Made by a program: the position numbers and the translations under genes. This document shows positions 1 through 64,000 of a stretch of DNA of 64,000 nucleotides, one piece after another. Source of the stretch: Prorocentrum cordatum (Eukaryota > Sar > Dinophyceae > Prorocentrales > Prorocentraceae); NCBI GenBank assembly GCA_963575745.1, contig CAUYUJ010015271.1, positions 377,908 through 441,907 of the forward strand. Direction: 5' to 3'. The notes under the pieces were generated by a model. It worked only from the letters and a program-made list of their open reading frames with translations. It had not been told where the DNA came from and ran no database searches. Within the stretch, counting starts at the first letter, position 1; the number at the start of each line of letters is the position of its first letter.

Positions 1-839
1 GTTTTGTAATCAGAACATGTTTGGAGCACTTCTGGGTTCTAAGAACCTCTCGAGGTAGGCCTATAGGAATGCCTGGACGGTCGGTCCCTGCTCAACTGGT
101 GGCGACGAGCGGCGTGCTGCGGCTGGTTGGCGCAGCGGGGCGGTGGGCGTTGGTTCTAAACCGACCGAAAGCCTCGGGCTCCCGGTCCGCCGAAGAGGCT
201 CCTGGATCAGGCCGTCGGACCGCCGCAGCCGTCGAGGCCGCTGGAGTCGTCGAGGTTTTTGCGGCTGCTCGGGCCATCGAGGAGACAGCTTGAGGAAGCC
301 TCGCCGCCGAGACCAGCGCAGGGGCAACAGGCGGGAGTAGGATACCGCCAGGGGGGGCCGCCCACAACCCCAGGCCGCCGGGGCCGCCGACGCCGGCCCC
401 GACAGCCCCCGGGAGTTTCAGCCAGGAGGGAGGCCACGCTGGCTGAAAGTCGGCGCTCCCCCGGCGGTCCCCGGCAGCCCCCAGGAGTTTCAGCCAAGAC
501 GGAGGCCATGTTGGCTGAATGTCCGCCCTCCTGCAGCCATGGGCGGCCCTGGCGGCGGCCCTGGCAGCGGGCCAGAGCGATTCTGGGCCCGCGCGGCCGG
601 CCGGCCAGGCGTCCAAAGGCCGGCCGCGTCGCGGGAATCCGCTGGGCGGGACTGGCAGGCTCCACCCTGCAGGAGGCGAAGCCGCTGACAGCGCAGCCGA
701 CTCCAGGGGGGGCGAGTCCACGTGCAGGCCAGGCGCGCGACTACGGGGAGAAGGGGGCCAGGCCCAGAGGAGGAAGAGGAAGAGGACGAGGACGGAAACG
801 TAGGATGCGGAGGGCGACGTGGGGCAGAGAACCGCGCTG
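1..839. other. Region without recognised gene
   Basis: GC-rich sequence with short open frames on both strands but no recognisable protein motif. The only structure seen is the tandem pair at 402-524, listed separately. Confidence 0.4.
402..524. repeat. 49-bp direct repeat with internal hairpin
   Basis: Two copies start about 74 bp apart (near 402 and 476). Each contains TTTCAGCCA and, about 15 bases later, TGGCTGAA, so each unit can fold into a small hairpin. Copies differ at several positions. Confidence 0.6.
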
Positions 840-1218
840 ACAGCCGCGCTGGCAGCAGCGCTGACTGCGTCACCGTCAGCCCCGCTGGCAGCGGCGCCGA
901 AAGCTTCACGAATAACTGCGGCGCCGACAGCCGCGCAGACCGCGGCGCCGGCGGCCCCGCCGACAGTTGCGCCCACAGCGGCGCCGGCTGGGGCACCGAC
1001 TGTGGCACCGCCGACAGCTGCACCAACTGCGTCGCCGACAGCTGCGTCGACAGCCGCGCCAGCGCAGATTCGCCAGCAGCTGCGACAATCGCGGCACCGA
1101 CAGCCACGCCGACAGTGTCGCGGACAGCGGCGCCAACTGCGGCTCTGACAGTACCTCCGAGGCACCGACCGCGGCACCGACAGTTGCGCTTTCAGCGCCG
1201 CTGACAGCGTCGACAAGG
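840..1218. repeat. 12-bp minisatellite, block 1
   Basis: Degenerate 12-bp unit of the type ACAGCGGCGCCG. Because 12 is a multiple of three, long open frames appear on both strands: Thr-Ala-Ala-Pro in one + frame, Ala-Val-Gly-Ala on the minus strand, Cys-Ala-Asp-Ser in another + frame. Indels move the Thr-Ala-Ala-Pro register between frames, which argues against a single functional coding sequence. The block ends in AGGTGAACC, as block 2 does. Confidence 0.75.
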
Positions 1219-1879
1219 AGGTGAACCTTAGGGACGTGCCCTTGGTGGGGGTCCCGGTCGGCTGGTTCGACCTGGTCAACGTCCCAAAGGCGAACGAGGA
1301 GATGGAGGCTGCGCTGGCGTCCTTCTACGCGCTCACCTCACATAGACTGGCGGGCGTGCTCGAGAGCCGGCAGTCCAGCAATGGGACTTGCGGCGTCGCG
1401 GAGTACCGCCGAGCTGACGGAGCATAGAGATGAATATTGACTATGGCAAGGTGAGGGAGAGGGCGTTGGCCATCGGCCCTGCAATAAGGAGCCTCCGAGC
1501 GACACGGAGCTGGCGGAGAGCATGGCCAGCCTGGCGGACCTGTCCGCGAGCGACGCGCCTGGCGCCGCGCGCCCCGCGCGCGCCTCCACCGAAGGCGGGG
1601 CCAGGTTCCTGTCCAGACGTCTCGGGCCTCTCGCCGGGGAGGGAGCCGGACTGCGCGAAGTGCATCTCGGGCAGCCTTGTGAAGCCGATGGCGGCCATCG
1701 TGCGCGGCGCCGAGGTGATCGCGAAAATTTTGGCGATTTGAGTCTATGCTGGACAGGGCGTGCGAGCTGACCGGCAGCGGCGACACGGCGTCCACCTTAG
1801 TGAAGCCCTGCGGGCCCATCGGTCGGGAGCTCCCTGGTGGAGGGAGACCCTGCCACGCTCTCGAGCGACGTGGCCTGCG
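1219..1879. other. Unique spacer between 12-bp blocks
   Basis: About 660 bp of non-repetitive sequence between minisatellite blocks 1 and 2. Several frames are open but none is recognised. Confidence 0.4.
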
Positions 1880-2685
1880 GCTACCATTGCGGCGGCACCG
1901 ACAGCGGCGCGGACGAGTTCACCAACTGCCGCCCCTACGGCGACCTCGACAGCCGCGCCCGCGGCAGCCCCGACGGCGGCGCCGACAGGGTCACTGAGTG
2001 CCGCGACTACGGCGGCTCCGACAAGGTTTCCGACGGTTGCGCTGACAGCAGCACCGACCGCGGCACCGACGGCCGCGCCTACAGAGGCGCTGACCGTCTT
2101 ACCGGTAGCTGCGCCGACGGCCGCGTCGATTGCGGCGCCTACAGCCGCGCCGCGTGCGGCGCCGCCGGCCTTGCTGACAGCTGCGCTGGCAGCCACGCCG
2201 ACTGCGGCACTGACAGCTGCGCAGACCGCGGCACTGGCGGCCGCGCCGGCCGCGGCGCCGAAAGCAGCGCCAGCAATGGTCGGCAACCGCGCTGACAGTG
2301 ACCCCAACGATGACACTGACCAGCTCTCCGACGGGCTCACCGACTGCAGCACCGACCTCGGCGCCAACAGCCGCGTCGACGGCCGCGCCGACGGCGGCGC
2401 CAACATGCAGCTGCGCCGACGGCCTTACCGACAGCGGCGCCGTCAGCAGCGCCGGCTGCGGCGCCGGCAGCCGCGCCGGCTGCGGCGCCAGCAGCTTCGC
2501 CGGCAGCTTTCACGACGAAGCGACAGCGGCGCCGTCAGCAGCCCGGGCTGCGGCACCGACAGCCGCGCCGACTGTGGCATCGGCAGCGTCGCCAGCAGTT
2601 TCCACGACAGGTACGCCTACGGCGGCATCGACTGCATCGCCGACTCTGGAGCCGACGGCGGCACCGACAATTGTGCCGACGAGGT
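1880..2685. repeat. 12-bp minisatellite, block 2
   Basis: Same degenerate 12-bp unit as block 1 and the same end sequence (AGGTGAACC, then AGGG, then TGCCCTTGG). The Thr-Ala-Ala-Pro frame changes at least once, near 2290. A roughly 110-bp unique spacer separates it from block 3. Confidence 0.75.
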
Positions 2686-2794
2686 GAACCGCAGGGGCAT
2701 GCCCTTGGGCACATGGGACTGGGACTGCCTGCTCCTACTAGACAACGGAGAGCAGGCTGCCGAGGATGTTGGGGCAGCGCTGTCGAGCCGCAGG

Positions 2795-5340
2795 ACGACT
2801 TGTACGCCGACAGCCACGCCGACGGCCCCGCGGACAGCGGCGCCGACGGCGGCACCAACAGCTGCACCGACTGCGGGACCGGCAGCTTCGCCGACAGCTG
2901 CGCCAACTGCTCTGCCAACGGGCGCCCCGACAGTTGTGCCGACCGCGGCGTCGACTGCGGCGCTGACTGCGGCATGGACAGCCTCGCCGGCAGCTGCGCC
3001 GTCTGCGGCGCCGCCGAAGGATTCGACCGCCTCGCTGGCAGCATCATGCACAGCGGCTCCACCGAGGCGGCCGACCGGTCCGCCGCCGACGGTGCCGACT
3101 GCGGCTTTGGCTGCTGCGCCTACGCTGGCGGTGACAGCTGCGCCGACTGCGCTGCTGACAGCTGCACCGACCGCGGGGCTGACCTCCGCGCCAACAGCTG
3201 TGCTGATCGCGGCGCTGACAGCTGCGCTGACTGCGGCGCTGGCAGCTGCGCCGACGGCTACGCCGACGGCTACGCCGACAGCTGCGCCGACCGTGGCTCC
3301 GACAGTTACGCCCACAGCTGCGCTGACAGCCGCTCCGACTGGTTCGCCGACAACCGCGCCAACTGCGGCGTCGGCTGCGGCCCCGACAGCAGCGCCGACT
3401 GCGGAGCTGGCAGCGGCTCCGACAGCCGCGCCGAATTCAGAACTGTCAGCAACTCCGGCAGGTGCGCCGACAGCAGCGCCGAGAGCGTCGCCAGCAGGTG
3501 CGTCGACAGTTGCGCCGACTATGGCACCGCCAGCCGAGCCGTCCGCGGCGGCGACAGCTCCGCCGACAGCTGCGCTGACTGTGGCGTCGACGGCCTCGCC
3601 GATTGGGCTACCGACGGCCTCGCCGACCGCTGCGCAGACAGCGGCGCCCGCGGGACCACGGGTCATCGCGCCGAGCGCCGGCTGGTGCGCCGACCGTTGC
3701 ACCGACAAGTTCGCCTCCGGCCGCGCCGACCGCGACGCGGACAGCCTTGCCGACAGCGGCCCCGACAGCTGCGCCGACGGTTGCGTCGGCTGCGGCACCA
3801 ACGCGGGCTTCGACTGGTACGCCGACAACGGCGCCGACTGCGGCACCGGCAGTCGGGGCGGCAGTCGGCACGACTGGAATCGACAGCTGCGCGGGCAGCA
3901 GCCCCGACAGCGGTGCCGACATCAGTGCCGACAGGTGCGTCGACAGCGTCGCCGACTACGGCGCCGACAGCGGCGCCGACGGATGCGCCGACTGGCTGGC
4001 CAGCAGCTGCGATGACAGCCGTCTTGACCGCCGCATTGACGGCTGCGCCGATTGAGATGCCGAGCGCGCCGCCGACCGTCTCGCCGACAGCGGCGACGGC
4101 GGCGGCGCCGACGGCGGCACCTACGGCGGCGCCAACCAGTTCGCCGCCCGCGGATCCGACAGCGGCACGATCAACGACGCTGAGCGGTTCCCCACTGGCG
4201 GCACCGACAGCCGCGCCGACTGCGGCGCCGACAGCCACGCCGACCGCGGCGCCGACAGCGGCGCCAAAGGCAGCACCGACGTCAGCGCCGACAGCGTGGG
4301 CAACGAGGGCACCGACCAGCTCTGCGACAAGTGCGCCGGCTCCGGCACCGACAGCGGCGCCAACAGCTACGCTGACCGCCATACCGGCAACGGCGCCGAC
4401 AGCCGCGCCGACCGCGGCACCGAGAGCAAGGCCGATTACGGCACCGACAGCTGCATCGACTGCGGCACTGGTAGCTGCGCCGACGGCGGCTCCGGCCGCC
4501 TCGCCGACATCGGCGACGACAGCAGCACCGTCAGGTGGGCCGACTGCGGCACTGACAGCAGCACCGACAGCGTCGCTCACGGCGGCGCCGACACTTGAAA
4601 CGCTCGCGGCACCGACAGCTACGCCGACAGCTGCGCTGGTGGCGGCACCGACGGTAACGCCGACATCGTCGCCGACGGTGGCTCTGGCCACCGCGCCGAC
4701 AGCTGCGCTCACTGCAGCGCCGAAGGTCGCGCCGTCTCCAGCACCGACATCTGCGCCGACTGCGACATGCGCCGCCTCGTTCACAGCCGTTCCGACCGCT
4801 TCGCCGACAGACGCACCGACTGCGACACCGACGGCGGTGCCTACTGATCCCCCGACGGCTGCGCTGACCGCGACGCCGAAAGCCGCCGAGACAGTGCCGC
4901 CGACAGCTGTGCCGACAGCTACGACGCCGACATCTGCACCAACGGCGGCGCCGACAGCGACCCTGCCCGCCGCGTCGACCGCTGCGCCGACCGCGGCGCC
5001 AGCTGGTGCGCCAGCTGCGGCACCGACCGCCGCGCTGACCGCGGCGCCGACAGAGGCGCCGACAGCGTCACTGGCAGCGCTGACAGCTACGAGGGCTGCG
5101 TCACCGGCACCGACCGCCGCGCTGACAGCTACGAGGGCTGCGTCACCGACGACGACGACGCCGGCTGCCGCCCCGACGGCTTCGCCGGCAACCGCGCCAA
5201 TTGCGGCACCAACGGATGCATCGACCGCTTCGCCGTCAGCTGCGCCGACCATGGCGCCGTCCGCTTCGAGGGCAGTGGCGCCATCAGCGGCGCCGCCAGT
5301 TTCGCTGACTGTGGCACCGACGCGCGGGCCGAATGCCACG
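2795..5340. repeat. 12-bp minisatellite, block 3 (2.5 kb)
   Basis: Longest block of the 12-bp family. Up to about 3870 the Thr-Ala-Ala-Pro register lies in one frame, afterwards in another, so one long open frame changes from Cys-Ala-Asp-rich to Ala-Pro-Thr-rich. Proteins with Pro-Thr-Ala repeats exist in protists as mucin-like or wall proteins, so a coding origin cannot be excluded. No signal peptide, anchor or unique domain is seen next to it, and it is annotated as satellite-like DNA. Confidence 0.7.
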
Positions 5341-6250
5341 ATGTCCTGCGTCGAAGCTGGGGGCGAAGTCGAGAAGATTAGCAGCAGGGCTGCCCTCCGC
5401 ATGGAAGCTGGCTGCTCCAGGGAGAAGCTTGGAGGATTGGCGCGGCAGCTGGGTGGTGCGCCCAGCTGCTAGACGCTCACCAAAAGCCACCAGCACATCG
5501 CTTACGACCCTGGCGTCGTCGGCGCTGGCGCGTTGCTGACCAGCTTGGCACCGGCGCGTGGAGCTCCGCGACCCGCCAGCCCGCGGGGAGAGGCTTAGTG
5601 GGCGCTGGAGGAGTCCGCAGGGAGCCAGCCTCCTGGCGGGGCTCAGCGGGCAGCTCGAGAGGATCCCGCGGGGAGCCAGCCTCTCGGCGAGGGTCAGTGG
5701 GCACCAGGTCTACTGGCGCTGGGAAGGGCAGGCGAGGTTGAGCACCACGTCGGCTTCATGCGTTACGGAGTCGAGCACTACCACGGCGCCCACGACGCCA
5801 TCGAGTACCACACCGTTATCCAGCACTTCGGTGTCGAGAACTACGACGCCACGTCGTGTTCAGTCTGGGCTGACACTGCAGTGGGCCTGCGGGAGCCAGC
5901 CAGCGGCGAGCTGGCGGGCGGCTGTCGCGAGCACCATCGCGGGGCCTTGATTCAAGCCTGTTGACTGGTCTGGGCGAGGCGCCTCGGGCAATCAGCTCGG
6001 CGCCAGCCGTGAGGGGGCTGGGTTGGGCAGGCTACCTCGTCACCGTCAAGCTCTGGCGCTCAGCGCCCTGGCGGGGGCAGCCCTCGTGGCGAGCCCGGCG
6101 GGGCGCAGCGTGGGGCTGCGTTGCACTGCCACTCGCTACTGGTTCTTCTTCAACGGCGCCCGTGTGGGGCGCGCTGGCCCGTGACCAGCCGGCCGGCCGT
6201 TCGTGGCACTGGTTGCTCGCCGTCTCCTCAGTGCGCCACGTCGCTTCTGG
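5341..6250. other. Region without recognised gene; short tandem repeat inside
   Basis: Contains about three imperfect copies of a roughly 54-bp unit at 5560-5706, with core GGGAGCCAGCCTC and a GGCTCAG-like end. The rest shows no motif I recognise. Confidence 0.4.
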
Positions 6251-6261
6251 GGCCTCGTTTG

Positions 6262-6330
6262 TCGGGAGGAGGAGGAGGAGGAGGAGGAGGAGGAGGAGGA
6301 GGAGGAGCAGGAGGAGGAGGAGGAGAATGC
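6262..6330. repeat. (GGA)n microsatellite
   Basis: Nearly pure GGA triplets, one of several purine or pyrimidine trinucleotide tracts in the window. The poly-Gly, poly-Glu or poly-Arg frames across it are artefacts of the repeat. Confidence 0.9.
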
Positions 6331-6904
6331 GTCATCCGGTGCTGCGCTGTGCGGCCGCAGTCGCGTTGGGGAGGCCGCCGGTTCGCTCGGCGCAGGCGGC
6401 CGCAGGTTCTGCGCGGCGCGGGGCCGCCCTAGCAGCGCCGGCGTTGGCACGGCGTGGCGGCTGTTTCTTTTTGCACTTCGCCTGGCGAACCTCCTGCCGC
6501 CCAGGCACGCGGGCCCAGCCGCTGCATGGAGGCCCGCCGCCGCGAGCCACGTGGGGGCTGCGGCGCGCTGGCCAGGCCACGCCCTGGGGAGTGCGAGTGA
6601 ACGAGGCAGCCCTCGACCGCCGGCGCGGCGCCCGCGGGGGCGGGCCCAGCGGGCCCGCGGCGCGGCTCCTGGCCTCCCGGATGGCAGGGCGGCCCTGGGC
6701 AAGCACGGGCTGTGCCGGCCTCGACAGGAGGCCGGCGCCCGCGGGCAGCACGTGGCCGCCCTGCCGCTGGGAGGAGTAGTGCGATCGTCCTCCGTGCTCT
6801 CTTTGGTCCCTTCCTCGTGCTCCTTCTCCCTCCCTCTCGCTCTCGCTGCCTCTTCCCGTTCAGTGCGCACGTGCACGCGCTTCGCCACTAGTCTGGAGAC
6901 GACG
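6331..6904. other. Region without recognised gene
   Basis: Very GC-rich. Open frames on both strands have composition-driven Ala/Arg/Pro content and no domain I can name. Confidence 0.4.
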
Positions 6905-7001
6905 TTTCTCTCACACGCTTTGGTTATTCTTGAGCATGTTTAGATTCGTTGTACGTTTCTTCGTTTGGAAAATCGCCTGTAGGAGGACCTGTCCGACCTA
7001 A
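6905..7001. mobile_element. MITE-A, 3' part only
   Basis: Ends in the MITE-A right terminus: CCTGTAGGAGGACC, then TGTCCGACCTAA. It lacks a recognisable left terminus, so it is a truncated or decayed copy. Confidence 0.55.
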
Positions 7002-8033
7002 CGCCAGCCTTGAGAATTGCCTCGGCACGAAGACGGCGGAGGCGGAGGAGCGCATTGAGAGCGTCGAGACCTGCATCGCCGACTCGGACGGTACGGGAAT
7101 GGCGTCGGCAAGTGGTCGCGTTGCTGGTCCGAGCCTGGCCGACCCTAGCTCCGGCCGACCCCCCCCCCCGCCCATGCCAGATCGGGTGACCGGCCACAGT
7201 GGGCGGCGCCAGCTCCGACAGTGACGGGGCGCCCTCGGAGCAGGAAGCTTCTGAGCACGACCGAGCCTACAGCATCCGCATTACATAAGAAATCGCCTTG
7301 TCAGAATGTGCCCCACGGAATGTTGTATCCCCCGGTGGCCCCAGGGTCCCGCAGAAGCTCTTAGGTACCCTGGGGCCCTGAGAGATCGACGAAGAGTGTG
7401 CCTCAGCACTGGTGATCGCGAGAACTCTTATCGTGTGTGTGTGTGTCGTGGTGTTGGTGCGCTCATGCGCCTCCTTCTCGCCCTCTCCCTTCTCCTGCCC
7501 CTCCCGCTGTGGCTCCCTGTGGCCAGACACGGAGACGTCGAGTCTACACCCAGTTCCGTTGCTGGTACTTCTGTGGAATTGTGCGGATAGCCATGTGGTG
7601 GGCGGCATGTGATCTCACCTGGTTTGCCCGCCAACCATCCCCTCAGCTTTCCTCCTGCTTCCCCAGATAGCGCAGCGGGGGGGAACAAAAACGTATGCCG
7701 CGTCTACAATCTACACGCTGTCGTGCTACTCGCTGCCCCTGCTTACAAGCCTGAGACAGATCCTATCCCTATGATTGGCATCTCCTTATCTCGCTGCCGA
7801 TCTGGAGGATCCCCTCTGTTTCTGAAGGCGCTTCCCTAAGAATGCATCGCATTGGGCTTCTCGACCTTAGGGATGGGTACAAGTTCGAGGCCAGTTACCT
7901 GCGACCCCACGCGGCGACTCCCCCCGTTCTCGCAGGCGTCGCCGCCGTGCCTCGTGGCGCTGGGTGCCCCCGACGGCGACCGGGCGAAGACAGGACACGC
8001 CCGGCCCCGGCACGCCCTCGGGAGGGTCAGGCG
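7002..8033. other. Region without recognised gene; small hairpin
   Basis: Open frames are present but unrecognised. A perfect inverted repeat occurs at 7337-7347 and 7367-7377 (GGCCCCAGGGT / ACCCTGGGGCC, 19-nt loop). A short (GT)n run lies near 7433-7445. Confidence 0.4.
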
Positions 8034-8110
8034 GAGGAGGAAGAGGAGGAAGAGGAGGAGGAGGAGGAGGAGGAGGAGGAGGAGAAGCAGGAGGAGGAGG
8101 AGGAGGAGGG
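8034..8110. repeat. (GGA)n microsatellite
   Basis: GGA-rich tract with a few AGA/GCA interruptions, directly upstream of MITE-B copy 1. Confidence 0.9.
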
Positions 8111-8144
8111 GATCGGGCAGCGCCACGGGCTGGGGCTTGCTAAA

Positions 8145-8348
8145 GTAGGGGAACAAACAATGACATAAACATAACAACTCGGAGGTCCGCGCGGATTTCT
8201 GGGATCGGCGCTAGACCCCCCCTTCCTGGCGCGCGGAGCGCGCCAGGGGCGGCGTCGGAGGCGCCGCTGGGGGGCCCCAGCGCCGATCCGAGAAATCCGC
8301 GCGGACCTCCGAGTTTTTATGTTTGTGTCATTGTTTGTCCCCCACTAG
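8145..8348. mobile_element. MITE-B copy 1 (fold-back element)
   Basis: Long inverted repeat. Left arm: GTAGGGGAACAAACAATGAC, then CTCGGAGGTCCGCGCGGATT. The right arm is the complement, ending GTTTGTCCCCCACTAG. Arms of about 60 bp flank a GC-rich centre, itself partly palindromic (GGCGCG...CGCGCC). No coding capacity. Related copies lie near 11.2, 11.6, 17.4 and 57.5 kb. Confidence 0.85.
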
Positions 8349-8552
8349 AGGTGCCCTTGGCCCACGGTGCTCACAACCGTTCGCTCAAGCGTGGAGCCCC
8401 CGGGGCCCTCCGAGCCTCGTTGGAGGGGTGCTCTGGCGGCCGTGGGGGGCGTCTCCAGCAACACCCGCAGGGGGGGGGGGTAACTTTTAACCAGGTCGGC
8501 CGCGAGCCCCGGGGGGAAGCGAGAGGTTGCAGGCTTCCTCAGAAGGCGGCGG

Positions 8553-8708
8553 GATCCTCCTCCTCTTCCTCCTCCCCCTTCTCCTCCTCATTCTCCTCCT
8601 CTTCCTCCTCCTCTTCCTCCTCCTCTTCCTCCTCCTTTTCCTCCTCCCCCTTCTCCTCCTCATTCTCCTCCTCATTCTCCTCCTCGTTCTCCTCCTCCTC
8701 CTCCGCCT
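8553..8708. repeat. (TCC)n/(TTC)n pyrimidine tract
   Basis: About 155 bp of CTCCTC/CTTCCT repeats on the + strand. Flanking sequence at 8349-8552 and 8709-8867 has no recognised gene. Confidence 0.9.
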
Positions 8709-8867
8709 CCAGCCCTCGCGCTCTCCGAGATGCCGCCTGCGCCTTGGGAGAAGGGTTGCAGAGCTTCGCAGAAGGCCCGAGGGCTCCTCAGAAGCCCCCC
8801 CGCCCTGGAGAGGGCCAGTCCCTCTCACTTCCCCCCTGTGCTCGCGGACAGTTGTACGGTGAGGGCC

Positions 8868-9050
8868 CATGCCAAGAAACACCCTGCTTGCCTCCAGGGT
8901 GCCCTGGGTCTCTTGGGTTCCCATGGTTCTGCTCCGGAGAGCGCGACGCCGCCGCACCAGGAATCAGTGGACTCCTTGAGGTCTCGGGGCTGGGCTTCTT
9001 GTGGAAGGTCTCTTGTGGACGTGTCTCCACTGTACGTTATACGGTAGGTT
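8868..9050. repeat. Dispersed repeat D, copy 1
   Basis: Clearly similar to 59587-59765: both begin near CAAGAAACACCCTGCTTGCC and end near a TCTTGTGG motif followed by ACTGTA. The ends are weakly complementary (CAAGAAAC / GTTTCTTG in copy 2), as in a small inverted-repeat element. Confidence 0.7.
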
Positions 9051-9076
9051 CGCGTCGTGCCGACCGGTGGCGGCCC

Positions 9077-9110
9077 CGCCGGCGGCGTTCAAGGTTGAAC
9101 GCCGCCGGCG
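9077..9110. repeat. Perfect palindrome, 16-bp arms
   Basis: Arms 9077-9092 and 9095-9110 (core GGCGTTCAA-GG-TTGAACGCC) are perfectly complementary with a 2-nt centre. A half-copy, GTTCAAGGTTGAACGC, recurs near 9164-9179. Confidence 0.85.
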
Positions 9111-9494
9111 ACCCGGAATCGATCGATGTTGAGCGATCCGACGTTTTGGTAAACTACTGGTCGTTCAAGGTTGAACGCTTCCCGCGGTGCCAGGAACCAG
9201 CGCTGGGGTCTGCGCGACACGAGCCTGCCGCAGGCGGTCACCAGCTCCTCCCGCAAGTCCGGGTCCCAGGACCGAAGCTGGAAGAGGTCTTTGGACGTTC
9301 GGGGTCGTTTGGGAATCGGGAGGGGATAAAACACAAAGACACGATTCATCGTCGACTCCCAGGAAAACATGGGAAACTATAGGAAGTAGGGCGGAAGACA
9401 GAAACCCAGAAAATATGGGAACATATGGGGAATCCGGTTATTTGTATGTATTTATTTGTGTGTCATTGGGCCCCTTCAGGGAAGGGCACGGAGT
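9111..9494. other. Region without recognised gene
   Basis: Continues an open + strand frame that begins at 8351, but no domain is recognisable and the frame crosses the pyrimidine tract. Treated as non-coding. Confidence 0.35.
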
Positions 9495-9812
9495 GTTCTT
9501 GGGGGCCGACTGCTTGGAGGATATATGGCGTTTCCTCCAGGAAGTGGCAAACCCCCTCGTGGTGACCGCCTTGGTCGGGGGCGGCCAAGAGGGGAGTGAG
9601 GTCTAGGGGGGGGGATATCATGGCGTGGGCCATGATATCCCCCCCCCTAGACGTCCCTGACCCCCCTTACGCCCCCCACCCTGGGCTGCGCACATGCCGC
9701 AAGCCTTTTGGACGCCCCCCTCTTCGCCGCCCCCGAGGAATGCTCTTGGGGGCCGACTGTTTGGAGGATGTGGCGTTTCCTCCAGGAAGTGGCGAACCCC
9801 CTAGCGGTGACC
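9495..9812. repeat. Direct repeat flanking MITE-C copy 1
   Basis: A roughly 70-bp sequence containing TCTTGGGGGCCGACTG and CTCCAGGAAGTGGC occurs at about 9498-9566 and again at about 9740-9810, one copy on each side of MITE-C. It is far too long for a target-site duplication, so it more likely reflects a duplicated host segment or part of a larger unit. Confidence 0.7.
9575..9736. mobile_element. MITE-C copy 1
   Basis: Inverted termini TCGGGGGCGGCCAAGAGGGG and CCCCCTCTTCGCCGCCCCCGA. Inside is a further inverted pair around GATATCATGGC-GTGGGCCATGATATC. Non-coding. Confidence 0.8.
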
Positions 9813-9869
9813 CCCCTTGCCGTTAGCCCTTTGGTGTCCAGGCTTCCCAAATCGGGCCCGAGTAGATGG

Positions 9870-10045
9870 GTCGGAGTATCGTGCCGCATCGCCGATGCTT
9901 CTCGATGTGGAGCCAGATTTTCTTCACGCTGGCGACGCTCAGGCACCGCCGACGTCGCCGATGCATCGTCGATGCTGCATCGGCGATGCGGCGCGATCCT
10001 CGGGCCCCATCTAATCGGACCCCATTTGGGAGGCCTCTAGGTGGA
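9870..10045. repeat. Dispersed repeat F, copy 1
   Basis: Contains repeated GCATCGCCGATGC-like palindromes, CTCGATGTGGAG and a CCCATTTGGGAGGCCTCT end. Matches 18415-18582 over most of its length. Confidence 0.7.
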
Positions 10046-10411
10046 GAAACGGCACCTGGGCTGGAGGGAGAAGGTAGCGGCACCGGCACCACGGGCGGAC
10101 CACCTCTGGCGAGGAGGTCCCGCTGCGCCTTGTCCAGCAGCCAGAGGATTGGATCCGCGGCGCCCGACGTCTGGTTTGGCGGCAATTCATGTGGGCCTTG
10201 CATACTCTCGCGATTCCGTCTTCAGAGTGCGCTGGCGTCGACTAGCCGACTAGCGTGTGGTGATCAGTGGGGCAGCGCCGATTCAGCATCGACGGGTGTC
10301 AACTTGGCGTCGAGCAGCGTCGATCAGCGCCGACTCGCAGGAGCCAGCGAGATGGTATGGAGGGGGAGGCCCCCATGAGTTGCCGCCGGAGTCTGAGAAG
10401 GGGCGCCAGGG
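10046..10411. other. Region without recognised gene
   Basis: No motif recognised. Short CAGCGCCGA / CAGCATCGA-type near-repeats lie at about 10260-10340. Confidence 0.35.
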
Positions 10412-10575
10412 TTAAGTCGGGCATGTCCCTCTGCGGGAGGAATGCTCGACAAGAGCAAACAAGATCCTCGGAGAACGACTCCCCACTACTTTTGGACGAC
10501 TTCTGGCACATCTTCCCACTCTCTGTGTCAGCTCCCCTCCCGCACTCCGCCCGTGGGAGGCCGTGCCCGACCTAT
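10412..10575. mobile_element. MITE-A copy 1
   Basis: Left terminus TTAAGTCGGGCATGTCCCTC, right terminus GTGCCCGACCTA. The internal sequence is diverged from the other copies. Confidence 0.7.
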
Positions 10576-10759
10576 CAACGCCAGGGGCCACCGCGCTTCG
10601 CCGCGGCCGCGGCCGGGGCCCGCGGAGCCCCCCGCGCCGCGGGGGCGGGGCACCGCGGGGGCGCGGCGGGGCCACGACGGGGCGCGCGCACGGGGCGCGC
10701 GCGCCGCGGGGCGCGGCGCGCGAGGCCTCGGGCAGCCCGGCGGCCCGTGGGGAAGGTCT
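10576..10759. other. Extremely GC-rich spacer
   Basis: Made almost only of CG/GC-rich words (GGGGCGCGGCG-type) between two MITE-A copies. No gene seen. Confidence 0.5.
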
Positions 10760-10924
10760 CGTCGGGCCCGGGCCTCGGCAGGGGGGAGAGATTCAAAGAA
10801 ATCGTCAACAAAATAGTCTGGGGATTATTTTTGTTTCGTATTTTCGAGCATTTCTGGAGCATGTCTGGGGTGCGTTTAAGTCTTCCTCCAAAATCCCCCT
10901 GGCAGGGGGACAGGCCCGACTTAC
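10760..10924. mobile_element. MITE-A copy 2
   Basis: Right end GGGGACAGGCCCGACTTA is well preserved. The left end (GTCGGGCC, then CCTCGGCAGGGGGG) is altered. The internal AATAGTCTGGGGATTATTTTT is typical of the family. Confidence 0.65.
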
Positions 10925-10961
10925 GGATAAGGGGGACGAGCAGTGGGGGACGAGCAATGGT

Positions 10962-11155
10962 CGGGGCCGGCAAATAGGGGGGTGAGGTCTAGGGGGGGGT
11001 GGATATCACGGCGTGGGCCATGATATTTTTCCAGGTTTCATGGCGCCTCTTCTTATTTCATTACGTCCCTGGTCCCCCCCCCTGTGCAGCGCACGTGCCG
11101 CCGGCCATGATTTGCACCCCCCCTCTTGGACACCCCCCTCTTGGCCGCTCCCGAC
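10962..11155. mobile_element. MITE-C copy 2
   Basis: Begins TCGGGGCCGGCAAATAGGGG and ends CCCCCCTCTTGGCCGCTCCCGA. Shares with copy 3 a middle segment (TTCCAGGTTTCATGGCGCC, then TCTTATTTCATT). Confidence 0.8.
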
Positions 11156-11164
11156 ACTGGCATG

Positions 11165-11348
11165 CACAGAATGCGTAACTCACAGGTCCGCGCGGATTTC
11201 TCGGATCGGCGCCGGGGGCCTCTTGGCGGCGCCTCCGACACCGCCCCTGGCGCGCTCTGCGCGCCAGGGGAGGGGGCTCCAGCGCGGTTCCAAAGAATCT
11301 GCGCGGACCTCCGAGTTTTTATGTTTATGTCATTTGTCGCTTCCCTAG
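11165..11348. mobile_element. MITE-B copy 2
   Basis: Arms CAGGTCCGCGCGGATTTCTC and, on the right, GCGCGGACCTCCGAGTTTTT, with a GC-rich centre. The outermost left arm is diverged. Ends with TTCCCTAG. Confidence 0.75.
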
Positions 11349-11363
11349 CAGAGGGCCCAGGGG

Positions 11364-11522
11364 TTGAGTCGGGCATGTCTCTCCACAGGAGGAATCTGCA
11401 GAAACAGTCCAAAAATAATCCTGGGACGATGTTTCGACTATTTTTTGGCTGCGCTGCTGCATGCTTGGGCCATTTTCCAATGATCGCCCAAATTCGCCTG
11501 TAGGGGGACATGCCCGACCTAA
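11364..11522. mobile_element. MITE-A copy 3
   Basis: Left terminus TTGAGTCGGGCATGTCTCTC, right terminus GGGGACATGCCCGACCTAA. About 160 bp, non-coding. Confidence 0.8.
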
Positions 11523-11547
11523 CCCCAGAGGGGAAGCGTCCACCGAA

Positions 11548-11712
11548 AAACAAAGATCAACATGAGCACAAGCTTTCGGATGCCCGCGCGGGTCTTTCGA
11601 ATCCGCGTTGCCCCCCCCCCATCCGGGCGCGGTCCGCACGACAGGGGCGGGGGGTCCAGCGCCGATCCAAGAAGTCCGCGCGGAGCTCTGAAAGTCTATG
11701 CTGATGCTATCT
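11548..11712. mobile_element. MITE-B copy 3, degenerate
   Basis: Recognisable by GCCCGCGCGGGTCTTTCGAA on the left and AGAAGTCCGCGCGGAGCTCT on the right. The arms carry many substitutions. It directly abuts MITE-A copy 4. Confidence 0.6.
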
Positions 11713-11872
11713 GTAAGTCGGGTGTGTCCCTCTACAGGAGGAATATCAAAACATATTGAAAACATAGTCTGGGGATGATTTCTCTAGTCTGTTTGATGCT
11801 TGTTGGTGTATTGTTTGAGCATCTTAAATTGTGCGTTCAAAATCCGCCAGTAGGGTGGCATGCCCAACCTAA
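11713..11872. mobile_element. MITE-A copy 4
   Basis: Left TAAGTCGGGTGTGTCCCTCT, right GGCATGCCCAACCTAA. The interior is AT-rich compared with its surroundings. Confidence 0.8.
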
Positions 11873-12844
11873 TGTTAATGCTATGTGTTACTTCTCCAGC
11901 CTAGGGTCGCCCATCCCGAACCCTCCATCCGTCCCAGAACTCCTCGCTTATGGTAGAGAAAATCACGGCAGCATGCCTCTGTCCACGCTCGGCTTCCAGG
12001 GTGGCCCTCACCTGGCCCTGGAGCCGCTAAGAAGAAAGGACTCGGGATGAACCGCTGTCATTTTTGTTGACGGTCCCAGGGCCTGGCGAGGGCCCCAGGA
12101 GGTCGACAAATGGCAAGAACCGATCGTCATGACCTGCCATTTTTGACAGGAGGTGGGGGTATGGGCACATTCGGCGCGTCTTCGGCATCCTGGGGCTTCT
12201 CTTGGGCGGCATCTTCTGGGCACCGGGGAGGCTTCCGCGCCGAGGAGGGCCGCTGCCGGCGCAGTGCGCGGGGCCCTGCCCTCCCATCTGACGTTCCTCG
12301 GATCGTGTGCGTGCCCCGTCTGCGGGCGCGCAGCGACACATCGGTCGACCTGCATGCCATGGGAGCTGCCGCGCTCGCCGCTTCGGTCACACCTGGGGCC
12401 CTAGAGGGCCCCCCGAGCCCTCGTGTTCCCCGCCGTCGCCCCCCGCGAGCGGCGCCGCCGTCGAGAGGTGATGCCCGCGCGCGCGCAGTGCGCTCACCCC
12501 GCTCAGTTCCTCTGGCAGCACGCACAGCGCAGCCCTCGTGACGCCGCCTGCGTTGCATGGACGTGCTTCGGTGCCCGGACAATAAGTGTCGGCGGTAAGG
12601 GATGACCACCACAACTGCGAATTGCCATTGCTTCGCACCCCCCCCCCGAAACCAAAGTTGAAGTGTCCAAATTCTGTCCCTGGCCTGTGGCCTCCCGCCG
12701 AGACACGGGGGAACGGGGGTATACATCCTGGCCCGACGTGCCTTGATGACTCGAGGTCTTGGCGAGACACGCGTGGACACTGTTGGTCCACCCACGGTTC
12801 GGCGGCCAATCAAGTACACGCTGGCAAAAGCCGTCGGGCGGTAA
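11873..12844. other. Region without recognised gene
   Basis: Several open frames on both strands but no motif I recognise. No repeat family of this window was detected here. Confidence 0.4.
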
Positions 12845-12941
12845 TGTTTCTACTATCTTTGATTACTCGGGGGTATTTTGTTCTAGCTGTTCTCTGATCT
12901 TTCGCTCCGCATCCGCCTGCGCGGGGACATGCCCGACCTAA
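12845..12941. mobile_element. MITE-A, 3' part only
   Basis: Ends GCGGGGACATGCCCGACCTAA. The left terminus is missing. Confidence 0.55.
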
Positions 12942-13158
12942 CCTTGGCGCTAACGCGCTCCGAGGACCGTCGGCCTCTCCGATGCGCCCGTGCGGCCGTC
13001 TGCATGGCATGGCGCGCTTGCTTCCGCCCGACGCCGTCCAGGGTCTGCCTGGGCACGCTGAGGGCCGGCTGAGGTTCGCGGCCGGCCCTCGGGGAGGGAG
13101 CTGTACGCTTGGGTCGGGCGTGTCTGGGGGGGTTCTCCGAAGGGCGTATGGCGACCCG
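12942..13158. other. Short unique region
   Basis: No gene or repeat recognised. Confidence 0.35.
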
Positions 13159-13532
13159 CCCTCTTTCTTCCTCCTCCTCCTTCTCCTCCTCATCCCTCCT
13201 CCTCCTCCCTCCTCCTCCCCATCATCATCATCCTCATCCCTCCTCCTCCTCCCCCTCCTCCTTCTCCTCCTCCTCCTCCTCCTACCCCCCTCCTCCTCCT
13301 CCTCCTCCGCCTCCTCCTTTTCCTCCATCTCCTGCTCCCCCTCCCCCTCCTCTACCTCCTTCTCCTCCTACTCGTCATTCTCCTCTTCCTTCTCCTCCTC
13401 CTTCTCCTCCTCCTCCTCGGCCTCCTCCTCCTCCATCTCCTGCTCCCCCTCCCCCTCCTCTACCTCCTTCTCCTCCTCCTCGTCCTCCTCTTCCTCCTCC
13501 TCCTTCTCTTCCTCCTCCTCCTCCTCGGGTCG
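13159..13532. repeat. (TCC)n pyrimidine tract, 370 bp
   Basis: Long CTCCTC/TTCTCC tract with CAT interruptions. Within it a roughly 110-bp segment (TCCATCTCCTGCTCCCCCTC, then CTCTACCTCCTTCTCC) occurs twice, near 13325 and 13433, which shows unequal duplication. Poly-Ser, poly-Pro and poly-Leu frames here are artefacts. Confidence 0.9.
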
Positions 13533-13555
13533 CCTACGGCCCCGCGGGAAACCGT

Positions 13556-13712
13556 GCAGGCGGGCCCCTCTACAGGAGGAATATTCCCAAATAGTCAAAA
13601 CTTATTCTGGGGACGATTCGTTCGTTTTGCTGATCGCTGTCGCATTTTCGGGATCTGTTTTTTTTATGCTTTCGTCGAAGATCTGCCTGCAGGAGGACAT
13701 CCCCGACCTAAC
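13556..13712. mobile_element. MITE-A copy 6
   Basis: CTCTACAGGAGGAATATTCC on the left and GCAGGAGGACATCCCCGACC, then TAA, on the right. The outermost left bases (GGCGGGCC) are changed where it meets the pyrimidine tract. Confidence 0.7.
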
Positions 13713-14015
13713 AGTGCGCTCCTCTCCCAATCTGTCAGCGTAGGGTTGCTTACTCCTTGTTGCTGGCCTTGGCCCTCGGAGTACTGCAGCAGGCCAGGGT
13801 CAGCTGTCTTTTGGCTCCTCGTATGTATGGCCCAGAGGGCAGGTACTGGTGCAGTTGCATCTGCAGCGGAATTAGCAGAAAGGGCTTTCATCATCATGAC
13901 CGTCCGCGTCGTCATTATGCCTAGCCTTCGCGGCTCATGAAGGGCTCTTTAGGATCTCAGGCGTAACGAAGCCCATGTAGTCCGCATAGCGTGACAAGGA
14001 CGTAGGTATTCACTA
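13713..14015. other. Upstream region of the transporter gene
   Basis: 300 bp before the first exon. An in-frame TGA at 13992-13994 bounds the coding frame. No promoter motif can be named; dinoflagellate promoters lack a general TATA box. Confidence 0.4.
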
Positions 14016-14744
14016 ATGGAAGCGAGTTTTTGCGGGTGCATATGCGAGGCTGAGGATGAAGAGCAAATGCCAGTTGATCGAAAGCATTCTTGGCCACGGT
14101 GTCTTTTCATCGCGATCTCGATATCATTGTGCATCACTGTTGATATTCTCCAGTACAGTATGCCCCTGGCGTTCCTTCCGTCTGTGCTGGAGGACAGAGG
14201 TCATGCCACATTCGAAATCGCAACGGCCGTCGGCGTTTACTACTGGACTGGATTCTTGGGCTGCTTTCTGATCACCTCGTACCAGATATATCTTCTGATG
14301 CAAGGTGAAGGCCACGAGTCAATGACCAGCCTGAAAAGCGCTCGGCGATGGATTGTCTTTCTGCTGATCGGGCTTGGATTTGGCACCATAACGCTCGCCT
14401 TTCAGGCCATGAGCCCACACCTGATGATGCATACGTCGTGCCGGTTCATCCAGGGCTTCGCTGGCTCCTTCATCTTCTTTTACGCGTTCCTCCTGAACGT
14501 GGAGCTGTTCGAGGGCAACCAGCAGGTGTTCGCCATGACTGCCGCGTCCATCGCCCTGAACATCGCGGAGGTACTCGGCTCGTCCATGGGCGCGTGGGTA
14601 TTCCACCACTTCGGGCAGCGCTCCGTGTTCGTCTTCCTCGCCGCCGCCTCGCTTGGCAACCAGGTGCTGCTGCTGTTCGTCACCGTGAGCCTGACGGCGT
14701 CCGAGCGCTCGCCCGTGGCCAGGACCTGGCGGCCGAAACACTTG
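14016..14744 (+). CDS. MFS transporter exon 1 (TM1-TM6)
   Basis: 243 codons. A short hydrophilic cytoplasmic N-terminus is followed by six hydrophobic spans, beginning near LFIAISISLCITVDILQYSM (TM1) and ending near LGNQVLLLFVTVSLT (TM6). The loop after TM4 and the strongly hydrophobic TM5 with SSMGAW are consistent with MFS N-domain organisation. Base composition is less extreme than in the flanks, and codon choice gives an ordinary protein, unlike the neighbouring repeat frames. The donor at 14744/14745 (CTTG|GTTTCG) was chosen because it is phase 0 like the 15538 acceptor. Confidence 0.8.
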
Positions 14745-16886
14745 GTTTCGGGCCGGCAGGGGAGGTCGGAAAAGGCAGGGACCTTGGCTTAAGTCGGGCC
14801 TGCCCCTCTAATTACAGGAGGGATATCCAAAAATAGTCAAAAAACAGTCAGGGGGCTATTTTTGGAGCATTTTTCGGCCATTTGGGGGTATGTTTTGACT
14901 ATTTTTCAATTTTCGTCGAAAATCCCCCTGCAGGGAGACAGGCCCGACTTAACGCTTTCCCTCTCCATGTTTCTCACTCCCTCTTCGAGCGGATTCTGCC
15001 CCTCAGTGCCCCTCTTGTGACGCCGTCTGCAGTGGCAGAACTGAAGACGCCGCCGCTGCAGGGGCGAGGAAGACCGCTCCAGGATGTTCTCAGCCGCCCT
15101 GCTCGCCCTCGCCGCCCCGCAAGGTCGACGCTCGGCCACCTTGCTCGCGCGCTGCATCGCACGAGCGTGGGAATGCCGGCCACCCAGCGCCCACCAGGCG
15201 GACAACCGGAACGCCCAGCTCCCCAGTCTGAGGTGGCCCAGCACTGGTCCTGGCCAGAAGGGTGGGCAGGTTCGAGGTGCTGGTTTCGGAGAGGCTCTTG
15301 TTGCCGTTTTCGGTTCCCGGGGCCGTGACCGACAGATCCAGGATGAAAAGCTGCACCAGATGGACCCCGCCCGGGAGGGGTCCGGGGATCGCTCTCGATC
15401 GGATTCGGCCTTATCCCGTCTCCTGGCCGATTGTCTGGGGTCCGAACCAGTTCAGACGCCCCACCCGCCTTCAACGTTCAGCCATCCACAGGACACCTGG
15501 CAGCAGCGTAAAGGCACCTACGCCGTTCCACCTTCAGACAGGCTGGAGACGGCTCAAGAAGTTGCTCCAGAGCAAGCGCATGACATTGGCGGTGCTCCTG
15601 ATTGTCATGTCAGCAGTTGTGAAGGGATCTGTCGAGGAGATTCTACCTTTCCATGCAGATCACCGTTGGGGTTTCGATCCGATGATGATTGGCCAGCTCT
15701 TCTTGGTCATCGCCCTGGCCTATATCGTATCAGCATCCGCTGTTGGCCGCGCCTGGGAAGCGATTCACGAATACAAAATTGCCTTCGTTGCGGCCTGGCT
15801 TACCGCATTGGGCATATCGGCTTATCTCGGAGGAGGGCCAGTTCAGACAACGGCGGCTCTCCCGCCCAGCTCAAATCCGCTCAAAGTCGGTCCCCAGACC
15901 CGGACCCCTCCCGGGGTCCATCCTGACCCGTTTCGGGCGAGTGCTAATGGAGGGCGACCTATACCACAGAAAGAACCCCAACCGGTGGATGGTTTGAAAT
16001 GAAACCGATACAAGGATCGATAAGGAGATCGACCGGGAACCCGGGAGCCTGGGAGCCCGGAACCCACCGAACTCGGACCGGAACCAATGACCAGGAACCT
16101 GGGAACCCAGAAGCGAGAACCCGGGAACCCAGTTGGCCACCAAAATCGGCGGCACATTTTCGCCAAACCTTTCGATTTGCGCCAGGGCCCCTTCGGTGCC
16201 AGCACCGATTGGGGAATGAGACGTGCCCTGAAGGCGCCCTTTACGGCCTCTTTTGGGCCTCCATTGGCTCACAAAGGGGCCCTCTATAGTTATGATGATC
16301 CAACCTACTTTGGCTTTGACCACCAGAAACAATTTCGAGCATCAGGAAAGGGTGCCGAAACTGGAGGATTTTCACGTGTCGGGCCCTGGGAGACACTCGT
16401 CCGACACTGTTCGACACTCTCTCGACACTCGTTCGACACCTTTCCAGGTGCTCGAAACTATTTCTGGGATGTGGTCCTCAAGTCGGATGGGAGCAACATA
16501 ACTCTATAGGTCCCCTCTGGGGCCCCTGCTGGCTCACGAAGGGGCCCCGAGGGGCCCCTGCTCATCTTCTTTACCCCCCAAGTCAGGTCCCCCCCATATT
16601 ACCACCCATTATCAGGTCGATCCAGGTCACCCCCCATGACCACCCAAGACTCATTTCAATTCAGATCACCCCAGTGCCACCCATCACCACCCAAATTGCC
16701 CGACTTTAGTAGGGCCCTCTGCTCCACCCCCCAAGTCAGGTCCCTCCCCCCATTACCACCCACCCGACAATCCTGACACGTCCGTCGAGGCGCCATCCAG
16801 CCGCGCGGCGACGACAGGCTTCCAGGAGGCCCAAACAAGAACGGGGGCGGGCACGCCAGGGATCGCGGGTGGGAAACACACACACA

Positions 16887-16925
<39 letters not shown>

Positions 16926-17072
16926 TCGTGTCCACGGCCTCGCTGGCAGGGCTCCCCGCCCGCGGCCCCCCTGCAGTGCTGCGGCTTTGCGCCCATGCCC
17001 CCTGGCAGGGCGTACCCATTGAGATGGCGAATCCATGGGACCGCTCCTCGGTGCCCAGACCACTCCTGAGTA

Positions 17073-17143
<71 letters not shown>

Positions 17144-19173
17144 TCGTGGAGGGAGGGCCCGCCATTGTCTTGGCCAGCCCCCCGCCGATCGTAGCGTGCT
17201 GGTGGTCGCCTCCTACGAGTTCCCGGAGGACCAGCGGCTCATCGTGCTCTACGCCGCGCTGACCTTCTATGGCATCTGCCTGGGGCTCACCCACACCCCG
17301 TCGGCCCTCCTGCTCGCCGACGCCATCGAGCACGAGGATGAGGGGAACGAAGGACGGCATGAACATAGAACGCTCGGATGCCCGCGCGGATTTCTCGCAT
17401 CCGCGCTGGACCCCCCTCCCTGGCGGCGCCCATCGGCGCCGCCAACTAGGGGGGCCCACCGCCGATCGGAGACCGCGCGGACCTCCGAGCTGTTTTGTGT
17501 TTATGTCATCCTCCGTTCTCCTAGATCGGGGGCGGCAGAGAGGGGGGTGACGCCTAGGGGGGGGGGATATCATGGCGGGGGCCATGATATTTCCCCAGGT
17601 TTCATGGCGCCTCTTCTTATTTCATTGCGTCCCTGCCTCCCCCGCTGGGCCGCGCATATGCCGCCGGTCATGATTTGCACCCCCCCTCTTGGACACCCCC
17701 CTCTGGGCCGCTCCCGACTAGAGGAGGGCAAGGCCAAGGACCCAGAGCAGGGAAAGGTACCGGCCGAGGCCTCCCGAGATGGGTCCCGAGGGCCCAAGAC
17801 TCCCGCGAGCTGCCTTCGCTCCATGCAGGCGTCCTCGATTTCGGCCCCGCGGGGGTCTCGTATCTGGCCCCGGTACCATCGAACATGGATCCGGGGCGAA
17901 AGCGTGCTCCAGATTTCGTATTAAAAGGGAGGGGATCACACCGCTCCCAGACGAGCAATTTTAGACCCCCCCCTCCCGCCGACCAGCCATAAAGGTCGGC
18001 CTTTTGCCCAGACCCCACTGGAGCCCTCCAAGTGGCCATTTTTAATTCGTTGTTTTGCCGCTCGGCGCGGGCCCTCGCACCCCCCTTCCCCCCCCGTGGA
18101 GTACCTCTCGGCTGTTTTTGGCGCCTGTTTCGAGCAGGTGGAGTCCCTCCCATGCGACGCACTGTCACTGTCGCAAACAGCCGCTAAGCGGAGGTCTGGA
18201 GCCAGACCTCCCCCCCCTCCTCCCCCCCGTGCCTCCCAATGTCAAAGCGCTGAATACGAAACCGCTCACCAAGACAACTCAAATCATATCCCCCCAAAGG
18301 TGACCCCCCCTTTCTCACGAAATCCCGTGCACTCCTGGGGAAGCGGTCGAGGTCTTCGGGGCCGCGGGTAAAAACAAAAACACCTCGGCGACGTTTAGGG
18401 CAGCTCGGTCGCAGAACCGCACAGCATCGCCGATGCAGCTGCGATGCGGCTCGATGTGGAGTCCGATGTTCTCCACGCCGACGTCGCTGATGCATCGCCG
18501 CCGTTTCCGATGCATCGGCGATGCATCGGCGGGATCCTCCGACCCCATCTGCTCGGACACCATTTGGGAGGCCTCTGACCAGACACACCCCTGGACAGGT
18601 CTGGGGAGGGGCGGCAGCGGTATCATTGTTCGTTCCTATACCAGGACGCGGTCAACGGCATCTGGAACACGATGTGGGAGGCCTTTTAGCCTCCTGCGCC
18701 CTCCTTCTGCTCCTGCTCCTTTTTCTCCGCCCGCTCCCAACTCTTCCCCTGGATCGATGTTCGGCTCCACCGGCAGGACGCAGCCTGTGCCCAAGACATC
18801 TGACGGTGTTGTTGTTGTTGTTGTTGGTATTGTTGTTGGTATTGTTGTTGTTAGGGTTGTTGTTGGTGGTGTTGTTCGTGCTAGCGTTGTTGCTGCTGCT
18901 GTTATTGGTGCTGCTGCTGTTGGTGTTGTTGGTGTTGTCGGTTGGTGATACTGTTGCTGGTGTTGTTGCTGATAGTTTTGTGGTTGGTGTCGTCGTTGCT
19001 GTTGGTGTTGCTGCTGCTGTTGTGGTTGTGGTTGGTGTTGTTGCTGCTGTTGCTGGTGCGACTGCTGCTGTTGTTGTTGATGCGATGCTGTTGTTGTTGG
19101 TGTTGCTGCTGTTGCTGTTGTTTTTGTTGTTAATGCTGTTTTGTTTGATGGTGTAGTAATAGTAGTAGTAGTA

Positions 19174-19232
<59 letters not shown>

Positions 19233-19246
19233 AGTATTATTATTAT

Positions 19247-19286
<40 letters not shown>

Positions 19287-22200
19287 TGGTGTAGTAGTAG
19301 TCGTAGTAATAATAGTAGTAGTAGATGGTGTTGTTGTCGCTGTTATTGATGTTGTCGCTGATGTGTGTGTGTGTGTGCTGTTGTTGATGCTGTTGTCGTG
19401 ATAGAAAGCCACGGCCCCAGAGGATCCCAAACCACTTCCCCAGGACCAGTTTTCCGCCCTGGATCAATTTTGGATTAGGGGCAAAAGCTGGGCCCAGGAG
19501 GCCAAAGTCGAGGAACAACACCCGGGTAGACCGCATCATATCGTCAGCGATCTGGGCATTGCCCTCTCTTTACACCAGCCGCTCCGTGTTGGCTGGTGTG
19601 CACGTTTGTGCCCGGGTTGGCCTGTGCGCGTCTCGCTTTCGCTTGACTTGCACTACGCCGCGCCGCTACACGCGTGGCCGCGATGTCAAACACTGCGTGT
19701 GTGTGTGTGTGTGTGTGTGCTTGTGCCCGGATAGCTCGCAGAGAGCTAAGAGCTAAGAGGGTTTCAGATTAAGAAGCCGGAGCCGCAGGGTAGCCTCGGA
19801 GATCGTTTCGGTGGCGGGCAGGACACCTCGGCGCGGCTTGCTTGAGATTGCAGCGTGTACCGAGAGGCTTTTTTCAAGCGTTTCCCCATACGCGTACTCC
19901 GAAGCTCTCCAGAAGGTCATTCGGAAGCTCTCTACAGGTCATTCCAGAGTTCTTCGGCAGGTCTTTCCACGCCCTTTGGGCCCTGCTATCCGGGTTCTGG
20001 ACCGCACAGAATATGTGTGGGGGGTTGGAGGCACGAAACATTTGAGGGGAGTGCCGACATGGGTGCGGCGACGCACGCGAGCGCAACCACCGGGGCCTTC
20101 GGTGGAGTTCCCTATGGGGCCACGAAGCGTGCGAGGGATGTGCCGAAATTTTCGCGGCGGGCGCATGCGAGCGCAGCCACTAGGGCCTTCGGTGGAGCTT
20201 TCCATGGGGCGACGAAACGTGTGAGGATGCGCCGAAATAGGTGCGGTGGGCGCATGCAAGCGCAGCCACGGGGGCCTTCGGTGGAGCTCTCTATAGGGCC
20301 AGGAAGCGTGTGAGGGGTGTGCCGAGATCGTTACGGCGGGCGCATGCGAGCGCAGCCATTGGGGCCTTCGGTGGAGCTCTCTATAGGGCCACGAAGCGTG
20401 TGAGGGATGTGCCGAGATCGGTGCGGCGGGCGCATGCCAGCGCAGCGTTTGGGGCCTTGGGTGGAGCTCCCTGTGGGGCCACGACAAGTGTGAGAGGTGT
20501 GCCAAAATGGTTGGCTGGAGTGGAGAACAGAGGCAGGGATGGGAGGAGGGAGGAGGGGGAGAAGGAGGAGCGGGAACGCGGGGCGCTGCATTGCAAAACG
20601 AGGGCCCAACACCATTGCACAATCAACTGTTTGCTTGGATATGGGATCTGATCACAGGGCAGTGCGGGCAAAGTTCTGCTTTACTTCATATTTGGATCTT
20701 GATCGGGAGATCGGCGCAAAGAGTACGGCTCGGACCAGGAAACGCGCCAGCGCATACAACAAAGGCTTGTTCAAAGAGAAGGTAACGGCACGAATGTCGG
20801 AGGTATGTTTTTCAAGCGGGCAGGCGAATTCAATGAGCGACAAGATAGAGGGCGTGCTCAACACGGAGGCTGCGGAGCCATCGATAAAGGAGGAGAAGCA
20901 GCTCAATCAGAAACCAAGGGGAAAGGCAGACAAAATACAGCATCTCATTTCTCAAAGAAAATCGTTGCCACCAGATCGATTTTCGGAGCGGGCCGACATC
21001 AGCAAGAGCATACGCAGGGAGATCCAGCGGGGCCGGAGGCAGGAGAGCCGACGCCGAATTGGAGTTTTGCTGGGACAGTTCAAGGGGATCAAGACTATAC
21101 CCCGAATGAAAACAATGAGGAACAAGTCTTTCATCCCAGCAGCTGTGGACAAGCAGGGGCGGATGCATTCAGATAGGCAGGGCATCGCGGACGTATTTGC
21201 TGAATGTTACGAAGATTTGTACCGAGCCATAGGTCCCCCAGCGGCTGGAGCAGCTGGACAGGATGGCGACATTCCTCCTGTCACACCCGATGAAGTACAG
21301 GAAGAAATCAAAGCTCTAAAGCGGGGTAAAGCGGCTGACCGGGCGGGCATCTCCAGCGATATGTTCAAGGATGGTGGTCAAGTTTTTATAGATCTGATCG
21401 TGCTTCTCTTCAACGATATTGTCAAGCCAGGGGCTACCACGCCGGAGAGCTGGAAGAAATCCTTCATTACAGTATTGTTCAAAGGCGGCGACGCAAAGTT
21501 GCCGTCCAACCACCGTCCTATCACGATCATCCCGCTGCTACACAAATTGTTCAGCCGGCTAATCAGACGACGTCTCCTAGCAGTTTTGGACAAAGCGCAA
21601 TGCGAAGACCAGGCCGGGTTCCGGGCGGAGTACAACACGGACGATCATCTATTAGCACTTGTTTTATTGCAAGAGAAATGTGACGAATGGGGGCAGCAAA
21701 TTTAGGCAGCCACGCTGGACTTCAAAAAGGCATTCGATCGCATTTCCCACGATAGTATGTGGGCTGCGCTGCAGGAGCAAGGTGTTCACATTTCTTACAT
21801 TTCCTTGTTGCAGAAATTGTATTCCGATCAAGCTGGCGTCGTTTCTTTGGACAAGACAAGCAGGGAATTCTCAATCCGCCGGGGGATGAAGCAAGGGGAC
21901 CCACTTAGTCCGACTCTTTTTAATGCTGCCATTAAGTACATATTCGAGCCACTCAAATATCGGTGGCTGGCCAATTCTTGTGGCTTCCTGCTGGGGGACC
22001 GGCTGTTGACAAATCTACGCTTCGCAGACGACGTCATGTTAGTGAGCAACACGCTGGCGGGGTTGAAGGTGATGCTTGGGGACGTGGCGGCGGCTTGCAG
22101 TGCGCATGCTTTATCTCTTCACCAGGGCAAAACGAAAATCTTGACCAACTTGCGGACGAGGAGAGGCGAATCTGCACAGCAAGGTATCTCAGTATGAGGA

Positions 22201-24268
22201 ATGGACATCGAATTATTTAAAAGAGCAGATTCTGCAAAATATCTAGGGCAGAAGAATTCGTTCCAGGGCGCACACAAGGCGGAGTTAGACAACCGGATGC
22301 ACTGTGCTTGGAGGAAGTTTTACGCGTTGAAAGACGAGCTGACGAACAACAAGTATCCAGTCAATACTAGGGTGCGCCTTGTCGAATCCGCTATAATTCC
22401 ATGCGCACTGTATGGTTCGTCGTGCTGGACGCTCACGGCAGACTTAGACCCGGTATTAATCAAGACGCAACGCCAGATGCTACGACTGGTGATTGGGTGT
22501 GGCAGGCGCCGGATCCCAGCCACTTCTCCTGCCAGGTCGACGTCGCCGGTTCCAGCTAGTTTGATTTCTTCTTCTAGTGACAATGTTGAGGACGAGGTGG
22601 AGGAGGACGAGGAGGAGTATCACGTTGAATCTTGGGCAGATTGGTTGCAGAGGACGGCGCGGAACATCGAGCAGCAGCTGGACGCGCTGGGCGTGTCGGA
22701 CTGGAGGACACAATGCAAGAGTCGCAAATGGCATCGCGCCGGAAAGCTGTTGCAATCTGAACAACATAAATGGTCTTACGCAGTTATTTTCCGGGAGCCG
22801 GGGCGCACATATGCGAGGAGGGAACGCACGGGGAGGCCCCCTCGAAGATGGGAAGATGGTTATACGGACGTTTGTCTTATACTGAACCGGGCGCAGATTG
22901 GAAGGCCTACGCCTCTGATCATCAGATGTGGGATGATATGGAGAAGTGCTACGTGGGCCTCTGAGTGAAATTGTATGTTTTTCCATGCCATCGCTGCTCA
23001 GGGCGGGTCCGCCCGCGCTTCGGCAGCGCACCGCTCTCCCCTTCATTGGGGTCAGCTGTCCGCCTGTGTAGAGCGGGTCCGAGTCCGAGTCCGAACACCA
23101 TAGGTGGTTGGGGAAAACGCGTGCGTCGTTGCGCGCAATTGTTGGCTTCATTAGGATTGCCATATCGAGGTCCCCGGAATCTATAAGAAAGAGCGGAGGG
23201 TTTGCAACATTACTTTTCCAACACGCTGCGCGGGCTCTTGTGAGCTCGTATGAGTACCATAAGTGATTTAATTTCTCGTCAAATGGAAACACGCGGGCCC
23301 TCGCTCGCGCATCCTTGTCGAATGATTCCATGCGGGCCACTCGCGCTCGTCGGCCGCGCGTTGATGGCGTGGGCATCATCATCACCCTCTTGAATCTGCA
23401 CCAGCGTGACCAGCATCGGCACCGTCATTGGCTACGCTTTCGTCATTGCCATCATCACCGCCAGCATTGTTGATATCGTCATCGTTTCCGCTGTTGCCGA
23501 CGTCAAGATGACACCGCGCCCGCCCGAGTCACCCGCGCGCCAGCGCGGCCTGTGAGACTCGTTTGGAAGTCCCCATCGGTCAGCGCCGCCGCGCCCGCGT
23601 CGGTTGTGCCAGACTAGCTAGCCGCTCTGCGCTCGAGCTTGCGCGCGCCAGCGCAGCCCCAAAGATGCGCTAGCCAGCGCCAAGCAGTCACCGCAATCGC
23701 CGCCGCATGGGTGTTGTAAATTCAATTGCGGGTGGGTGGGTGGGATGATTGTGCGAGCAGTTGGGTTGGCAATTCCAAGTTCTTCGAAAGTAAAGGCGCC
23801 GCATAGATTGCACCACGTATTATGCCATAGCACACTGTACGGGGCCCATCGTTGAGTTCGATCAACGCCACCATACTCCCCGTCACGCTCTTAGTATGCT
23901 ATCGCTTCTCCTTCTAGTTGAAGGGTGGACACATTATCCCGACACCCCATACGCTGCGTTTAGTGAATCGTCTTAGGTGTTTACTGCACAGCCCGACCTT
24001 TTTTTTCGGTTCCGTTTGTCCGACGCGTTGAGAAATTTGTTTCGTTCGTCGGGGTGCCTATTATGAGGGTTCTACTCATCACTGCGGTTGGAGCGAAAAC
24101 ACACGTAACCACCTTCGCGCGAGAGAGGCGGGCGGTTCCCTCGGTTTCCTGCTCGGCGGCCTCCTCGCGCACAACTACCAGCACCAGCAAGAGCTCATGG
24201 TCGCCAACGCATTTTGTTGCCTCGGGACCGCCATCTGCATGCTGATCATCCACCACTTCCCGCGGCAC
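14016..24268 (+). CDS. Major facilitator superfamily transporter, five inferred exons
   Basis: A polytopic membrane transporter of MFS type, substrate unknown. Joining 14016-14744, 15538-15836, 17195-17339, 17724-17756 and 24128-about 24268 keeps one frame and gives roughly 450 residues with 12 hydrophobic spans, the normal MFS size. Six spans lie in exon 1 and six in the rest, matching the two-domain fold. All exons are on the + strand. Inferred introns are GT-AG (14745-15537), GC-AG (15837-17194), GA-AG (17340-17723) and GT-AG (17757-24127), a donor mix known in dinoflagellates. The last intron carries a minisatellite, microsatellites and a dead LINE. The start is the first ATG after an in-frame TGA. 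The C-terminal end and a possible extra small exon before exon 5 are uncertain. Family assignment rests on topology and general resemblance; no database search was possible. Confidence 0.72.
14789..14952. mobile_element. MITE-A copy 7, best preserved (intron 1)
   Basis: TTAA-GTCGGGCCTG...CAGGCCCGAC-TTAA, with perfect complementarity over the first 14 bases and TTAA at both ends. It is 164 bp long, AT-rich inside (TTTTTGGAGCATTTTTCGG) and non-coding. It lies in transporter intron 1. Confidence 0.9.
14953..15537. other. Remainder of intron 1
   Basis: No repeat of the families named here. Ends in a pyrimidine-containing acceptor, CCACCTTCAG|ACAGG. Confidence 0.45.
15538..15836 (+). CDS. MFS transporter exon 2 (TM7-TM9)
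   Basis: Continues the transporter: basic linker LKKLLQSKRM, then hydrophobic spans around LAVLLIVMSAVVKGSVEE, MIGQLFLVIALAYIVSASAV and IAFVAAWLTALGISAYL. The linker of basic residues before TM7 is the usual central cytoplasmic loop of MFS proteins. The proposed GC donor at 15837 follows AGG and is needed to match the phase of the 17195 acceptor. Confidence 0.75.
16876..16924. repeat. (AC)n microsatellite
   Basis: Almost uninterrupted CA dinucleotides, about 24 units. Confidence 0.95.
17074..17142. repeat. (TCG)n microsatellite
   Basis: Pure TCG triplets, about 23 units, in transporter intron 2. Confidence 0.95.
17195..17339 (+). CDS. MFS transporter exon 3 (TM9 end-TM10)
   Basis: Begins after GATCGTAG, phase 2. 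It encodes VLVVASYEFPEDQRL, then the span LTFYGICLGLTHTPSALLLA followed by acidic DAIEHED. This fits MFS TM10 and the start of the TM10-TM11 loop. The coding sequence runs directly into the left end of MITE-B copy 4. Confidence 0.75.
17340..17525. mobile_element. MITE-B copy 4, at an exon border
   Basis: Starts GAGGGGAACGAAGG (family consensus GTAGGGGAAC) immediately after the exon 3 GAT codon. Arms: CTCGGATGCCCGCGCGGATT on the left, GCGCGGACCTCCGAGCTGTT on the right. Ends CTCCTAG at 17524 and abuts MITE-C copy 3. It supplies the 5' half of the inferred GA-AG intron. Confidence 0.8.
17526..17717. mobile_element. MITE-C copy 3, in the same intron
   Basis: TCGGGGGCGGCAGAGAGGGG on the left, CCCCCCTCTGGGCCGCTCCCGA on the right. 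Shares the internal TTCATGGCGCCTCTTCTTAT with copy 2. Followed by CTAGAG and then coding-like GAGGGCAAGGCC. Confidence 0.8.
17724..17756 (+). CDS. MFS transporter exon 4 (33 nt, loop)
   Basis: Encodes EGKAKDPEQGK, a hydrophilic stretch suited to the TM10-TM11 loop, and ends GGGAAAG|GTACCG, a canonical donor in phase 0. With the MITE pair removed, it continues exon 3 in frame (HED-EGKAKD). It may originally have been one exon with exon 3. Short, so this call depends on the gene model. Confidence 0.5.
17757..18039. other. Start of large intron 4
   Basis: Nothing recognised apart from CCATCGAACATGGATCCGGG-like sequence shared loosely with 18750-18775. The large intron runs to 24127. Confidence 0.4.
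18040..18260. repeat. Dispersed repeat E, copy 1
   Basis: Matches 56550-56760: TTGTTTTGCCG, CGGCGCGGGCCCTCGCACCC, GGCTGTTTTTGGCGCCTGTT, then AAGCGGAGGTCTGGAGCC and CCCAATGTCAAAGCG. About 200 bp, non-coding. Confidence 0.75.
18415..18582. repeat. Dispersed repeat F, copy 2
   Basis: Same order of motifs as copy 1 at 9870-10045: GCATCGCCGATGC, CTCGATGTGGAG, CATCGGCGATGCATCGG, CACCATTTGGGAGGCCTCT. Confidence 0.7.
18809..19390. repeat. Compound (TTG/TGC/TCG/TAG)n microsatellite
   Basis: About 580 bp of trinucleotide repeats: TTG/TGC-rich first, then (TCG)n at 19170-19232, then (TAG)n and back to TTG. Poly-Val, poly-Leu and poly-Thr frames in either direction are artefacts. Confidence 0.9.
19391..20039. 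other. Intron 4 sequence, unrecognised
   Basis: Includes a (GT)n run at 19697-19719 and two near-copies of GGAAGCTCTC(C)AGAAGGTCATTC-type sequence near 19900-19950. No gene seen. Confidence 0.4.
20040..20605 (-). repeat. 77-100 bp minisatellite family, array A (minus, 90-bp unit)
   Basis: Five or six units of 90 bp. Read on the minus strand, each has CACGCTTCGTGGCCC, then GGAGCTCCACCGAAGGCCCC and a GCTGCGCTCGCATGCGCCC segment. As in the other arrays, the upstream end (minus strand) has CGTTTTG and GGTGTTGGGCCCTCG and a pyrimidine-rich tract. Abuts the dead LINE. Confidence 0.85.
20615..22967 (+). pseudogene. 5'-truncated, inactive LINE (RT) in transporter intron
   Basis: Remnant of a non-LTR retrotransposon ORF2. 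Only the last endonuclease motif remains (GSDHRAV, codons from 20644). The reverse transcriptase follows in frame: PITIIPLLHKLFSRLI near 21520, DQAGFRAEYNTDDH, DFKKAFDRI near 21720, RRGMKQGDPLSPTLF near 21880, and the catalytic FADD at 22021-22032. Then come a C-terminal region and a GRPPRRWEDG motif. One frame is kept, but it has TAG at 21703-21705 (probably from a Trp codon), TGA at 22195-22197 and a frameshift near 22860-22900, after which DWKAYASDHQMWDDMEKC continues in another frame. No poly(A) or target duplication was found. It lies in the sense direction of the host gene and is dead. Confidence 0.88.
22968..24127. other. End of intron 4, unrecognised
   Basis: About 1.16 kb without a recognised gene. 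Contains loosely repetitive CATCATCACC/GTCATCG sequence at 23365-23500. Ends at acceptor GCGAGAGAG|GCGGGC. Confidence 0.45.
24128..24268 (+). CDS. MFS transporter exon 5 (TM11-TM12)
   Basis: Phase 0 start after GAGAG. Encodes AGGSLGFLLGGLLAHNYQHQ and then VANAFCCLGTAICMLIIHHF: a glycine-rich TM11 like that of many MFS proteins, a short loop and TM12. The frame then runs into a (TCC)n tract, so the true C-terminus is not visible; either the protein stops soon after or a further exon follows. A longer open frame on the opposite strand overlaps here but has no recognisable domain. Confidence 0.65.
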
Positions 24269-24284
24269 GGGAGGCATTATTCCT

Positions 24285-24375
24285 TTTCTTCCTCCTCCTC
24301 CTCCTCCTTCTCCTCCTCCTCTTCCTTCGGTTACGTGCGCTCCTCCTCCTCCTCTTCCTCCTCCCGCTCCCCCTC
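24285..24375. repeat. (TCC)n pyrimidine tract
   Basis: CTCCTC repeats with one interruption (GGTTACGTGCG), directly behind the last transporter exon. Confidence 0.85.
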
Positions 24376-25928
24376 CGATCCTCCTTACCACTCTCCCCTC
24401 CCTCCTCTGCCTCCTCTCCTCGCCACCCTCCATCGCAGGGTGCTCAGGCTGCGGGGCTGCATCCGCATCAGCGTGCCAAGGATTTGCTGCGCGGGTCGCT
24501 TGCTGGAGAATTCCTGCCAAGATCTGGACGCTCAGGAACGGGCGCCATAGCTGAGCTTTCTGGGCAGCTCGGGCGGCCCTGCATCTCCAGAACGCGCCGC
24601 AGGCCTGTGCGCCAGGCTGCCGGGCGGCGGAGGCGTTCGTCAGCGCGGTCTGGCTGTCCCGTGCAAGCACGGAGGAGCCCGCTGCACGGATTGCGGGCAA
24701 GGAGCTGGCAGGGTCAGCAGGATGACGCCGACCTCGGAGGACGCGAAGAAGGCCGTCAGCACCGGCGTTGAATTCACCAGCACGCTGAGCGCGCTTGTTT
24801 GTCCTCGCGCCAGCATGCTCGGGCGGCAGCGCGGAGGACGAGCAGACACGCGTCAGTGTATGATGCGCGCGCGTGCTCAACTCCAGCACTTGTGTCAGGA
24901 CGTTGCGCTGGTCGACCTGACCAGCATAGCCACGTGGGCGCCCGGCCCTGCGCTCGCTGCTCTGCAACCTGCTGCCTGAATTGCCGCATGGCGCGCAACC
25001 AACGCCACGCCCGCGGGCTGGAGGGTCTTTGCGGATGCGTGGCGTGTGCGCGCGATGGAGTTCATCCCACCAGCGTTGTCGTATCGTGCCGATGGGCCGC
25101 ACCGCTTCGGGAGCAGACGGAGTCCATGCCGCCACGGCAATGCCCCCAGCGCGCGCCTGCAGCGGCGCCGCCGGCAAACCTTGCAAGCGGCCAGTGCTGC
25201 AGCAGGCCGCGAGCAGCGCGCGGCCGTGGCCTCTGAGCGCAAGCCCCTCGAGCAGCGAGAACACGCGGCAGCCGTCGCCCATGCCCTCTGCCTCGTGGAC
25301 TTCCAGGGCACACTCCCTCAAATGCCTTCGCACCTGGTGGCCTGACCTGGCGATCTCCCCCTTCAGGTGGCTACGCCTCAGAGCCCAGCTGGCGGTTGCT
25401 GCCCCAGGCACTTGGTGGGCGGCCATCCGCACCTTCGCACGCGCATGGCCCACTTTCTACCGCGTGCGCCTGGGACATCCCCGCCTGCCGTGCCGGAGGT
25501 CCTCCGCAGATGGCGCTGACCAGATCTCGCGCTAAACGCGCGCCCTCGTCCACGACGCCCCGCTTCACCGCCTCGTCTTGGGCTCGACAGCGGACTGCGA
25601 AGCAGAGCCACAGGGCGAGGACGGCCTCCCCATGACGGTGGCGAGGCTGGCCACGGTGCACCACCTGCACAGCTTGACGCGCCCCCGCCCGGGCCCAGTG
25701 CAGCCGCCCCCGACGGCGGCCTTTGGCGCTGGCGCGCGCCGCCTCCCAGCGCGGCGCGTTCGGGCGCCCCCGCTCCCCGCGCGGGCCCGGCGCGGTCCGC
25801 CTGTCATACTGGGGCCTTGGCCCGCAGCAGCAAGAAACCACGACATCAAACAGTACCGATCCGGGCGGCGCCCGCGGCGGACTGCAGCCGTGGCTCCTGA
25901 CTCCTGTGGAGAGCCACGGGCGCTCTCG
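24376..25928. other. Region with long open frames, no recognised gene
   Basis: A minus-strand open frame of about 490 codons (23981-25453) and others overlap here. Composition is Ala/Arg/Pro-rich and no catalytic or structural motif is recognised. A hydrophobic minus-strand stretch (TAFFASSEVGVILLTLP, near 24720) could be a membrane segment of an unknown exon. Function not assigned. Confidence 0.3.
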
Positions 25929-25929
25929 C

Positions 25930-26057
25930 TTCTCCTCCTCTTCCTCCGCCTCCTCCTCCTCCCATTCCTCCTCCTCCTCCTTCTCCTCCTCCTCCTCCTC
26001 CTTCTCCTCTTCCTCCTCCTCCTTCTCCTCCTCCTCCTCCTCCTCCCTCTCCGACTC
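25930..26057. repeat. (TCC)n pyrimidine tract
   Basis: CTCCTC/TTCTCC repeats, about 130 bp. Confidence 0.9.
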
Positions 26058-27424
26058 GAACGGTAGTCCCGCCTTCTGACCCCTGCCTTGCCTGGCCTGA
26101 GGCGATGCTTGCATTGGCGTCTGGCTCAAGGGAGCTCCCCAGTTGCCCGTCTTAGACGCGCTTGGTGCCCGTATTATTCAGCCGTGTCCAGGTACAAGTA
26201 TCAGCGTTTTCGCCATTCAACTCTTACATCCGGTTTTCTAGTTGGTAGTGGGGCTCGGGCTCGCTTCCACAACCGCCATGGCTTCTCGTTCTCGCCACGC
26301 GTCGACCGCCAGGGCTCCACCTCCACACCGTGTTCAGGGCCGCGGTCATGCAGCCACCGTGTTCACCGCGCTCGTGAAATACTACCTGACCTCCTCCTGG
26401 GCATTTGCCCTTACGCCTTCAGGACCTGCGGAGGGGAACGTGCACAACCCGTACAGGACGCGAACAAGACCTTCAAAAGCATCCAGGACACGGCGTAAGT
26501 ATCCACGGCGGCTTAGAAGCTCCTTGCTGGAGCAACGCCGCTGTTGGAGCCCTGGCCTCCAGCACCTCCCCGAGACATAGAGAGACTCCACTCCAGATGG
26601 GAGGCCATCAGAGTGGGCACGATTGTCATCACAAGCTGCCTCCTCTTGCATGGACGCAGGCGGCAGCAGCGGCAACAAGCGTCACCTCCGCACCTGGGGG
26701 TCCGAGCAGCTAGCTCGAGTGCCTTTCCAGAGATGGGTGCGCGAGGTTGTGATCTGGTCAGTGCCGAACTCATGCCTCAGCGAGTTTCGCCAGGTGTCCT
26801 GGACCAGGGAGACCTCATCAACGGCAACACAGTGCCACCGATGACCTTCCCGATGCACAGCTTAGCTGGACGACGGGGTCAACTGGGCTAGCAGGAGCAC
26901 GCTTTGGCAGCATCGGCACTCATGAACTTCACTGACTGCCAAGGGAGCACATCGTCAACCTTCTCGCGATGTTCGGTATCCTACGCAAGCGTGCGCAGCA
27001 AGTTGGGCAACTCATGATCGGCCACGAAGGTCTCAGCTTCTTCCTGCTTCGTGCATTTGGCGTGTTGAACATCGAGCTGGCCATGATCTTGCATCACTGC
27101 AACATGGCCCACCCTACGAACGCAGCACAGGTCGCGCACATTACGGGCCAGCTGCGACGTCCCGGGCACATGATTTTGGGATCGCCTGGCAACTTCGCCT
27201 CGGCGGTCCACCATGCCCAGCGGCCCGCCTTCAGCACTGGTGCTCCCACGCAAGATCAGGCTCACGGCGCCTGCGGTACTGAAGCCGGATCAAGCCGAGA
27301 CGGGACGGGGCCAGCCAAATTGGCAGCGGCGCCGAGCCCACCTTCACAAGCAACCGCCAGAATCACCAGCTCCACATCGTTGGTTGGGGGGAGCTTTGGC
27401 GATGGTGGCAGCAATGATCCCCTC
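26058..27424. other. Unrecognised region, possibly part of the minus-strand remnant
   Basis: Both strands have open frames. On the minus strand, at 26981-27265, an ordinary-looking protein segment (with AKCTKQEEAETFVADHELPN) may belong to the same decayed gene as 27425-29640. No domain recognised. Confidence 0.35.
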
Positions 27425-29640
27425 CTAGGTGTACCAATGAATCACCCCAGCGGGCTGGTAGCTTTCGGCGTCATCTCCAGTCGCTGTACCCAGTCGCTGT
27501 ACTTCCGACTCGTGGGGCGTCATCGGGTCCACAGGCGGTAGGAACCGATGTGGCTTGTCGCCCTCCGTGGGAATATGTGTAGCCAGTGCCTGCTCAATCG
27601 CGCTGACATTTTCCACGTTGTCGAGGCGCTCCTGTGCCATCGCGGCATCATGGTGGGCTTGCTGGAACTCCCTGGTAGCTTCCTCTGCGTGCTTCTTGTG
27701 GGTTGCCCGCATGATCATCTAGTCCATCTTCTTCTGCCAGTAGATACGCATATCATGTTGGAATGCGTCACGTTGTTTTGTTGTGCCCATCTCGGCCCTC
27801 TGTACCACCACTTGCAATGGTGCCTCCTCTGCTCGTAGTGTCTTTTAGTAGGCCTGCTGCTCCTTGGCAGTTATGACAGTAAGGACTGTCAGTCGGTAAC
27901 ATTTTCGCTTCTGATCTTGTTCAGCGTCCAGTTTTCTGACCAGGCGCTCTATGTCCGTGACCATTTCTAGCGGGTGCTCCTGGCGGACGTCGCATAGTGT
28001 TGTTTCCATGTGGCTCTGTTGTCTTTTCAGTTCGTCCTGAGCTTGTTGGAACTTGTTGCACTCTTCCTTGTAGATCACCATGGTGGCGGTGCTATCCTTA
28101 ATTATGGTATTTGCTGCGATCCTTTCAAATGTTTGTACTTGTTGCTCCAGTTGGCGCGATGCTTGCTGCTGTCGATGACTGTTGCCGCGCATTTCTTAGC
28201 TCCTTCTGCAGCTGGTCGGTCAGGGCTTTCTCTTGCTCTTCAGGTTCACTTTCGGTGGCGGCATGTGTGGCCTCTAGCTCCTCATCCGTCCTGCTGAGGG
28301 CCGCTGCATTCCTTGCCTGCAGGAACTCGTGGTGTGCCGCCATGTTCTCCGTTGTCTCCTTGAGGGAGGTAATATCGTTCATCCGGTCCTTGTACTAGTG
28401 CTGAGCTCTTGTTGTTTCGCCATGCTGTTTTTACCTCGTTTCTAGGCGGCGTCTTCGGCTGCGCGAAGGTGCGTCTTCAGGGCGTGGGTCTCGTTGTTGG
28501 CAGCAGTATTGTTATTATTGATGTTGGTGGCCATGCGTTGTTTGTCTTCCTCAATCGTCCTGAGCAAGGTGCTGGTGTTTCGTCCCGTCTGTCGTTTCCC
28601 CCGCCCCTTATTGTCTTTCACGGGACAAGGTCGGCGTTTGTGTTATGGTAAGTCCTTTTGTGGTCTTTAAGCGTCGTCATCAGCGCCTGTGTCACTGTAG
28701 CCGTCGTCCGTGGCGTTGCTGTTGTCGGCCTTGCCCTCCCCCCAGCTCGTTTATGTAGATATGTACATGTTTCTGGTCTGCCGTGGCGTGTCCGTAGGTC
28801 TCTATGGTCCTCTTTGGTGTTTCTATCTCCCTTGCCTGTTGGGCTAAGGGCATGCTATTAAAGACCATGGCTTCGGTGAAGGCGATCGGTGCCACTGCGT
28901 CTGCCGTGGGTAGACCAGCTGCACTGTTGTTTGCAATGGCTGTTACTGCCCGCCTCTGCCTTCATGTATTAGATATTCTTCCATCCGTCCCTCAGCATGA
29001 GGTCGTTCGGTGGCAGCTCCCTGTCATGTCTTTGTGCGGCGTACACATTCCTATTCCGCATGGCGTTGCTGATCGTGTTGGCGATGTGGTCATTGTACTC
29101 ATGGTTGCTGTCTTTCTTCTTGCGCGTCTTCTCATGTTCGGGTTGGCCCTTTGCCTTCCTCTTGCCCTTGATGTTATTGTTCTTGCCTTCGGGTTCCAGT
29201 TGTCGGGCCCGTTGTCGCCCTTGGTGGCGCTTCCGTTGCCACTGGCGTTGTTACCCTTTCCATTGTAGGCCTAGTTCCAATAGGTGTCGGGGTGGCCCTT
29301 GGCTCACTGGTCCGTCCAATTGGTATTCCTCCACCGCTCGAGGCCTGCTCCACTTTCCGATGTAGGTCGTGAAGTAGTTTCCCTGCTTGGAGGACGGCGT
29401 AATGCCGACCTCCACGATGGTGGCGTAGTTCCCGATCCATTTGCCGTCGTCCCCCATGATGTCGCCATGGTTGGATCTGGAGGTCGATGTCGCGGTGGTT
29501 GCTGCGCGCTGTGGTGACGTGCCAGTTGTTGCTGAGCTGTTGTAGTGCACGAACTCGTGTGCGAAAGCTGGCCCTCTCGCGTCGGGGCCTGTGCCAGACC
29601 GGGCTCCTCGATCTGGCAGCCGTGGATGCATGAGGGGTAA
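27425..29640 (-). pseudogene. Frameshifted coiled-coil protein remnant
   Basis: On the minus strand, a series of segments in different frames reads like one protein interrupted by indels and stops. 29251-29631 contains IGNYATIVEVGITPSSKQGN and YFTTYIGKW. About 28980-29190 is Lys/Arg/Asn-rich with EYNDHIANTISNAMRNRNVY. 28692-28895 contains ETYGHATADQKHVHIYINEL. 28125-28382, 27845-28192 and 27425-27718 are Glu/Gln/Lys-rich and heptad-like (ECNKFQQAQDELKRQQ), so probably coiled coil. The order, a basic region followed by coiled coils, would suit a structural or retroelement gag/ORF1-like protein, but I recognise no family. Frames change at least three times, hence pseudogene; a multi-exon gene is the alternative. 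Confidence 0.4.
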
Positions 29641-30007
29641 CGACCGGGGGGGGGGGGGACTGGCATAGGGGGGGATGCATCGACCCGGAATCGGCGATAC
29701 ATCGCCCGATTAGATCGGCGACAGGGCCCCGCAGTGAGTCCGCACTTGCCTGGGCAGGTCGAGCCCCCTATCAGCGATCCATGGGCGACATGGGGTCGAT
29801 GCCTCCCCCGCTGTGCCTATCCCCCCCTGCCGCTGCCCCTGAGTGCAGGCGTGGGCCCCAGCGGGGCACGGGAGGAAAGGATGTGGTGCTGGGAGTGCCC
29901 ATGGCCTCCGCAGGCGCGGTCGCCTGCGGCCGAGGGCGAGCGCCCCGCGGGCCGCCACCGCGAAGGCTTTCCTGCACCTCGCGGGAGCCTCGCGGGCGCA
30001 CGCGGTT
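29641..30007. other. Region without recognised gene
   Basis: Contains a G12-13 run near 29648 and a short piece resembling dispersed repeat F (CGGCGATACATCGCCCGAT) near 29690. Confidence 0.4.
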
Positions 30008-30235
30008 TCCTCCTCCTCCTCATTCTCCTCCTCCTCCTCTTCTTTCTCCTCCTCTTCCTCCGCTTTCTCCTCCTCTCCTCCCCTCCTCCCCCTCCTCCTC
30101 TTCCTCCTCCTCTTCTCCCTCCTCCTTCCCCTCCTCCTCCCCCCCCTCCCTCTTCCCCCTCCTCCACTTCCTCCTCCTCCTCCTCCTCCTCCTCCTCCTC
30201 CTCCTCCTCTGCACCTGCTCCATCCCCCCCTGTTC
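30008..30235. repeat. (TCC)n pyrimidine tract, 230 bp
   Basis: CTCCTC repeats with TTC and CCC variants. Purest section at 30166-30209. Confidence 0.9.
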
Positions 30236-30249
30236 TTCCCCCTCCGCTT

Positions 30250-30432
30250 CCATCCCTTCTGTGGTGGAGGTCGGCGCCGAAGCAGATCGAAGTCCAGCGG
30301 GAAACCAGCGTCACCTACGGCGACACGGAGTTCATCGGCGGCAAGGATAGCGTCACCTACGGCAGCACGGAATTTGGCGTTACTTGCGGTCACGGCGGCA
30401 AGGACAAGGACAGCGCGGACGACTCCCGCCAT
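30250..30432 (-). CDS. Candidate exon with signal peptide, unknown protein
   Basis: On the minus strand, an ATG at 30430-30432 starts a typical signal peptide: short polar start, hydrophobic VVRAVLVLAAVTA, then a small-residue site SNA. It continues with a duplicated VGDA module (FRAAVGDAILAADELRVAVGDAG) toward the pyrimidine tract. The opposite strand is also open and shows a matching duplication (SVTYG.TEF), because the DNA itself is duplicated. No family recognised; it could be chance. Would be the first exon of a secreted protein if real. Confidence 0.25.
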
Positions 30433-31433
30433 CGCCCAAGCATGCTGACCGAGCCCGTGCCGGGCGGATAAGGCACGCCAGCGCAACTTCGCTCCACTTC
30501 GTGCAAGTTGAGTTCTTGCTCCATCATGCCGCTTGCCTCCCATCCCTCCTCCTCGCCCTCCTCTTCCTCCTCGTGGTGGTGCACCTCATGCTCGTATTCC
30601 TCATGCTTTCTCTCCTCCGCCGACACCTCCACTCCTCCTCGTAAAGCCACATGGGAGGTCCAGGTTGGATAAATGGTACGAAGCACCAGATTACGACTCT
30701 AGGCCACGTGCTGTCGCGGCCAACTCCTTGCAAGGCCACCTGCTTTGAAGTATGTCAGACCGAGCAATCAAACCGATGACCAGGCGCGGGACCATCGAGC
30801 TGTACCAAAAATGTGGAATCAAGGCAAATCGGAAGTACGAGTGTGAGACAGAGAACCATATAAGTGTGAAACATGCATGGGGACAATATGAGTCGAATTC
30901 CCCAGTTTGTTCAAACTGTTTCAAACTTCAATGCCGGGGGGAACTTTCCACATGTTGTCATGTTTGTTTCAAATCTCCAAGTCGAGGCGATTGCTTTCAA
31001 ACCATGTACGTCCACATCCAGGCGAACTCCTCTTCATGTTTTACGCTACCGAATCCGTCGAACTTTTACCAATTTTTCAGTGTGTTCCGGAGGTGCGTGC
31101 GCAGTAATGACTTGGCGGGACTGTCGGCGTCGGTTTCATTGATCCTCATCGTGCCTGTCTGCAGCCATCCTGGTTCCAGGATGTCATGCAGTCGGTTTTT
31201 GGCGTTTTCCTCGCCTCTGACCCTTTCCGCTGAGAGTCTCTTCGCCGCCGCCATGCTGGACCGCAGGAGGCAGCGGCTCGGATGGTGACGAGAAGACCGG
31301 CCTCTTGCCACCGCCTGCTCTTTCGGGGATCGAGCTCAATTGCCCCGGCAGTCGCTTGCTTCCTGGAGTGATCGAAGATATTGTCATGAGCCCTGTGTTG
31401 GAGAATCGTGATGGGAATATCGTGTTGTGGTAG
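30433..31433. other. Region without recognised gene; contains repeat G copy 1
   Basis: Relatively AT-rich section. 31085-31175 matches 40985-41075 (GCGTGCGCA.TAATGACTT, then GCGTCGGTTTCAT.GATCC). The upstream 30890-31080 shares TTTCAAAC-rich sequence with the 41300 region. Confidence 0.5.
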
Positions 31434-34400
31434 ATGATCACTCCCGATGGGGGCTTATATGATGAGGATACCAACGTGGAGGCCGACGAGGGTGAGAGCC
31501 TGGTCGTTCTCGACTGCTTGGGCAACCGCCTTCCTCAGCTGCATGGTAAGTTCTACAGTTTCGCCGGTGACGCCTACCCCTCGGACGGTCGGATTCGCCG
31601 CGAGGCCCATGTTGCTTTCGCGCGGAAGCGGGCTCACCGACAGGAGCCTCCAGCCTTCACGAATTTCGTGAGCAGCCATGGGCTGCTGGCGCCGTTCGGC
31701 GGCGGCGGGTGCTGGCTACGCCGCGGTGCCGCCGGGCCGCCCGCAGCAGTCGGCGCGCTTGCGGCCGTGGACGGCATGGCCACCCCGATGTCCCCAGTGC
31801 CCGTGGAGCCGCTGCCGCTCGCTGGCGATGACGCGGTGGTGGTGCCCACTTGTTCGGCCGTGCCGCCGTGCCTAGTCGAGCTGGCCGAGCGGCTTGCCTT
31901 GCGAGATGGCCCGTGTTGCTCGTCGCCGTGAATGCGGAGGGCGCCGCGACTATGGGCATTGAGGTCTCAGTACGTGCGAGAGACATCGTCGTGGTCACGG
32001 CGGCGGACGCCTTGCTCCGACTGCGTCAAGTTCGCGCGCGGTCTGATGGCCCGCTGTGCAGGGCATGCCGCCCCCGCAGGCGCCGCTGCCCTCCGGGCGC
32101 GCGCTGGGGGCGAGCCTGATCCCCGCGGCGACGACGCCGGCCCCCGTGTGGGTCGACTTCGACGAGGTCGGCGACCGTTTTACGAGCTGGAAGAAGGCCG
32201 CGCAGGAGAGCAGGGAGGAGCCCATCATTGCCATCGAGGTGCAGGGGCCGTCTGGGTCTATGCATCTTGCTAGCCGCACCGAGCGCGACGGGGGCGGCCC
32301 GCGGCGGTGGTGGCTGGAGATTACAAGCAGCAGCGGCAGGAGCGAGACGGATGGTGTTTTGCAGGGGATGGCCACTCTCACTGAGAGTTTCACCCTGTTC
32401 GGTGGGCACGATCAGCTCAATCTCCGGCGCCTGCGCGCGCAGCGAGATTTCTGAGAAGTTCCTGCCGGCCGCGCCTCTATGAGAGCCAGTCTCTGCCCCC
32501 CGTGGCCGACGTGCCGCGCGCTGCCGCGATCGGGATTGCGCGCGACAGCTGGTGGAGGGCGCCTCAGATGCACGAATGGCCTGCGTGGGTTAATGAGATC
32601 GCCGACCGCCTGGTGCCCGAGGTCGCTCTAGGGCCCCCGCCTTTTCCTCCGGGGGGCCCCCCTCGCGAAGCCCCCCTTCGATTGGGCGAGGGCTCGGCTT
32701 GCCTCGAGGCCCTGGCGCAGCTTCCAGCGCGCGACGACGGTCGTGAGTTTTACTTGCCGCCGGAAGTGGCTCTTCGAGAGGCGCTCTGCGACAAGACATC
32801 TGGCTACATGGCGGGCGCCTCGTCGACTGCGCTCGCGCCGTGCCGGCGCGGTTGGGTCTCCGGCGGGCCGCCGTCCAGCGCTGTGGACTTGGCGGGGGGC
32901 CGTGGCCGATCTTTTCCGGCGGGCCCAGGCGGGCGCCCGCTGGGCCCGAGTGCAGATGACAGATGATACCCGCGATGATGGCGTTGAGCGATGCACCGTG
33001 GGCCTTCGGCTCGCCAGCGGACCGGCGCCCCGCGACCTCGAGGCCAGGGGCGTGCCGGTCTTTGGCGGTTGGGCCCGCGAGCGAACGGGTTTTTTGCCGG
33101 GCCGCGAGAAGAGCGGGATGCTCCGTCTCATCTTGGATGCACGGGGGACCAATCGGCGGCTCGCGCCTCCGCCGCGCGTTGACCTCGGCGGGCGAGGGCT
33201 GGGGCCGCATCGAGGCGGGGCCCCCCGACGGACGCGGCCGCTCGCCCCTGCTCTGCAGGGCGACTGACGCGCGGGGCGCTTCTCATAGAATGGGCATCCC
33301 TTCTTGGATGGCATGGCCCGCCTCAGTTTCGCGCTGGCGACGGAGGCGCCGCGCTGACCTTGGACGACGAAGTCGGAACAGACGACTGGATAACTTCGAT
33401 GCCTCGGCGCTTACCCACGGGCTTCTTGGAGCTCGTTCCCAGCGCGGGACATCGAAGTGGCCAGCAAGGTTTTAGATGGCGCTGAGCTCATTCGCGATCG
33501 CGGCCAGCCCTTGGCGCCCACGCTCCGCGGCTCGGACGCGCGGGGCTGCGTCTACGTTGGCGACGTTGGCGCGCTCGGTTCCGACGGCAGGGTCGCGGCG
33601 CCCAATCTCATTGGTCCTAAAGATACCCATGCCCGGGGTCGGCCCGGGTGAAAAGGGCCGTCTGCTGGATTGGGCGAACGCCGCTGCGCCCGATCAGCCT
33701 GCCGCGTGCGCGGTGGTTCAGCATCCGCTCGTCAAGACGCGATGACACGCTGAATGGCCTGTTGTTTGATTGCAGCGACATGCCCTGGTTCAAGTCAGGG
33801 GCGCCCTAGGGGCATCTGGGGTGTCCGCGGGGTTTAGTACAGCATTGGAGTGGTGGTGCCTGTCCCATTTGGGGGCGGCCACCGCCGCTCCGTTGCGCGT
33901 GGGCCTGCCCGCCAGAGCGCCGTTGCAATCTCGCGCTCCCCGGGGGGCCGCTGCGGCCGCGTTCGGGAGAGCTCTCGGGGGCCGCGCGTGCGCCCGAGGG
34001 CGATATCGACCAGGCACCATCTCGACTAGGTACGGGCATGTCTCCAAGGGCACCATCAACGCGCGCCGGCGACGGTGCCCCCCGACACGTGCCCGGACCT
34101 AGCTGGGGCGACGCTGGGCAGGTTTTCCTCCAGAGAGCCGCCCCTGGCGAACGCGCCGCGCGTTCGGGGCCCCGGCCGTTCGGGGCGAGCGCGGGATTGC
34201 AGCGGCGCCCGCTCAGGACACCCAGGGCGCATTATGCGCGCCGAGCCTACGTGGGCGCACCTCCGAACTAGCTACTCAAGCCCGAGAGCGACCGCTGCGC
34301 GGTCGGCCACTCTGCCGATTGGAACGCGCGCGCCTGCGGTGCCAGCGGATGCCCAGAGGACAGCGTCTTAACGTTCCCTGGACCGTCGCATCTGCACCTG

Positions 34401-35430
34401 TGCAACCGCCGTCGGCTGCGGCGCGTTCCCCCCGCCCCTTGCCGCCCCGCCTGGGGAAAGGTGCGGGTGTCTTTCGCGGTCGAGATAATCTAGACGACGT
34501 CTGCGCGGCCTTGGAGGCGAGGGGCCTCGCCGTGCGCGAAGCGGTCACGTCTGGTTCTGGAGTCGAGGCGCTGGGGGTCTGACTCGACGGTGAGCGTCGG
34601 CGCGCGATGCTCAAGGCGTTCTCGGCGGGCGCTCATGCCCCGGCAGACCGCCGCCGGGGTCTCTGGCTGCCAGGTGGGGGCCGCGATGAGCCGCGCTACC
34701 TTTTGCGACCTGGTGCGCCGAGAGATGTTGACGGTGTTCTCGGCAGTGCGCCCCTTCATCAGGCAGCGCTGCGACCGGCCTGTCTCTCTCTAGTCCTCGG
34801 TGGCCGACGAGATGCGCGTCTTTGCAGGCTTGATGGCGTCGTTGGTCTCGACTTGGGAGTCGGACTGGAATCCGCTCAATGTGCCGGCGGATGCGTCTGA
34901 GTGGGGGGTGCGGCATTTGCCCCCGCTGGTTCGAACTGGCGACGTTCCCTCGGATGGCCGCTGCCGCGAGCGAGACCGCTGCCCCCGCGAGCACCACGCG
35001 CCCGCTGGGGCCGCTGCCCTCGGCGGCCCCGCCAGCCAGCCAGCCCGAGGCGGGGTCGCCCGACAGATTGGGCGTCGATTGCTCTTGGGGCCACCGGCGG
35101 CCCGACCCTAGCTTCGCTGAGGCGCCTGGCTTCACAGCCGAACAGGCGCCTTGGACAGTCATCGGCGGCTGGAAGTGCAGCGGCGCCGAGGATATCGCGG
35201 TGCTCGAGGCGCGCGGCCTCCCGCGCGGCCTGGAAAGCGTTGCCCGCGCGAGCTTCGGGCGCAAGATTCGGCGGGTGCTTTTCGCCGACGACCTCGGGCT
35301 CGTGTTTTCTGTTTGCCATTGGCGCTGCTGCAGCTTCAAAATTCTGATCATACGCTGCAGCAGTCACCTGTCCGTTCGGTGGATTCCATCGGACAAGAAC
35401 CCCGCCGATGCCCCCTCTCGCCCCTGTTAG
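31434..35430 (+). pseudogene. Decayed retroelement polyprotein: N-terminal region, RT, RNase H
   Basis: Broken + strand coding region in which protein-like pieces are mostly in one frame (1 mod 3). 32056-32454 contains a VWVDFDEVGDRFTSWKKAAQ region and ends FTLFGGHDQLNLRRL, resembling the N-terminal part of polyproteins common in dinoflagellate genomes. 32743-33267 has RT fingers-like LRLILDARGTNRR with a following PP. 33457-33651 contains VYVGDVGALG, a degenerate form of the RT YxDD box. 34879-35430 ends RVLFADDLGLVFSV and RWIPSDKNPADAPSR, typical of the RNase H end of such elements, then a stop. Frames are interrupted and several catalytic acids are not in place, so it is inactive. Together with the downstream tyrosine recombinase pieces the order is that of DIRS-like elements. 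Confidence 0.6.
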
Positions 35431-36647
35431 CCTCGCCTGCGAACCGCAGCCACCAGCCCCCCTCGGTTAAAGCGCGCCACCTGCGGCTTTCGACGTGCCC
35501 TTGAAACCGCTGCGGGACTTTCTATGTCGGGCGCTTTGCCGAGGTCTTCGCCAGAGACTTTCTCCGCCGCTGGCCTGGAAGGCCGGCGAGATTTGAGCCC
35601 GAAGCGGCCCGCAGTCGACCCTTGCCAAGAGCCGTCTCACCTTCTAAGTTTCGACGAGAACGACCGCTTGCACAGCTCGGTGTTTAAATAACCCTGAACC
35701 CTTGCAAGAAGAAGCGACAGCGTCTGCAGCTGCGCCTCGCCGTGCCTCAGTAGGCATTCTGGCACAGGCCTCCTCGCGCGCCACCGAACCCCGTTGCGTC
35801 TGCAGTTCGCGTCCGCGCCCTCACTTCGCCACCCCGTCGGAGCCCGCCAGCTCCGCTGCAGGGCGCAGGGCCCGCCCTTGCCCGCCTTCGGCTGGGCGTG
35901 CACAACTCCCGCCAGCAGCTTCACCCCGCGTGGCGCTGAGATCCCGCGACGAATCCGGCGGCCCATGCGCTCCACCAGGAGGTCGTCGAGATCGCCCAGC
36001 GGGATGTCGACCTCGCGGTGCGCGTTCACGAATGCGCTGGGCTTGAAACCTCCTGGGCGCACTGCGCCTCGGTCCGTGGCCTCGCGGCTGCGTGCCCCCC
36101 CGCAGGGTGAGGCGCGGAGAGTTCTGGAACGGTCGGCAATTTCAGCGGCCTCGAGAGGGCGCCCTTCTGCCTGCGAGGGGGCGCGCGGCTCCGAAATGGC
36201 AGCGCGGCCTCTGGAGCCGCCTCCGCCTCGGTCTCGTTCTCCGAGCTCTAGGCCTCCGCGAACCTCGGGTCGTTTTGGGCCAGGCTGCAGAGCTGCTCGA
36301 GAAGCGCGAACACCTCGCCGTCCGACATGGTCGGCAGGCCCCCGCGGGCCGCAAACCTTTGGCGCCACCGAGTCCTCTCGCAACCAGGGTGCGGGATGTG
36401 CGTGGCCGTGGGGCGGATGGGGTTACGATGCTGACCGCCTGGCGCCTCCTCGAAGGTCGGGAGGTATGGGGATGCGTATGGGGAGAGGGGCCAGGTAAAC
36501 GACACTGGCCACCCCCCCTGCGGAGAATACGTTCGGCGGACTCGTCGGGCTCTCCGGGAAACCTCCTGGGACTGTGCGTTGCAGAGCCGCCAGCGAACAA
36601 TGCATCATGAGGCGGGGATGCGGGAGATGGGAGGGGGGCAAGCGGAG

Positions 36648-36650
<3 letters not shown>
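35431..36650. other. Unrecognised region between RNase H and recombinase pieces
   Basis: Open frames on both strands but no motif recognised. May contain diverged parts of the same retroelement. Confidence 0.35.

Positions 36651-36701
<51 letters not shown>
36651..36701. repeat. (CAG)n microsatellite
   Basis: Pure CAG triplets, about 17 units. Confidence 0.95.
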
Positions 36702-36704
<3 letters not shown>

Positions 36705-37032
36705 GGGAAGGTGTTCTCCTTCCCCGTGCGCCGCCAATGCGGGCTTCACGGCAGGCGCGTCGAGGCCCTCGGGGCATGGCCGGGCCCGGTGCGGAATCTT
36801 CGTGGCTGGAGTGAGGCTGTCTCAGGAGTATGCCCCATCGAGACTTTTCCCCCCTTCCCTTTGGGAGCACTTTTGGAACGCGCGTAGGCTCTCTCCCTCT
36901 CTCGCCTTTCGTCCCGGCGCCGTGCCTGCTGCCACCGCGAGGACTCTGCGCAACTCGCTGCCGAACGACAAATATTTTGACGTAAAGACCCCACATGGTG
37001 ATCATCTCTTTAGCTTGCCTGGGGATCTCCCC

Positions 37033-37165
37033 TTGCTCCTCCTCCTCCTCCTCCTCCTCCTCCTCCTCCTCCTCCCCCTCCTCCTCTTGCTGCTCCTTCT
37101 CCTTTCCCTTCTCCTCCTCCTCCTCCTCCTCCTCATCCTCCTCCTCCTCCTCCTCGTCCTGCCTC
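37033..37165. repeat. (TCC)n pyrimidine tract
   Basis: CTCCTC repeats with TTC and GTCC variants. Confidence 0.9.
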
Positions 37166-37179
37166 TTCCTCTGGCCTCC

Positions 37180-37580
37180 TCATGCATCCCCCTTGAGCAT
37201 CCTGCCTGCTACTGGAGTCTGCTGGGGCCTCCCTTTGCCCCCTGGAGCCTCCTGTAGTTCCTGGAGCGTGGCCTCCTCCTTCTCCTCCTCCTGCCACGGC
37301 CTCCTCCTGGGGCCTCCTGCCTCCTCCTGGGGCCTCCTACTGAACCCTGGAGCCTCCTGGGGCCTCCTGGAGCTTTCTGGGGCCTCCCGGGACCTCCTGG
37401 GGCCCAGGGTATTCCTGGGACCTCCGAGGGCCCCCCGTGGCCTCCTGAAGAATTCGTGAAGCCTCCCAGGGCTTCGTGGTGGTGTTGAAGCCTCCTGCGG
37501 CCTCATGGGACCTCCTGGGACCTCCTTGAAGCTTCCTGTGGCTTCCTGGAGCCCCCTAAGGGTCCTGTGACCTCCGGAGG
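37180..37580. repeat. Irregular CCTCCTGGGG short repeat
   Basis: About 400 bp rich in GGCCTCCTG and GGGACCTCCTGG words at irregular 12-24 bp spacing, probably a diverged minisatellite. A duplicated CACCGACGAGGCTACCGCTC follows near 37608 and, imperfectly, near 37772. Confidence 0.7.
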
Positions 37581-37682
37581 CTTTCGGAGGGACTTCCTCG
37601 CGATTCACTCACCGACGAGGCTACCGCTCGAGACATCCTCACGATTTGCCCCCTTGGGGTGCCCAAGTGCTATGCCTGGTAG

Positions 37683-38255
37683 ATGGGTTGCGATGACCCG
37701 CCCGGACTACCACATGAAGCGCGGGCCCCATGGGAAGGGGGCTCTCGCTTGAGGTTTCCTCGCAGGTCACTCACAGACGAGGCTACCGCTCGAGACATCC
37801 TCACGACGACCTCATGGCTGCCAGAGGCCTGGCCTATCTGGCGTGCGGTGATCAGCGGCCTGTGCGCGGTGGGCCGCTTCGACGTGGCTCTGCTCTTGTG
37901 CCTGATGTGGTGCACCTTCGCCCGTCCGATCGAGCTGATGGCCTTGAAACCGGATCACCTGCACGCGCCGAGCCGCGTGGCCACCTATTGGACTCCCCAT
38001 CTGAATCCAGAGGTCGAGGGGGTCCCCTCGAAAGCCGAGGAGTTCGACGTCACTACTTCGCCGCTGCGGAAGTTCTGCCAAAGTGCAGTGCTTCCCGCAT
38101 GGCGCCGGGGCCCCAGCACGACGCAAACAATGGCGTTGAGCCCGCGAAAGAGAGGAGACGTCAGAAGGCCCCGTTCGGCCGCGGGGCCCCAGCGCAATGT
38201 TCTGCTCACGCACTGTTCTGCTCAAGTCTCGGGCGGAACTGCCCTTTCGAGTTAG
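37683..38255 (+). pseudogene. Tyrosine recombinase fragment (central part)
   Basis: Reads RFDVALLLCLMWCTFARPIE then LMALKPDHL. The ALLL...TFARPIELM segment is the box I region of tyrosine recombinases, with the catalytic Arg at codon 37923-37925. It is followed by PHLNPEVEGVPSKAEEFDVT, matching the Pro-Ser-Lys-Thr region seen in recombinases of dinoflagellate retroelements. Box II and the catalytic Tyr are missing here and are found at 40090-40260, on the far side of a minisatellite array. Probably the 3' domain of the retroelement that begins near 31.4 kb. Confidence 0.6.
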
Positions 38256-38385
38256 AGCCGGATGGTTTCGAAATCCAGTCGAGCCCGATGCCGAAATCGA
38301 AGCCGAAATTGTCAAAATCGTACGGAACAGTTTTTTGCGGAACTCTCAAGCGAAAACCGCGTTGTAGCAATCTCTCGTGAGAACT

Positions 38386-39620
38386 TCCAAAATTCCCAAC
38401 CATCCTGTGGTGTTGGGTCGTCGTTTTGAAGAGACGGTCCCCGCGTTCGCTCCTTCCTTCCTCCCTCCTCCCCCTCCCCCCTCCTCTTCCCTCCCTGCGT
38501 TTCACCCACCCAGCACAGCGTGTCGTGGCCACATGGGGAGCTCCACCGAAGCCCCCCGTGCCACCGTCCGCATGCGTCCCAGAACACCCAATCTGACACT
38601 TTCCCCCACCCAGTACAGCGCTTCGTGGCCCCATAGGGAGCTCCACCGAAGCTCCCAGTGCCACCGTCTGCATGCGTCTGAGAACACCCACTTCGGCATT
38701 TTCACTCACCCAGTACAGCGCTTCGTGGCCCTATAGGGAGCTCCTCCGAAGCCCTCAGTGTCACCGTCTGCATGCGTCCTGTAACATCCAATTTGGCATT
38801 TTCGCCCACCCAGTATTGCGTTTTGTGGCCTCATAGGGAGCTCCACTGGAGCTCCCAGAACCACCGTCCCCATGCGTCCCCGCAACACCCAATTTGACAT
38901 TGTCACCCACCCAGTACAGCGCTTCGTGGCCCCATAGGGAGCTCCACCCAAGCCCTCCGTGCCACCGTGTGCATGCGTCCCCGAACACCCAATTTGACAT
39001 TTTCACCCAGCACACCGTGTTGTAGCCTTTTGGGGAGCTCCACCGAAGCCCCCAGTGCCACCGTCCGCATGCGCCCCGGAACACCCAATTTGGTATTCTC
39101 ACCCACCCAGTACAGCGCTTCGTGGCCCCATAGGGAGCTCCACCGAAGCCCCCAGTGGGACCGCCCTCATGCGTACGCGCAATTTGGTATTTTCGCCCAC
39201 TCAGTACAGCGCTTCGCGGCCCTATGGGGAGCTCCACTGGAGCCCCCAGTTGGACCGCCCGCATGCGTCCCACACGCAGTTTGGCATTTTCACCTACCCT
39301 GTACAACGCTTCGTGTCGGGAGTTCCACCAGAGCCCCCAGTGGGACCGCCCGCATGCGTCCCCCCCCACACACGCACAATCACACACACAAACACACACA
39401 CACACACACACAATTTGGCATTTTCACCCACCCAGTACAGCGCTCCGTGGCCCCATAAGGAGCTCCGCCGACGGCCCCAGTGCTACTGCCCGCATGCGTT
39501 CCCCCCCCACCCAGTGCAGCGCTCCGTGGCCCCATAGGGAGCTTCACCGAAGACGATATTCACAATTGTGGTACCCACAACTGCATATGGTTGTGCCGTT
39601 CGCCAGGATAATTTGTCATG
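38386..39620 (+). repeat. 77-100 bp minisatellite family, array B (100-bp unit)
   Basis: Head TTCCCAACCATCCTGTGGTG, then TTGGGTCGTCGTTTTGAAG, then a pyrimidine-rich stretch, then about eleven units. Unit: CAGTACAGCGCTTCGTGGCC, CCATAGGGAGCTCCACCGAA, then CCACCGTCCGCATGCGTCC and a variable part (AACACCCAATTTGGCATTTT). The period is about 100 bp. Ends in a tail, CACCGAAGACGATATTCACA, then GGTACCCACAACTGC. A (CA)n run interrupts at 39366-39411. Confidence 0.9.
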
Positions 39621-39639
39621 CCGGTCGGCGCAGCCATTT

Positions 39640-39925
39640 CGAAGCGACGGTTTCGTTGGAACTTCTTCAAAACAAAATTCCGAACGAGTTCGAAACTTTC
39701 GGGTTCGATTTCGAAGTGGCGCTTCCGCCGAGACTTCCTCCATCCTAGAAGTCAAGGCCTTTCTGGTTCGATTTCGAAATGGCGCTCCCGCCCAGGAGTT
39801 CCCCCGAAATGGAATTCGGGGCCTTCGATTTCGAAATGGCGCCCCCGTGCAAGACTTCCTCGAAAATCGAGGTCGGCACTTCTTCAGCTCGAACTCGCAA
39901 TGGCGTTCCCGCCTAGGACGTGTCT
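39640..39925. repeat. Degenerate tandem repeat with TTCGATTTCGAAATGGCG
   Basis: Four or five imperfect units of about 55-65 bp containing TTTCGAAATGGCGCTCCCGC and ACTTCCTCGAAA. Lies between minisatellite array B and the recombinase C-terminal piece. Confidence 0.7.
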
Positions 39926-40089
39926 TGGTGGAAGCACGAACCAGTTCAAAACTCTCGTAGCGCAGATGCATCGAGTTGGACCTTCGTTGGTGGGGGTACC
40001 CTGTGCCGACGCTGGTCCGCAATCAAGTCAATGCCCCAATGTGCGAAGGTTTGGTCGTTCACCTACCTTCAGCTAGCGGCCTCAGCGCA

Positions 40090-40262
40090 GGAGGTCTCTT
40101 GGAACCTTCGCTTCAACCCTGGTCGTTTACCAGGCCCGCCGCAGTGGCGCCAGCACGGACATGGCGACCCGAAAGCGGACCCTGGCGGAGGTGAAGAAGC
40201 GCGGCCGCTGGAAAGCCGACCGATCGGAATTCCGGTGCGAGAAGGGAACTCGATTCAGCTCA
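40090..40262 (+). pseudogene. Tyrosine recombinase C-terminal fragment, Tyr to Cys
   Basis: Reads LVVYQARRSGASTDMATRKR, then LAEVKKRGRWKADRSEFRCE. This corresponds to box II (RHSGAS-like; here RRSGAS) and the GRW-containing C-terminal box, GRW at 40203-40211. At the position where this family has Tyr in a RRYEK-like motif, the codon 40236-40238 is TGC (Cys), so the nucleophile is missing. Same frame (0 mod 3) as the fragment at 37683-38255. Inactive. Confidence 0.6.
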
Positions 40263-41369
40263 ATGTGGATGGCCCATCCTGTGTGGTTTCGCGCCCGCGC
40301 CGGGCGTTGCGAGGAGAGGTTCGTGGAGATCTTGGTGCACGGCCACGTGCTGCCAAAGCCCGCTTCTCATTCCCTTCATTGCCTCGTTTGGTATCGGGCG
40401 TGACATTCGAGCTGGAAAGGTTGAGGCGAGCGAGCATCGTCTCCTTGAGTTCTGACCAGGTAACCCCAGGACTTCTTCGCATGATTACGGATGCGCAGCG
40501 GCTAGCGGCTAGGCCTTTCATTTGGTGTGAACTGAGTTACTTCCATACAAGCAGACGTTGCATCCCGATGGCATGCTCTGAGCCAAGAGTGCCTCGCTTC
40601 CCATATGTGTCGGTAAGGCGGTTGTCCCAGTTTATTGTTTCCAGTTTTATTGTTTCTGCGATGTCTGCCGACACAGCCCTGCTTGGCCCAAGGTGCACAG
40701 GCGTTTGGGCCCGCGATGGCAGCGAGAAAACACTGCCGTGCCTCGCGCCTCAGAGTTGGTCCCCAAACGTTTTCAGGATGCCCTATGATTTGCTGTTTTG
40801 TCGGTCCTTCGGGCCTTGTACCTTACAGTGTGAGAACAGCTTCTGTTTGGGGAATTTGAGTTGGGTGCGATTTGAAATTGAGGCGAGGCGAACCCCTCGC
40901 CTTGATCACTATCTGATCCGAGTCGCTTAGACCAGCGAGTAGAGTAGAGAGAACCCCCCCCGCGCGAAACACAAGGGTAAGTCATGGGGATGCGTGCGCA
41001 TTAATGACTTAGCAGGATTTGGGGCGTCGGTTTCATCGATCCTCATCGTGTCATTCTACAGCCAGCCTGGTTTTCTTCCCTTTCGGGCCAGCTCGGCTCT
41101 CCCAACCCTTCTCTTTTCCAAGGTGCCATTTGAAATTAAGGCGAGGCGAAGCCCTCGTCTTGAACACTCCCGGATCCGAGTCGCTTCGAGCAGCGAGTAT
41201 AGCAGAGAGAACCGTTCCCCACGAAAAACGAGAGTATGCAAATGTTGCCTCTTGCGTCCAAATCCAGGCAAACGTTTCTTCAAAGTTCCTTGCATGGTTG
41301 TCCATTTTTTCGCACCTTTCCAGATGCGGGCGAACTTGTCAACAGTTTCTCAAACTTGTTTCAAACTTG
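40263..41369. repeat. Non-coding region with duplicated segment (repeats G and H)
   Basis: A roughly 95-bp segment at 40865-40960 (TTTGAAATTGAGGCGAGGCG, then CCGAGTCGCTTAGACCAGCG) recurs at 41123-41215. 40985-41075 matches 31085-31175. Elsewhere nothing recognised. Confidence 0.6.
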
Positions 41370-41585
41370 TTCCCGACCATCCTGTGGTGTTGGGTCCTCG
41401 TTCTGAAGTTACACCCCGCGTCTCGTGTCTTCTCTCCTCTCCTCCCCTGCCCCTCCTCCCTCCTCCCCCTCTTTGTTTATGCCGCATGTATGCCTTCCCC
41501 GTCTCCATCGACGTCATCGCACCGCCGTCGTCATCAACATCATCATCACCGATTTCGGCTCACCCCTCGCACGTTTCGTTGACCC

Positions 41586-41619
<34 letters not shown>

Positions 41620-43620
41620 CCACTGAAGGCCTCAGCGGCTGCGTTCGCATGAGGTTCCGCCCTCATTTCGGCACACCCCTCACACGTTATGTGGCCCCAC
41701 ATGGGGGCCCCACCGAAGGCCCCAGTGGCTGCGTTCGCATGCGGTTCCAGCCCCATTCCAGCACAGCCTTCACACCTTGCGTGGCCCCATAGGTAACCCC
41801 ACCGAAGGCTCCAGCGGTTGCGTTCGCATGCGGTTTCACCCGATTTCGGCACACCCGTTACACTTTTCGGGGCCCCCTAGGGAGCTCCACCGAAGGCCCC
41901 AGTGACTGCGTTCGTATGAGGTTCCGCCCCCATTTCGACACACTTGTTTCCCGCTTCGTGGCCTCGTAGATGCCCCAGTGGTTGCCTTCGCATGCGGTTC
42001 CACCCGATTTCTGCACACCCCTCGCACGTTTCGAGGCCTCACAAGGAGCTCCACCGAAGGCCCCAGTGGGTGCGTTCGCATGCGGTTCCGCCCTTGATAT
42101 TGGCACACCCTTCACACGATACGTGGCCAAATAGGAAGCTCCACCGAAGGCCCCAGTGGTTGCGATCGCACTGTGCGTTTCCGCCCGCATGTCGGCACAT
42201 CCTTCATACGCTTCGTGGCCTCGCAGAGAGCTCCACCGAAAGTTCCATTGGCTGCGTTCGCATGCGGTTCCACCTTCATTTCTGCACACCCTCTCACATG
42301 TTCTGTGGCCCCCAAAGGAGCTCAACCGAAGGCCCCAGTGGTTGCGTTCGCATGCTGTTCCGCCGCCCCCATCTCGACACGCCCCCCAGTGGCTGCGTTC
42401 GCATGCGTTTCCACTCCCACTTCGGCACGCCCCTCACACCCTTCGTGGCCCCATAAGGAGCTCCACCCAAGGCCCCAGTGGCTGCGTTCGCATGCGGCTC
42501 CAGCCCGATATCGGCACACCCTTCACACGCTTCGTAGCCTCATAAGTATCTCCACCGAAGGTCCCAAATGCGGCGTTCACAGTGGCTGCGTTCGCATTCG
42601 TCTCCCCCGCCAAGTAGAGCGTTTTGTGGCCCCCGAGGGGGCTCCACCCAAGGCCCCAGTGGCTGCGTTCGCATGCGGCTCCAGCCCGATATCGGCACAC
42701 CCTTCACACGCTTCGTAGCCTCATAAGTATCTCCACCGAAGGTCCCAAATGCGGCGTTCACAGTGGCTGCGTTCGCATTCGTCTCCCCCGCCAAGTAGAG
42801 CGTTTTGTGGCCCCAGAGGGGGCTCCACCGAAGGCCCCAGTAGCGGTGTTCGCATGCGTCTCCCCCACCCAGTACAGCGCTTCATCGCCCCATAGGGAGC
42901 TCCACCGAAGGCCTCAGCGGCGGTGTTCGCATGCGCTCCCCCCGTCCAGTATAGCGCTTCGTGGCCCAATAGGGAGCTCCACCGAAGGCCCCAGTGGCGG
43001 TGCTCACATGCGTCTCCCCTGCCCAGCACAGCGCTCCGTGGCTCCATAGGGAGCTCCACTGAAGGCCTCAGAGGCGGTGCTCGCGTGCGTCCCCCCCGCC
43101 CAGTACAGCGCTTCGCAGCCCCATAGGGAGATCCACCGAAGGCCTCACTGGCGCTTTTCGGCGTGTCCCCCACCTAGTACTGCGTTTCGTGGCCCCAGAG
43201 GAAGTTCCACTGAAGGCCTCACTGGCGGTTTTCGCGTGCGTCTCCCCCACCCAGTACAGCGTTTCGTGGCCCTATAGGGAGCTCCACCGAAGGCCTCAGC
43301 GGTTGCGTTCGCATGCGTCCCCCTCGCCCAGTCCAGCGCTTCGTGTTCCAATATAGGCCTCAGTGGCGGTGTTCGCATGCGTCTCCCCACTCAGTACAGC
43401 GTTTCGTTGCCCAATGGGGAGCTTCACCGAGGGCCCCAGCGGCGGCCCCGCCCCATTGCGGCGCACCCTTCACACGCTTCGTAGCCTCATATTGGGTTCC
43501 ACCTAGAACTCCAGTTGCAGCGCCCACATGGCGTTCCCGCTCCATACCGGCACACTTTTCGCAGAGCTTCCCCGAAGGCGATACCCGCAACGACGGTACT
43601 CACAACTGAATTTGGTTTGG
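41370..43620 (+). repeat. 77-100 bp minisatellite family, array C (80 then 77-bp units)
   Basis: Head GACCATCCTGTGGTGTTGGG, pyrimidine-rich stretch, a (GA)n run at 41588-41618, then about 25 units. The first part (41620-42840) has TGGCTGCGTTCGCATGCGG units of about 80-90 bp. The second (42840-43400) has CAGTACAGCGCTTCGTGGCC units of about 77 bp. A 167-bp segment near 42470-42630 is repeated almost exactly at 42650-42810. Tail: CCCCGAAGGCGATACCCGCA. Confidence 0.9.
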
Positions 43621-45459
43621 TTACTTCTGCGAAATAATTTGAAACAGTGTTTCAAGCTTGTCCGACTTTTCACATTTGGACGATTCTCGTTTTTTTTTTG
43701 CAAAAAAAAAAAAATCACATCTCCAGATCCGTGCAAGTTTTTTCCCGAACTTCCGGATCGGGGCAATCGCCCGTTTCGCGAATTCACATGTTCTCATGCA
43801 GATCTCAAAGTTTTAAAAACAAAAAAAAAGATTTCAATAGTTCGCCTGCTCCGTGAACACATGAGCCCACGACGTGTGCGTTCGGAAACTTGTGGTTAGC
43901 GTGTCGCACCGCCGGTTTTGGCCCACCACGCTTGAGCACGACACGCTGGCCGCGTCCCGGCCCCTGGGCTTCAACGTCCCGAGCTTTTCAAGGCCTCCCG
44001 CCCCGCTGGAACGGAGCGACACGCTATCCGCTTGCGCGGCATCCTTCGCAGAGGATAGCGGATAGAACGCGGCTTGTTTTTTCTTGTACGGTTCAGGGCG
44101 CAGGTTAGCTTGTTGGCTGCTAGCCAGTGGTCTGGTCTTGGATCGTTTGGAGCTCTGCATCTTTCCCTCTTGTGCTGATTGTTTCACACTCACTCGGCTG
44201 CGCAGTTCATGCCGCCACTCCCTGGACGTGCGGCGTTGCTGCTCTTCGTGTGCAGCAGCGGTCCAGCCGAACCGCAGATGAGGCAGACATGGCGACATGG
44301 CTTCTGCACGACATACGATTGACGCCAGACATGTCGTGTTTCAGGGAATGCACTCGCGCATGTTCCCCTTTCGCGCCTTGGTCGGGGCATCTTGTCGAAT
44401 AATTGATTGCCCGTGCCAATGCACCAGATGCTCCTCACAAAAGCGCCCAACACTGGTACGGTCGATGTTTAGGTATACTTGTTAATCCAGCACGTCGTGC
44501 CACCACTCAAGCCGAGCAGTGACTCATTCCTTCGGAACCGAATTGCCGAGTTGCCGCACACCGTGGCGCAGCCGCAGGAGGCCAGGCAGGCAGCGAGCTC
44601 GCCTGGCGACGGGCTCGCCACAGGCTCCTCGCAGGCTGCCCCGCCCGAGCCGCAGCAGACGTGCTTCTCCGACCCTATGCTGACGATGAAGATTTGTTCG
44701 GTCGGCGCGGGCGTCGCGTCCACGTTGCATTTGGCCCTTCGGTGCCCTCCCCGAACGTCGAGGGTGCAAGCGGCGCGCGTTCCGCTCGCCGCTGGGCTGC
44801 TTGCGGCAAGGTGGTCGTCCGCCCCCCACCCTCGAAGAGCGCAGGTAACGAGGCAAGGGAGGCCGAGTTGGACACCATTGGGTTGCGCCCCCGCAGGCGT
44901 TGTTTGTGCTGCGACAGCGCAGGCACATCCACTGGCCTTTCGAGCCCTGGAAAGTCTCCTGAGCCAAATGGTGGCCTCCCGCTGCTCTGAGTTCGACCGA
45001 TCTGCTCATCCGCAGGCTCGTACTCACCCGACTGACCACACGTGAACTTCAGGACGAACGAGGCCGAATGGCCCACGAGGAGAAATTCTTAGTGCACGGA
45101 TTCTGAGCCAGACGTTGCCAAGTTGGCGCCTTTCGGAACAATTATGTGCGTCACCCGCGTTGTGAGTGCATAGCCGCAAGATCCACGCCCTGATTGGTGT
45201 TCATTGCCCATTTGGATTAGAAAGGTGTCGTGATTGTTCTGCCAGTGGTTGGTAGCATAGATATCACTCGTGCATAGTATGGATGTCCTGGTGACGTTGT
45301 TGCAAGGCTTCTCGAACGCCATGTTTACGAGTTGTTACCCGTATGCGTCATGGCAGTCATTGGACTACGGTCCTGCGTCTTTCGAAGTATGGGGTGTTCA
45401 GAGAGAAACCCAGACGAAACCAATAACTCCGCGCGTGAACCAGAAGACCACAAACCATC
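43621..45459. other. Region without recognised gene
   Basis: A-runs at 43704-43716 and 43821-43829 and AT-rich sequence, then open frames on both strands at 44300-45080. A minus-strand segment has paired cysteines (WMCLRCRST...CGG...WC) near 44900, suggestive of a small zinc-binding motif, but no family is assignable. Confidence 0.35.
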
Positions 45460-45631
45460 ACGATCGTCATCACCACCAACACTATTTCCATCACCCTCAT
45501 CACCATCACCATCCTTACCATCATCCTCATCATCCGCATCATCCTCGTCCTCCTCATCAGCATCAGCATCAGCATCAGCATCAGCATCATCATCATCATC
45601 ACTATCATTATCATCAGCGTCATCACATTAC

Positions 45632-45672
<41 letters not shown>

Positions 45673-45739
45673 CCATCGTCAGCATCATCATCATCATCAT
45701 CATAATCAGCATCATCATCATCAGCATCATCATCGCCAG
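45460..45739. repeat. (TCA/CAT)n microsatellite, left flank of the LINE
   Basis: About 280 bp of CAT/TCA triplets with CAG and CAC variants. Continues on the other side of the LINE at 50776, so the LINE inserted into one original tract. Confidence 0.9.
45718..45739. repeat. Target-site duplication, left copy (22 nt)
   Basis: TCATCAGCATCATCATCGCC followed by AG, identical to 50776-50797. It could be one base longer (A), which merges with the poly(A) on the right side. Confidence 0.85.
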
Positions 45740-45760
45740 ACTTAGCCATTTTGGCTCAAG
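45739..45760 (+). other. Dinoflagellate spliced-leader (DinoSL) relic
   Basis: 45743-45760 reads TAGCCATTTTGGCTCAAG, identical to the last 18 bases of the published 22-nt DinoSL. Of the four preceding bases (GACT, expected DCCG), two agree. The relic begins exactly where the target-site duplication ends. Confidence 0.9.
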
Positions 45761-45915
45761 GCTAAACGGGTAGAAGCTGCGAAGAAGCGAGGTAACATGA
45801 TTAGCTTTGGGATATCCACTGCGTGCTGGCTCAGGCTGGGGCCTTGCTGGCGCAGCAGAGGGCTGCAGATTCTCCTGCCGAAGTCTTCCCACTCTGTCTC
45901 GACCACTCGTCAGAC

Positions 45916-46338
45916 ATGGCGCTGGCGGCAGGCGACAGTTCGAGCTCTGCGGGAGGCCATCAGGATACTTTGCTCGCCAACATTCAGAAGATGCTCGTGA
46001 CGCAGGAGAAAAATATCACTGGCAAAACCGAGACGCTTATCAAAGAACAAGCAGCTGAAGTTCTACAGCTGCGGTCGGAGGTCACTACGAGTATGAACTA
46101 TCTAGAGGGCAAGTTCGACTCGGCGAAGAAGGACACTGACGAGCGTTTCATGAAGTTAGAGCAGATCATGTCTGGACACGGCATCCCTGTAGATGCTGAG
46201 AATAAGTACATCAATGAAGCGAATGAGAGAGTTGCTGCCCTAGAAGCAGATATAAAGGAGTTACAAGCTATGCAATCAGCTACACCTTCGACGGCCTCTT
46301 CCGTCGGGGGCTCGACACGCACCTTCTCGGACTCTTAG
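45916..46338 (+). CDS. LINE ORF1, N-terminal part (coiled coil)
   Basis: 140 residues from ATG 45916; an in-frame ATG at 45823 is also possible. It is rich in Glu/Lys/Gln with heptad-like spacing (ITGKTETLIKEQAAEVLQLR, later NERVAALEADIKELQAM), so a coiled coil probably trimerises or dimerises the protein as in other LINE ORF1 proteins. It ends at TAG 46336-46338 in the context TCT TAG T. Coding resumes in the +1 frame immediately after, so either a one-base indel or +1 frameshifting separates it from the C-terminal part. Confidence 0.7.
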   Translation: MALAAGDSSSSAGGHQDTLLANIQKMLVTQEKNITGKTETLIKEQAAEVLQLRSEVTTSMNYLEGKFDSAKKDTDERFMKLEQIMSGHGIPVDAENKYINEANERVAALEADIKELQAMQSATPSTASSVGGSTRTFSDS

Positions 46339-46981
46339 TGGGTCGAAGGCCAGACGTATTGACGGCCCCAAGAACGATGTGAACAATAAGAATCGCAAAT
46401 GGATTGGAACATTCCCTCGGATACTGTTCGCTCGGGAGCGCAGACTGCACTACACCAACACTGTTCTTCCCCTTCTGCCTGCTGATCTAGCTCATGAGAT
46501 TACGCCCAATTTCCCACGAACTGCAAAGACATATAGCTTGGAGTTCTCGACCGAGCTTGCTGCCAAGAGGTTCCAGGACATTGTTGCTGCATCACCAGAT
46601 AGTATGAAATGGACGGACCCTCGGAACCAGAGCGTACACCAGATCAAGAGCCGTGGAGACATGCCGCTGGACGTTCGTGTTCGGCAGAGAGCATGCAGCC
46701 ACATCTACGCCAAGCTTCGAGATATGCTATCAGCAGCTGGTCACGACCTCACCTGCACGCGCCTTGGGGTCAACGGCTTCCAAGGCATGATCAACCTGTA
46801 TGGAGATGCTGACAATGGCGAGATTTGGGAGATGATCTACATCAAGGGCAACGAAGTTGCAGGCTGGTCTTTCGAGCCAAACCTCACGAACTGCCGCATC
46901 TGGAAGTTGAATGACGAGGCCGTAATCGATGCCATCACGTCGGCCACCACCACAGCGAACGACCCGTCCGTGTACTTGTGA
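46337..46981 (+). CDS. LINE ORF1, C-terminal part
   Basis: Open in the +1 frame relative to the N-terminal part, from AGT 46337 (first ATG 46379) to TGA 46979-46981, about 214 codons. It begins basic (SGSKARRIDGPKND) and then shows an alpha/beta-like stretch (KTYSLEFSTELAAKRFQDIV) that could be an RRM-type RNA-binding fold, which is an inference. LINE ORF1 proteins bind the element's RNA. ORF2 starts 33 nt downstream in the same frame as this part. Confidence 0.7.
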   Translation, partial: SGSKARRIDGPKNDVNNKNRKWIGTFPRILFARERRLHYTNTVLPLLPADLAHEITPNFPRTAKTYSLEFSTELAAKRFQDIVAASPDSMKWTDPRNQSVHQIKSRGDMPLDVRVRQRACSHIYAKLRDMLSAAGHDLTCTRLGVNGFQGMINLYGDADNGEIWEMIYIKGNEVAGWSFEPNLTNCRIWKLNDEAVIDAITSATTTANDPSVYL

Positions 46982-47014
46982 GAACTTGGTTCAGAGGCTG
47001 CTGAGAGCCTGCCG

Positions 47015-50000
47015 ATGCAGGCCGAATCTTTTCGCATGAATTTGTTGAACAGAATGCAGGGCGCCTCTGCTATGTGTAGACGAGGCGAACTCGCCAGGGA
47101 TATTGCAGTTGAGTTGGGGTCCAGCAATATGCCGTTCTCTCCTCCCTCCGCTCTCTCGATTGTCACCTGGAATGCTCATGGTCTTTTTGGTGCGGTGAAG
47201 GCTACGAAGTATGCGACCGCCTCCAACCGCTGGGGGAAGTTCATTAGTCTCAGCCGTCGTTATTCAGTTGTATGTGCACAAGAGACGCATGGTCAAGTAG
47301 CAGATGTGTCGCATCTCCAGCATGATCTTCGCAACTCTAGCATTGGTCACTCGTTCTATGATGATGATAGTCGCACCGGTGGTGTTATTACAGTTATGTC
47401 GTCTTCCTTTTCTGCACTGTTTGACTCGATTGAGCATATTCCACTGATTGTCGGTAGGGTTCTTCTCTCTGTCTGCAAGGGGAAGCACGGCACGCTTGTG
47501 ATTGTGAATGCGCACCTCCCCAACGTTTGTGATCCCATTGCTACGTCCTCTCACTACCTTTCCAGGATTGCTGATGCCCTTCCTGATGCTGCTACGAGTT
47601 TTAACATTATTCTCGGGGACTGGAATTTCGTATATGAAGATGAAGGCAGGCTAACGACTGATGGGAGTGGTTTTATTCCAGGCGATAGAGCACACGCCGA
47701 CCTGTTCCATCAGAAATGCGGTTCATGGGTTGAGTTCTTCCAAGAATGTGATACTAGACTGGAAATACGGGACAAGATTATTTCTCAGACGTCGCGCCTC
47801 GACCGCATTTACTCGGACATTCCCTCGGCTCTCTTGGCTGATTTGACCATCAGCACCTCTGTGGTGGGGAGGCTTAAGAATATTCAGAGCTCGGACCACA
47901 TTCCCGTCCTGTCGGTGATCGAGAGATATGCCCCACCTGCCAATGCCCAAGCATTTGTTCCTCTCTGGCTTGCTCGTCATCCCATCTATCAGGAGATGCT
48001 GTCCTCTGCTCTTTTGGCTATGCTTGCTGATAATGACCATGGCCAGCAATGTGCTCTTCAGACCCTCGCTCGTACCAAGGATATCATGCATACCACATGT
48101 AAGCGTGCCAGGAAAGCCATTGCCAGTCGACCTGCCTCGTCGCTATCTGAGAAGTTGCACTGGTCTCTTCAGTCTCTTCGTGGTTGGCGTTTATCCAGGG
48201 AGCATATGATTATTCGTGCTATTGAATGCTACGATCATCTTGGTAGCTACTTTAATCTTGTTACTCTTGAGCTCGAACATCCTGCTTCTCTTTTTGCTCG
48301 CATCCAATCTCTGCAGACCCAGATGCTAGACAGCGAGGCCACATTGATCGAAAGCTCTCCGTCTGAAGAGGCCACCAAACGAGCCGCCCTGGAGAAGATA
48401 AGTAGGAAACAGGACATATGGAAACGGTTTCGAAGACGCACCTGGCTATCAAGTGTGAATGATGCTCATGGTAACCCATGTGCTTCCCTGGAGGATTCTG
48501 CTGATGCCCTTCGTAATCACTGGGGTGCCATCTTTGGTGACTTCGAGGCTGACACCAATCTTTGGGATGAGATCCTGAGCTTCTCTCAGAAGGCCCATGA
48601 TACCTCTGATGATTTCTGGAAAATTGACTTTGAGGAATTCAATAAGATGCTCCAAGCCCGTTCCCCCTCAATGCCCGGAGAAGATGGCCTACCGTCTCAG
48701 TGCTGGACGATCGGACCAGCTCCCAAGATTCTGTTTGCTGCATACTCGGGGTTGTGTGACGGCAGCATCTCCGACTTACCGAGTGATATGCGACGTCTGC
48801 TCATGGTTTTCTTGCCTAAAGGTACCAAGCCACATGATGAAGGCCCGATGCTTACTCGTGATTGTGCTGAGACGCGGCCATTATCCATGGGCAACACAGA
48901 TGCTAAGCTTCTCTCCTGTGCCTTCTGCATCCCACTCTCTCGCTTATCTAAGACGGTCGTTGATGAGTCACAAACATGTGTGTCTGGCCGAAGCATGCTT
49001 GGTAATGTTGTCTCTGCTGAGAGCTGGGGTATTCAGCAAGACCTTCTGGGGCATGAGCGTGCCGGTATGCTGCTTACTGATTTCGCTGCTGCATTCCCAT
49101 CCATCTTGGTCGGTTTCATGCTTGCTGTTTTGCAATCGATGGGCGTCCCTAGCTTTGTCCTCGGGTTCTACACTTTGCTCTATCGTGATAACTACGGTAT
49201 CATAACTCTCGGGGGCAAGAGATTTGATGGGTTCCAGATTCTCCGTGGCGTTCGGCAGGGTGACCCCAGTAGCATGTGTCTCTTCTGTCTCTGCCTAGAC
49301 CCCATCTTGCGATGGCTGCGAACACGCTCGGGCACTCATATTCGTCGGTCTCTTGCATATGCTGACGACTGCTTATTTGCGATGCACAACATCCTGACAG
49401 CTTTGCCGCGTGTATGGTCCTTGCTTGTTCTCATTGGTCCTGCTTGTGGTCTCTTTCTCAACTCGAAGAAATGTCAAGTACTGGTCTGTGGCTCTCTGAA
49501 TCTAACTCTTCTTCGTGATAGTGTAAATGAATATTCCAATGGCCTGGCTGAGATTGAATTCGTGCGGTACGCTAAATACCTTGGTATATATATTGGCCCT
49601 GAGGCGGGGGATCTCGGATGGCAGGAACCTCTCAGGAAGTTCTGTTCACGGACCCGATCTCTCAGACAAATGGGTCTTGGCTTAGCTGTTACTTTATCTA
49701 CTTCCCAGGTTATGTGTCTTTCGGTTCTGCAGTTCGTTCTTCAATTGTATCCTGTCCCTCAGCATGTTCTGAAGACCTATCAAGAAACACTTCAATTGCT
49801 TATGGCTGCCCCCAGACACTCATTCTCATATAATATGATCACTCGTCTTAAGACTCTGGGTCTCGACTGTGAAGCAAAGGAGATAGTCAACCTCTCTGCT
49901 GCCTCAAGGGTTCGTTTCGCTGCGTCGTGCTCGGCTGTGGAACAGGCTCGAAAAGAGATCCATGAAGTTCTTCACTCTGATGAACGTATTGTATCTAGAT

Positions 50001-50728
50001 GCTGCTCTGGTTCCCGACCCAGTTGGTACAGGTCCTCATTTCTCTTCTCTATGTTTGACGTTATCACGATAACGATGTCTGTGATACCTGAGATCCCTGG
50101 CACAAATAAGAACCTTCAACCAAAGATTTACTCTGCTCTACATAAACGTTCTCCTGCTGGTGTTCTACCGATGGATGGAGTTTATACAAGACTTACGAAG
50201 TGGGTTCCTGATATGCATCGATGTATGCTCGACTCGCGCATCAAGCAAATCCGATCTGTCTGCCGCATGACCAGCACACATATTGGATTCAGTGTCTTAC
50301 GATCCTGCTGTCGAGGGGTTTGCACTTCTGCCAGATTTCGTGATATGTCTCGTCCATCGTGCTGCTTTGGGCGTCCTATTGAGTACTCTTCTGCAGGTGC
50401 CCCCGTGAACCTCGACAACCTGAAGCACTACCGTACGTGTCCCAGACTAAAAAGCTTGTGCCTCCGCTGGATGGGTAGAGGTTTTCCTGAGGAGACTGCT
50501 GAGAGGCCGTGGTTTTCCTATCTCCTTCTCCTCTTCCCTCTGTGCGCCAATCGTCGTCTGCTTTGTGCTTGCATGTGTGACGCATTTCTCAGTGTCCATG
50601 GTCACGTTCGTAACCACCTATCTGGTACCCCTGAGCAGGCGTTCGAAGCTAGGCTCCGTTCACAGGCTCGGCGGCATAGGGCTGTTGCGAAGGCCTGGAA
50701 CGAAATGGGGATCGAACTCTTTGGGTGA
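47015..50728 (+). CDS. LINE ORF2: AP endonuclease and reverse transcriptase
   Basis: 1237 residues without interruption. The N-terminal APE-type endonuclease has TWNAHG (residues 51-56), QETHG with Glu 90, ILGDWNF and SSDHIPV with Asp 294 and His 295; it nicks the target DNA. The RT domain has FLPKGTKP, LLTDFAAAFPS (about residues 686-696), RGVRQGDPSSMCLF and the catalytic AYADD (YADD at 782-785), so all key acids are present. The C-terminal part holds several Cys/His, including CRGVC, CCFGR and LKHYRTC, possibly a zinc-binding region. The start is the first ATG after the ORF1 stop, but translation could begin nearer the endonuclease. Clade not assigned. No RNase H domain recognised. Confidence 0.95.
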   Translation: MQAESFRMNLLNRMQGASAMCRRGELARDIAVELGSSNMPFSPPSALSIVTWNAHGLFGAVKATKYATASNRWGKFISLSRRYSVVCAQETHGQVADVSHLQHDLRNSSIGHSFYDDDSRTGGVITVMSSSFSALFDSIEHIPLIVGRVLLSVCKGKHGTLVIVNAHLPNVCDPIATSSHYLSRIADALPDAATSFNIILGDWNFVYEDEGRLTTDGSGFIPGDRAHADLFHQKCGSWVEFFQECDTRLEIRDKIISQTSRLDRIYSDIPSALLADLTISTSVVGRLKNIQSSDHIPVLSVIERYAPPANAQAFVPLWLARHPIYQEMLSSALLAMLADNDHGQQCALQTLARTKDIMHTTCKRARKAIASRPASSLSEKLHWSLQSLRGWRLSREHMIIRAIECYDHLGSYFNLVTLELEHPASLFARIQSLQTQMLDSEATLIESSPSEEATKRAALEKISRKQDIWKRFRRRTWLSSVNDAHGNPCASLEDSADALRNHWGAIFGDFEADTNLWDEILSFSQKAHDTSDDFWKIDFEEFNKMLQARSPSMPGEDGLPSQCWTIGPAPKILFAAYSGLCDGSISDLPSDMRRLLMVFLPKGTKPHDEGPMLTRDCAETRPLSMGNTDAKLLSCAFCIPLSRLSKTVVDESQTCVSGRSMLGNVVSAESWGIQQDLLGHERAGMLLTDFAAAFPSILVGFMLAVLQSMGVPSFVLGFYTLLYRDNYGIITLGGKRFDGFQILRGVRQGDPSSMCLFCLCLDPILRWLRTRSGTHIRRSLAYADDCLFAMHNILTALPRVWSLLVLIGPACGLFLNSKKCQVLVCGSLNLTLLRDSVNEYSNGLAEIEFVRYAKYLGIYIGPEAGDLGWQEPLRKFCSRTRSLRQMGLGLAVTLSTSQVMCLSVLQFVLQLYPVPQHVLKTYQETLQLLMAAPRHSFSYNMITRLKTLGLDCEAKEIVNLSAASRVRFAASCSAVEQARKEIHEVLHSDERIVSRCCSGSRPSWYRSSFLFSMFDVITITMSVIPEIPGTNKNLQPKIYSALHKRSPAGVLPMDGVYTRLTKWVPDMHRCMLDSRIKQIRSVCRMTSTHIGFSVLRSCCRGVCTSARFRDMSRPSCCFGRPIEYSSAGAPVNLDNLKHYRTCPRLKSLCLRWMGRGFPEETAERPWFSYLLLLFPLCANRRLLCACMCDAFLSVHGHVRNHLSGTPEQAFEARLRSQARRHRAVAKAWNEMGIELFG

Positions 50729-50735
50729 TCTCTGG

Positions 50736-50775
50736 CCCCCCCCCCCCCCCCCCAAAAAAAAAAAAAAAAAAAAAA
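50736..50775 (+). other. LINE 3' tail: C18 then A22
   Basis: Seven bases after the ORF2 stop lie 18 C and then 22 A, followed directly by the right target-site duplication. The A-run is the expected poly(A). The C-run is unusual; it may be part of the element or a sequencing/assembly effect. Confidence 0.85.
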
Positions 50776-50797
50776 TCATCAGCATCATCATCGCCAG
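50776..50797. repeat. Target-site duplication, right copy (22 nt)
   Basis: Identical to 45718-45739, directly after the A-run. Confidence 0.85.
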
Positions 50798-51130
50798 CAT
50801 CATCATCGTCATCATCGTCATCATCATCAGCAGCACTACCATCATCATAAGAATAATCATAATCATGCTCATCAGCATCATCATCACCATCGTCATCGTG
50901 ATAGACTGGCATCACCATCACCACTCGCAGCACGCCATGAGCATCATCACCATTCACCGTCACACCCGGACTATCATCACCCCGCCCACTCACATCAGCA
51001 GCATCATCACAGCATGGCCATTAGCAGCATGATTACCATCGCCAGCAGCATCACCAGTATTGTCATTATCAGCATCATCACCACCACCATCATCACCTCA
51101 CACAGCCACATCATAACACACGCACGCGCA
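50798..51130. repeat. (TCA)n microsatellite, right flank of the LINE
   Basis: Degenerate CAT/TCA triplets continuing the tract split by the LINE, followed by ACACAC/CTCACT-rich sequence to about 51190. Confidence 0.85.
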
Positions 51131-51339
51131 CTCACTTACGCACTCATTCGCACTCATTCGCACACTCACACGCTCGCAGACATTACGCACGCGCGCACGC
51201 GGTGCGTCTGTCCTTGCGCCTCGAGCTCCTCTGCTCTGAGAGCTCGCGGATCGTCGCGGTGTGCCAGGCAAGGCTCAGGGGTGCAGCGCGGTCCAGCTCG
51301 CACCCAGGACGTGGGACCTCTCAGGCCCAACCTTTGTTT

Positions 51340-51570
51340 GGGCACCCCCGATGCCCCTCCCTTCAGATCGGGCGAAGAGAACTATGCACATGCACCGATC
51401 CTGACAACCCCCATCCTTGACCCAGGATCGGTGCACAGACCTCCCTGGCCAGGGTGAGAGGGCGTACGCACCGATCCTGGGCTCGGGATGGCCCCGTCCA
51501 GAATCGGTGTGTGTGTGTGTGCATAGTTCTCTTTCCTCTATCAGAGTGCTTGCTTGGGCACCCCAGATGC
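51340..51570. repeat. Fold-back element
   Basis: Left GGGCACCCCCGATGCCCCTC and AGAGAACTATGCACATGCAC, then CGATCCTG. The right side has complementary CAGAATCGGTGTGTG, TGCATAGTTCTCTTTC and a directly oriented GGGCACCCCAGATGCCCCTG. The centre has a second pair, CCAGGATCGGTGCA / GTACGCACCGATCCTGGG. About 170 bp between the main arms. Non-coding. Confidence 0.7.
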
Positions 51571-52066
51571 CCCTGCCTTGAGAGTGATGAACTTATGGGG
51601 ATTTCCGCGTCGACTGCGCCGCCTCCTGGAGGCGATGGGGGCGGGGGGAGCGATCCCGGGCTCCCCCGCCTCTCCCCCTTCCCTCGCTCCTTCGCCCGCT
51701 GCCGCTCCCGCCCCCCTCCCCGCTGCACGCCACTGGTGCCCGTGCGACTCCTGCTGCTCCAGCCTCCTCCTGCCCCTCCCCGTTCCCCCTATCCTTCCCC
51801 TCCCCCTCCTCCTCCTCCCCCTCCTCCTCCATCTCCTCCTCCTCCTACTCCTCGTCCTCCTCGTCCTTCTCCTCCTCCTCCTCCTCCTCCTCCTCCTCCT
51901 CCTCCTCCTATCCTTATTCCTTATTAGAATATACTCCCACTCCCCCCTCAGGCCGGCCATTAGGGACCGCATCCGGGGGGTCCCATCCTAACCCGTAAAA
52001 AACAATACAAAATCAATATATTTCTTATTTTTTCCTCTCGACATGGACGTCCTGTCGTCCACGGCG
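51571..52066. repeat. Pyrimidine-rich region with (TCC)n
   Basis: CCCCTC-rich from 51655, (TCC)n at 51795-51910. 51911-52066 is unique and AT-richer. No gene recognised. Confidence 0.75.
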
Positions 52067-52456
52067 ATAACCCATTGCAAAAAATACCACAAAGAGCACA
52101 CGCGCGCGTTCATGTCAGAATCCTACCGAACACCGTGTGTTTGCAAGCATTTCAACATAAAAACATCAAAAACCCAATGCTTTTTCACAAAAATTGTACA
52201 AATTTCCCGCCCGGGCTCTCTTGCTGAAATCATAGGAAAACCATAGGAATCTTAAGAATTCGGTCAAATCCAGCGATTTCACGTCATCGCGCGGTGCACT
52301 CGCGATGCTCTGTCATGCACCCAGGCCGCGAATCCTGTGCAAAAAATACCACAAAGAGCACACTCGCGCGTTCATGTCAGAATCCTACCGAACACCGTGT
52401 GTTTGCAAGCATTTCAACATAAAAACATCAAAAACCCAATGCTTTTTCACAAAAAT
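52067..52456. repeat. 125-bp direct duplication
   Basis: 52072-52195 and 52331-52456 are nearly identical (GCAAAAAATACCACAAAGAG through CCAATGCTTTTTCACAAAAA). They start about 260 bp apart with unrelated sequence between. No gene recognised. Confidence 0.9.
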
Positions 52457-52924
52457 GCTTTGGGGTGTCCTGTCAGACCGTCGGGCTTCCTCCGGCCACC
52501 TCTGGCTTCCTGCGGTGTACCGGGCCATTCTCGACTCGTCTGGCAATGCGTGCGCGGCATTCAACACGCGCTCGCCAGTTCCCGTCGGCAACCGCCATCG
52601 CGGCCGCATCAGCTGTACCAAACCGGCTGGCCGGTGTGACTTCGGCCCCCAGTTGTGCCAGCTTTGCTTCTTATGTTGTGGGAGGGCGGGTGGGACTGGG
52701 CATGCCATGCTTGACTCGCTCGAGCTGGCTAGCTTGACTCCTACTCCTACTCCTGCTCCTCCTTCTCCTCCTGCTCCTCCCTCTGAAATTACACAATATG
52801 AAGACTACTATTCTTTCTCCGCTGATGACATCTGGAAGATATCCGCCCCCCTCCGCGTATTGCTTTTTTAAACATAGGATTCCCGGGACATGGGCTTTCG
52901 CTTGGTTTTTTTTCAGAATGTTGT
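52457..52924. other. Region without recognised gene
   Basis: An open + strand frame (52305-52871) crosses it without a recognised motif. CTCCTA/CTCCTG short repeats at 52735-52780. Confidence 0.4.
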
Positions 52925-53215
52925 TCCCGCTGAAGTGCTGGCCTCATTTTCGGGCTTCCGCTCGTTCCGAATCGTGCTCCCGCTGCAGCGCTGGCCTCAT
53001 TGCCGCGCTTCCGCCCGATTCGAATCGTGCTCCCGCTGCAGCGCTGGCCTCATTTCCGCGCTTCCGCTCGTTCCGAATCGTGCTCCCGTTGCAGCGTTGG
53101 CCTCATTTCCGCGCTTCCGCTCGTTGCGAATCGTGCTCCCGTTGCAGCGTTGGCCTCATTTCCGCGCTTCCCCTCGTTCCGAATCGTGCTCCTGCTGCAG
53201 CGCTGGCGTCATTAT
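52925..53215. repeat. 53-bp tandem repeat, about 5 copies
   Basis: Unit GCTGGCCTCATTTCCGCGCT, then TCCGCTCGTTCCGAATCGTG, then CTCCCGCTGCAGC. Period 53 bp (starts near 52937, 52990, 53043, 53096, 53149). 53 is not a multiple of three, so it is not coding. Confidence 0.9.
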
Positions 53216-53691
53216 TTCCAGTGCCACACCACGGAATGGTTTTCGGTCCTTCCAAACAGGCCCCAAAATCTAGAAAACGCCCTCCCGAAAAAACCATCGG
53301 AAGTGATTCCACATTCGGTGTCGATTTGTTGATTTTTGGGGCCGCAGGAGCCCCCCACTTTGGGACGTCGCCACGCCATTATATGTCATGATGTGCGTTG
53401 ATCTTCAATACCATGTTATGCAATGCGATGCCATGCTGCGACATCCGACAATGCGAATATAGAGGAGATCTACGCCATGGTAAGGGATGGGAGGGAGGGA
53501 TCGGACTTCAGATATGACGCGAGCGCATCTAGCTTGCCTCCTCCCCCTCGCCCTCCCTTTGTCGGCTCGTGTCAGCCCAGAGCCCTGACGATATCGTTTT
53601 CTCAACTGCCAGTTTTTCATGGATTTCGGCCCCCGGGGGCCGTTTCCGGGCACCGCGGGGCCAGCAGAATTGGGCCCGGGACGAAAAATTG
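53216..53691. other. Region without recognised gene
   Basis: Unique sequence with ATGCCATG/TGCGATGC-like short repeats near 53400-53450. Confidence 0.4.
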
Positions 53692-53804
53692 CCCCCCCCC
53701 CCCCCCCCCCCCCTCCCCCCCCACGCGGATGGGGTCGGGACCTTCTCGGGGCCGCGGATTGCAAAAACAAAGAATCTCGGCGGGCCCGGCTCCCAGAGAT
53801 CCTT

Positions 53805-53856
<52 letters not shown>
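53692..53856. repeat. C22 homopolymer and (TA)n
   Basis: 22 C at 53692-53713 and about 25 TA units at 53807-53856. Both are places where read errors are likely. Confidence 0.95.
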
Positions 53857-53857
<1 letters not shown>

Positions 53858-54799
53858 CAACAAATAACGTGGACCCTTTCCCCAGGGCCGGCTGCTGGTC
53901 CCGATTCTGAAGGTCTCATGGCGCCAACACCGCAGAGCGGATTTCATCCCGAGAAGAAATAAGATGGGCCCAGATTGTCCTGGAGAATTTCGTTCCGGAT
54001 TTCGAAGTGAATTTCGTGCGGACTTTTTTGCCAGAAACGAAGACTAAAAAATAACCACGCGAACATCACTTCGTTCTTCACTCGCTTTTTAGCCGGGGTC
54101 TTGCACTGGCACGAGTCCACGCGACAATCCGCTGCAGCACGTCTGCAAGGTCAGATGGGCGAAAGGCCTGGGCTCGTGCCAATCCGTGCCCCCCTGCACA
54201 CCCCTCCCTCCTGGGTGGCAGAGAGGTCCTGCACACCCCAGGGCCGCGACCCCCGCGGGTACGGCGGGGCGTTTTGTTCGCGGATGTCCCGCGCGGAACG
54301 CATCCGTGCGGCCGCGTATCCGCGGGATCGCGCCCCGGAATCTTGACCGCGAGGGCGTGCCGGGCGGGGCGTTGCGCTGGGGGGGGGCGATACATGGGTG
54401 AGTGAAGACGGGTGCCCCTCATGGGGCCCTAAAGGGCCCCTCTGGGGCCCAAAATGGGAGCGAAATGACGCCCCCCACTAAGCAACGCCCAAGCGTGGGT
54501 CGGAGGTGAAGGGGTGAGATCGCGGTGAAAAAGAGAGCCCCCACCGGGAGATCGGGTTCGGTTTCGTGTGTTTCGTGCTCGTGTCGTGCGTGCGGGCGAG
54601 GCGAAGCTGCCTGGGCGCGCGAGAGGAATGATGCCGCCGTGGCTAGAGGCTGTGCAGCCGGTTGTCGGTGCCTGCCCCCTCTCCCCCGGCGCGTGGTTGG
54701 CACGGGTGTTTCGACGGTGGCCCGTCGGTGGTGCGGCGGTGGTGCGGCGGTGTCCCGTGCTTGGCGCGGGGTGCCCCGTCGGTGGCGCGGGGTGTCCCG
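53857..54799. other. Region without recognised gene; dispersed repeat I copy 1
   Basis: About 54185-54350 shares order and wording with 56815-56960 (GCGCGGAACGCATCCGTGCG versus GCGCGGAAAGGATCTGTGCA, then CCGCGTATCCGCGGGATCGC). GTGGCGCGG/GTGTCCCGTCG short repeats at 54720-54820. Confidence 0.5.
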
Positions 54800-55620
54800 T
54801 CGGTGTCGCGTCGATGGGATCGATAGCGAGCTCGATAGTGAGATTGTTGTTGGGATCTGTTGTGAGATCGATGGTGAGATCTGTTGTGAGATCGATAGCG
54901 AGATCTGATGTGAGATCGATAATGGGATCGCTCGTGAGATCTGTAGTGGGATCGCTTGTGAGATCGATACTGAGATCGATCGTGAGATCGATTGTGAGAT
55001 CGATCGTGAGATCGATTGTGAGGTCGTTTGTGAGACCGATAGTGAGATCGATGGCGATATCGATTGTGAGATCCATAGTGCGACCGATGGGAGGACTGCT
55101 GTGATATGGATCGCCCATGTGGGATAAATAGTGGGTTCGATTGTCAGATCGATCGTGAGATCTCTTGTGAGATCGAGGGTGGGTTTGATTGTCAAATCGG
55201 TCGTGAGATCGATGGAGATATCGACGTTGAGATCGACTGTGAGACCGAGAGTGAGACCGTTTATGAGATCGATTGTGAGACCCACAGTGGGATCGATTGT
55301 GAGATCGTTTGTGAGATCGGTCGTGATACCGAGAGCTGGAACTGATGTGAGATCGATAGCAGGGTCCGAATGTGAGATCGATAGTGAGTTCGATTGTCAG
55401 ATCGATGGTGAGATCTATTGGAAGATCGATTGTGGGTTATGTTGTGAGATCGATCGTGAGATCGCTTGTGAGATCGATCGTGCGTTTGATTGTCAAGTAG
55501 ATCGTGAGATCCACTGTGAGATCGATCGTGAGATCTGCTGTGAGATCGCTTGTGAGATCGACAGTGAAATATGTTATGATATCGAGAGTTGGATCGATGT
55601 GAGATCGGTTGGAGGAGACG
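54800..55620. repeat. 12-bp GATCGAT minisatellite
   Basis: Degenerate unit GTGAGATCGATN, about 65 copies, with very many GATC and ATCGAT sites. Open in several frames because the period is 12: Ser-Ile-Val-Arg on the + strand, Asp-Leu-Thr-Ile on the minus strand. A repeat, not a convincing gene. Confidence 0.9.
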
Positions 55621-56549
55621 GTTGGTCCCTCCTCTCCCTCCCCGAACCTCCAGATCGCCCGAAGGGTGGTCGTATAGGTACGGATCTGTTCGCCGCTTGT
55701 TTCCCGTGTGGCGCGCTCAGGAAAAGGCCTTGCCCTCGAGGGTCAGAAGAGGAGGAGGAGGAGGACGAGGAGGAGGAGGAGCAGGAGGAGGAGGAGGAGG
55801 AGGAGGAGGAGCAGCAGGAGGGGCAGCAGGAGGAGGAGGAGTAGAGGAGCAGGAGAAGGACCAGGAGGAGGAGGAGAGGGAGGAGGAGGAGGAGGAGGAG
55901 CAGCAGGAGGAGGAGGAGGAGCAGGAGGAGGAGGAGGAGGAGGAGGAGGACGACGACGACGACGAGGACTCCCTCTCCTCGGCCGAGGGGTGGCGGACGG
56001 CCGGCGGAAGATGCCCCCCGCTCGTGGCCTACCTCGCCTTCGGGAGGCCCCGGGATGCCTCGGCGGGCCCCTCGGGGCCTGCGCCTCCTCCCGAGCAGCT
56101 ATATACGGTGGGGGCGTGGGTCATAAGGAGCACGCCCGGGAGGCTGCAGTCTGAGGAGGGCGGCGGCGATGTCCATGGCCAAGCCTCGACTGGAGTTTTT
56201 CTCGGGCCTCCAGGCCCTTGGATGCCTTATCGAAGGGTGCTTGATCCAATGCCACCACCGTATGTAGTTGTCGTTGGGCCCGACGAGGCCATCCCCATCC
56301 CCTCCGAGGCCCCCACCAAATCACCACCCCAGTTGGGGATACACCCCTCTAAACCCGAAGGGGACGGCCTCTGTCCCCAACTGGGGGGGTAAATCGGCCA
56401 GTAGGGCTCAGGCCACGCCGCGCTGGGGATGGGGATCTGTTAAACGATACTCATCCTCCAGAGCCGTTATATTTGCTTGTCGTTGGGCCCGATGAGGGCC
56501 AGCAGAGGCCAAATAACTCAGTACACAAACGCCGTCCTCAGGATAGTTG
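55621..56549. repeat. (GGA)n tract and a gene-free flank with a paired motif
   Basis: GGA triplets at 55747-55950, ending in (GAC)n. The flank has TCGTTGGGCCCGA at 56269-56282 and again at 56478-56491, and complementary CCCCAGTTGGGGATA / CCCCAACTGGGGGGG near 56329-56390, as in a small fold-back. No gene recognised. Confidence 0.7.
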
Positions 56550-56760
56550 TTTGATTCCTTGTTTTGCCGATCGGCGCGGGCCCTCGCACCCCCCCCCCCT
56601 CCCCACATTCCGTGGAGTAGATCTTGGCTGTTTTTGGCGCCTGTTTCGAGCAGCTGGGGTCCCTCCCCCATCGGCCGCACTGCTGCAAACCGTCGCACTA
56701 AGCAGAGGTCTGGAGCCTGACCCCCCTCCCTCCCAACGTTTCCGCCCAATGTCGAAACGC
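56550..56760. repeat. Dispersed repeat E, copy 2
   Basis: Similar to 18040-18260 through its length (CGGCGCGGGCCCTCGCACCC, GGCTGTTTTTGGCGCCTGTT, AAGCAGAGGTCTGGAGCC). Confidence 0.75.
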
Positions 56761-56814
56761 CGAATAAAACCTTGCCTCCTCCAATTCTTCCATATTCTGG
56801 AGGTCGTCTGAGCT

Positions 56815-56960
56815 CGTGCTAATATGTGCCCCGCTCTCCGAAGGATGCCCCCCGCGTCCAAGGGGTGCCTCCTCGCCAAAGGAGCGCCGCGCGGAAAGGA
56901 TCTGTGCATCCGCGTATCCGCGGGATCGCGTCCTGGAGTCCAGACTCGGAGGGACGCCAA
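56815..56960. repeat. Dispersed repeat I, copy 2
   Basis: Shares CCGCGTATCCGCGGGATCGC and neighbouring words with 54185-54350. Confidence 0.6.
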
Positions 56961-57329
56961 TTGTACACCACCGCCAGCCCTGGCCAGGCACTTCCTGGGC
57001 CCTAGATCGGTGTATAGACCTCCTGGCCTAGACCAGGAAGGCCTGTACACCAGTCGAGGGCTGGTGGTGGTCTATTGCTTGGAGCTCTCTTACAGACCGC
57101 AAGGGCGCGGATACGGTAGGGGTAAACATTTATTGAACACTCCCCCAAGACAACGCAAACTTGGAACGCGCGGGGAGACTGCGGTCGAGGTGCAACTCAT
57201 CAGACCAAACGCCAACTTCGAACATTGGGGGGAGGGGGACGCGTTGACAGTTGAATGAGGCACGCGTGTTCCCTATTTTTCCCGAGGCCTGTACGGATAC
57301 TTTCGCCGCTCGTGACCTCCCTCGCCGCA
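56961..57329. other. Region without recognised gene
   Basis: Includes a partial inverted pair around CTAGATCGGTGTATAGACCT / AGGCCTGTACACCAGTCGAG near 57000-57060. Confidence 0.35.
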
Positions 57330-57339
57330 GGCGACCCCA

Positions 57340-57700
57340 GAGCAGCGCCGCCCCACGGGGCGGCCGCTGCGCCAGGGGCTCCCGTCGAGCCTCGGGCCTC
57401 GGGCCTCGCTTGAGCCTCGCCTCGTAGGGGAACAACAAGTGACCCAAACATAGAAAAGCTCGGAGGTCCGCGCGGAGTTCTCGCATCGGCGCTGGACCCC
57501 CCCCTCCCTGGCGTGCGGATTGCGCCTGGGGCGGCGCCGGGGGCGCCGCCGGGGGGCCCAGCGCCGATGCGAGAAATCCGCGCGGACCTCCGAGTCTTTA
57601 TGTTTAGGTCACTGGTTGTTCCCCTACGAGGCGAGGCTCGAGCGAGGCCCGAGGCCCGAGGCTCGACGGGAGCCCCTGGCCGCAGCGGACCTCCGAGTGT
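57340..57700. mobile_element. MITE-B copy 5 inside a larger fold-back
   Basis: 57424-57627 is a MITE-B (GTAGGGGAACAACAAGTGAC on the left, GGTTGTTCCCCTAC on the right, arms with GGAGGTCCGCGCGGA). Its flanks are complementary to each other as well: GCCAGGGGCTCCCGTCGAGC and CTCGGGCCTCG on the left, CGAGGCCCGAGGC and GCTCGACGGGAGCCCCTGGC on the right. The whole structure is about 350 bp with arms well over 100 bp. Confidence 0.85.
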
Positions 57701-57774
57701 TTCTGTTGAGGTCGTCACTTTGTGTTCCCCTCGCCCCGCTCGGGGGGCCCCGCCCCGCTCGAGGATCGAGGGGC

Positions 57775-57930
57775 CTCCCTCGCCGCAGGAGCCCCCTGAG
57801 GCGCAGCGGCGCCCAGCACGGAGGAGGAGGAGGAGGAGGAGGAGGAGGAGGAGGAGGAGGAGGAGGCCAAGAAACGATGGCCTCCCTCGCCGCAGGAGCC
57901 CCCCGGGCGCCGCGGCGCCCAGCACGCAGG
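57775..57930. repeat. Direct repeat around a (GGA)n tract
   Basis: GCCTCCCTCGCCGCAGGAGC, then CCCC and GCGGCGCCCAGCACG, occurs at about 57773-57820 and 57880-57925, with (GGA)n between. Confidence 0.8.
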
Positions 57931-57974
57931 CGGAGCGGAGCGGAGAGGCGCGCCGCCGCGGCCGCCGCGGCGCG

Positions 57975-58462
57975 AGGGGGCTCCACCGGAGGCCTCAGTG
58001 GCACCGTCCACGGGCGCGTAAGTCGGGCCTGTCCCTCTACAGGAGGACTTCGATATCCAGAAATAGTCAGAAAAACAATACGGGGACGATTTTTTATGTT
58101 TGTTTTGGATGTTTTGCCGTATTTCGTAAAAACAATTTCTCATGTTTCGTCCAAAATCCCCTTTGTAGGAGGACATGCCCGACTGAAACATGCGCCTCCC
58201 CCTCCCAGTGCAGCGTTTCGTGGCCCCATAGGGGGGCTCCACCGAAGGTCCCTGTGGCGAAGTCCACATGCGTTTCCTCCGCCCATTGCAGCGCTTCGTG
58301 GCCCCACGGGGGGCTCCACCGAAGGCCCCAGAGGCAGAGTTCGCCTGCGTCTCCCCCGCCCAGTGCAGCGTTTCGTGGCCCATAGGGAGCTCCACCGAAG
58401 ACGATACCCACAACTGCGGCATTCACGACTGCACAACTGTGGTTGGTTCCTTCGCCAGCCTA
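57975..58462 (+). repeat. 77-100 bp minisatellite family, array D, split by a MITE-A
   Basis: A unit fragment (GGGGGCTCCACCGGAGGCCT, then CAGTGGCACCGTCCAC) stands left of MITE-A copy 8. Three further units follow on the right. Ends with the family tail CACCGAAGACGATACCCACA, ACTGCGGCATTC. Confidence 0.85.
58018..58187. mobile_element. MITE-A copy 8, inserted in a minisatellite unit
   Basis: Left TAAGTCGGGCCTGTCCCTCT, right GGACATGCCCGACTGAA. Sequence on either side (…CACCGTCCAC and CATGCGCCTCCCC…) belongs to one minisatellite unit, so the insertion postdates that unit. Confidence 0.85.
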
Positions 58463-59490
58463 ATTCCCAACCGTCCTGTGGTGTTGGGTCATCGTTATGA
58501 AGAGACAGCGCCCCTCGTCCCTCCCTCCCGCCTCCTCCTCCTCCCGCTCCTCGCTCCTCCCAACCTTGCCTCTGCCCTCTGTCTCGGCCCGCCGCACCCA
58601 TTTCGGCACACCCCTCACCCGCTTTGTGGCCCCACGGGAAGCTCCACCGACTGTCAAAGTGGCACCGTCCGCACGCGTCTACGCCACCCGTTTCGGCACA
58701 CGCATCTCACGTTTCATGGCTCCATGGGCAGCTCCACCGACGGTCCCAGTGGCACCGTCCGCACGCGTCCACGCCACCCATTCTGGCACACCCCTCACAC
58801 GTTTCGTGGCTCCATGGGGAGCTCCATTGGAGGTCCCAGTGGCACCGTCCGCATGCGTACCCGCCACCTAATTCGGCACATGCCTCACACGTTTCGTGGC
58901 TCCATGGGGAGCTCCATTGGAGATCCCAGTGGCACCGTCCGCACGCGTCCCCGCCACCCATTCCGGCACACCCCTCACACGTTTCATGGCTCCGTGGGGA
59001 GTTCCACCGACGGTCCCAGTGGCGGGCCCAGTGGCACCGTCCGCACGCGTCCACGCCACCCATTCCGGCACACCCCTCACACGTTTCGTGGCTCCATGGG
59101 GAGCTCCATTGGAGGTTCCAGTGGCACAGTCCGCATGCGCACCCGCCACCCATTCCGGCACACCCCTCACACGTTTCGTGGCTCCATGGGGAGCTCCATT
59201 GGAGGTCCCAGTGGCACCGTCCGCATGCGTACCCGCCACCCATTTCGGCACACCCTTCACACGTTTCGTGGCTCCATGGGGAGCTCCACCGAATGTCACA
59301 GCGGCACCGTCCACATGCATACCCGCCACCCATTTCGGAACACCCCTCACACGTTTCATGGTCTCATGCCTCATGGGGAGCTCCACCGACGGTCCCAGTG
59401 GCACCGTCCGCACGCGTCCACGCCACCCATTTCGGCACACCCCTCACACGTATCGTGGTCCCATGGGGAGCCCCACCGCATCTTCATAGG
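58463..59490 (+). repeat. 77-100 bp minisatellite family, array E (90-bp unit)
   Basis: Head TTCCCAACCGTCCTGTGGTG, then TTGGGTCATCGTTATGAAGA, directly follows the tail of array D. About ten 90-bp units: CACACGTTTCGTGGCTCCAT, GGGGAGCTCCATTGGAGGTC, CCACCCATTCCGGCACACC. One unit carries a 12-bp internal duplication (near 59020-59035). Confidence 0.9.
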
Positions 59491-59586
59491 CAAACTCGCC
59501 CCCCGCCCTCAGCTCCCAAAAACTCTGACTACACTCTGATTCTACTCTGTCCCAAAACTCGGATTCCATTAGACAATGAAAACAAA

Positions 59587-59765
59587 TGCCAAGAAACACC
59601 CTGCTTGCCTCCAGGATGCCCTGGGTTTCTTGGGTTTCGACGGCTGTGCTGTGGAAAGCGTGGCGCTCCCGCACCAAAAGTCACAATGGACGTCCTGGGG
59701 TCTCAGGGTTGGGTTCCTTGTGCAAGGTTTCTTGTGGCCGAGCTCCTACTGTATAATATCTTTCT
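59587..59765. repeat. Dispersed repeat D, copy 2
   Basis: Similar to 8868-9050. Starts CCAAGAAACACCCTGCTTGC and ends near GGTTTCTTGTGG, then CTACTGTATAA. Confidence 0.75.
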
Positions 59766-59827
59766 GGCTCCACTCTGATTCCACTCTCGTATTGCGAAGG
59801 CCTTATGGCGGTGCCGCCGACCCTGAA

Positions 59828-59830
<3 letters not shown>

Positions 59831-59902
<72 letters not shown>
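59831..59902. repeat. (CGA)n microsatellite
   Basis: Pure CGA triplets, 24 units, the same triplet class (opposite strand) as the (TCG)n tracts at 17.1 and 19.2 kb. Confidence 0.95.
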
Positions 59903-59903
<1 letters not shown>

Positions 59904-60319
59904 CGCTCTCGGGGCCTCTCGGGGGTAGTTTGAGGGCCTTCTTTCCTCTTCCTCCTCCCAAGGCTATCAGAGAACGGCTCGGGCACGAGAAGCCGGCCCC
60001 GGGGGCGGGGTCGAGAGTCTTGCAGGGGGCCTGCTGTTATGGAAAGGAAAGCAGACGTCGGACCTCTGGGCTGGCATTCTCCTCTGGTTTCGCAAGGGTT
60101 TCATGCCCAGACGCCGGCCGTCTTGAACAAATCGAGCCTGAGTTGGCTCTGATCCCGCTCGCGCAGCTCTTGCCAGGGGGGAACGCGGGGGGGGGGTCGT
60201 GGGGCCCGCCTTCGCTGTCCGCTGCCGCTCCAGCGCCCCTCTGCGTGCACGGCCGTGGGGGAGGGGGGGGGGGGGGGGGGCCCCCCCGCCCCCTCGCCCC
60301 TCCCTCCCTCCCCCCCCCC
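59903..60319. other. Region without recognised gene
   Basis: Unique sequence, with a G-run and a C-run adjoining at about 60256-60318, which makes the local sequence uncertain. Confidence 0.4.
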
Positions 60320-60425
60320 TCCTCCTCCTCCTCCTCCTTCTCCGCCTCCTCCTCCTTATCCTTCTCCTCCGCCTCCTCCTCCGCCTCCTCCTCCTCCGCC
60401 TCCTCCTCCTCCTCCGCCTCCTTGG
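60320..60425. repeat. (TCC)n/(CTCCGC)n tract
   Basis: CTCCTC with CGCC variants. Confidence 0.9.
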
Positions 60426-61277
60426 TCCTCCTGCGCCGTGTGGTGTGGCATCGCTCGGACGTGCGCGTTTCTTTTCCACCCTCGGCGAGGACCATCGAGG
60501 AGCACCCCGTATCGTCCATCAACCACAAAAAAACGCGCGCGAAACCGAAACGTGCACGCGGGAGGGACGTCCGAGCGATGGCAAGGTGGACGGTGTTGTG
60601 TTTTCCCGGACAGTCCCCGCCCGTGATTTGTCGTTTCGGTGCGGCCGTCGTTTCCGTCATAGGCGCGACCTATTGCCGCCTGGCCTGCTTCGCTTGGCAG
60701 CCGCCGTGGCCGCCGTAGCGGCCGCGGCCTCCCGGCCCCACGCGTCGCCTCGGTGTGGCTGTCGTAGACACCGCTGCCGCCGTAGACCCCGCAGGGTGCC
60801 TCCAGGTTTGCTTTGCCCCGCTGCCATCGTCTCCGTCGTGGCCTCCGTGGCGCCGCAAGCGATTAAGCTGGTCCCCAAGCCTTGTTCACACTGTAACCCG
60901 TAGGCGTTGTAATTGTGTCCCCAGCCTGCTCCGCCCCCTACTGCTGTTGCCGCTGCAGTCGTGCTGGCATCCGCTGCAGTTGTCGCCTCAGTTGGTCTAT
61001 GGCCTGCTTCACTCTGTGGCCGCCGTAGTCCTCGTAGGTGCTGCAGCCTCATCTCCATCTTCTTGCGCCCTCTGCCGTCCCCACTGGGCGCGACGCCGAC
61101 ACAGGCCCGAATCCGATAGCGTGCGTGGCGGGCACTTCCGCTCCTGCTGCTGGGAGCTTTTCCCTCTGTGGAGCGCGCCATCGGGCAGGGACGATCTTCG
61201 AGCAGAGGGGCGGCTCGGCTGCGGGTGCGTCGACACCGCTGTGACCTCTGTAGGCGCTGTTGCGCCGTGGTCCCCCC
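60426..61277. other. Region without recognised gene; loose short repeats
   Basis: GCCGCCGTAG and CCGTAGGTGCTG-like words recur irregularly from 60700 to 61260, perhaps an old tandem repeat. Open frames show no known motif. Confidence 0.4.
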
Positions 61278-61380
61278 CTCCTCCTCCTCCTCCTCCTCCT
61301 CCTCCTCCTCCTCCTCCTCCTCCTCCTCCTCCTCCTCCTCCTCCTCCTCCTCCTCCTCCTCCTCATCCTCCTGCTCCCCC
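61278..61380. repeat. (TCC)n microsatellite
   Basis: Almost pure CTC/TCC triplets, followed by CCCTCC-rich sequence to about 61500. Confidence 0.95.
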
Positions 61381-61588
61381 TCCCGCCCTCCCTGCGTCCC
61401 TCCCGTTCCCCAACCCTCCCTGCGCTCCCTGCCTCCTGCGCCCTCCCCTCCTTCCTGCCTCCCGCTTCCCTCCTCCCCCCCCCCTCCTCTTGCCTCCGCT
61501 CCTGGAGCGCAGGGGCGCAGTCAGGCCCAGAGCCCCTGGAGGCAGCCATCAGAGAGCGACCCGGCGCCGCTCAGGGAGCGCCCCAGAT

Positions 61589-61685
61589 TTAAGTCGGGCT
61601 TGTCCCTCTACAGGGGGAATATTCAAAAATAGCCGAACAATAGTCTGGGGGCCATTTTTGTAATATTTTTACTACCATGTTGGTG
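61589..61685. mobile_element. MITE-A, 5' part fused to minisatellite head
   Basis: Starts TTAAGTCGGGCTTGTCCCTC, then TACAGGGGGAATATTC and AATAGTCTGGGGGCC. It breaks off at about 61690, where the head of array F (TTCCCAACCGACCTGTG) begins. Confidence 0.75.
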
Positions 61686-61689
61686 TATT

Positions 61690-64000
61690 TCCCAACCGAC
61701 CTGTGTTGTTGGGTACTCGTTTTGAAGAGACGTCGCCCCGCGTTCTCCTCCTCCTCCTCTCCTCTCCTCCTCCCCCCCTCCCTCCACCTCCCTCCCCCTC
61801 TTCCCTGCGTTTCACCCACTCAGTGCAACGCTTCGTAGCCCCATAGGGAGCTCCACCGAAGGCCCCAGTGCCACCGTCCACATGCGTCCCCACCCACTCA
61901 GTACAGCGCTTCGTGGCGCCATAGTGAGCTCCACCGAAGGCCCCAGTGCCACCGTCCGCATGCGTCCCCCCCACTCAGTACAGCGCTTCGTGGCCCCATA
62001 GGGAGCTCCACCGAAGGCCCCAGTGCCACCGTCCACATGCGTCCCCCCCACTCAGTACAGCGTTTCGTAGCCCCATCGGGAGCTCCACCGAAGGCCCCAG
62101 TGCCACCGTCCACATGCGCCCCCCCCACTCAGTACAGCGTTCGTGGCCCCATAGGGAGCTCCACCGAAGGCCCCAGTGCCACCGTCCACATGCGTCCCCC
62201 CCACTCAGTACAGCGTTTCGTGGCCCCATAGGGAGCTCCACCGAAGGCCCCAGTGCCACCGTCCACATGCGTCCCCCCCACTCAGTACAGCGTTTCGTGG
62301 CCCCATAGGGAGCTCCACCGAAGGCCCCAGTGCCACCGTCCACATGCGTCCCCCCCACTCAGTACAGCGTTTCGTGGCCCCATAGGGAGCTCCACCGAAG
62401 GCCCCAGTGCCTGCGTACTTCGTGGCCCAAACCGGCGTCCCCCCCCCGAAGGAGTACAGTCGCCGTCAGCACTCTCCATCCACTCAGTACAGCGTTTCGT
62501 GGCCCCATCGGGAGCTCCACCGAAGGCCCCAGTGCCACCGTCCACATGCGCTCCCCCCACTCAGTACAGCGCTTCGTGGCCCCATAGGGAGCTCACCGAA
62601 GGCCCCAGTGCCACCGTCCACATGCGCCCCCCCCACTCAGTACAGCGCTTCGTGGCCCCATAGGGAGCTCCACCGAAGGCCCCAGTGCCACCGTCCACAT
62701 GCGTCCCCCCCACTCAGTACAGCGCTTCGTGGCCCCATAGGGAGCTCCACCGAAGGCCCCAGTGCCACCGTCCACATGCGTCCCCCCCACTCAGTACAGC
62801 GTTTCGTGGCCCCATAGGGAGCTCCACCGAAGGCCCCAGTGCCACCGTCCACATGCGTCCCCCCCACTCAGTACAGCGCTTCGTGGCCCCATAGGGAGCT
62901 CCACCGAAGGCCCCAGTGCCACCGTCCACATGCGTCCCCCCCACTCAGTACAGCGTTTCGTGGCCCCATAGGGAGCTCCACCGAAGGCCCCAGTGCCACC
63001 GTCCACATGCTCCCTCCCCCACTCAGTACAGCGCTTCGTGGCCCCATCGGGAGCCCCACCGAAGGCCCCAGTCCACCGCCCACATGCGCTCCCCCCACAG
63101 TACAGCGCGTGCCCCACCCCACTCCAGTGCCACCATCCACATGCGTCCCCCCCACTCAGTACAGCGCTTCGTGCCCCTCCACCGAAGGCCCCAGTGCCAC
63201 CGGTCAGTACTCGTGGCCCCATCGGGAGCTCCACCGAAGGCCCCAGCGCCACCGTCCACATGCGTCCCCCCCACTCAGTACAACGTTTCGTGTGGCCCCA
63301 TCGGGAGCTCCACCGAAGGCCCCAATGCCGCCGTCCACATGCGTCCCCCCCACTCAGTACAGCGTTTCGTGGCGCCATAGGGAGCCCCACCGAAGGTCAC
63401 AGTACTACCGTCCACATGCGCCCCCCCCACTCAGTACAGCGGTTCGTGGCCCCATAGGGAGCTCCACCGTAGCGCCCAGTGGGACCGTCCGAGTGCGTCC
63501 TGAAACACGCAACTGGGCATTTCACCCACCCATTACAGCGTTTCGTGGCCCCACAGTGAGCTCCACCGAAGGCCCCAGTGCCACCGCCCGCATGCGTCCC
63601 GCGCACTCAATGTGGCATTTTCACCCACCCAGTGCAGCGTTTCGGGGCCCCACAGGGAGCTCCACCGAAGGCCCCAGTGGGACCGTCCGCAAGCGTCCCG
63701 AAACACCCATTGTGGCATTTCCACCCTCCGAGTCTAGAATTTCGTGGCCCCGTAGGGGACTCCACTGAAGGCCCCAGTGGGACCGTCCGCATGCGTCCCG
63801 AAAACCCAACGTGGCATTTTTATTCACCCAATACAAGGCGTTTCGTGGCTCCTTAGTGAGCTCCACCGAAGCTCCCAGTGGGACCGTCCGCATGCGCCCC
63901 GGAAGCCCAATTCGGCATTTTCACCCACCCAGTACAGAGCTTCGTGGCCCCATAGGGAGTTCCACCGGAGCCTCCAGTGGGACCGTCCGCGTGCGTCCCA
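61690..64000 (+). repeat. 77-100 bp minisatellite family, array F (77 then 100-bp units)
   Basis: Head CCCAACCGACCTGTGTTGTT, pyrimidine-rich stretch, then about 20 nearly identical 77-bp units: CACTCAGTACAGCGCTTCGT, GGCCCCATAGGGAGCTCCAC, CGAAGGCCCCAGTGCCACCG, TCCACATGCGTCCCCCC. Around 63000-63230 several units are truncated. From about 63470 the units lengthen to 100 bp with AACACCCA.TGTGGCATTTT, as in array B. The array runs off the window end. Confidence 0.95.

Follow-up and report, generated by a model that had tools for sequence, protein, structure and literature searches.

Dinoflagellates are known to write mRNAs bearing the spliced leader (SL) back into their genomes, and some non-LTR elements, Dong and Waldo among them, target microsatellites and integrate in simple repeats. 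Recycled dinoflagellate mRNAs (DinoSL/DinoRL) carry a tandem of the SL and a 15-nt relic cut after nucleotide 7 (TAG|CC) (PMC3229502, PMC12014239). A review (PMC6050394) gives the type of element behind this mRNA recycling as unknown and favours LTR elements. In dinoRNAV endogenous viral elements with dinoSL, an SL relic lies beside retroposed sequence and LINEs are suspected (PMC10235124). The trypanosomatid L1Tc/ingi elements are likewise LINEs in a host with trans-spliced mRNAs, and PMC4748587 describes an internal Pr77 promoter in L1Tc that gives unspliced transcripts. Our literature search found no description of SL-starting LINEs.

Here we analyzed a 64,000-nt window of the dinoflagellate alga Prorocentrum cordatum (GCA_963575745.1, CAUYUJ010015271.1, 377,908-441,907 of the forward strand) and scanned the window's own genome (4.13 Gb) for copies and SL counts. 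The window holds a LINE at 45740-50775 on the plus strand that is bounded by exact 22-bp target-site duplications. We conclude, with a probability of about 0.9, that a spliced-leader cycle operates in this dinoflagellate family of endonuclease-type LINEs. Judging from the sequences, the template RNA very probably underwent trans-splicing and was copied through to its 5′ end in repeated rounds. The layout is that of human L1 and other APE-type LINEs, with ORF1, then an ORF2 for endonuclease and reverse transcriptase (RT), poly-A and duplications; unlike in human L1, the 5′ end is a spliced leader. As in dinoflagellate SL-relic retrogenes, the SL lies at the 5′ edge of the retrocopy and the tandem of SL and 15-nt relic occurs. 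Unlike in those retrogenes, the copied RNA here encodes the LINE machinery itself, in several families, and the insertions show duplications, an A tail and a microsatellite target that is strand-specific. The dinoRNAV elements are tied to LINEs by their neighbourhood, whereas here the LINE itself bears the leader; unlike L1Tc with its Pr77 promoter, the present copies start at the leader itself. With Dong and Waldo, the present elements share integration in simple repeats, and they differ in their CAT arrays, APE-type endonuclease and SL-defined 5′ end. The features of the window element are as follows.

45489-45734, plus strand: CAT-type trinucleotide repeat that forms the upstream half of the target array (Tandem Repeats Finder), with an imperfect continuation to 45739
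45718-45739, plus strand: left 22-bp target-site duplication, exact repeat of 50776-50797
45740-45760, plus strand: spliced-leader relic of 21 nt corresponding to SL positions 2-22; its 2 mismatches lie within the first 3 nt
45761-45915, plus strand: 5′ UTR downstream of the SL junction; its AG at 45833-45834 is the counterpart of the internal SL junction of L032-L035
45916-46338, plus strand: ORF1, first part, with ATG at 45916, out of frame with the second part
46256-46981, plus strand: ORF1, second part, an open frame ending in TGA at 46979-46981
47015-50728, plus strand: ORF2, predicted endonuclease and RT (motifs and RVT_1), open throughout
50736-50775, plus strand: 3′ tail of 18 C, then 22 A; tails differ among other copies
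50775-50897, plus strand: CAT-type target array, downstream half (Tandem Repeats Finder)
50776-50797, plus strand: right 22-bp target-site duplication, exact repeat of 45718-45739

Rfam and tRNA scans of the 64-kb window found nothing. To the earlier note, the element began with 18 bases identical to the 3′ part of the SL, exactly at the edge of a 22-nt target-site duplication. Both the duplication and the 18 bases are exact: TAGCCATTTTGGCTCAAG lies at 45743-45760, its sole site in the 64 kb at ≤3 mismatches (mean in shuffles, 0.04; 4 of 100 shuffles had one site). The placement at the very edge needs correction, as ACT (45740-45742, 3 nt) separates the left duplication from the exact SL bases. 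From the duplication edge, 21 nt align without a gap to SL positions 2-22, and both mismatches fall in the first three bases. These three cap-proximal bases were either miscopied, added untemplated or mutated since. All 13 single-SL relatives in L019-L038 have CCG at this place; that the window copy has ACT, not CCG, is an observation against the cycle. SL retrocopies are recognized by a DinoSL or shortened SL at their 5′ edge, and by its 18 exact nt the window element is one of them; a tandem of SL and relic is absent from this copy. SL pattern scans of virus and prokaryote collections matched 2 viral and 8 prokaryote stretches, of which L001 and L008 were read whole and the other eight over ∼90 nt around the match.

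The A-bearing 3′ tail (C18A22), the 22-bp duplication and the domains of ORF2 identify the window element as a non-LTR retrotransposon (LINE) with an APE-type endonuclease. ORF2 lies in the frame of the second part of ORF1, one stop apart. Its RT was recognized by Pfam (RVT_1, 3.4e-15), has YADD at residue 782 and, over the RT region, matches R2 and L1 ORF2 chains of known structure. The endonuclease call N-terminal to the RT had an Exo_endo_phos match below the Pfam cut-off (0.0012; 19.1 bits vs 24.5), and it is backed by the homologue P0001, annotated PF03372+PF00078. ORF2 also carries QETHG, GDWN and SDHIPV, which we take to be motifs typical of the LINE endonuclease domain. Among 11 pattern-matched stretches of viral contigs, no ORF2 relative was found. 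The first part of ORF1 gave weak Pfam matches to coiled-coil-type families, all below cut-off. The second part had no Pfam match above cut-off and no homologue among 95 candidates; we assign it no fold, since its single-sequence fold reached a pLDDT of 39 and Foldseek found nothing similar at E ≤ 0.001. The earlier note had called the element an autonomous LINE with a complete ORF2. Completeness was borne out (47015-50728), but with a frame shift in ORF1 between 46256 and 46338 this copy cannot be taken as autonomous.

To find other copies, we used positions 45700-46300 of the window as query, which include the first 561 nt of the element. Copies without the 5′ part are therefore invisible to it, the counts are lower bounds, and the share of SL starts covers 5′-keeping copies only. 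The 44 resulting rows, none of which was dropped, were the window itself, 20 strong matches (L019-L038), 19 weaker ones (L039-L057) and 4 rows that hit loci already counted a second time. The strong matches span at least 456 nt in 19 of 20; L038 matched query positions 1-167 only, so its SL lies partly inside the query. L027 and L028 have an identical flank and may be one locus. Measured between stops, 16 of the 20 have ORF1 as a single open frame (387-413 codons; L019-L023, L025-L030, L032-L036), and four of the 20 have an ORF2 uninterrupted over 1,248 codons.

We then compared the starts of the strong copies. Thirteen begin with a single SL at the same junction as in the window (SL|GCTAA), two with SL and relic, and four with the SL at an internal AG, while one is 5′-truncated and lacks the SL. 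Thus 19 of 20 have the SL at the 5′ edge with ≤1 mismatch, which supports the earlier claim that an SL-capped RNA template had been copied to its 5′ end. The outcome that the earlier note named as refuting, shared element sequence 5′ of the leader, was not found in these copies; upstream is CAT-type microsatellite. The two tandem copies, L029 and L031, read SL+CCATTTTGGCTCAAG+GCTAA, in which the SL is followed by the 15-nt remnant of an older one, cut after nucleotide 7, and such tandems recur in L042, L043 and L045. In L029 the base before CCG is a G, which misfits the array and is permitted at SL position 1; all 22 nt of the SL were therefore probably copied; an older copy, L039, has A in its place. 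The four internal starts (L032-L035) read SL|GCAGGGG, 74 nt downstream of the usual junction, and these copies are 98.1-98.7% identical over ∼3,350 nt to L030 and L031, which bear the SL at the usual place. Two possible origins of this internal junction speak against the cycle: it could be a deletion via the 4-nt microhomology AGGC, and all four copies may owe it to a single ancestral event.

If the SL had been captured once and then inherited, with transcription starting at the DNA-encoded leader and no trans-splicing, one junction should recur, and 13 of the 20 copies do share it. Conservation extends over the following 89 nt, whose pairwise divergence among 7 copies is 2.8% compared to 4.5% for ORF2 and 6.9% for ORF1. 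Nonetheless, we regard such a fixed leader as quite improbable given the second junction in four copies, the SL joined to shortened relics in two family copies and in three weaker matches, and the 1,202 exact tandems of SL and relic among the 14,218 exact SLs of the genome. Since the SL sits at two junctions and is joined to the relic exactly at TAG|CC, trans-splicing fits and an inherited 5′ UTR does not. We also considered low divergence of the leader as proof of its renewal and rejected it: over the 21 pairs of the 7 copies, 6/441 SL sites differ vs 53/1,869 in the next 89 nt of UTR, which is too weak. Because the leader is little less variable than its neighbouring sequence, base changes alone do not prove renewal for each single-SL copy.

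Analysis of the flanks points to a common landing site. A CAT-type array lies upstream of all 20 strong copies, and an A-rich tail followed by a CAT-type array lies downstream in all 17 with a readable 3′ end (in L027 the tail has only 3 A). In the window copy and all 20 others, CAT is on the sense strand beside the leader. The arrays differ in detail from copy to copy, and imperfect ones show duplications that match. The 22-mer of the window duplication occurs only twice in the window, and the 60,420 pairs of left and right array positions contain one 22-nt match, which coincides with the element ends. Of 18 copies tested for duplications, 4 were informative: their copy-specific duplications in imperfect arrays measured 22 nt (window copy), 18 nt (L021), 18 nt (L024) and 20 nt (L027) and none of 34 cross-pairs was as long. 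In 8 of 18, some cross-pairs were equally long because the arrays are too regular. In the remaining 6 (L019, L020, L031, L033, L037, L038) the script found no duplication; one is visible by eye in L020 (after an extra G) and L038 (one base differing), and the interrupted tails of L019, L031, L033 and L037 were not parsed by the script. Independent copies thus sit in the same repeat in the same orientation, as in microsatellite-targeted LINEs, and cutting of CAT by the endonuclease is predicted. Genome-wide, the SL directly follows (CAT)3 at 283 sites vs 1 for (ATG)3 and 6 for (GAT)3, the arrays of the opposite strand. One could suspect that SL-like bases adjoin a microsatellite by chance or misassembly and that the repeat mimics a duplication; both duplications do lie in low-complexity CAT arrays, some arrays being too regular to tell a duplication. 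The 18 exact SL bases, the unique 22-nt match, the SL at the edge of 19 of 20 other copies and the orientation bias make such an artefact vanishingly improbable.

The SL start is shared by more distant LINEs. L046, L048, L050 and L051, whose ORF2 is 28-39% identical, also start at an exact SL in CAT arrays; L046 has an RVT_1 match and no endonuclease match at E ≤ 0.1. Among L039-L057, 17 of 19 have the SL within 3 mismatches and 13 of 19 an ORF2 match, partial in several (e.g. L048 and L052), and no array was seen by eye in L047 and L055. As the SL and CAT were in the query, their presence here is partly by construction and ORF2 alone is independent.

The abundance of exact SLs shows that SL-bearing sequence is common, and it raises another reading, that the copies are of the host type, with LINE mRNA moved in trans by the enzymes of another element. 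This is compatible with a trans-spliced template, so its odds and those of the spliced-leader cycle are not exclusive. The broken ORF1 of the window copy agrees with it, as does the absence of the GGCTA continuation in 274 of the 283 (CAT)3+SL sites, though these include at least L031-L035 of the same family. The nine sites with GGCTA include six of this family (L019, L021, L022, L023, L026 and L030) as well as L046 and L048. Open ORF1 and ORF2 frames in other copies count against movement in trans because they are expected if the encoded proteins are used. Further (CAT)3+SL sites were sampled at three places of 320 nt each (L058, L059, L060) among 100 listed of the 283; the sample was not random, L059 and L060 having been picked for their tandem relic. 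Two of the three, L059 and L060 with L061, encode proteins that look by eye like further LINE ORF1s. We consider host-type copies unlikely. Likewise, the idea that the 274 sites are host retrogenes and prove movement in trans was not adopted, because at least five belong to the family of the window element and two of three sampled sites look LINE-ORF1-like. Counting L060 itself, seven places are nearly identical to it; another stands at 88%, and eight more are short partial matches.

Taken together, the data are consistent with the following spliced-leader cycle. The element would be transcribed and its RNA trans-spliced, mostly at the AG that directly precedes GCTAAAC but in some cases at the TAG of an existing SL relic or at the AG 74 nt further in. 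The SL-capped, polyadenylated RNA would be translated into the ORF1 and ORF2 proteins and would also be the template. As read from the anatomy of the copies, target-primed reverse transcription would start at a nick in the CAT/ATG microsatellite and reach the 5′ end of the leader, leaving a duplication-bounded copy that starts at SL position 1-2. Every round would lose the sequence upstream of the acceptor and write a leader into DNA. These would be LINEs whose own RNA took the route of SL mRNAs back into the genome, with duplications and a recognizable landing site, and the candidate recycling machinery therefore has an address, microsatellite arrays. This bears on how dinoflagellates write RNA back into the genome and points to copying from processed messengers. 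The tandem leader is a possible counter of rounds.

The cycle raises a testable puzzle, namely how an element stays expressible if its 5′ end is replaced each round. As the earlier note proposed, the family would then have to obtain its promoter from elsewhere or keep one downstream of the acceptor. Speculatively, and with rather long odds, these may be LINEs without a fixed 5′ end: strand-specific landing downstream of pyrimidine-rich simple repeats would recreate a trans-splice acceptor (array plus relic TAG), the SL or array would give the start site, and the same class of machinery would recycle host mRNAs. Lastly, the SL follows (CCT)3 at 1,800 sites vs 61 for (AGG)3, counted without control for the base before the leader; one (CCT)3+SL site was sampled (L062, 290 nt).

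The window (contig C14422 of a 4.13-Gb assembly with 21,875 contigs) has a GC content of 61.4% and contains the following features:

45740-50775, LINE flanked by exact 22-bp duplications, within a CAT-type array
46979-47014, boundary between ORF1 and ORF2, which lie in the same frame and are one stop codon apart
50736-50775, 3′ tail of the LINE (C18A22), a C run joined to an A run
20497-22968, second LINE, recognized by eye, with an interrupted reverse-transcriptase frame

ORF1 is frameshifted in this copy and ORF2 encodes an endonuclease and a reverse transcriptase. The same single stop codon was found in many copies (in one example, the first frame ends at 1238 and the second starts at 1242), and the two frames may be linked by termination-reinitiation or read-through. 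The earlier note placed 18 bases identical to the 3′ part of the dinoflagellate spliced leader (SL) exactly at the edge of the duplication. The 18-nt identity and the 22-bp duplication were upheld, but the element starts with ACTTAGCCATTTTGGCTCAAG, where three bases intervene, two of which differ from the leader's CCG. This ACT may reflect miscopying near the cap, untemplated addition, or later mutation. About 70% of SL-type full-length transcripts are reported to start at CC pairs (positions 2 and 8), where cytosine methylation is suspected (PMC7245778). Outside the element, no leader within 3 mismatches was found in the window.

When the whole genome was queried with the first 561 nt of the element plus 40 nt of flank (44 rows), we retrieved every non-self place listed, comprising 20 strong copies (L019-L038) and 19 weaker places (L039-L057). 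The leader start recurs in these copies, with an SL in 19 of the 20 strong ones. In 13, a single SL is joined to GCTAA. Two (L029 and L031) are tandem, carrying the SL, a 15-nt relic of an older SL cut after nucleotide 7 at TAG|CC (CCATTTTGGCTCAAG), and GCTAA. In four (L032-L035), the SL is joined to GCAGGGGCC at an internal position, the AG at window 45833-45834, and the last (L036) is 5′-truncated without SL. Fifteen of these 19 leaders match exactly, and those of L027, L028, L037, and L038 differ at one base; L027 and L028 possibly represent a single locus. All 21 pairs among L030-L036 are 98.1 to 98.7% identical over ∼3,350 nt, and yet one has a single SL, one is a tandem, four have the SL at the internal position, and one is truncated. 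The body is almost constant while the 5′ end varies.

A CAT-type array lies upstream of all 20 strong copies (CATCTT in L024), and an A-rich tail followed by a CAT-type array was seen in all 17 with readable 3′ ends. Duplications were assessed in 18 copies, the window included. For four copies, none of 34 cross-pairs was as long (window, 22 nt; L021, 18 nt; L024, 18 nt; L027, 20 nt). For eight, the arrays are so regular that some cross-pairs reach the same length. In the other six our script detected no duplication, but by eye one with a single change can be made out in both L020 and L038. A 19-nt duplication was also seen by eye in L051, from another family. Read from these sequences, the insertion process leaves duplications of ∼16 to 22 nt and an A tail. 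Several copies have a C or G homopolymer run joined to the A run, and the tails differ among copies (L027, 16 G plus 3 A; L026, a short G run plus 7 A). Degenerate leader-like sequences lie just past the target array, downstream of the 3′ end, in L031 and L024 (CCCAGCCATTTTGCGTCCAAG; CCATAGCCGTTTTGGGTTCGA), which is how an earlier hit on that array might look.

At their 5′ junctions, copies extend to SL position 2, and L029 probably to position 1. Leaders occupy more than one junction, and some are stacked on relics that were cut at TAG|CC; such stacking is the reported signature of recycled host mRNAs (PMC3229502, PMC12014239). We infer that the leaders were gained by trans-splicing in each case; copying would have been done by the element's own proteins. 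The observation of a LINE starting with the SL is real, and the reading that it was copied from a trans-spliced RNA is supported. Among the papers listed in our searches, judged by title and abstract start and with most subscription papers and preprints outside coverage, none describes LINEs that have a spliced leader at their start. In PMC6050394, the kind of element responsible for retroposition in dinoflagellates is given as unknown, with LTR elements favored, and LINEs are suspected for dinoSL-bearing viral inserts (PMC10235124). In trypanosomatids, another group that trans-splices, the Pr77 promoter of L1Tc gives rise to transcripts that are unspliced (PMC4748587).

We agree with the earlier note that everything upstream of the splice acceptor would be lost with each insertion. 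Three ways out are open. Transcription could start within the leader, as proposed for a TTT(G)/TTTT box (PMC6050394, PMC12014239); a promoter could lie downstream of the leader; or the element could use its surroundings. Relevant to a downstream promoter, the first 89 nt past the leader diverge less between copies than the rest (2.8%, versus 4.5% for ORF2, 6.9% for ORF1, and 8.5% for the following UTR; 21 pairs, seven copies). The genome holds 14,218 exact leaders, the majority in neither a (CAT)3 nor a (CCT)3 setting. As exact patterns, (CAT)3+SL occurs 283 times versus once for (ATG)3+SL and six times for (GAT)3+SL, which controls for the T preceding the leader. Prompted by this orientation bias, we speculate that the next acceptor may draw its pyrimidine tract from the array. 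(CCT)3+SL occurs 1,800 times versus 61 for (AGG)3+SL, with the base before the leader uncontrolled; (CCT)3 is thus ∼6 times commoner than (CAT)3 directly before an exact leader and strongly oriented (100 of the 1,800 places listed).

Among the weaker places, an exact SL after a CAT array starts L046, L048, and L051 (ORF2 ∼39% identical, in L048 over part only) as well as L050 (ORF2 28% identical). RVT_1 was matched in L046 (4.7e-15) and L050 (1.4e-26); L046 gave no endonuclease match, unlike L050, whose match was sub-threshold. An SL with two relics occurs in L042 and L045, and with one relic in L043. Since flank and SL were what led to these places, independent evidence comes only from the LINE sequence in them; with that caveat, extension of the SL start to further LINE families is supported.

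Among the stretches that pattern scans for the SL gave in other collections, two contigs stand out. In the AT-rich viral-collection contig L001 (IMGVR_UViG_3300045993_001077; mostly 10 to 25% GC), a protein of 254 aa is encoded by a ∼50% GC stretch at 1936-2910 on the minus strand, which opens with the exact leader CCGTAGCCATTTTGGCTCAAG; a second exact leader lies 147 bp away. A dinoflagellate-type mRNA seems to have been copied here into the genome of a large DNA virus, the virus type being judged by eye. In L008, a 3-kb contig binned as Dehalococcoidia, (CAT)n and an exact leader at 1-52 open the contig ahead of bacterial-looking genes, probably a chimeric end carrying dinoflagellate DNA.
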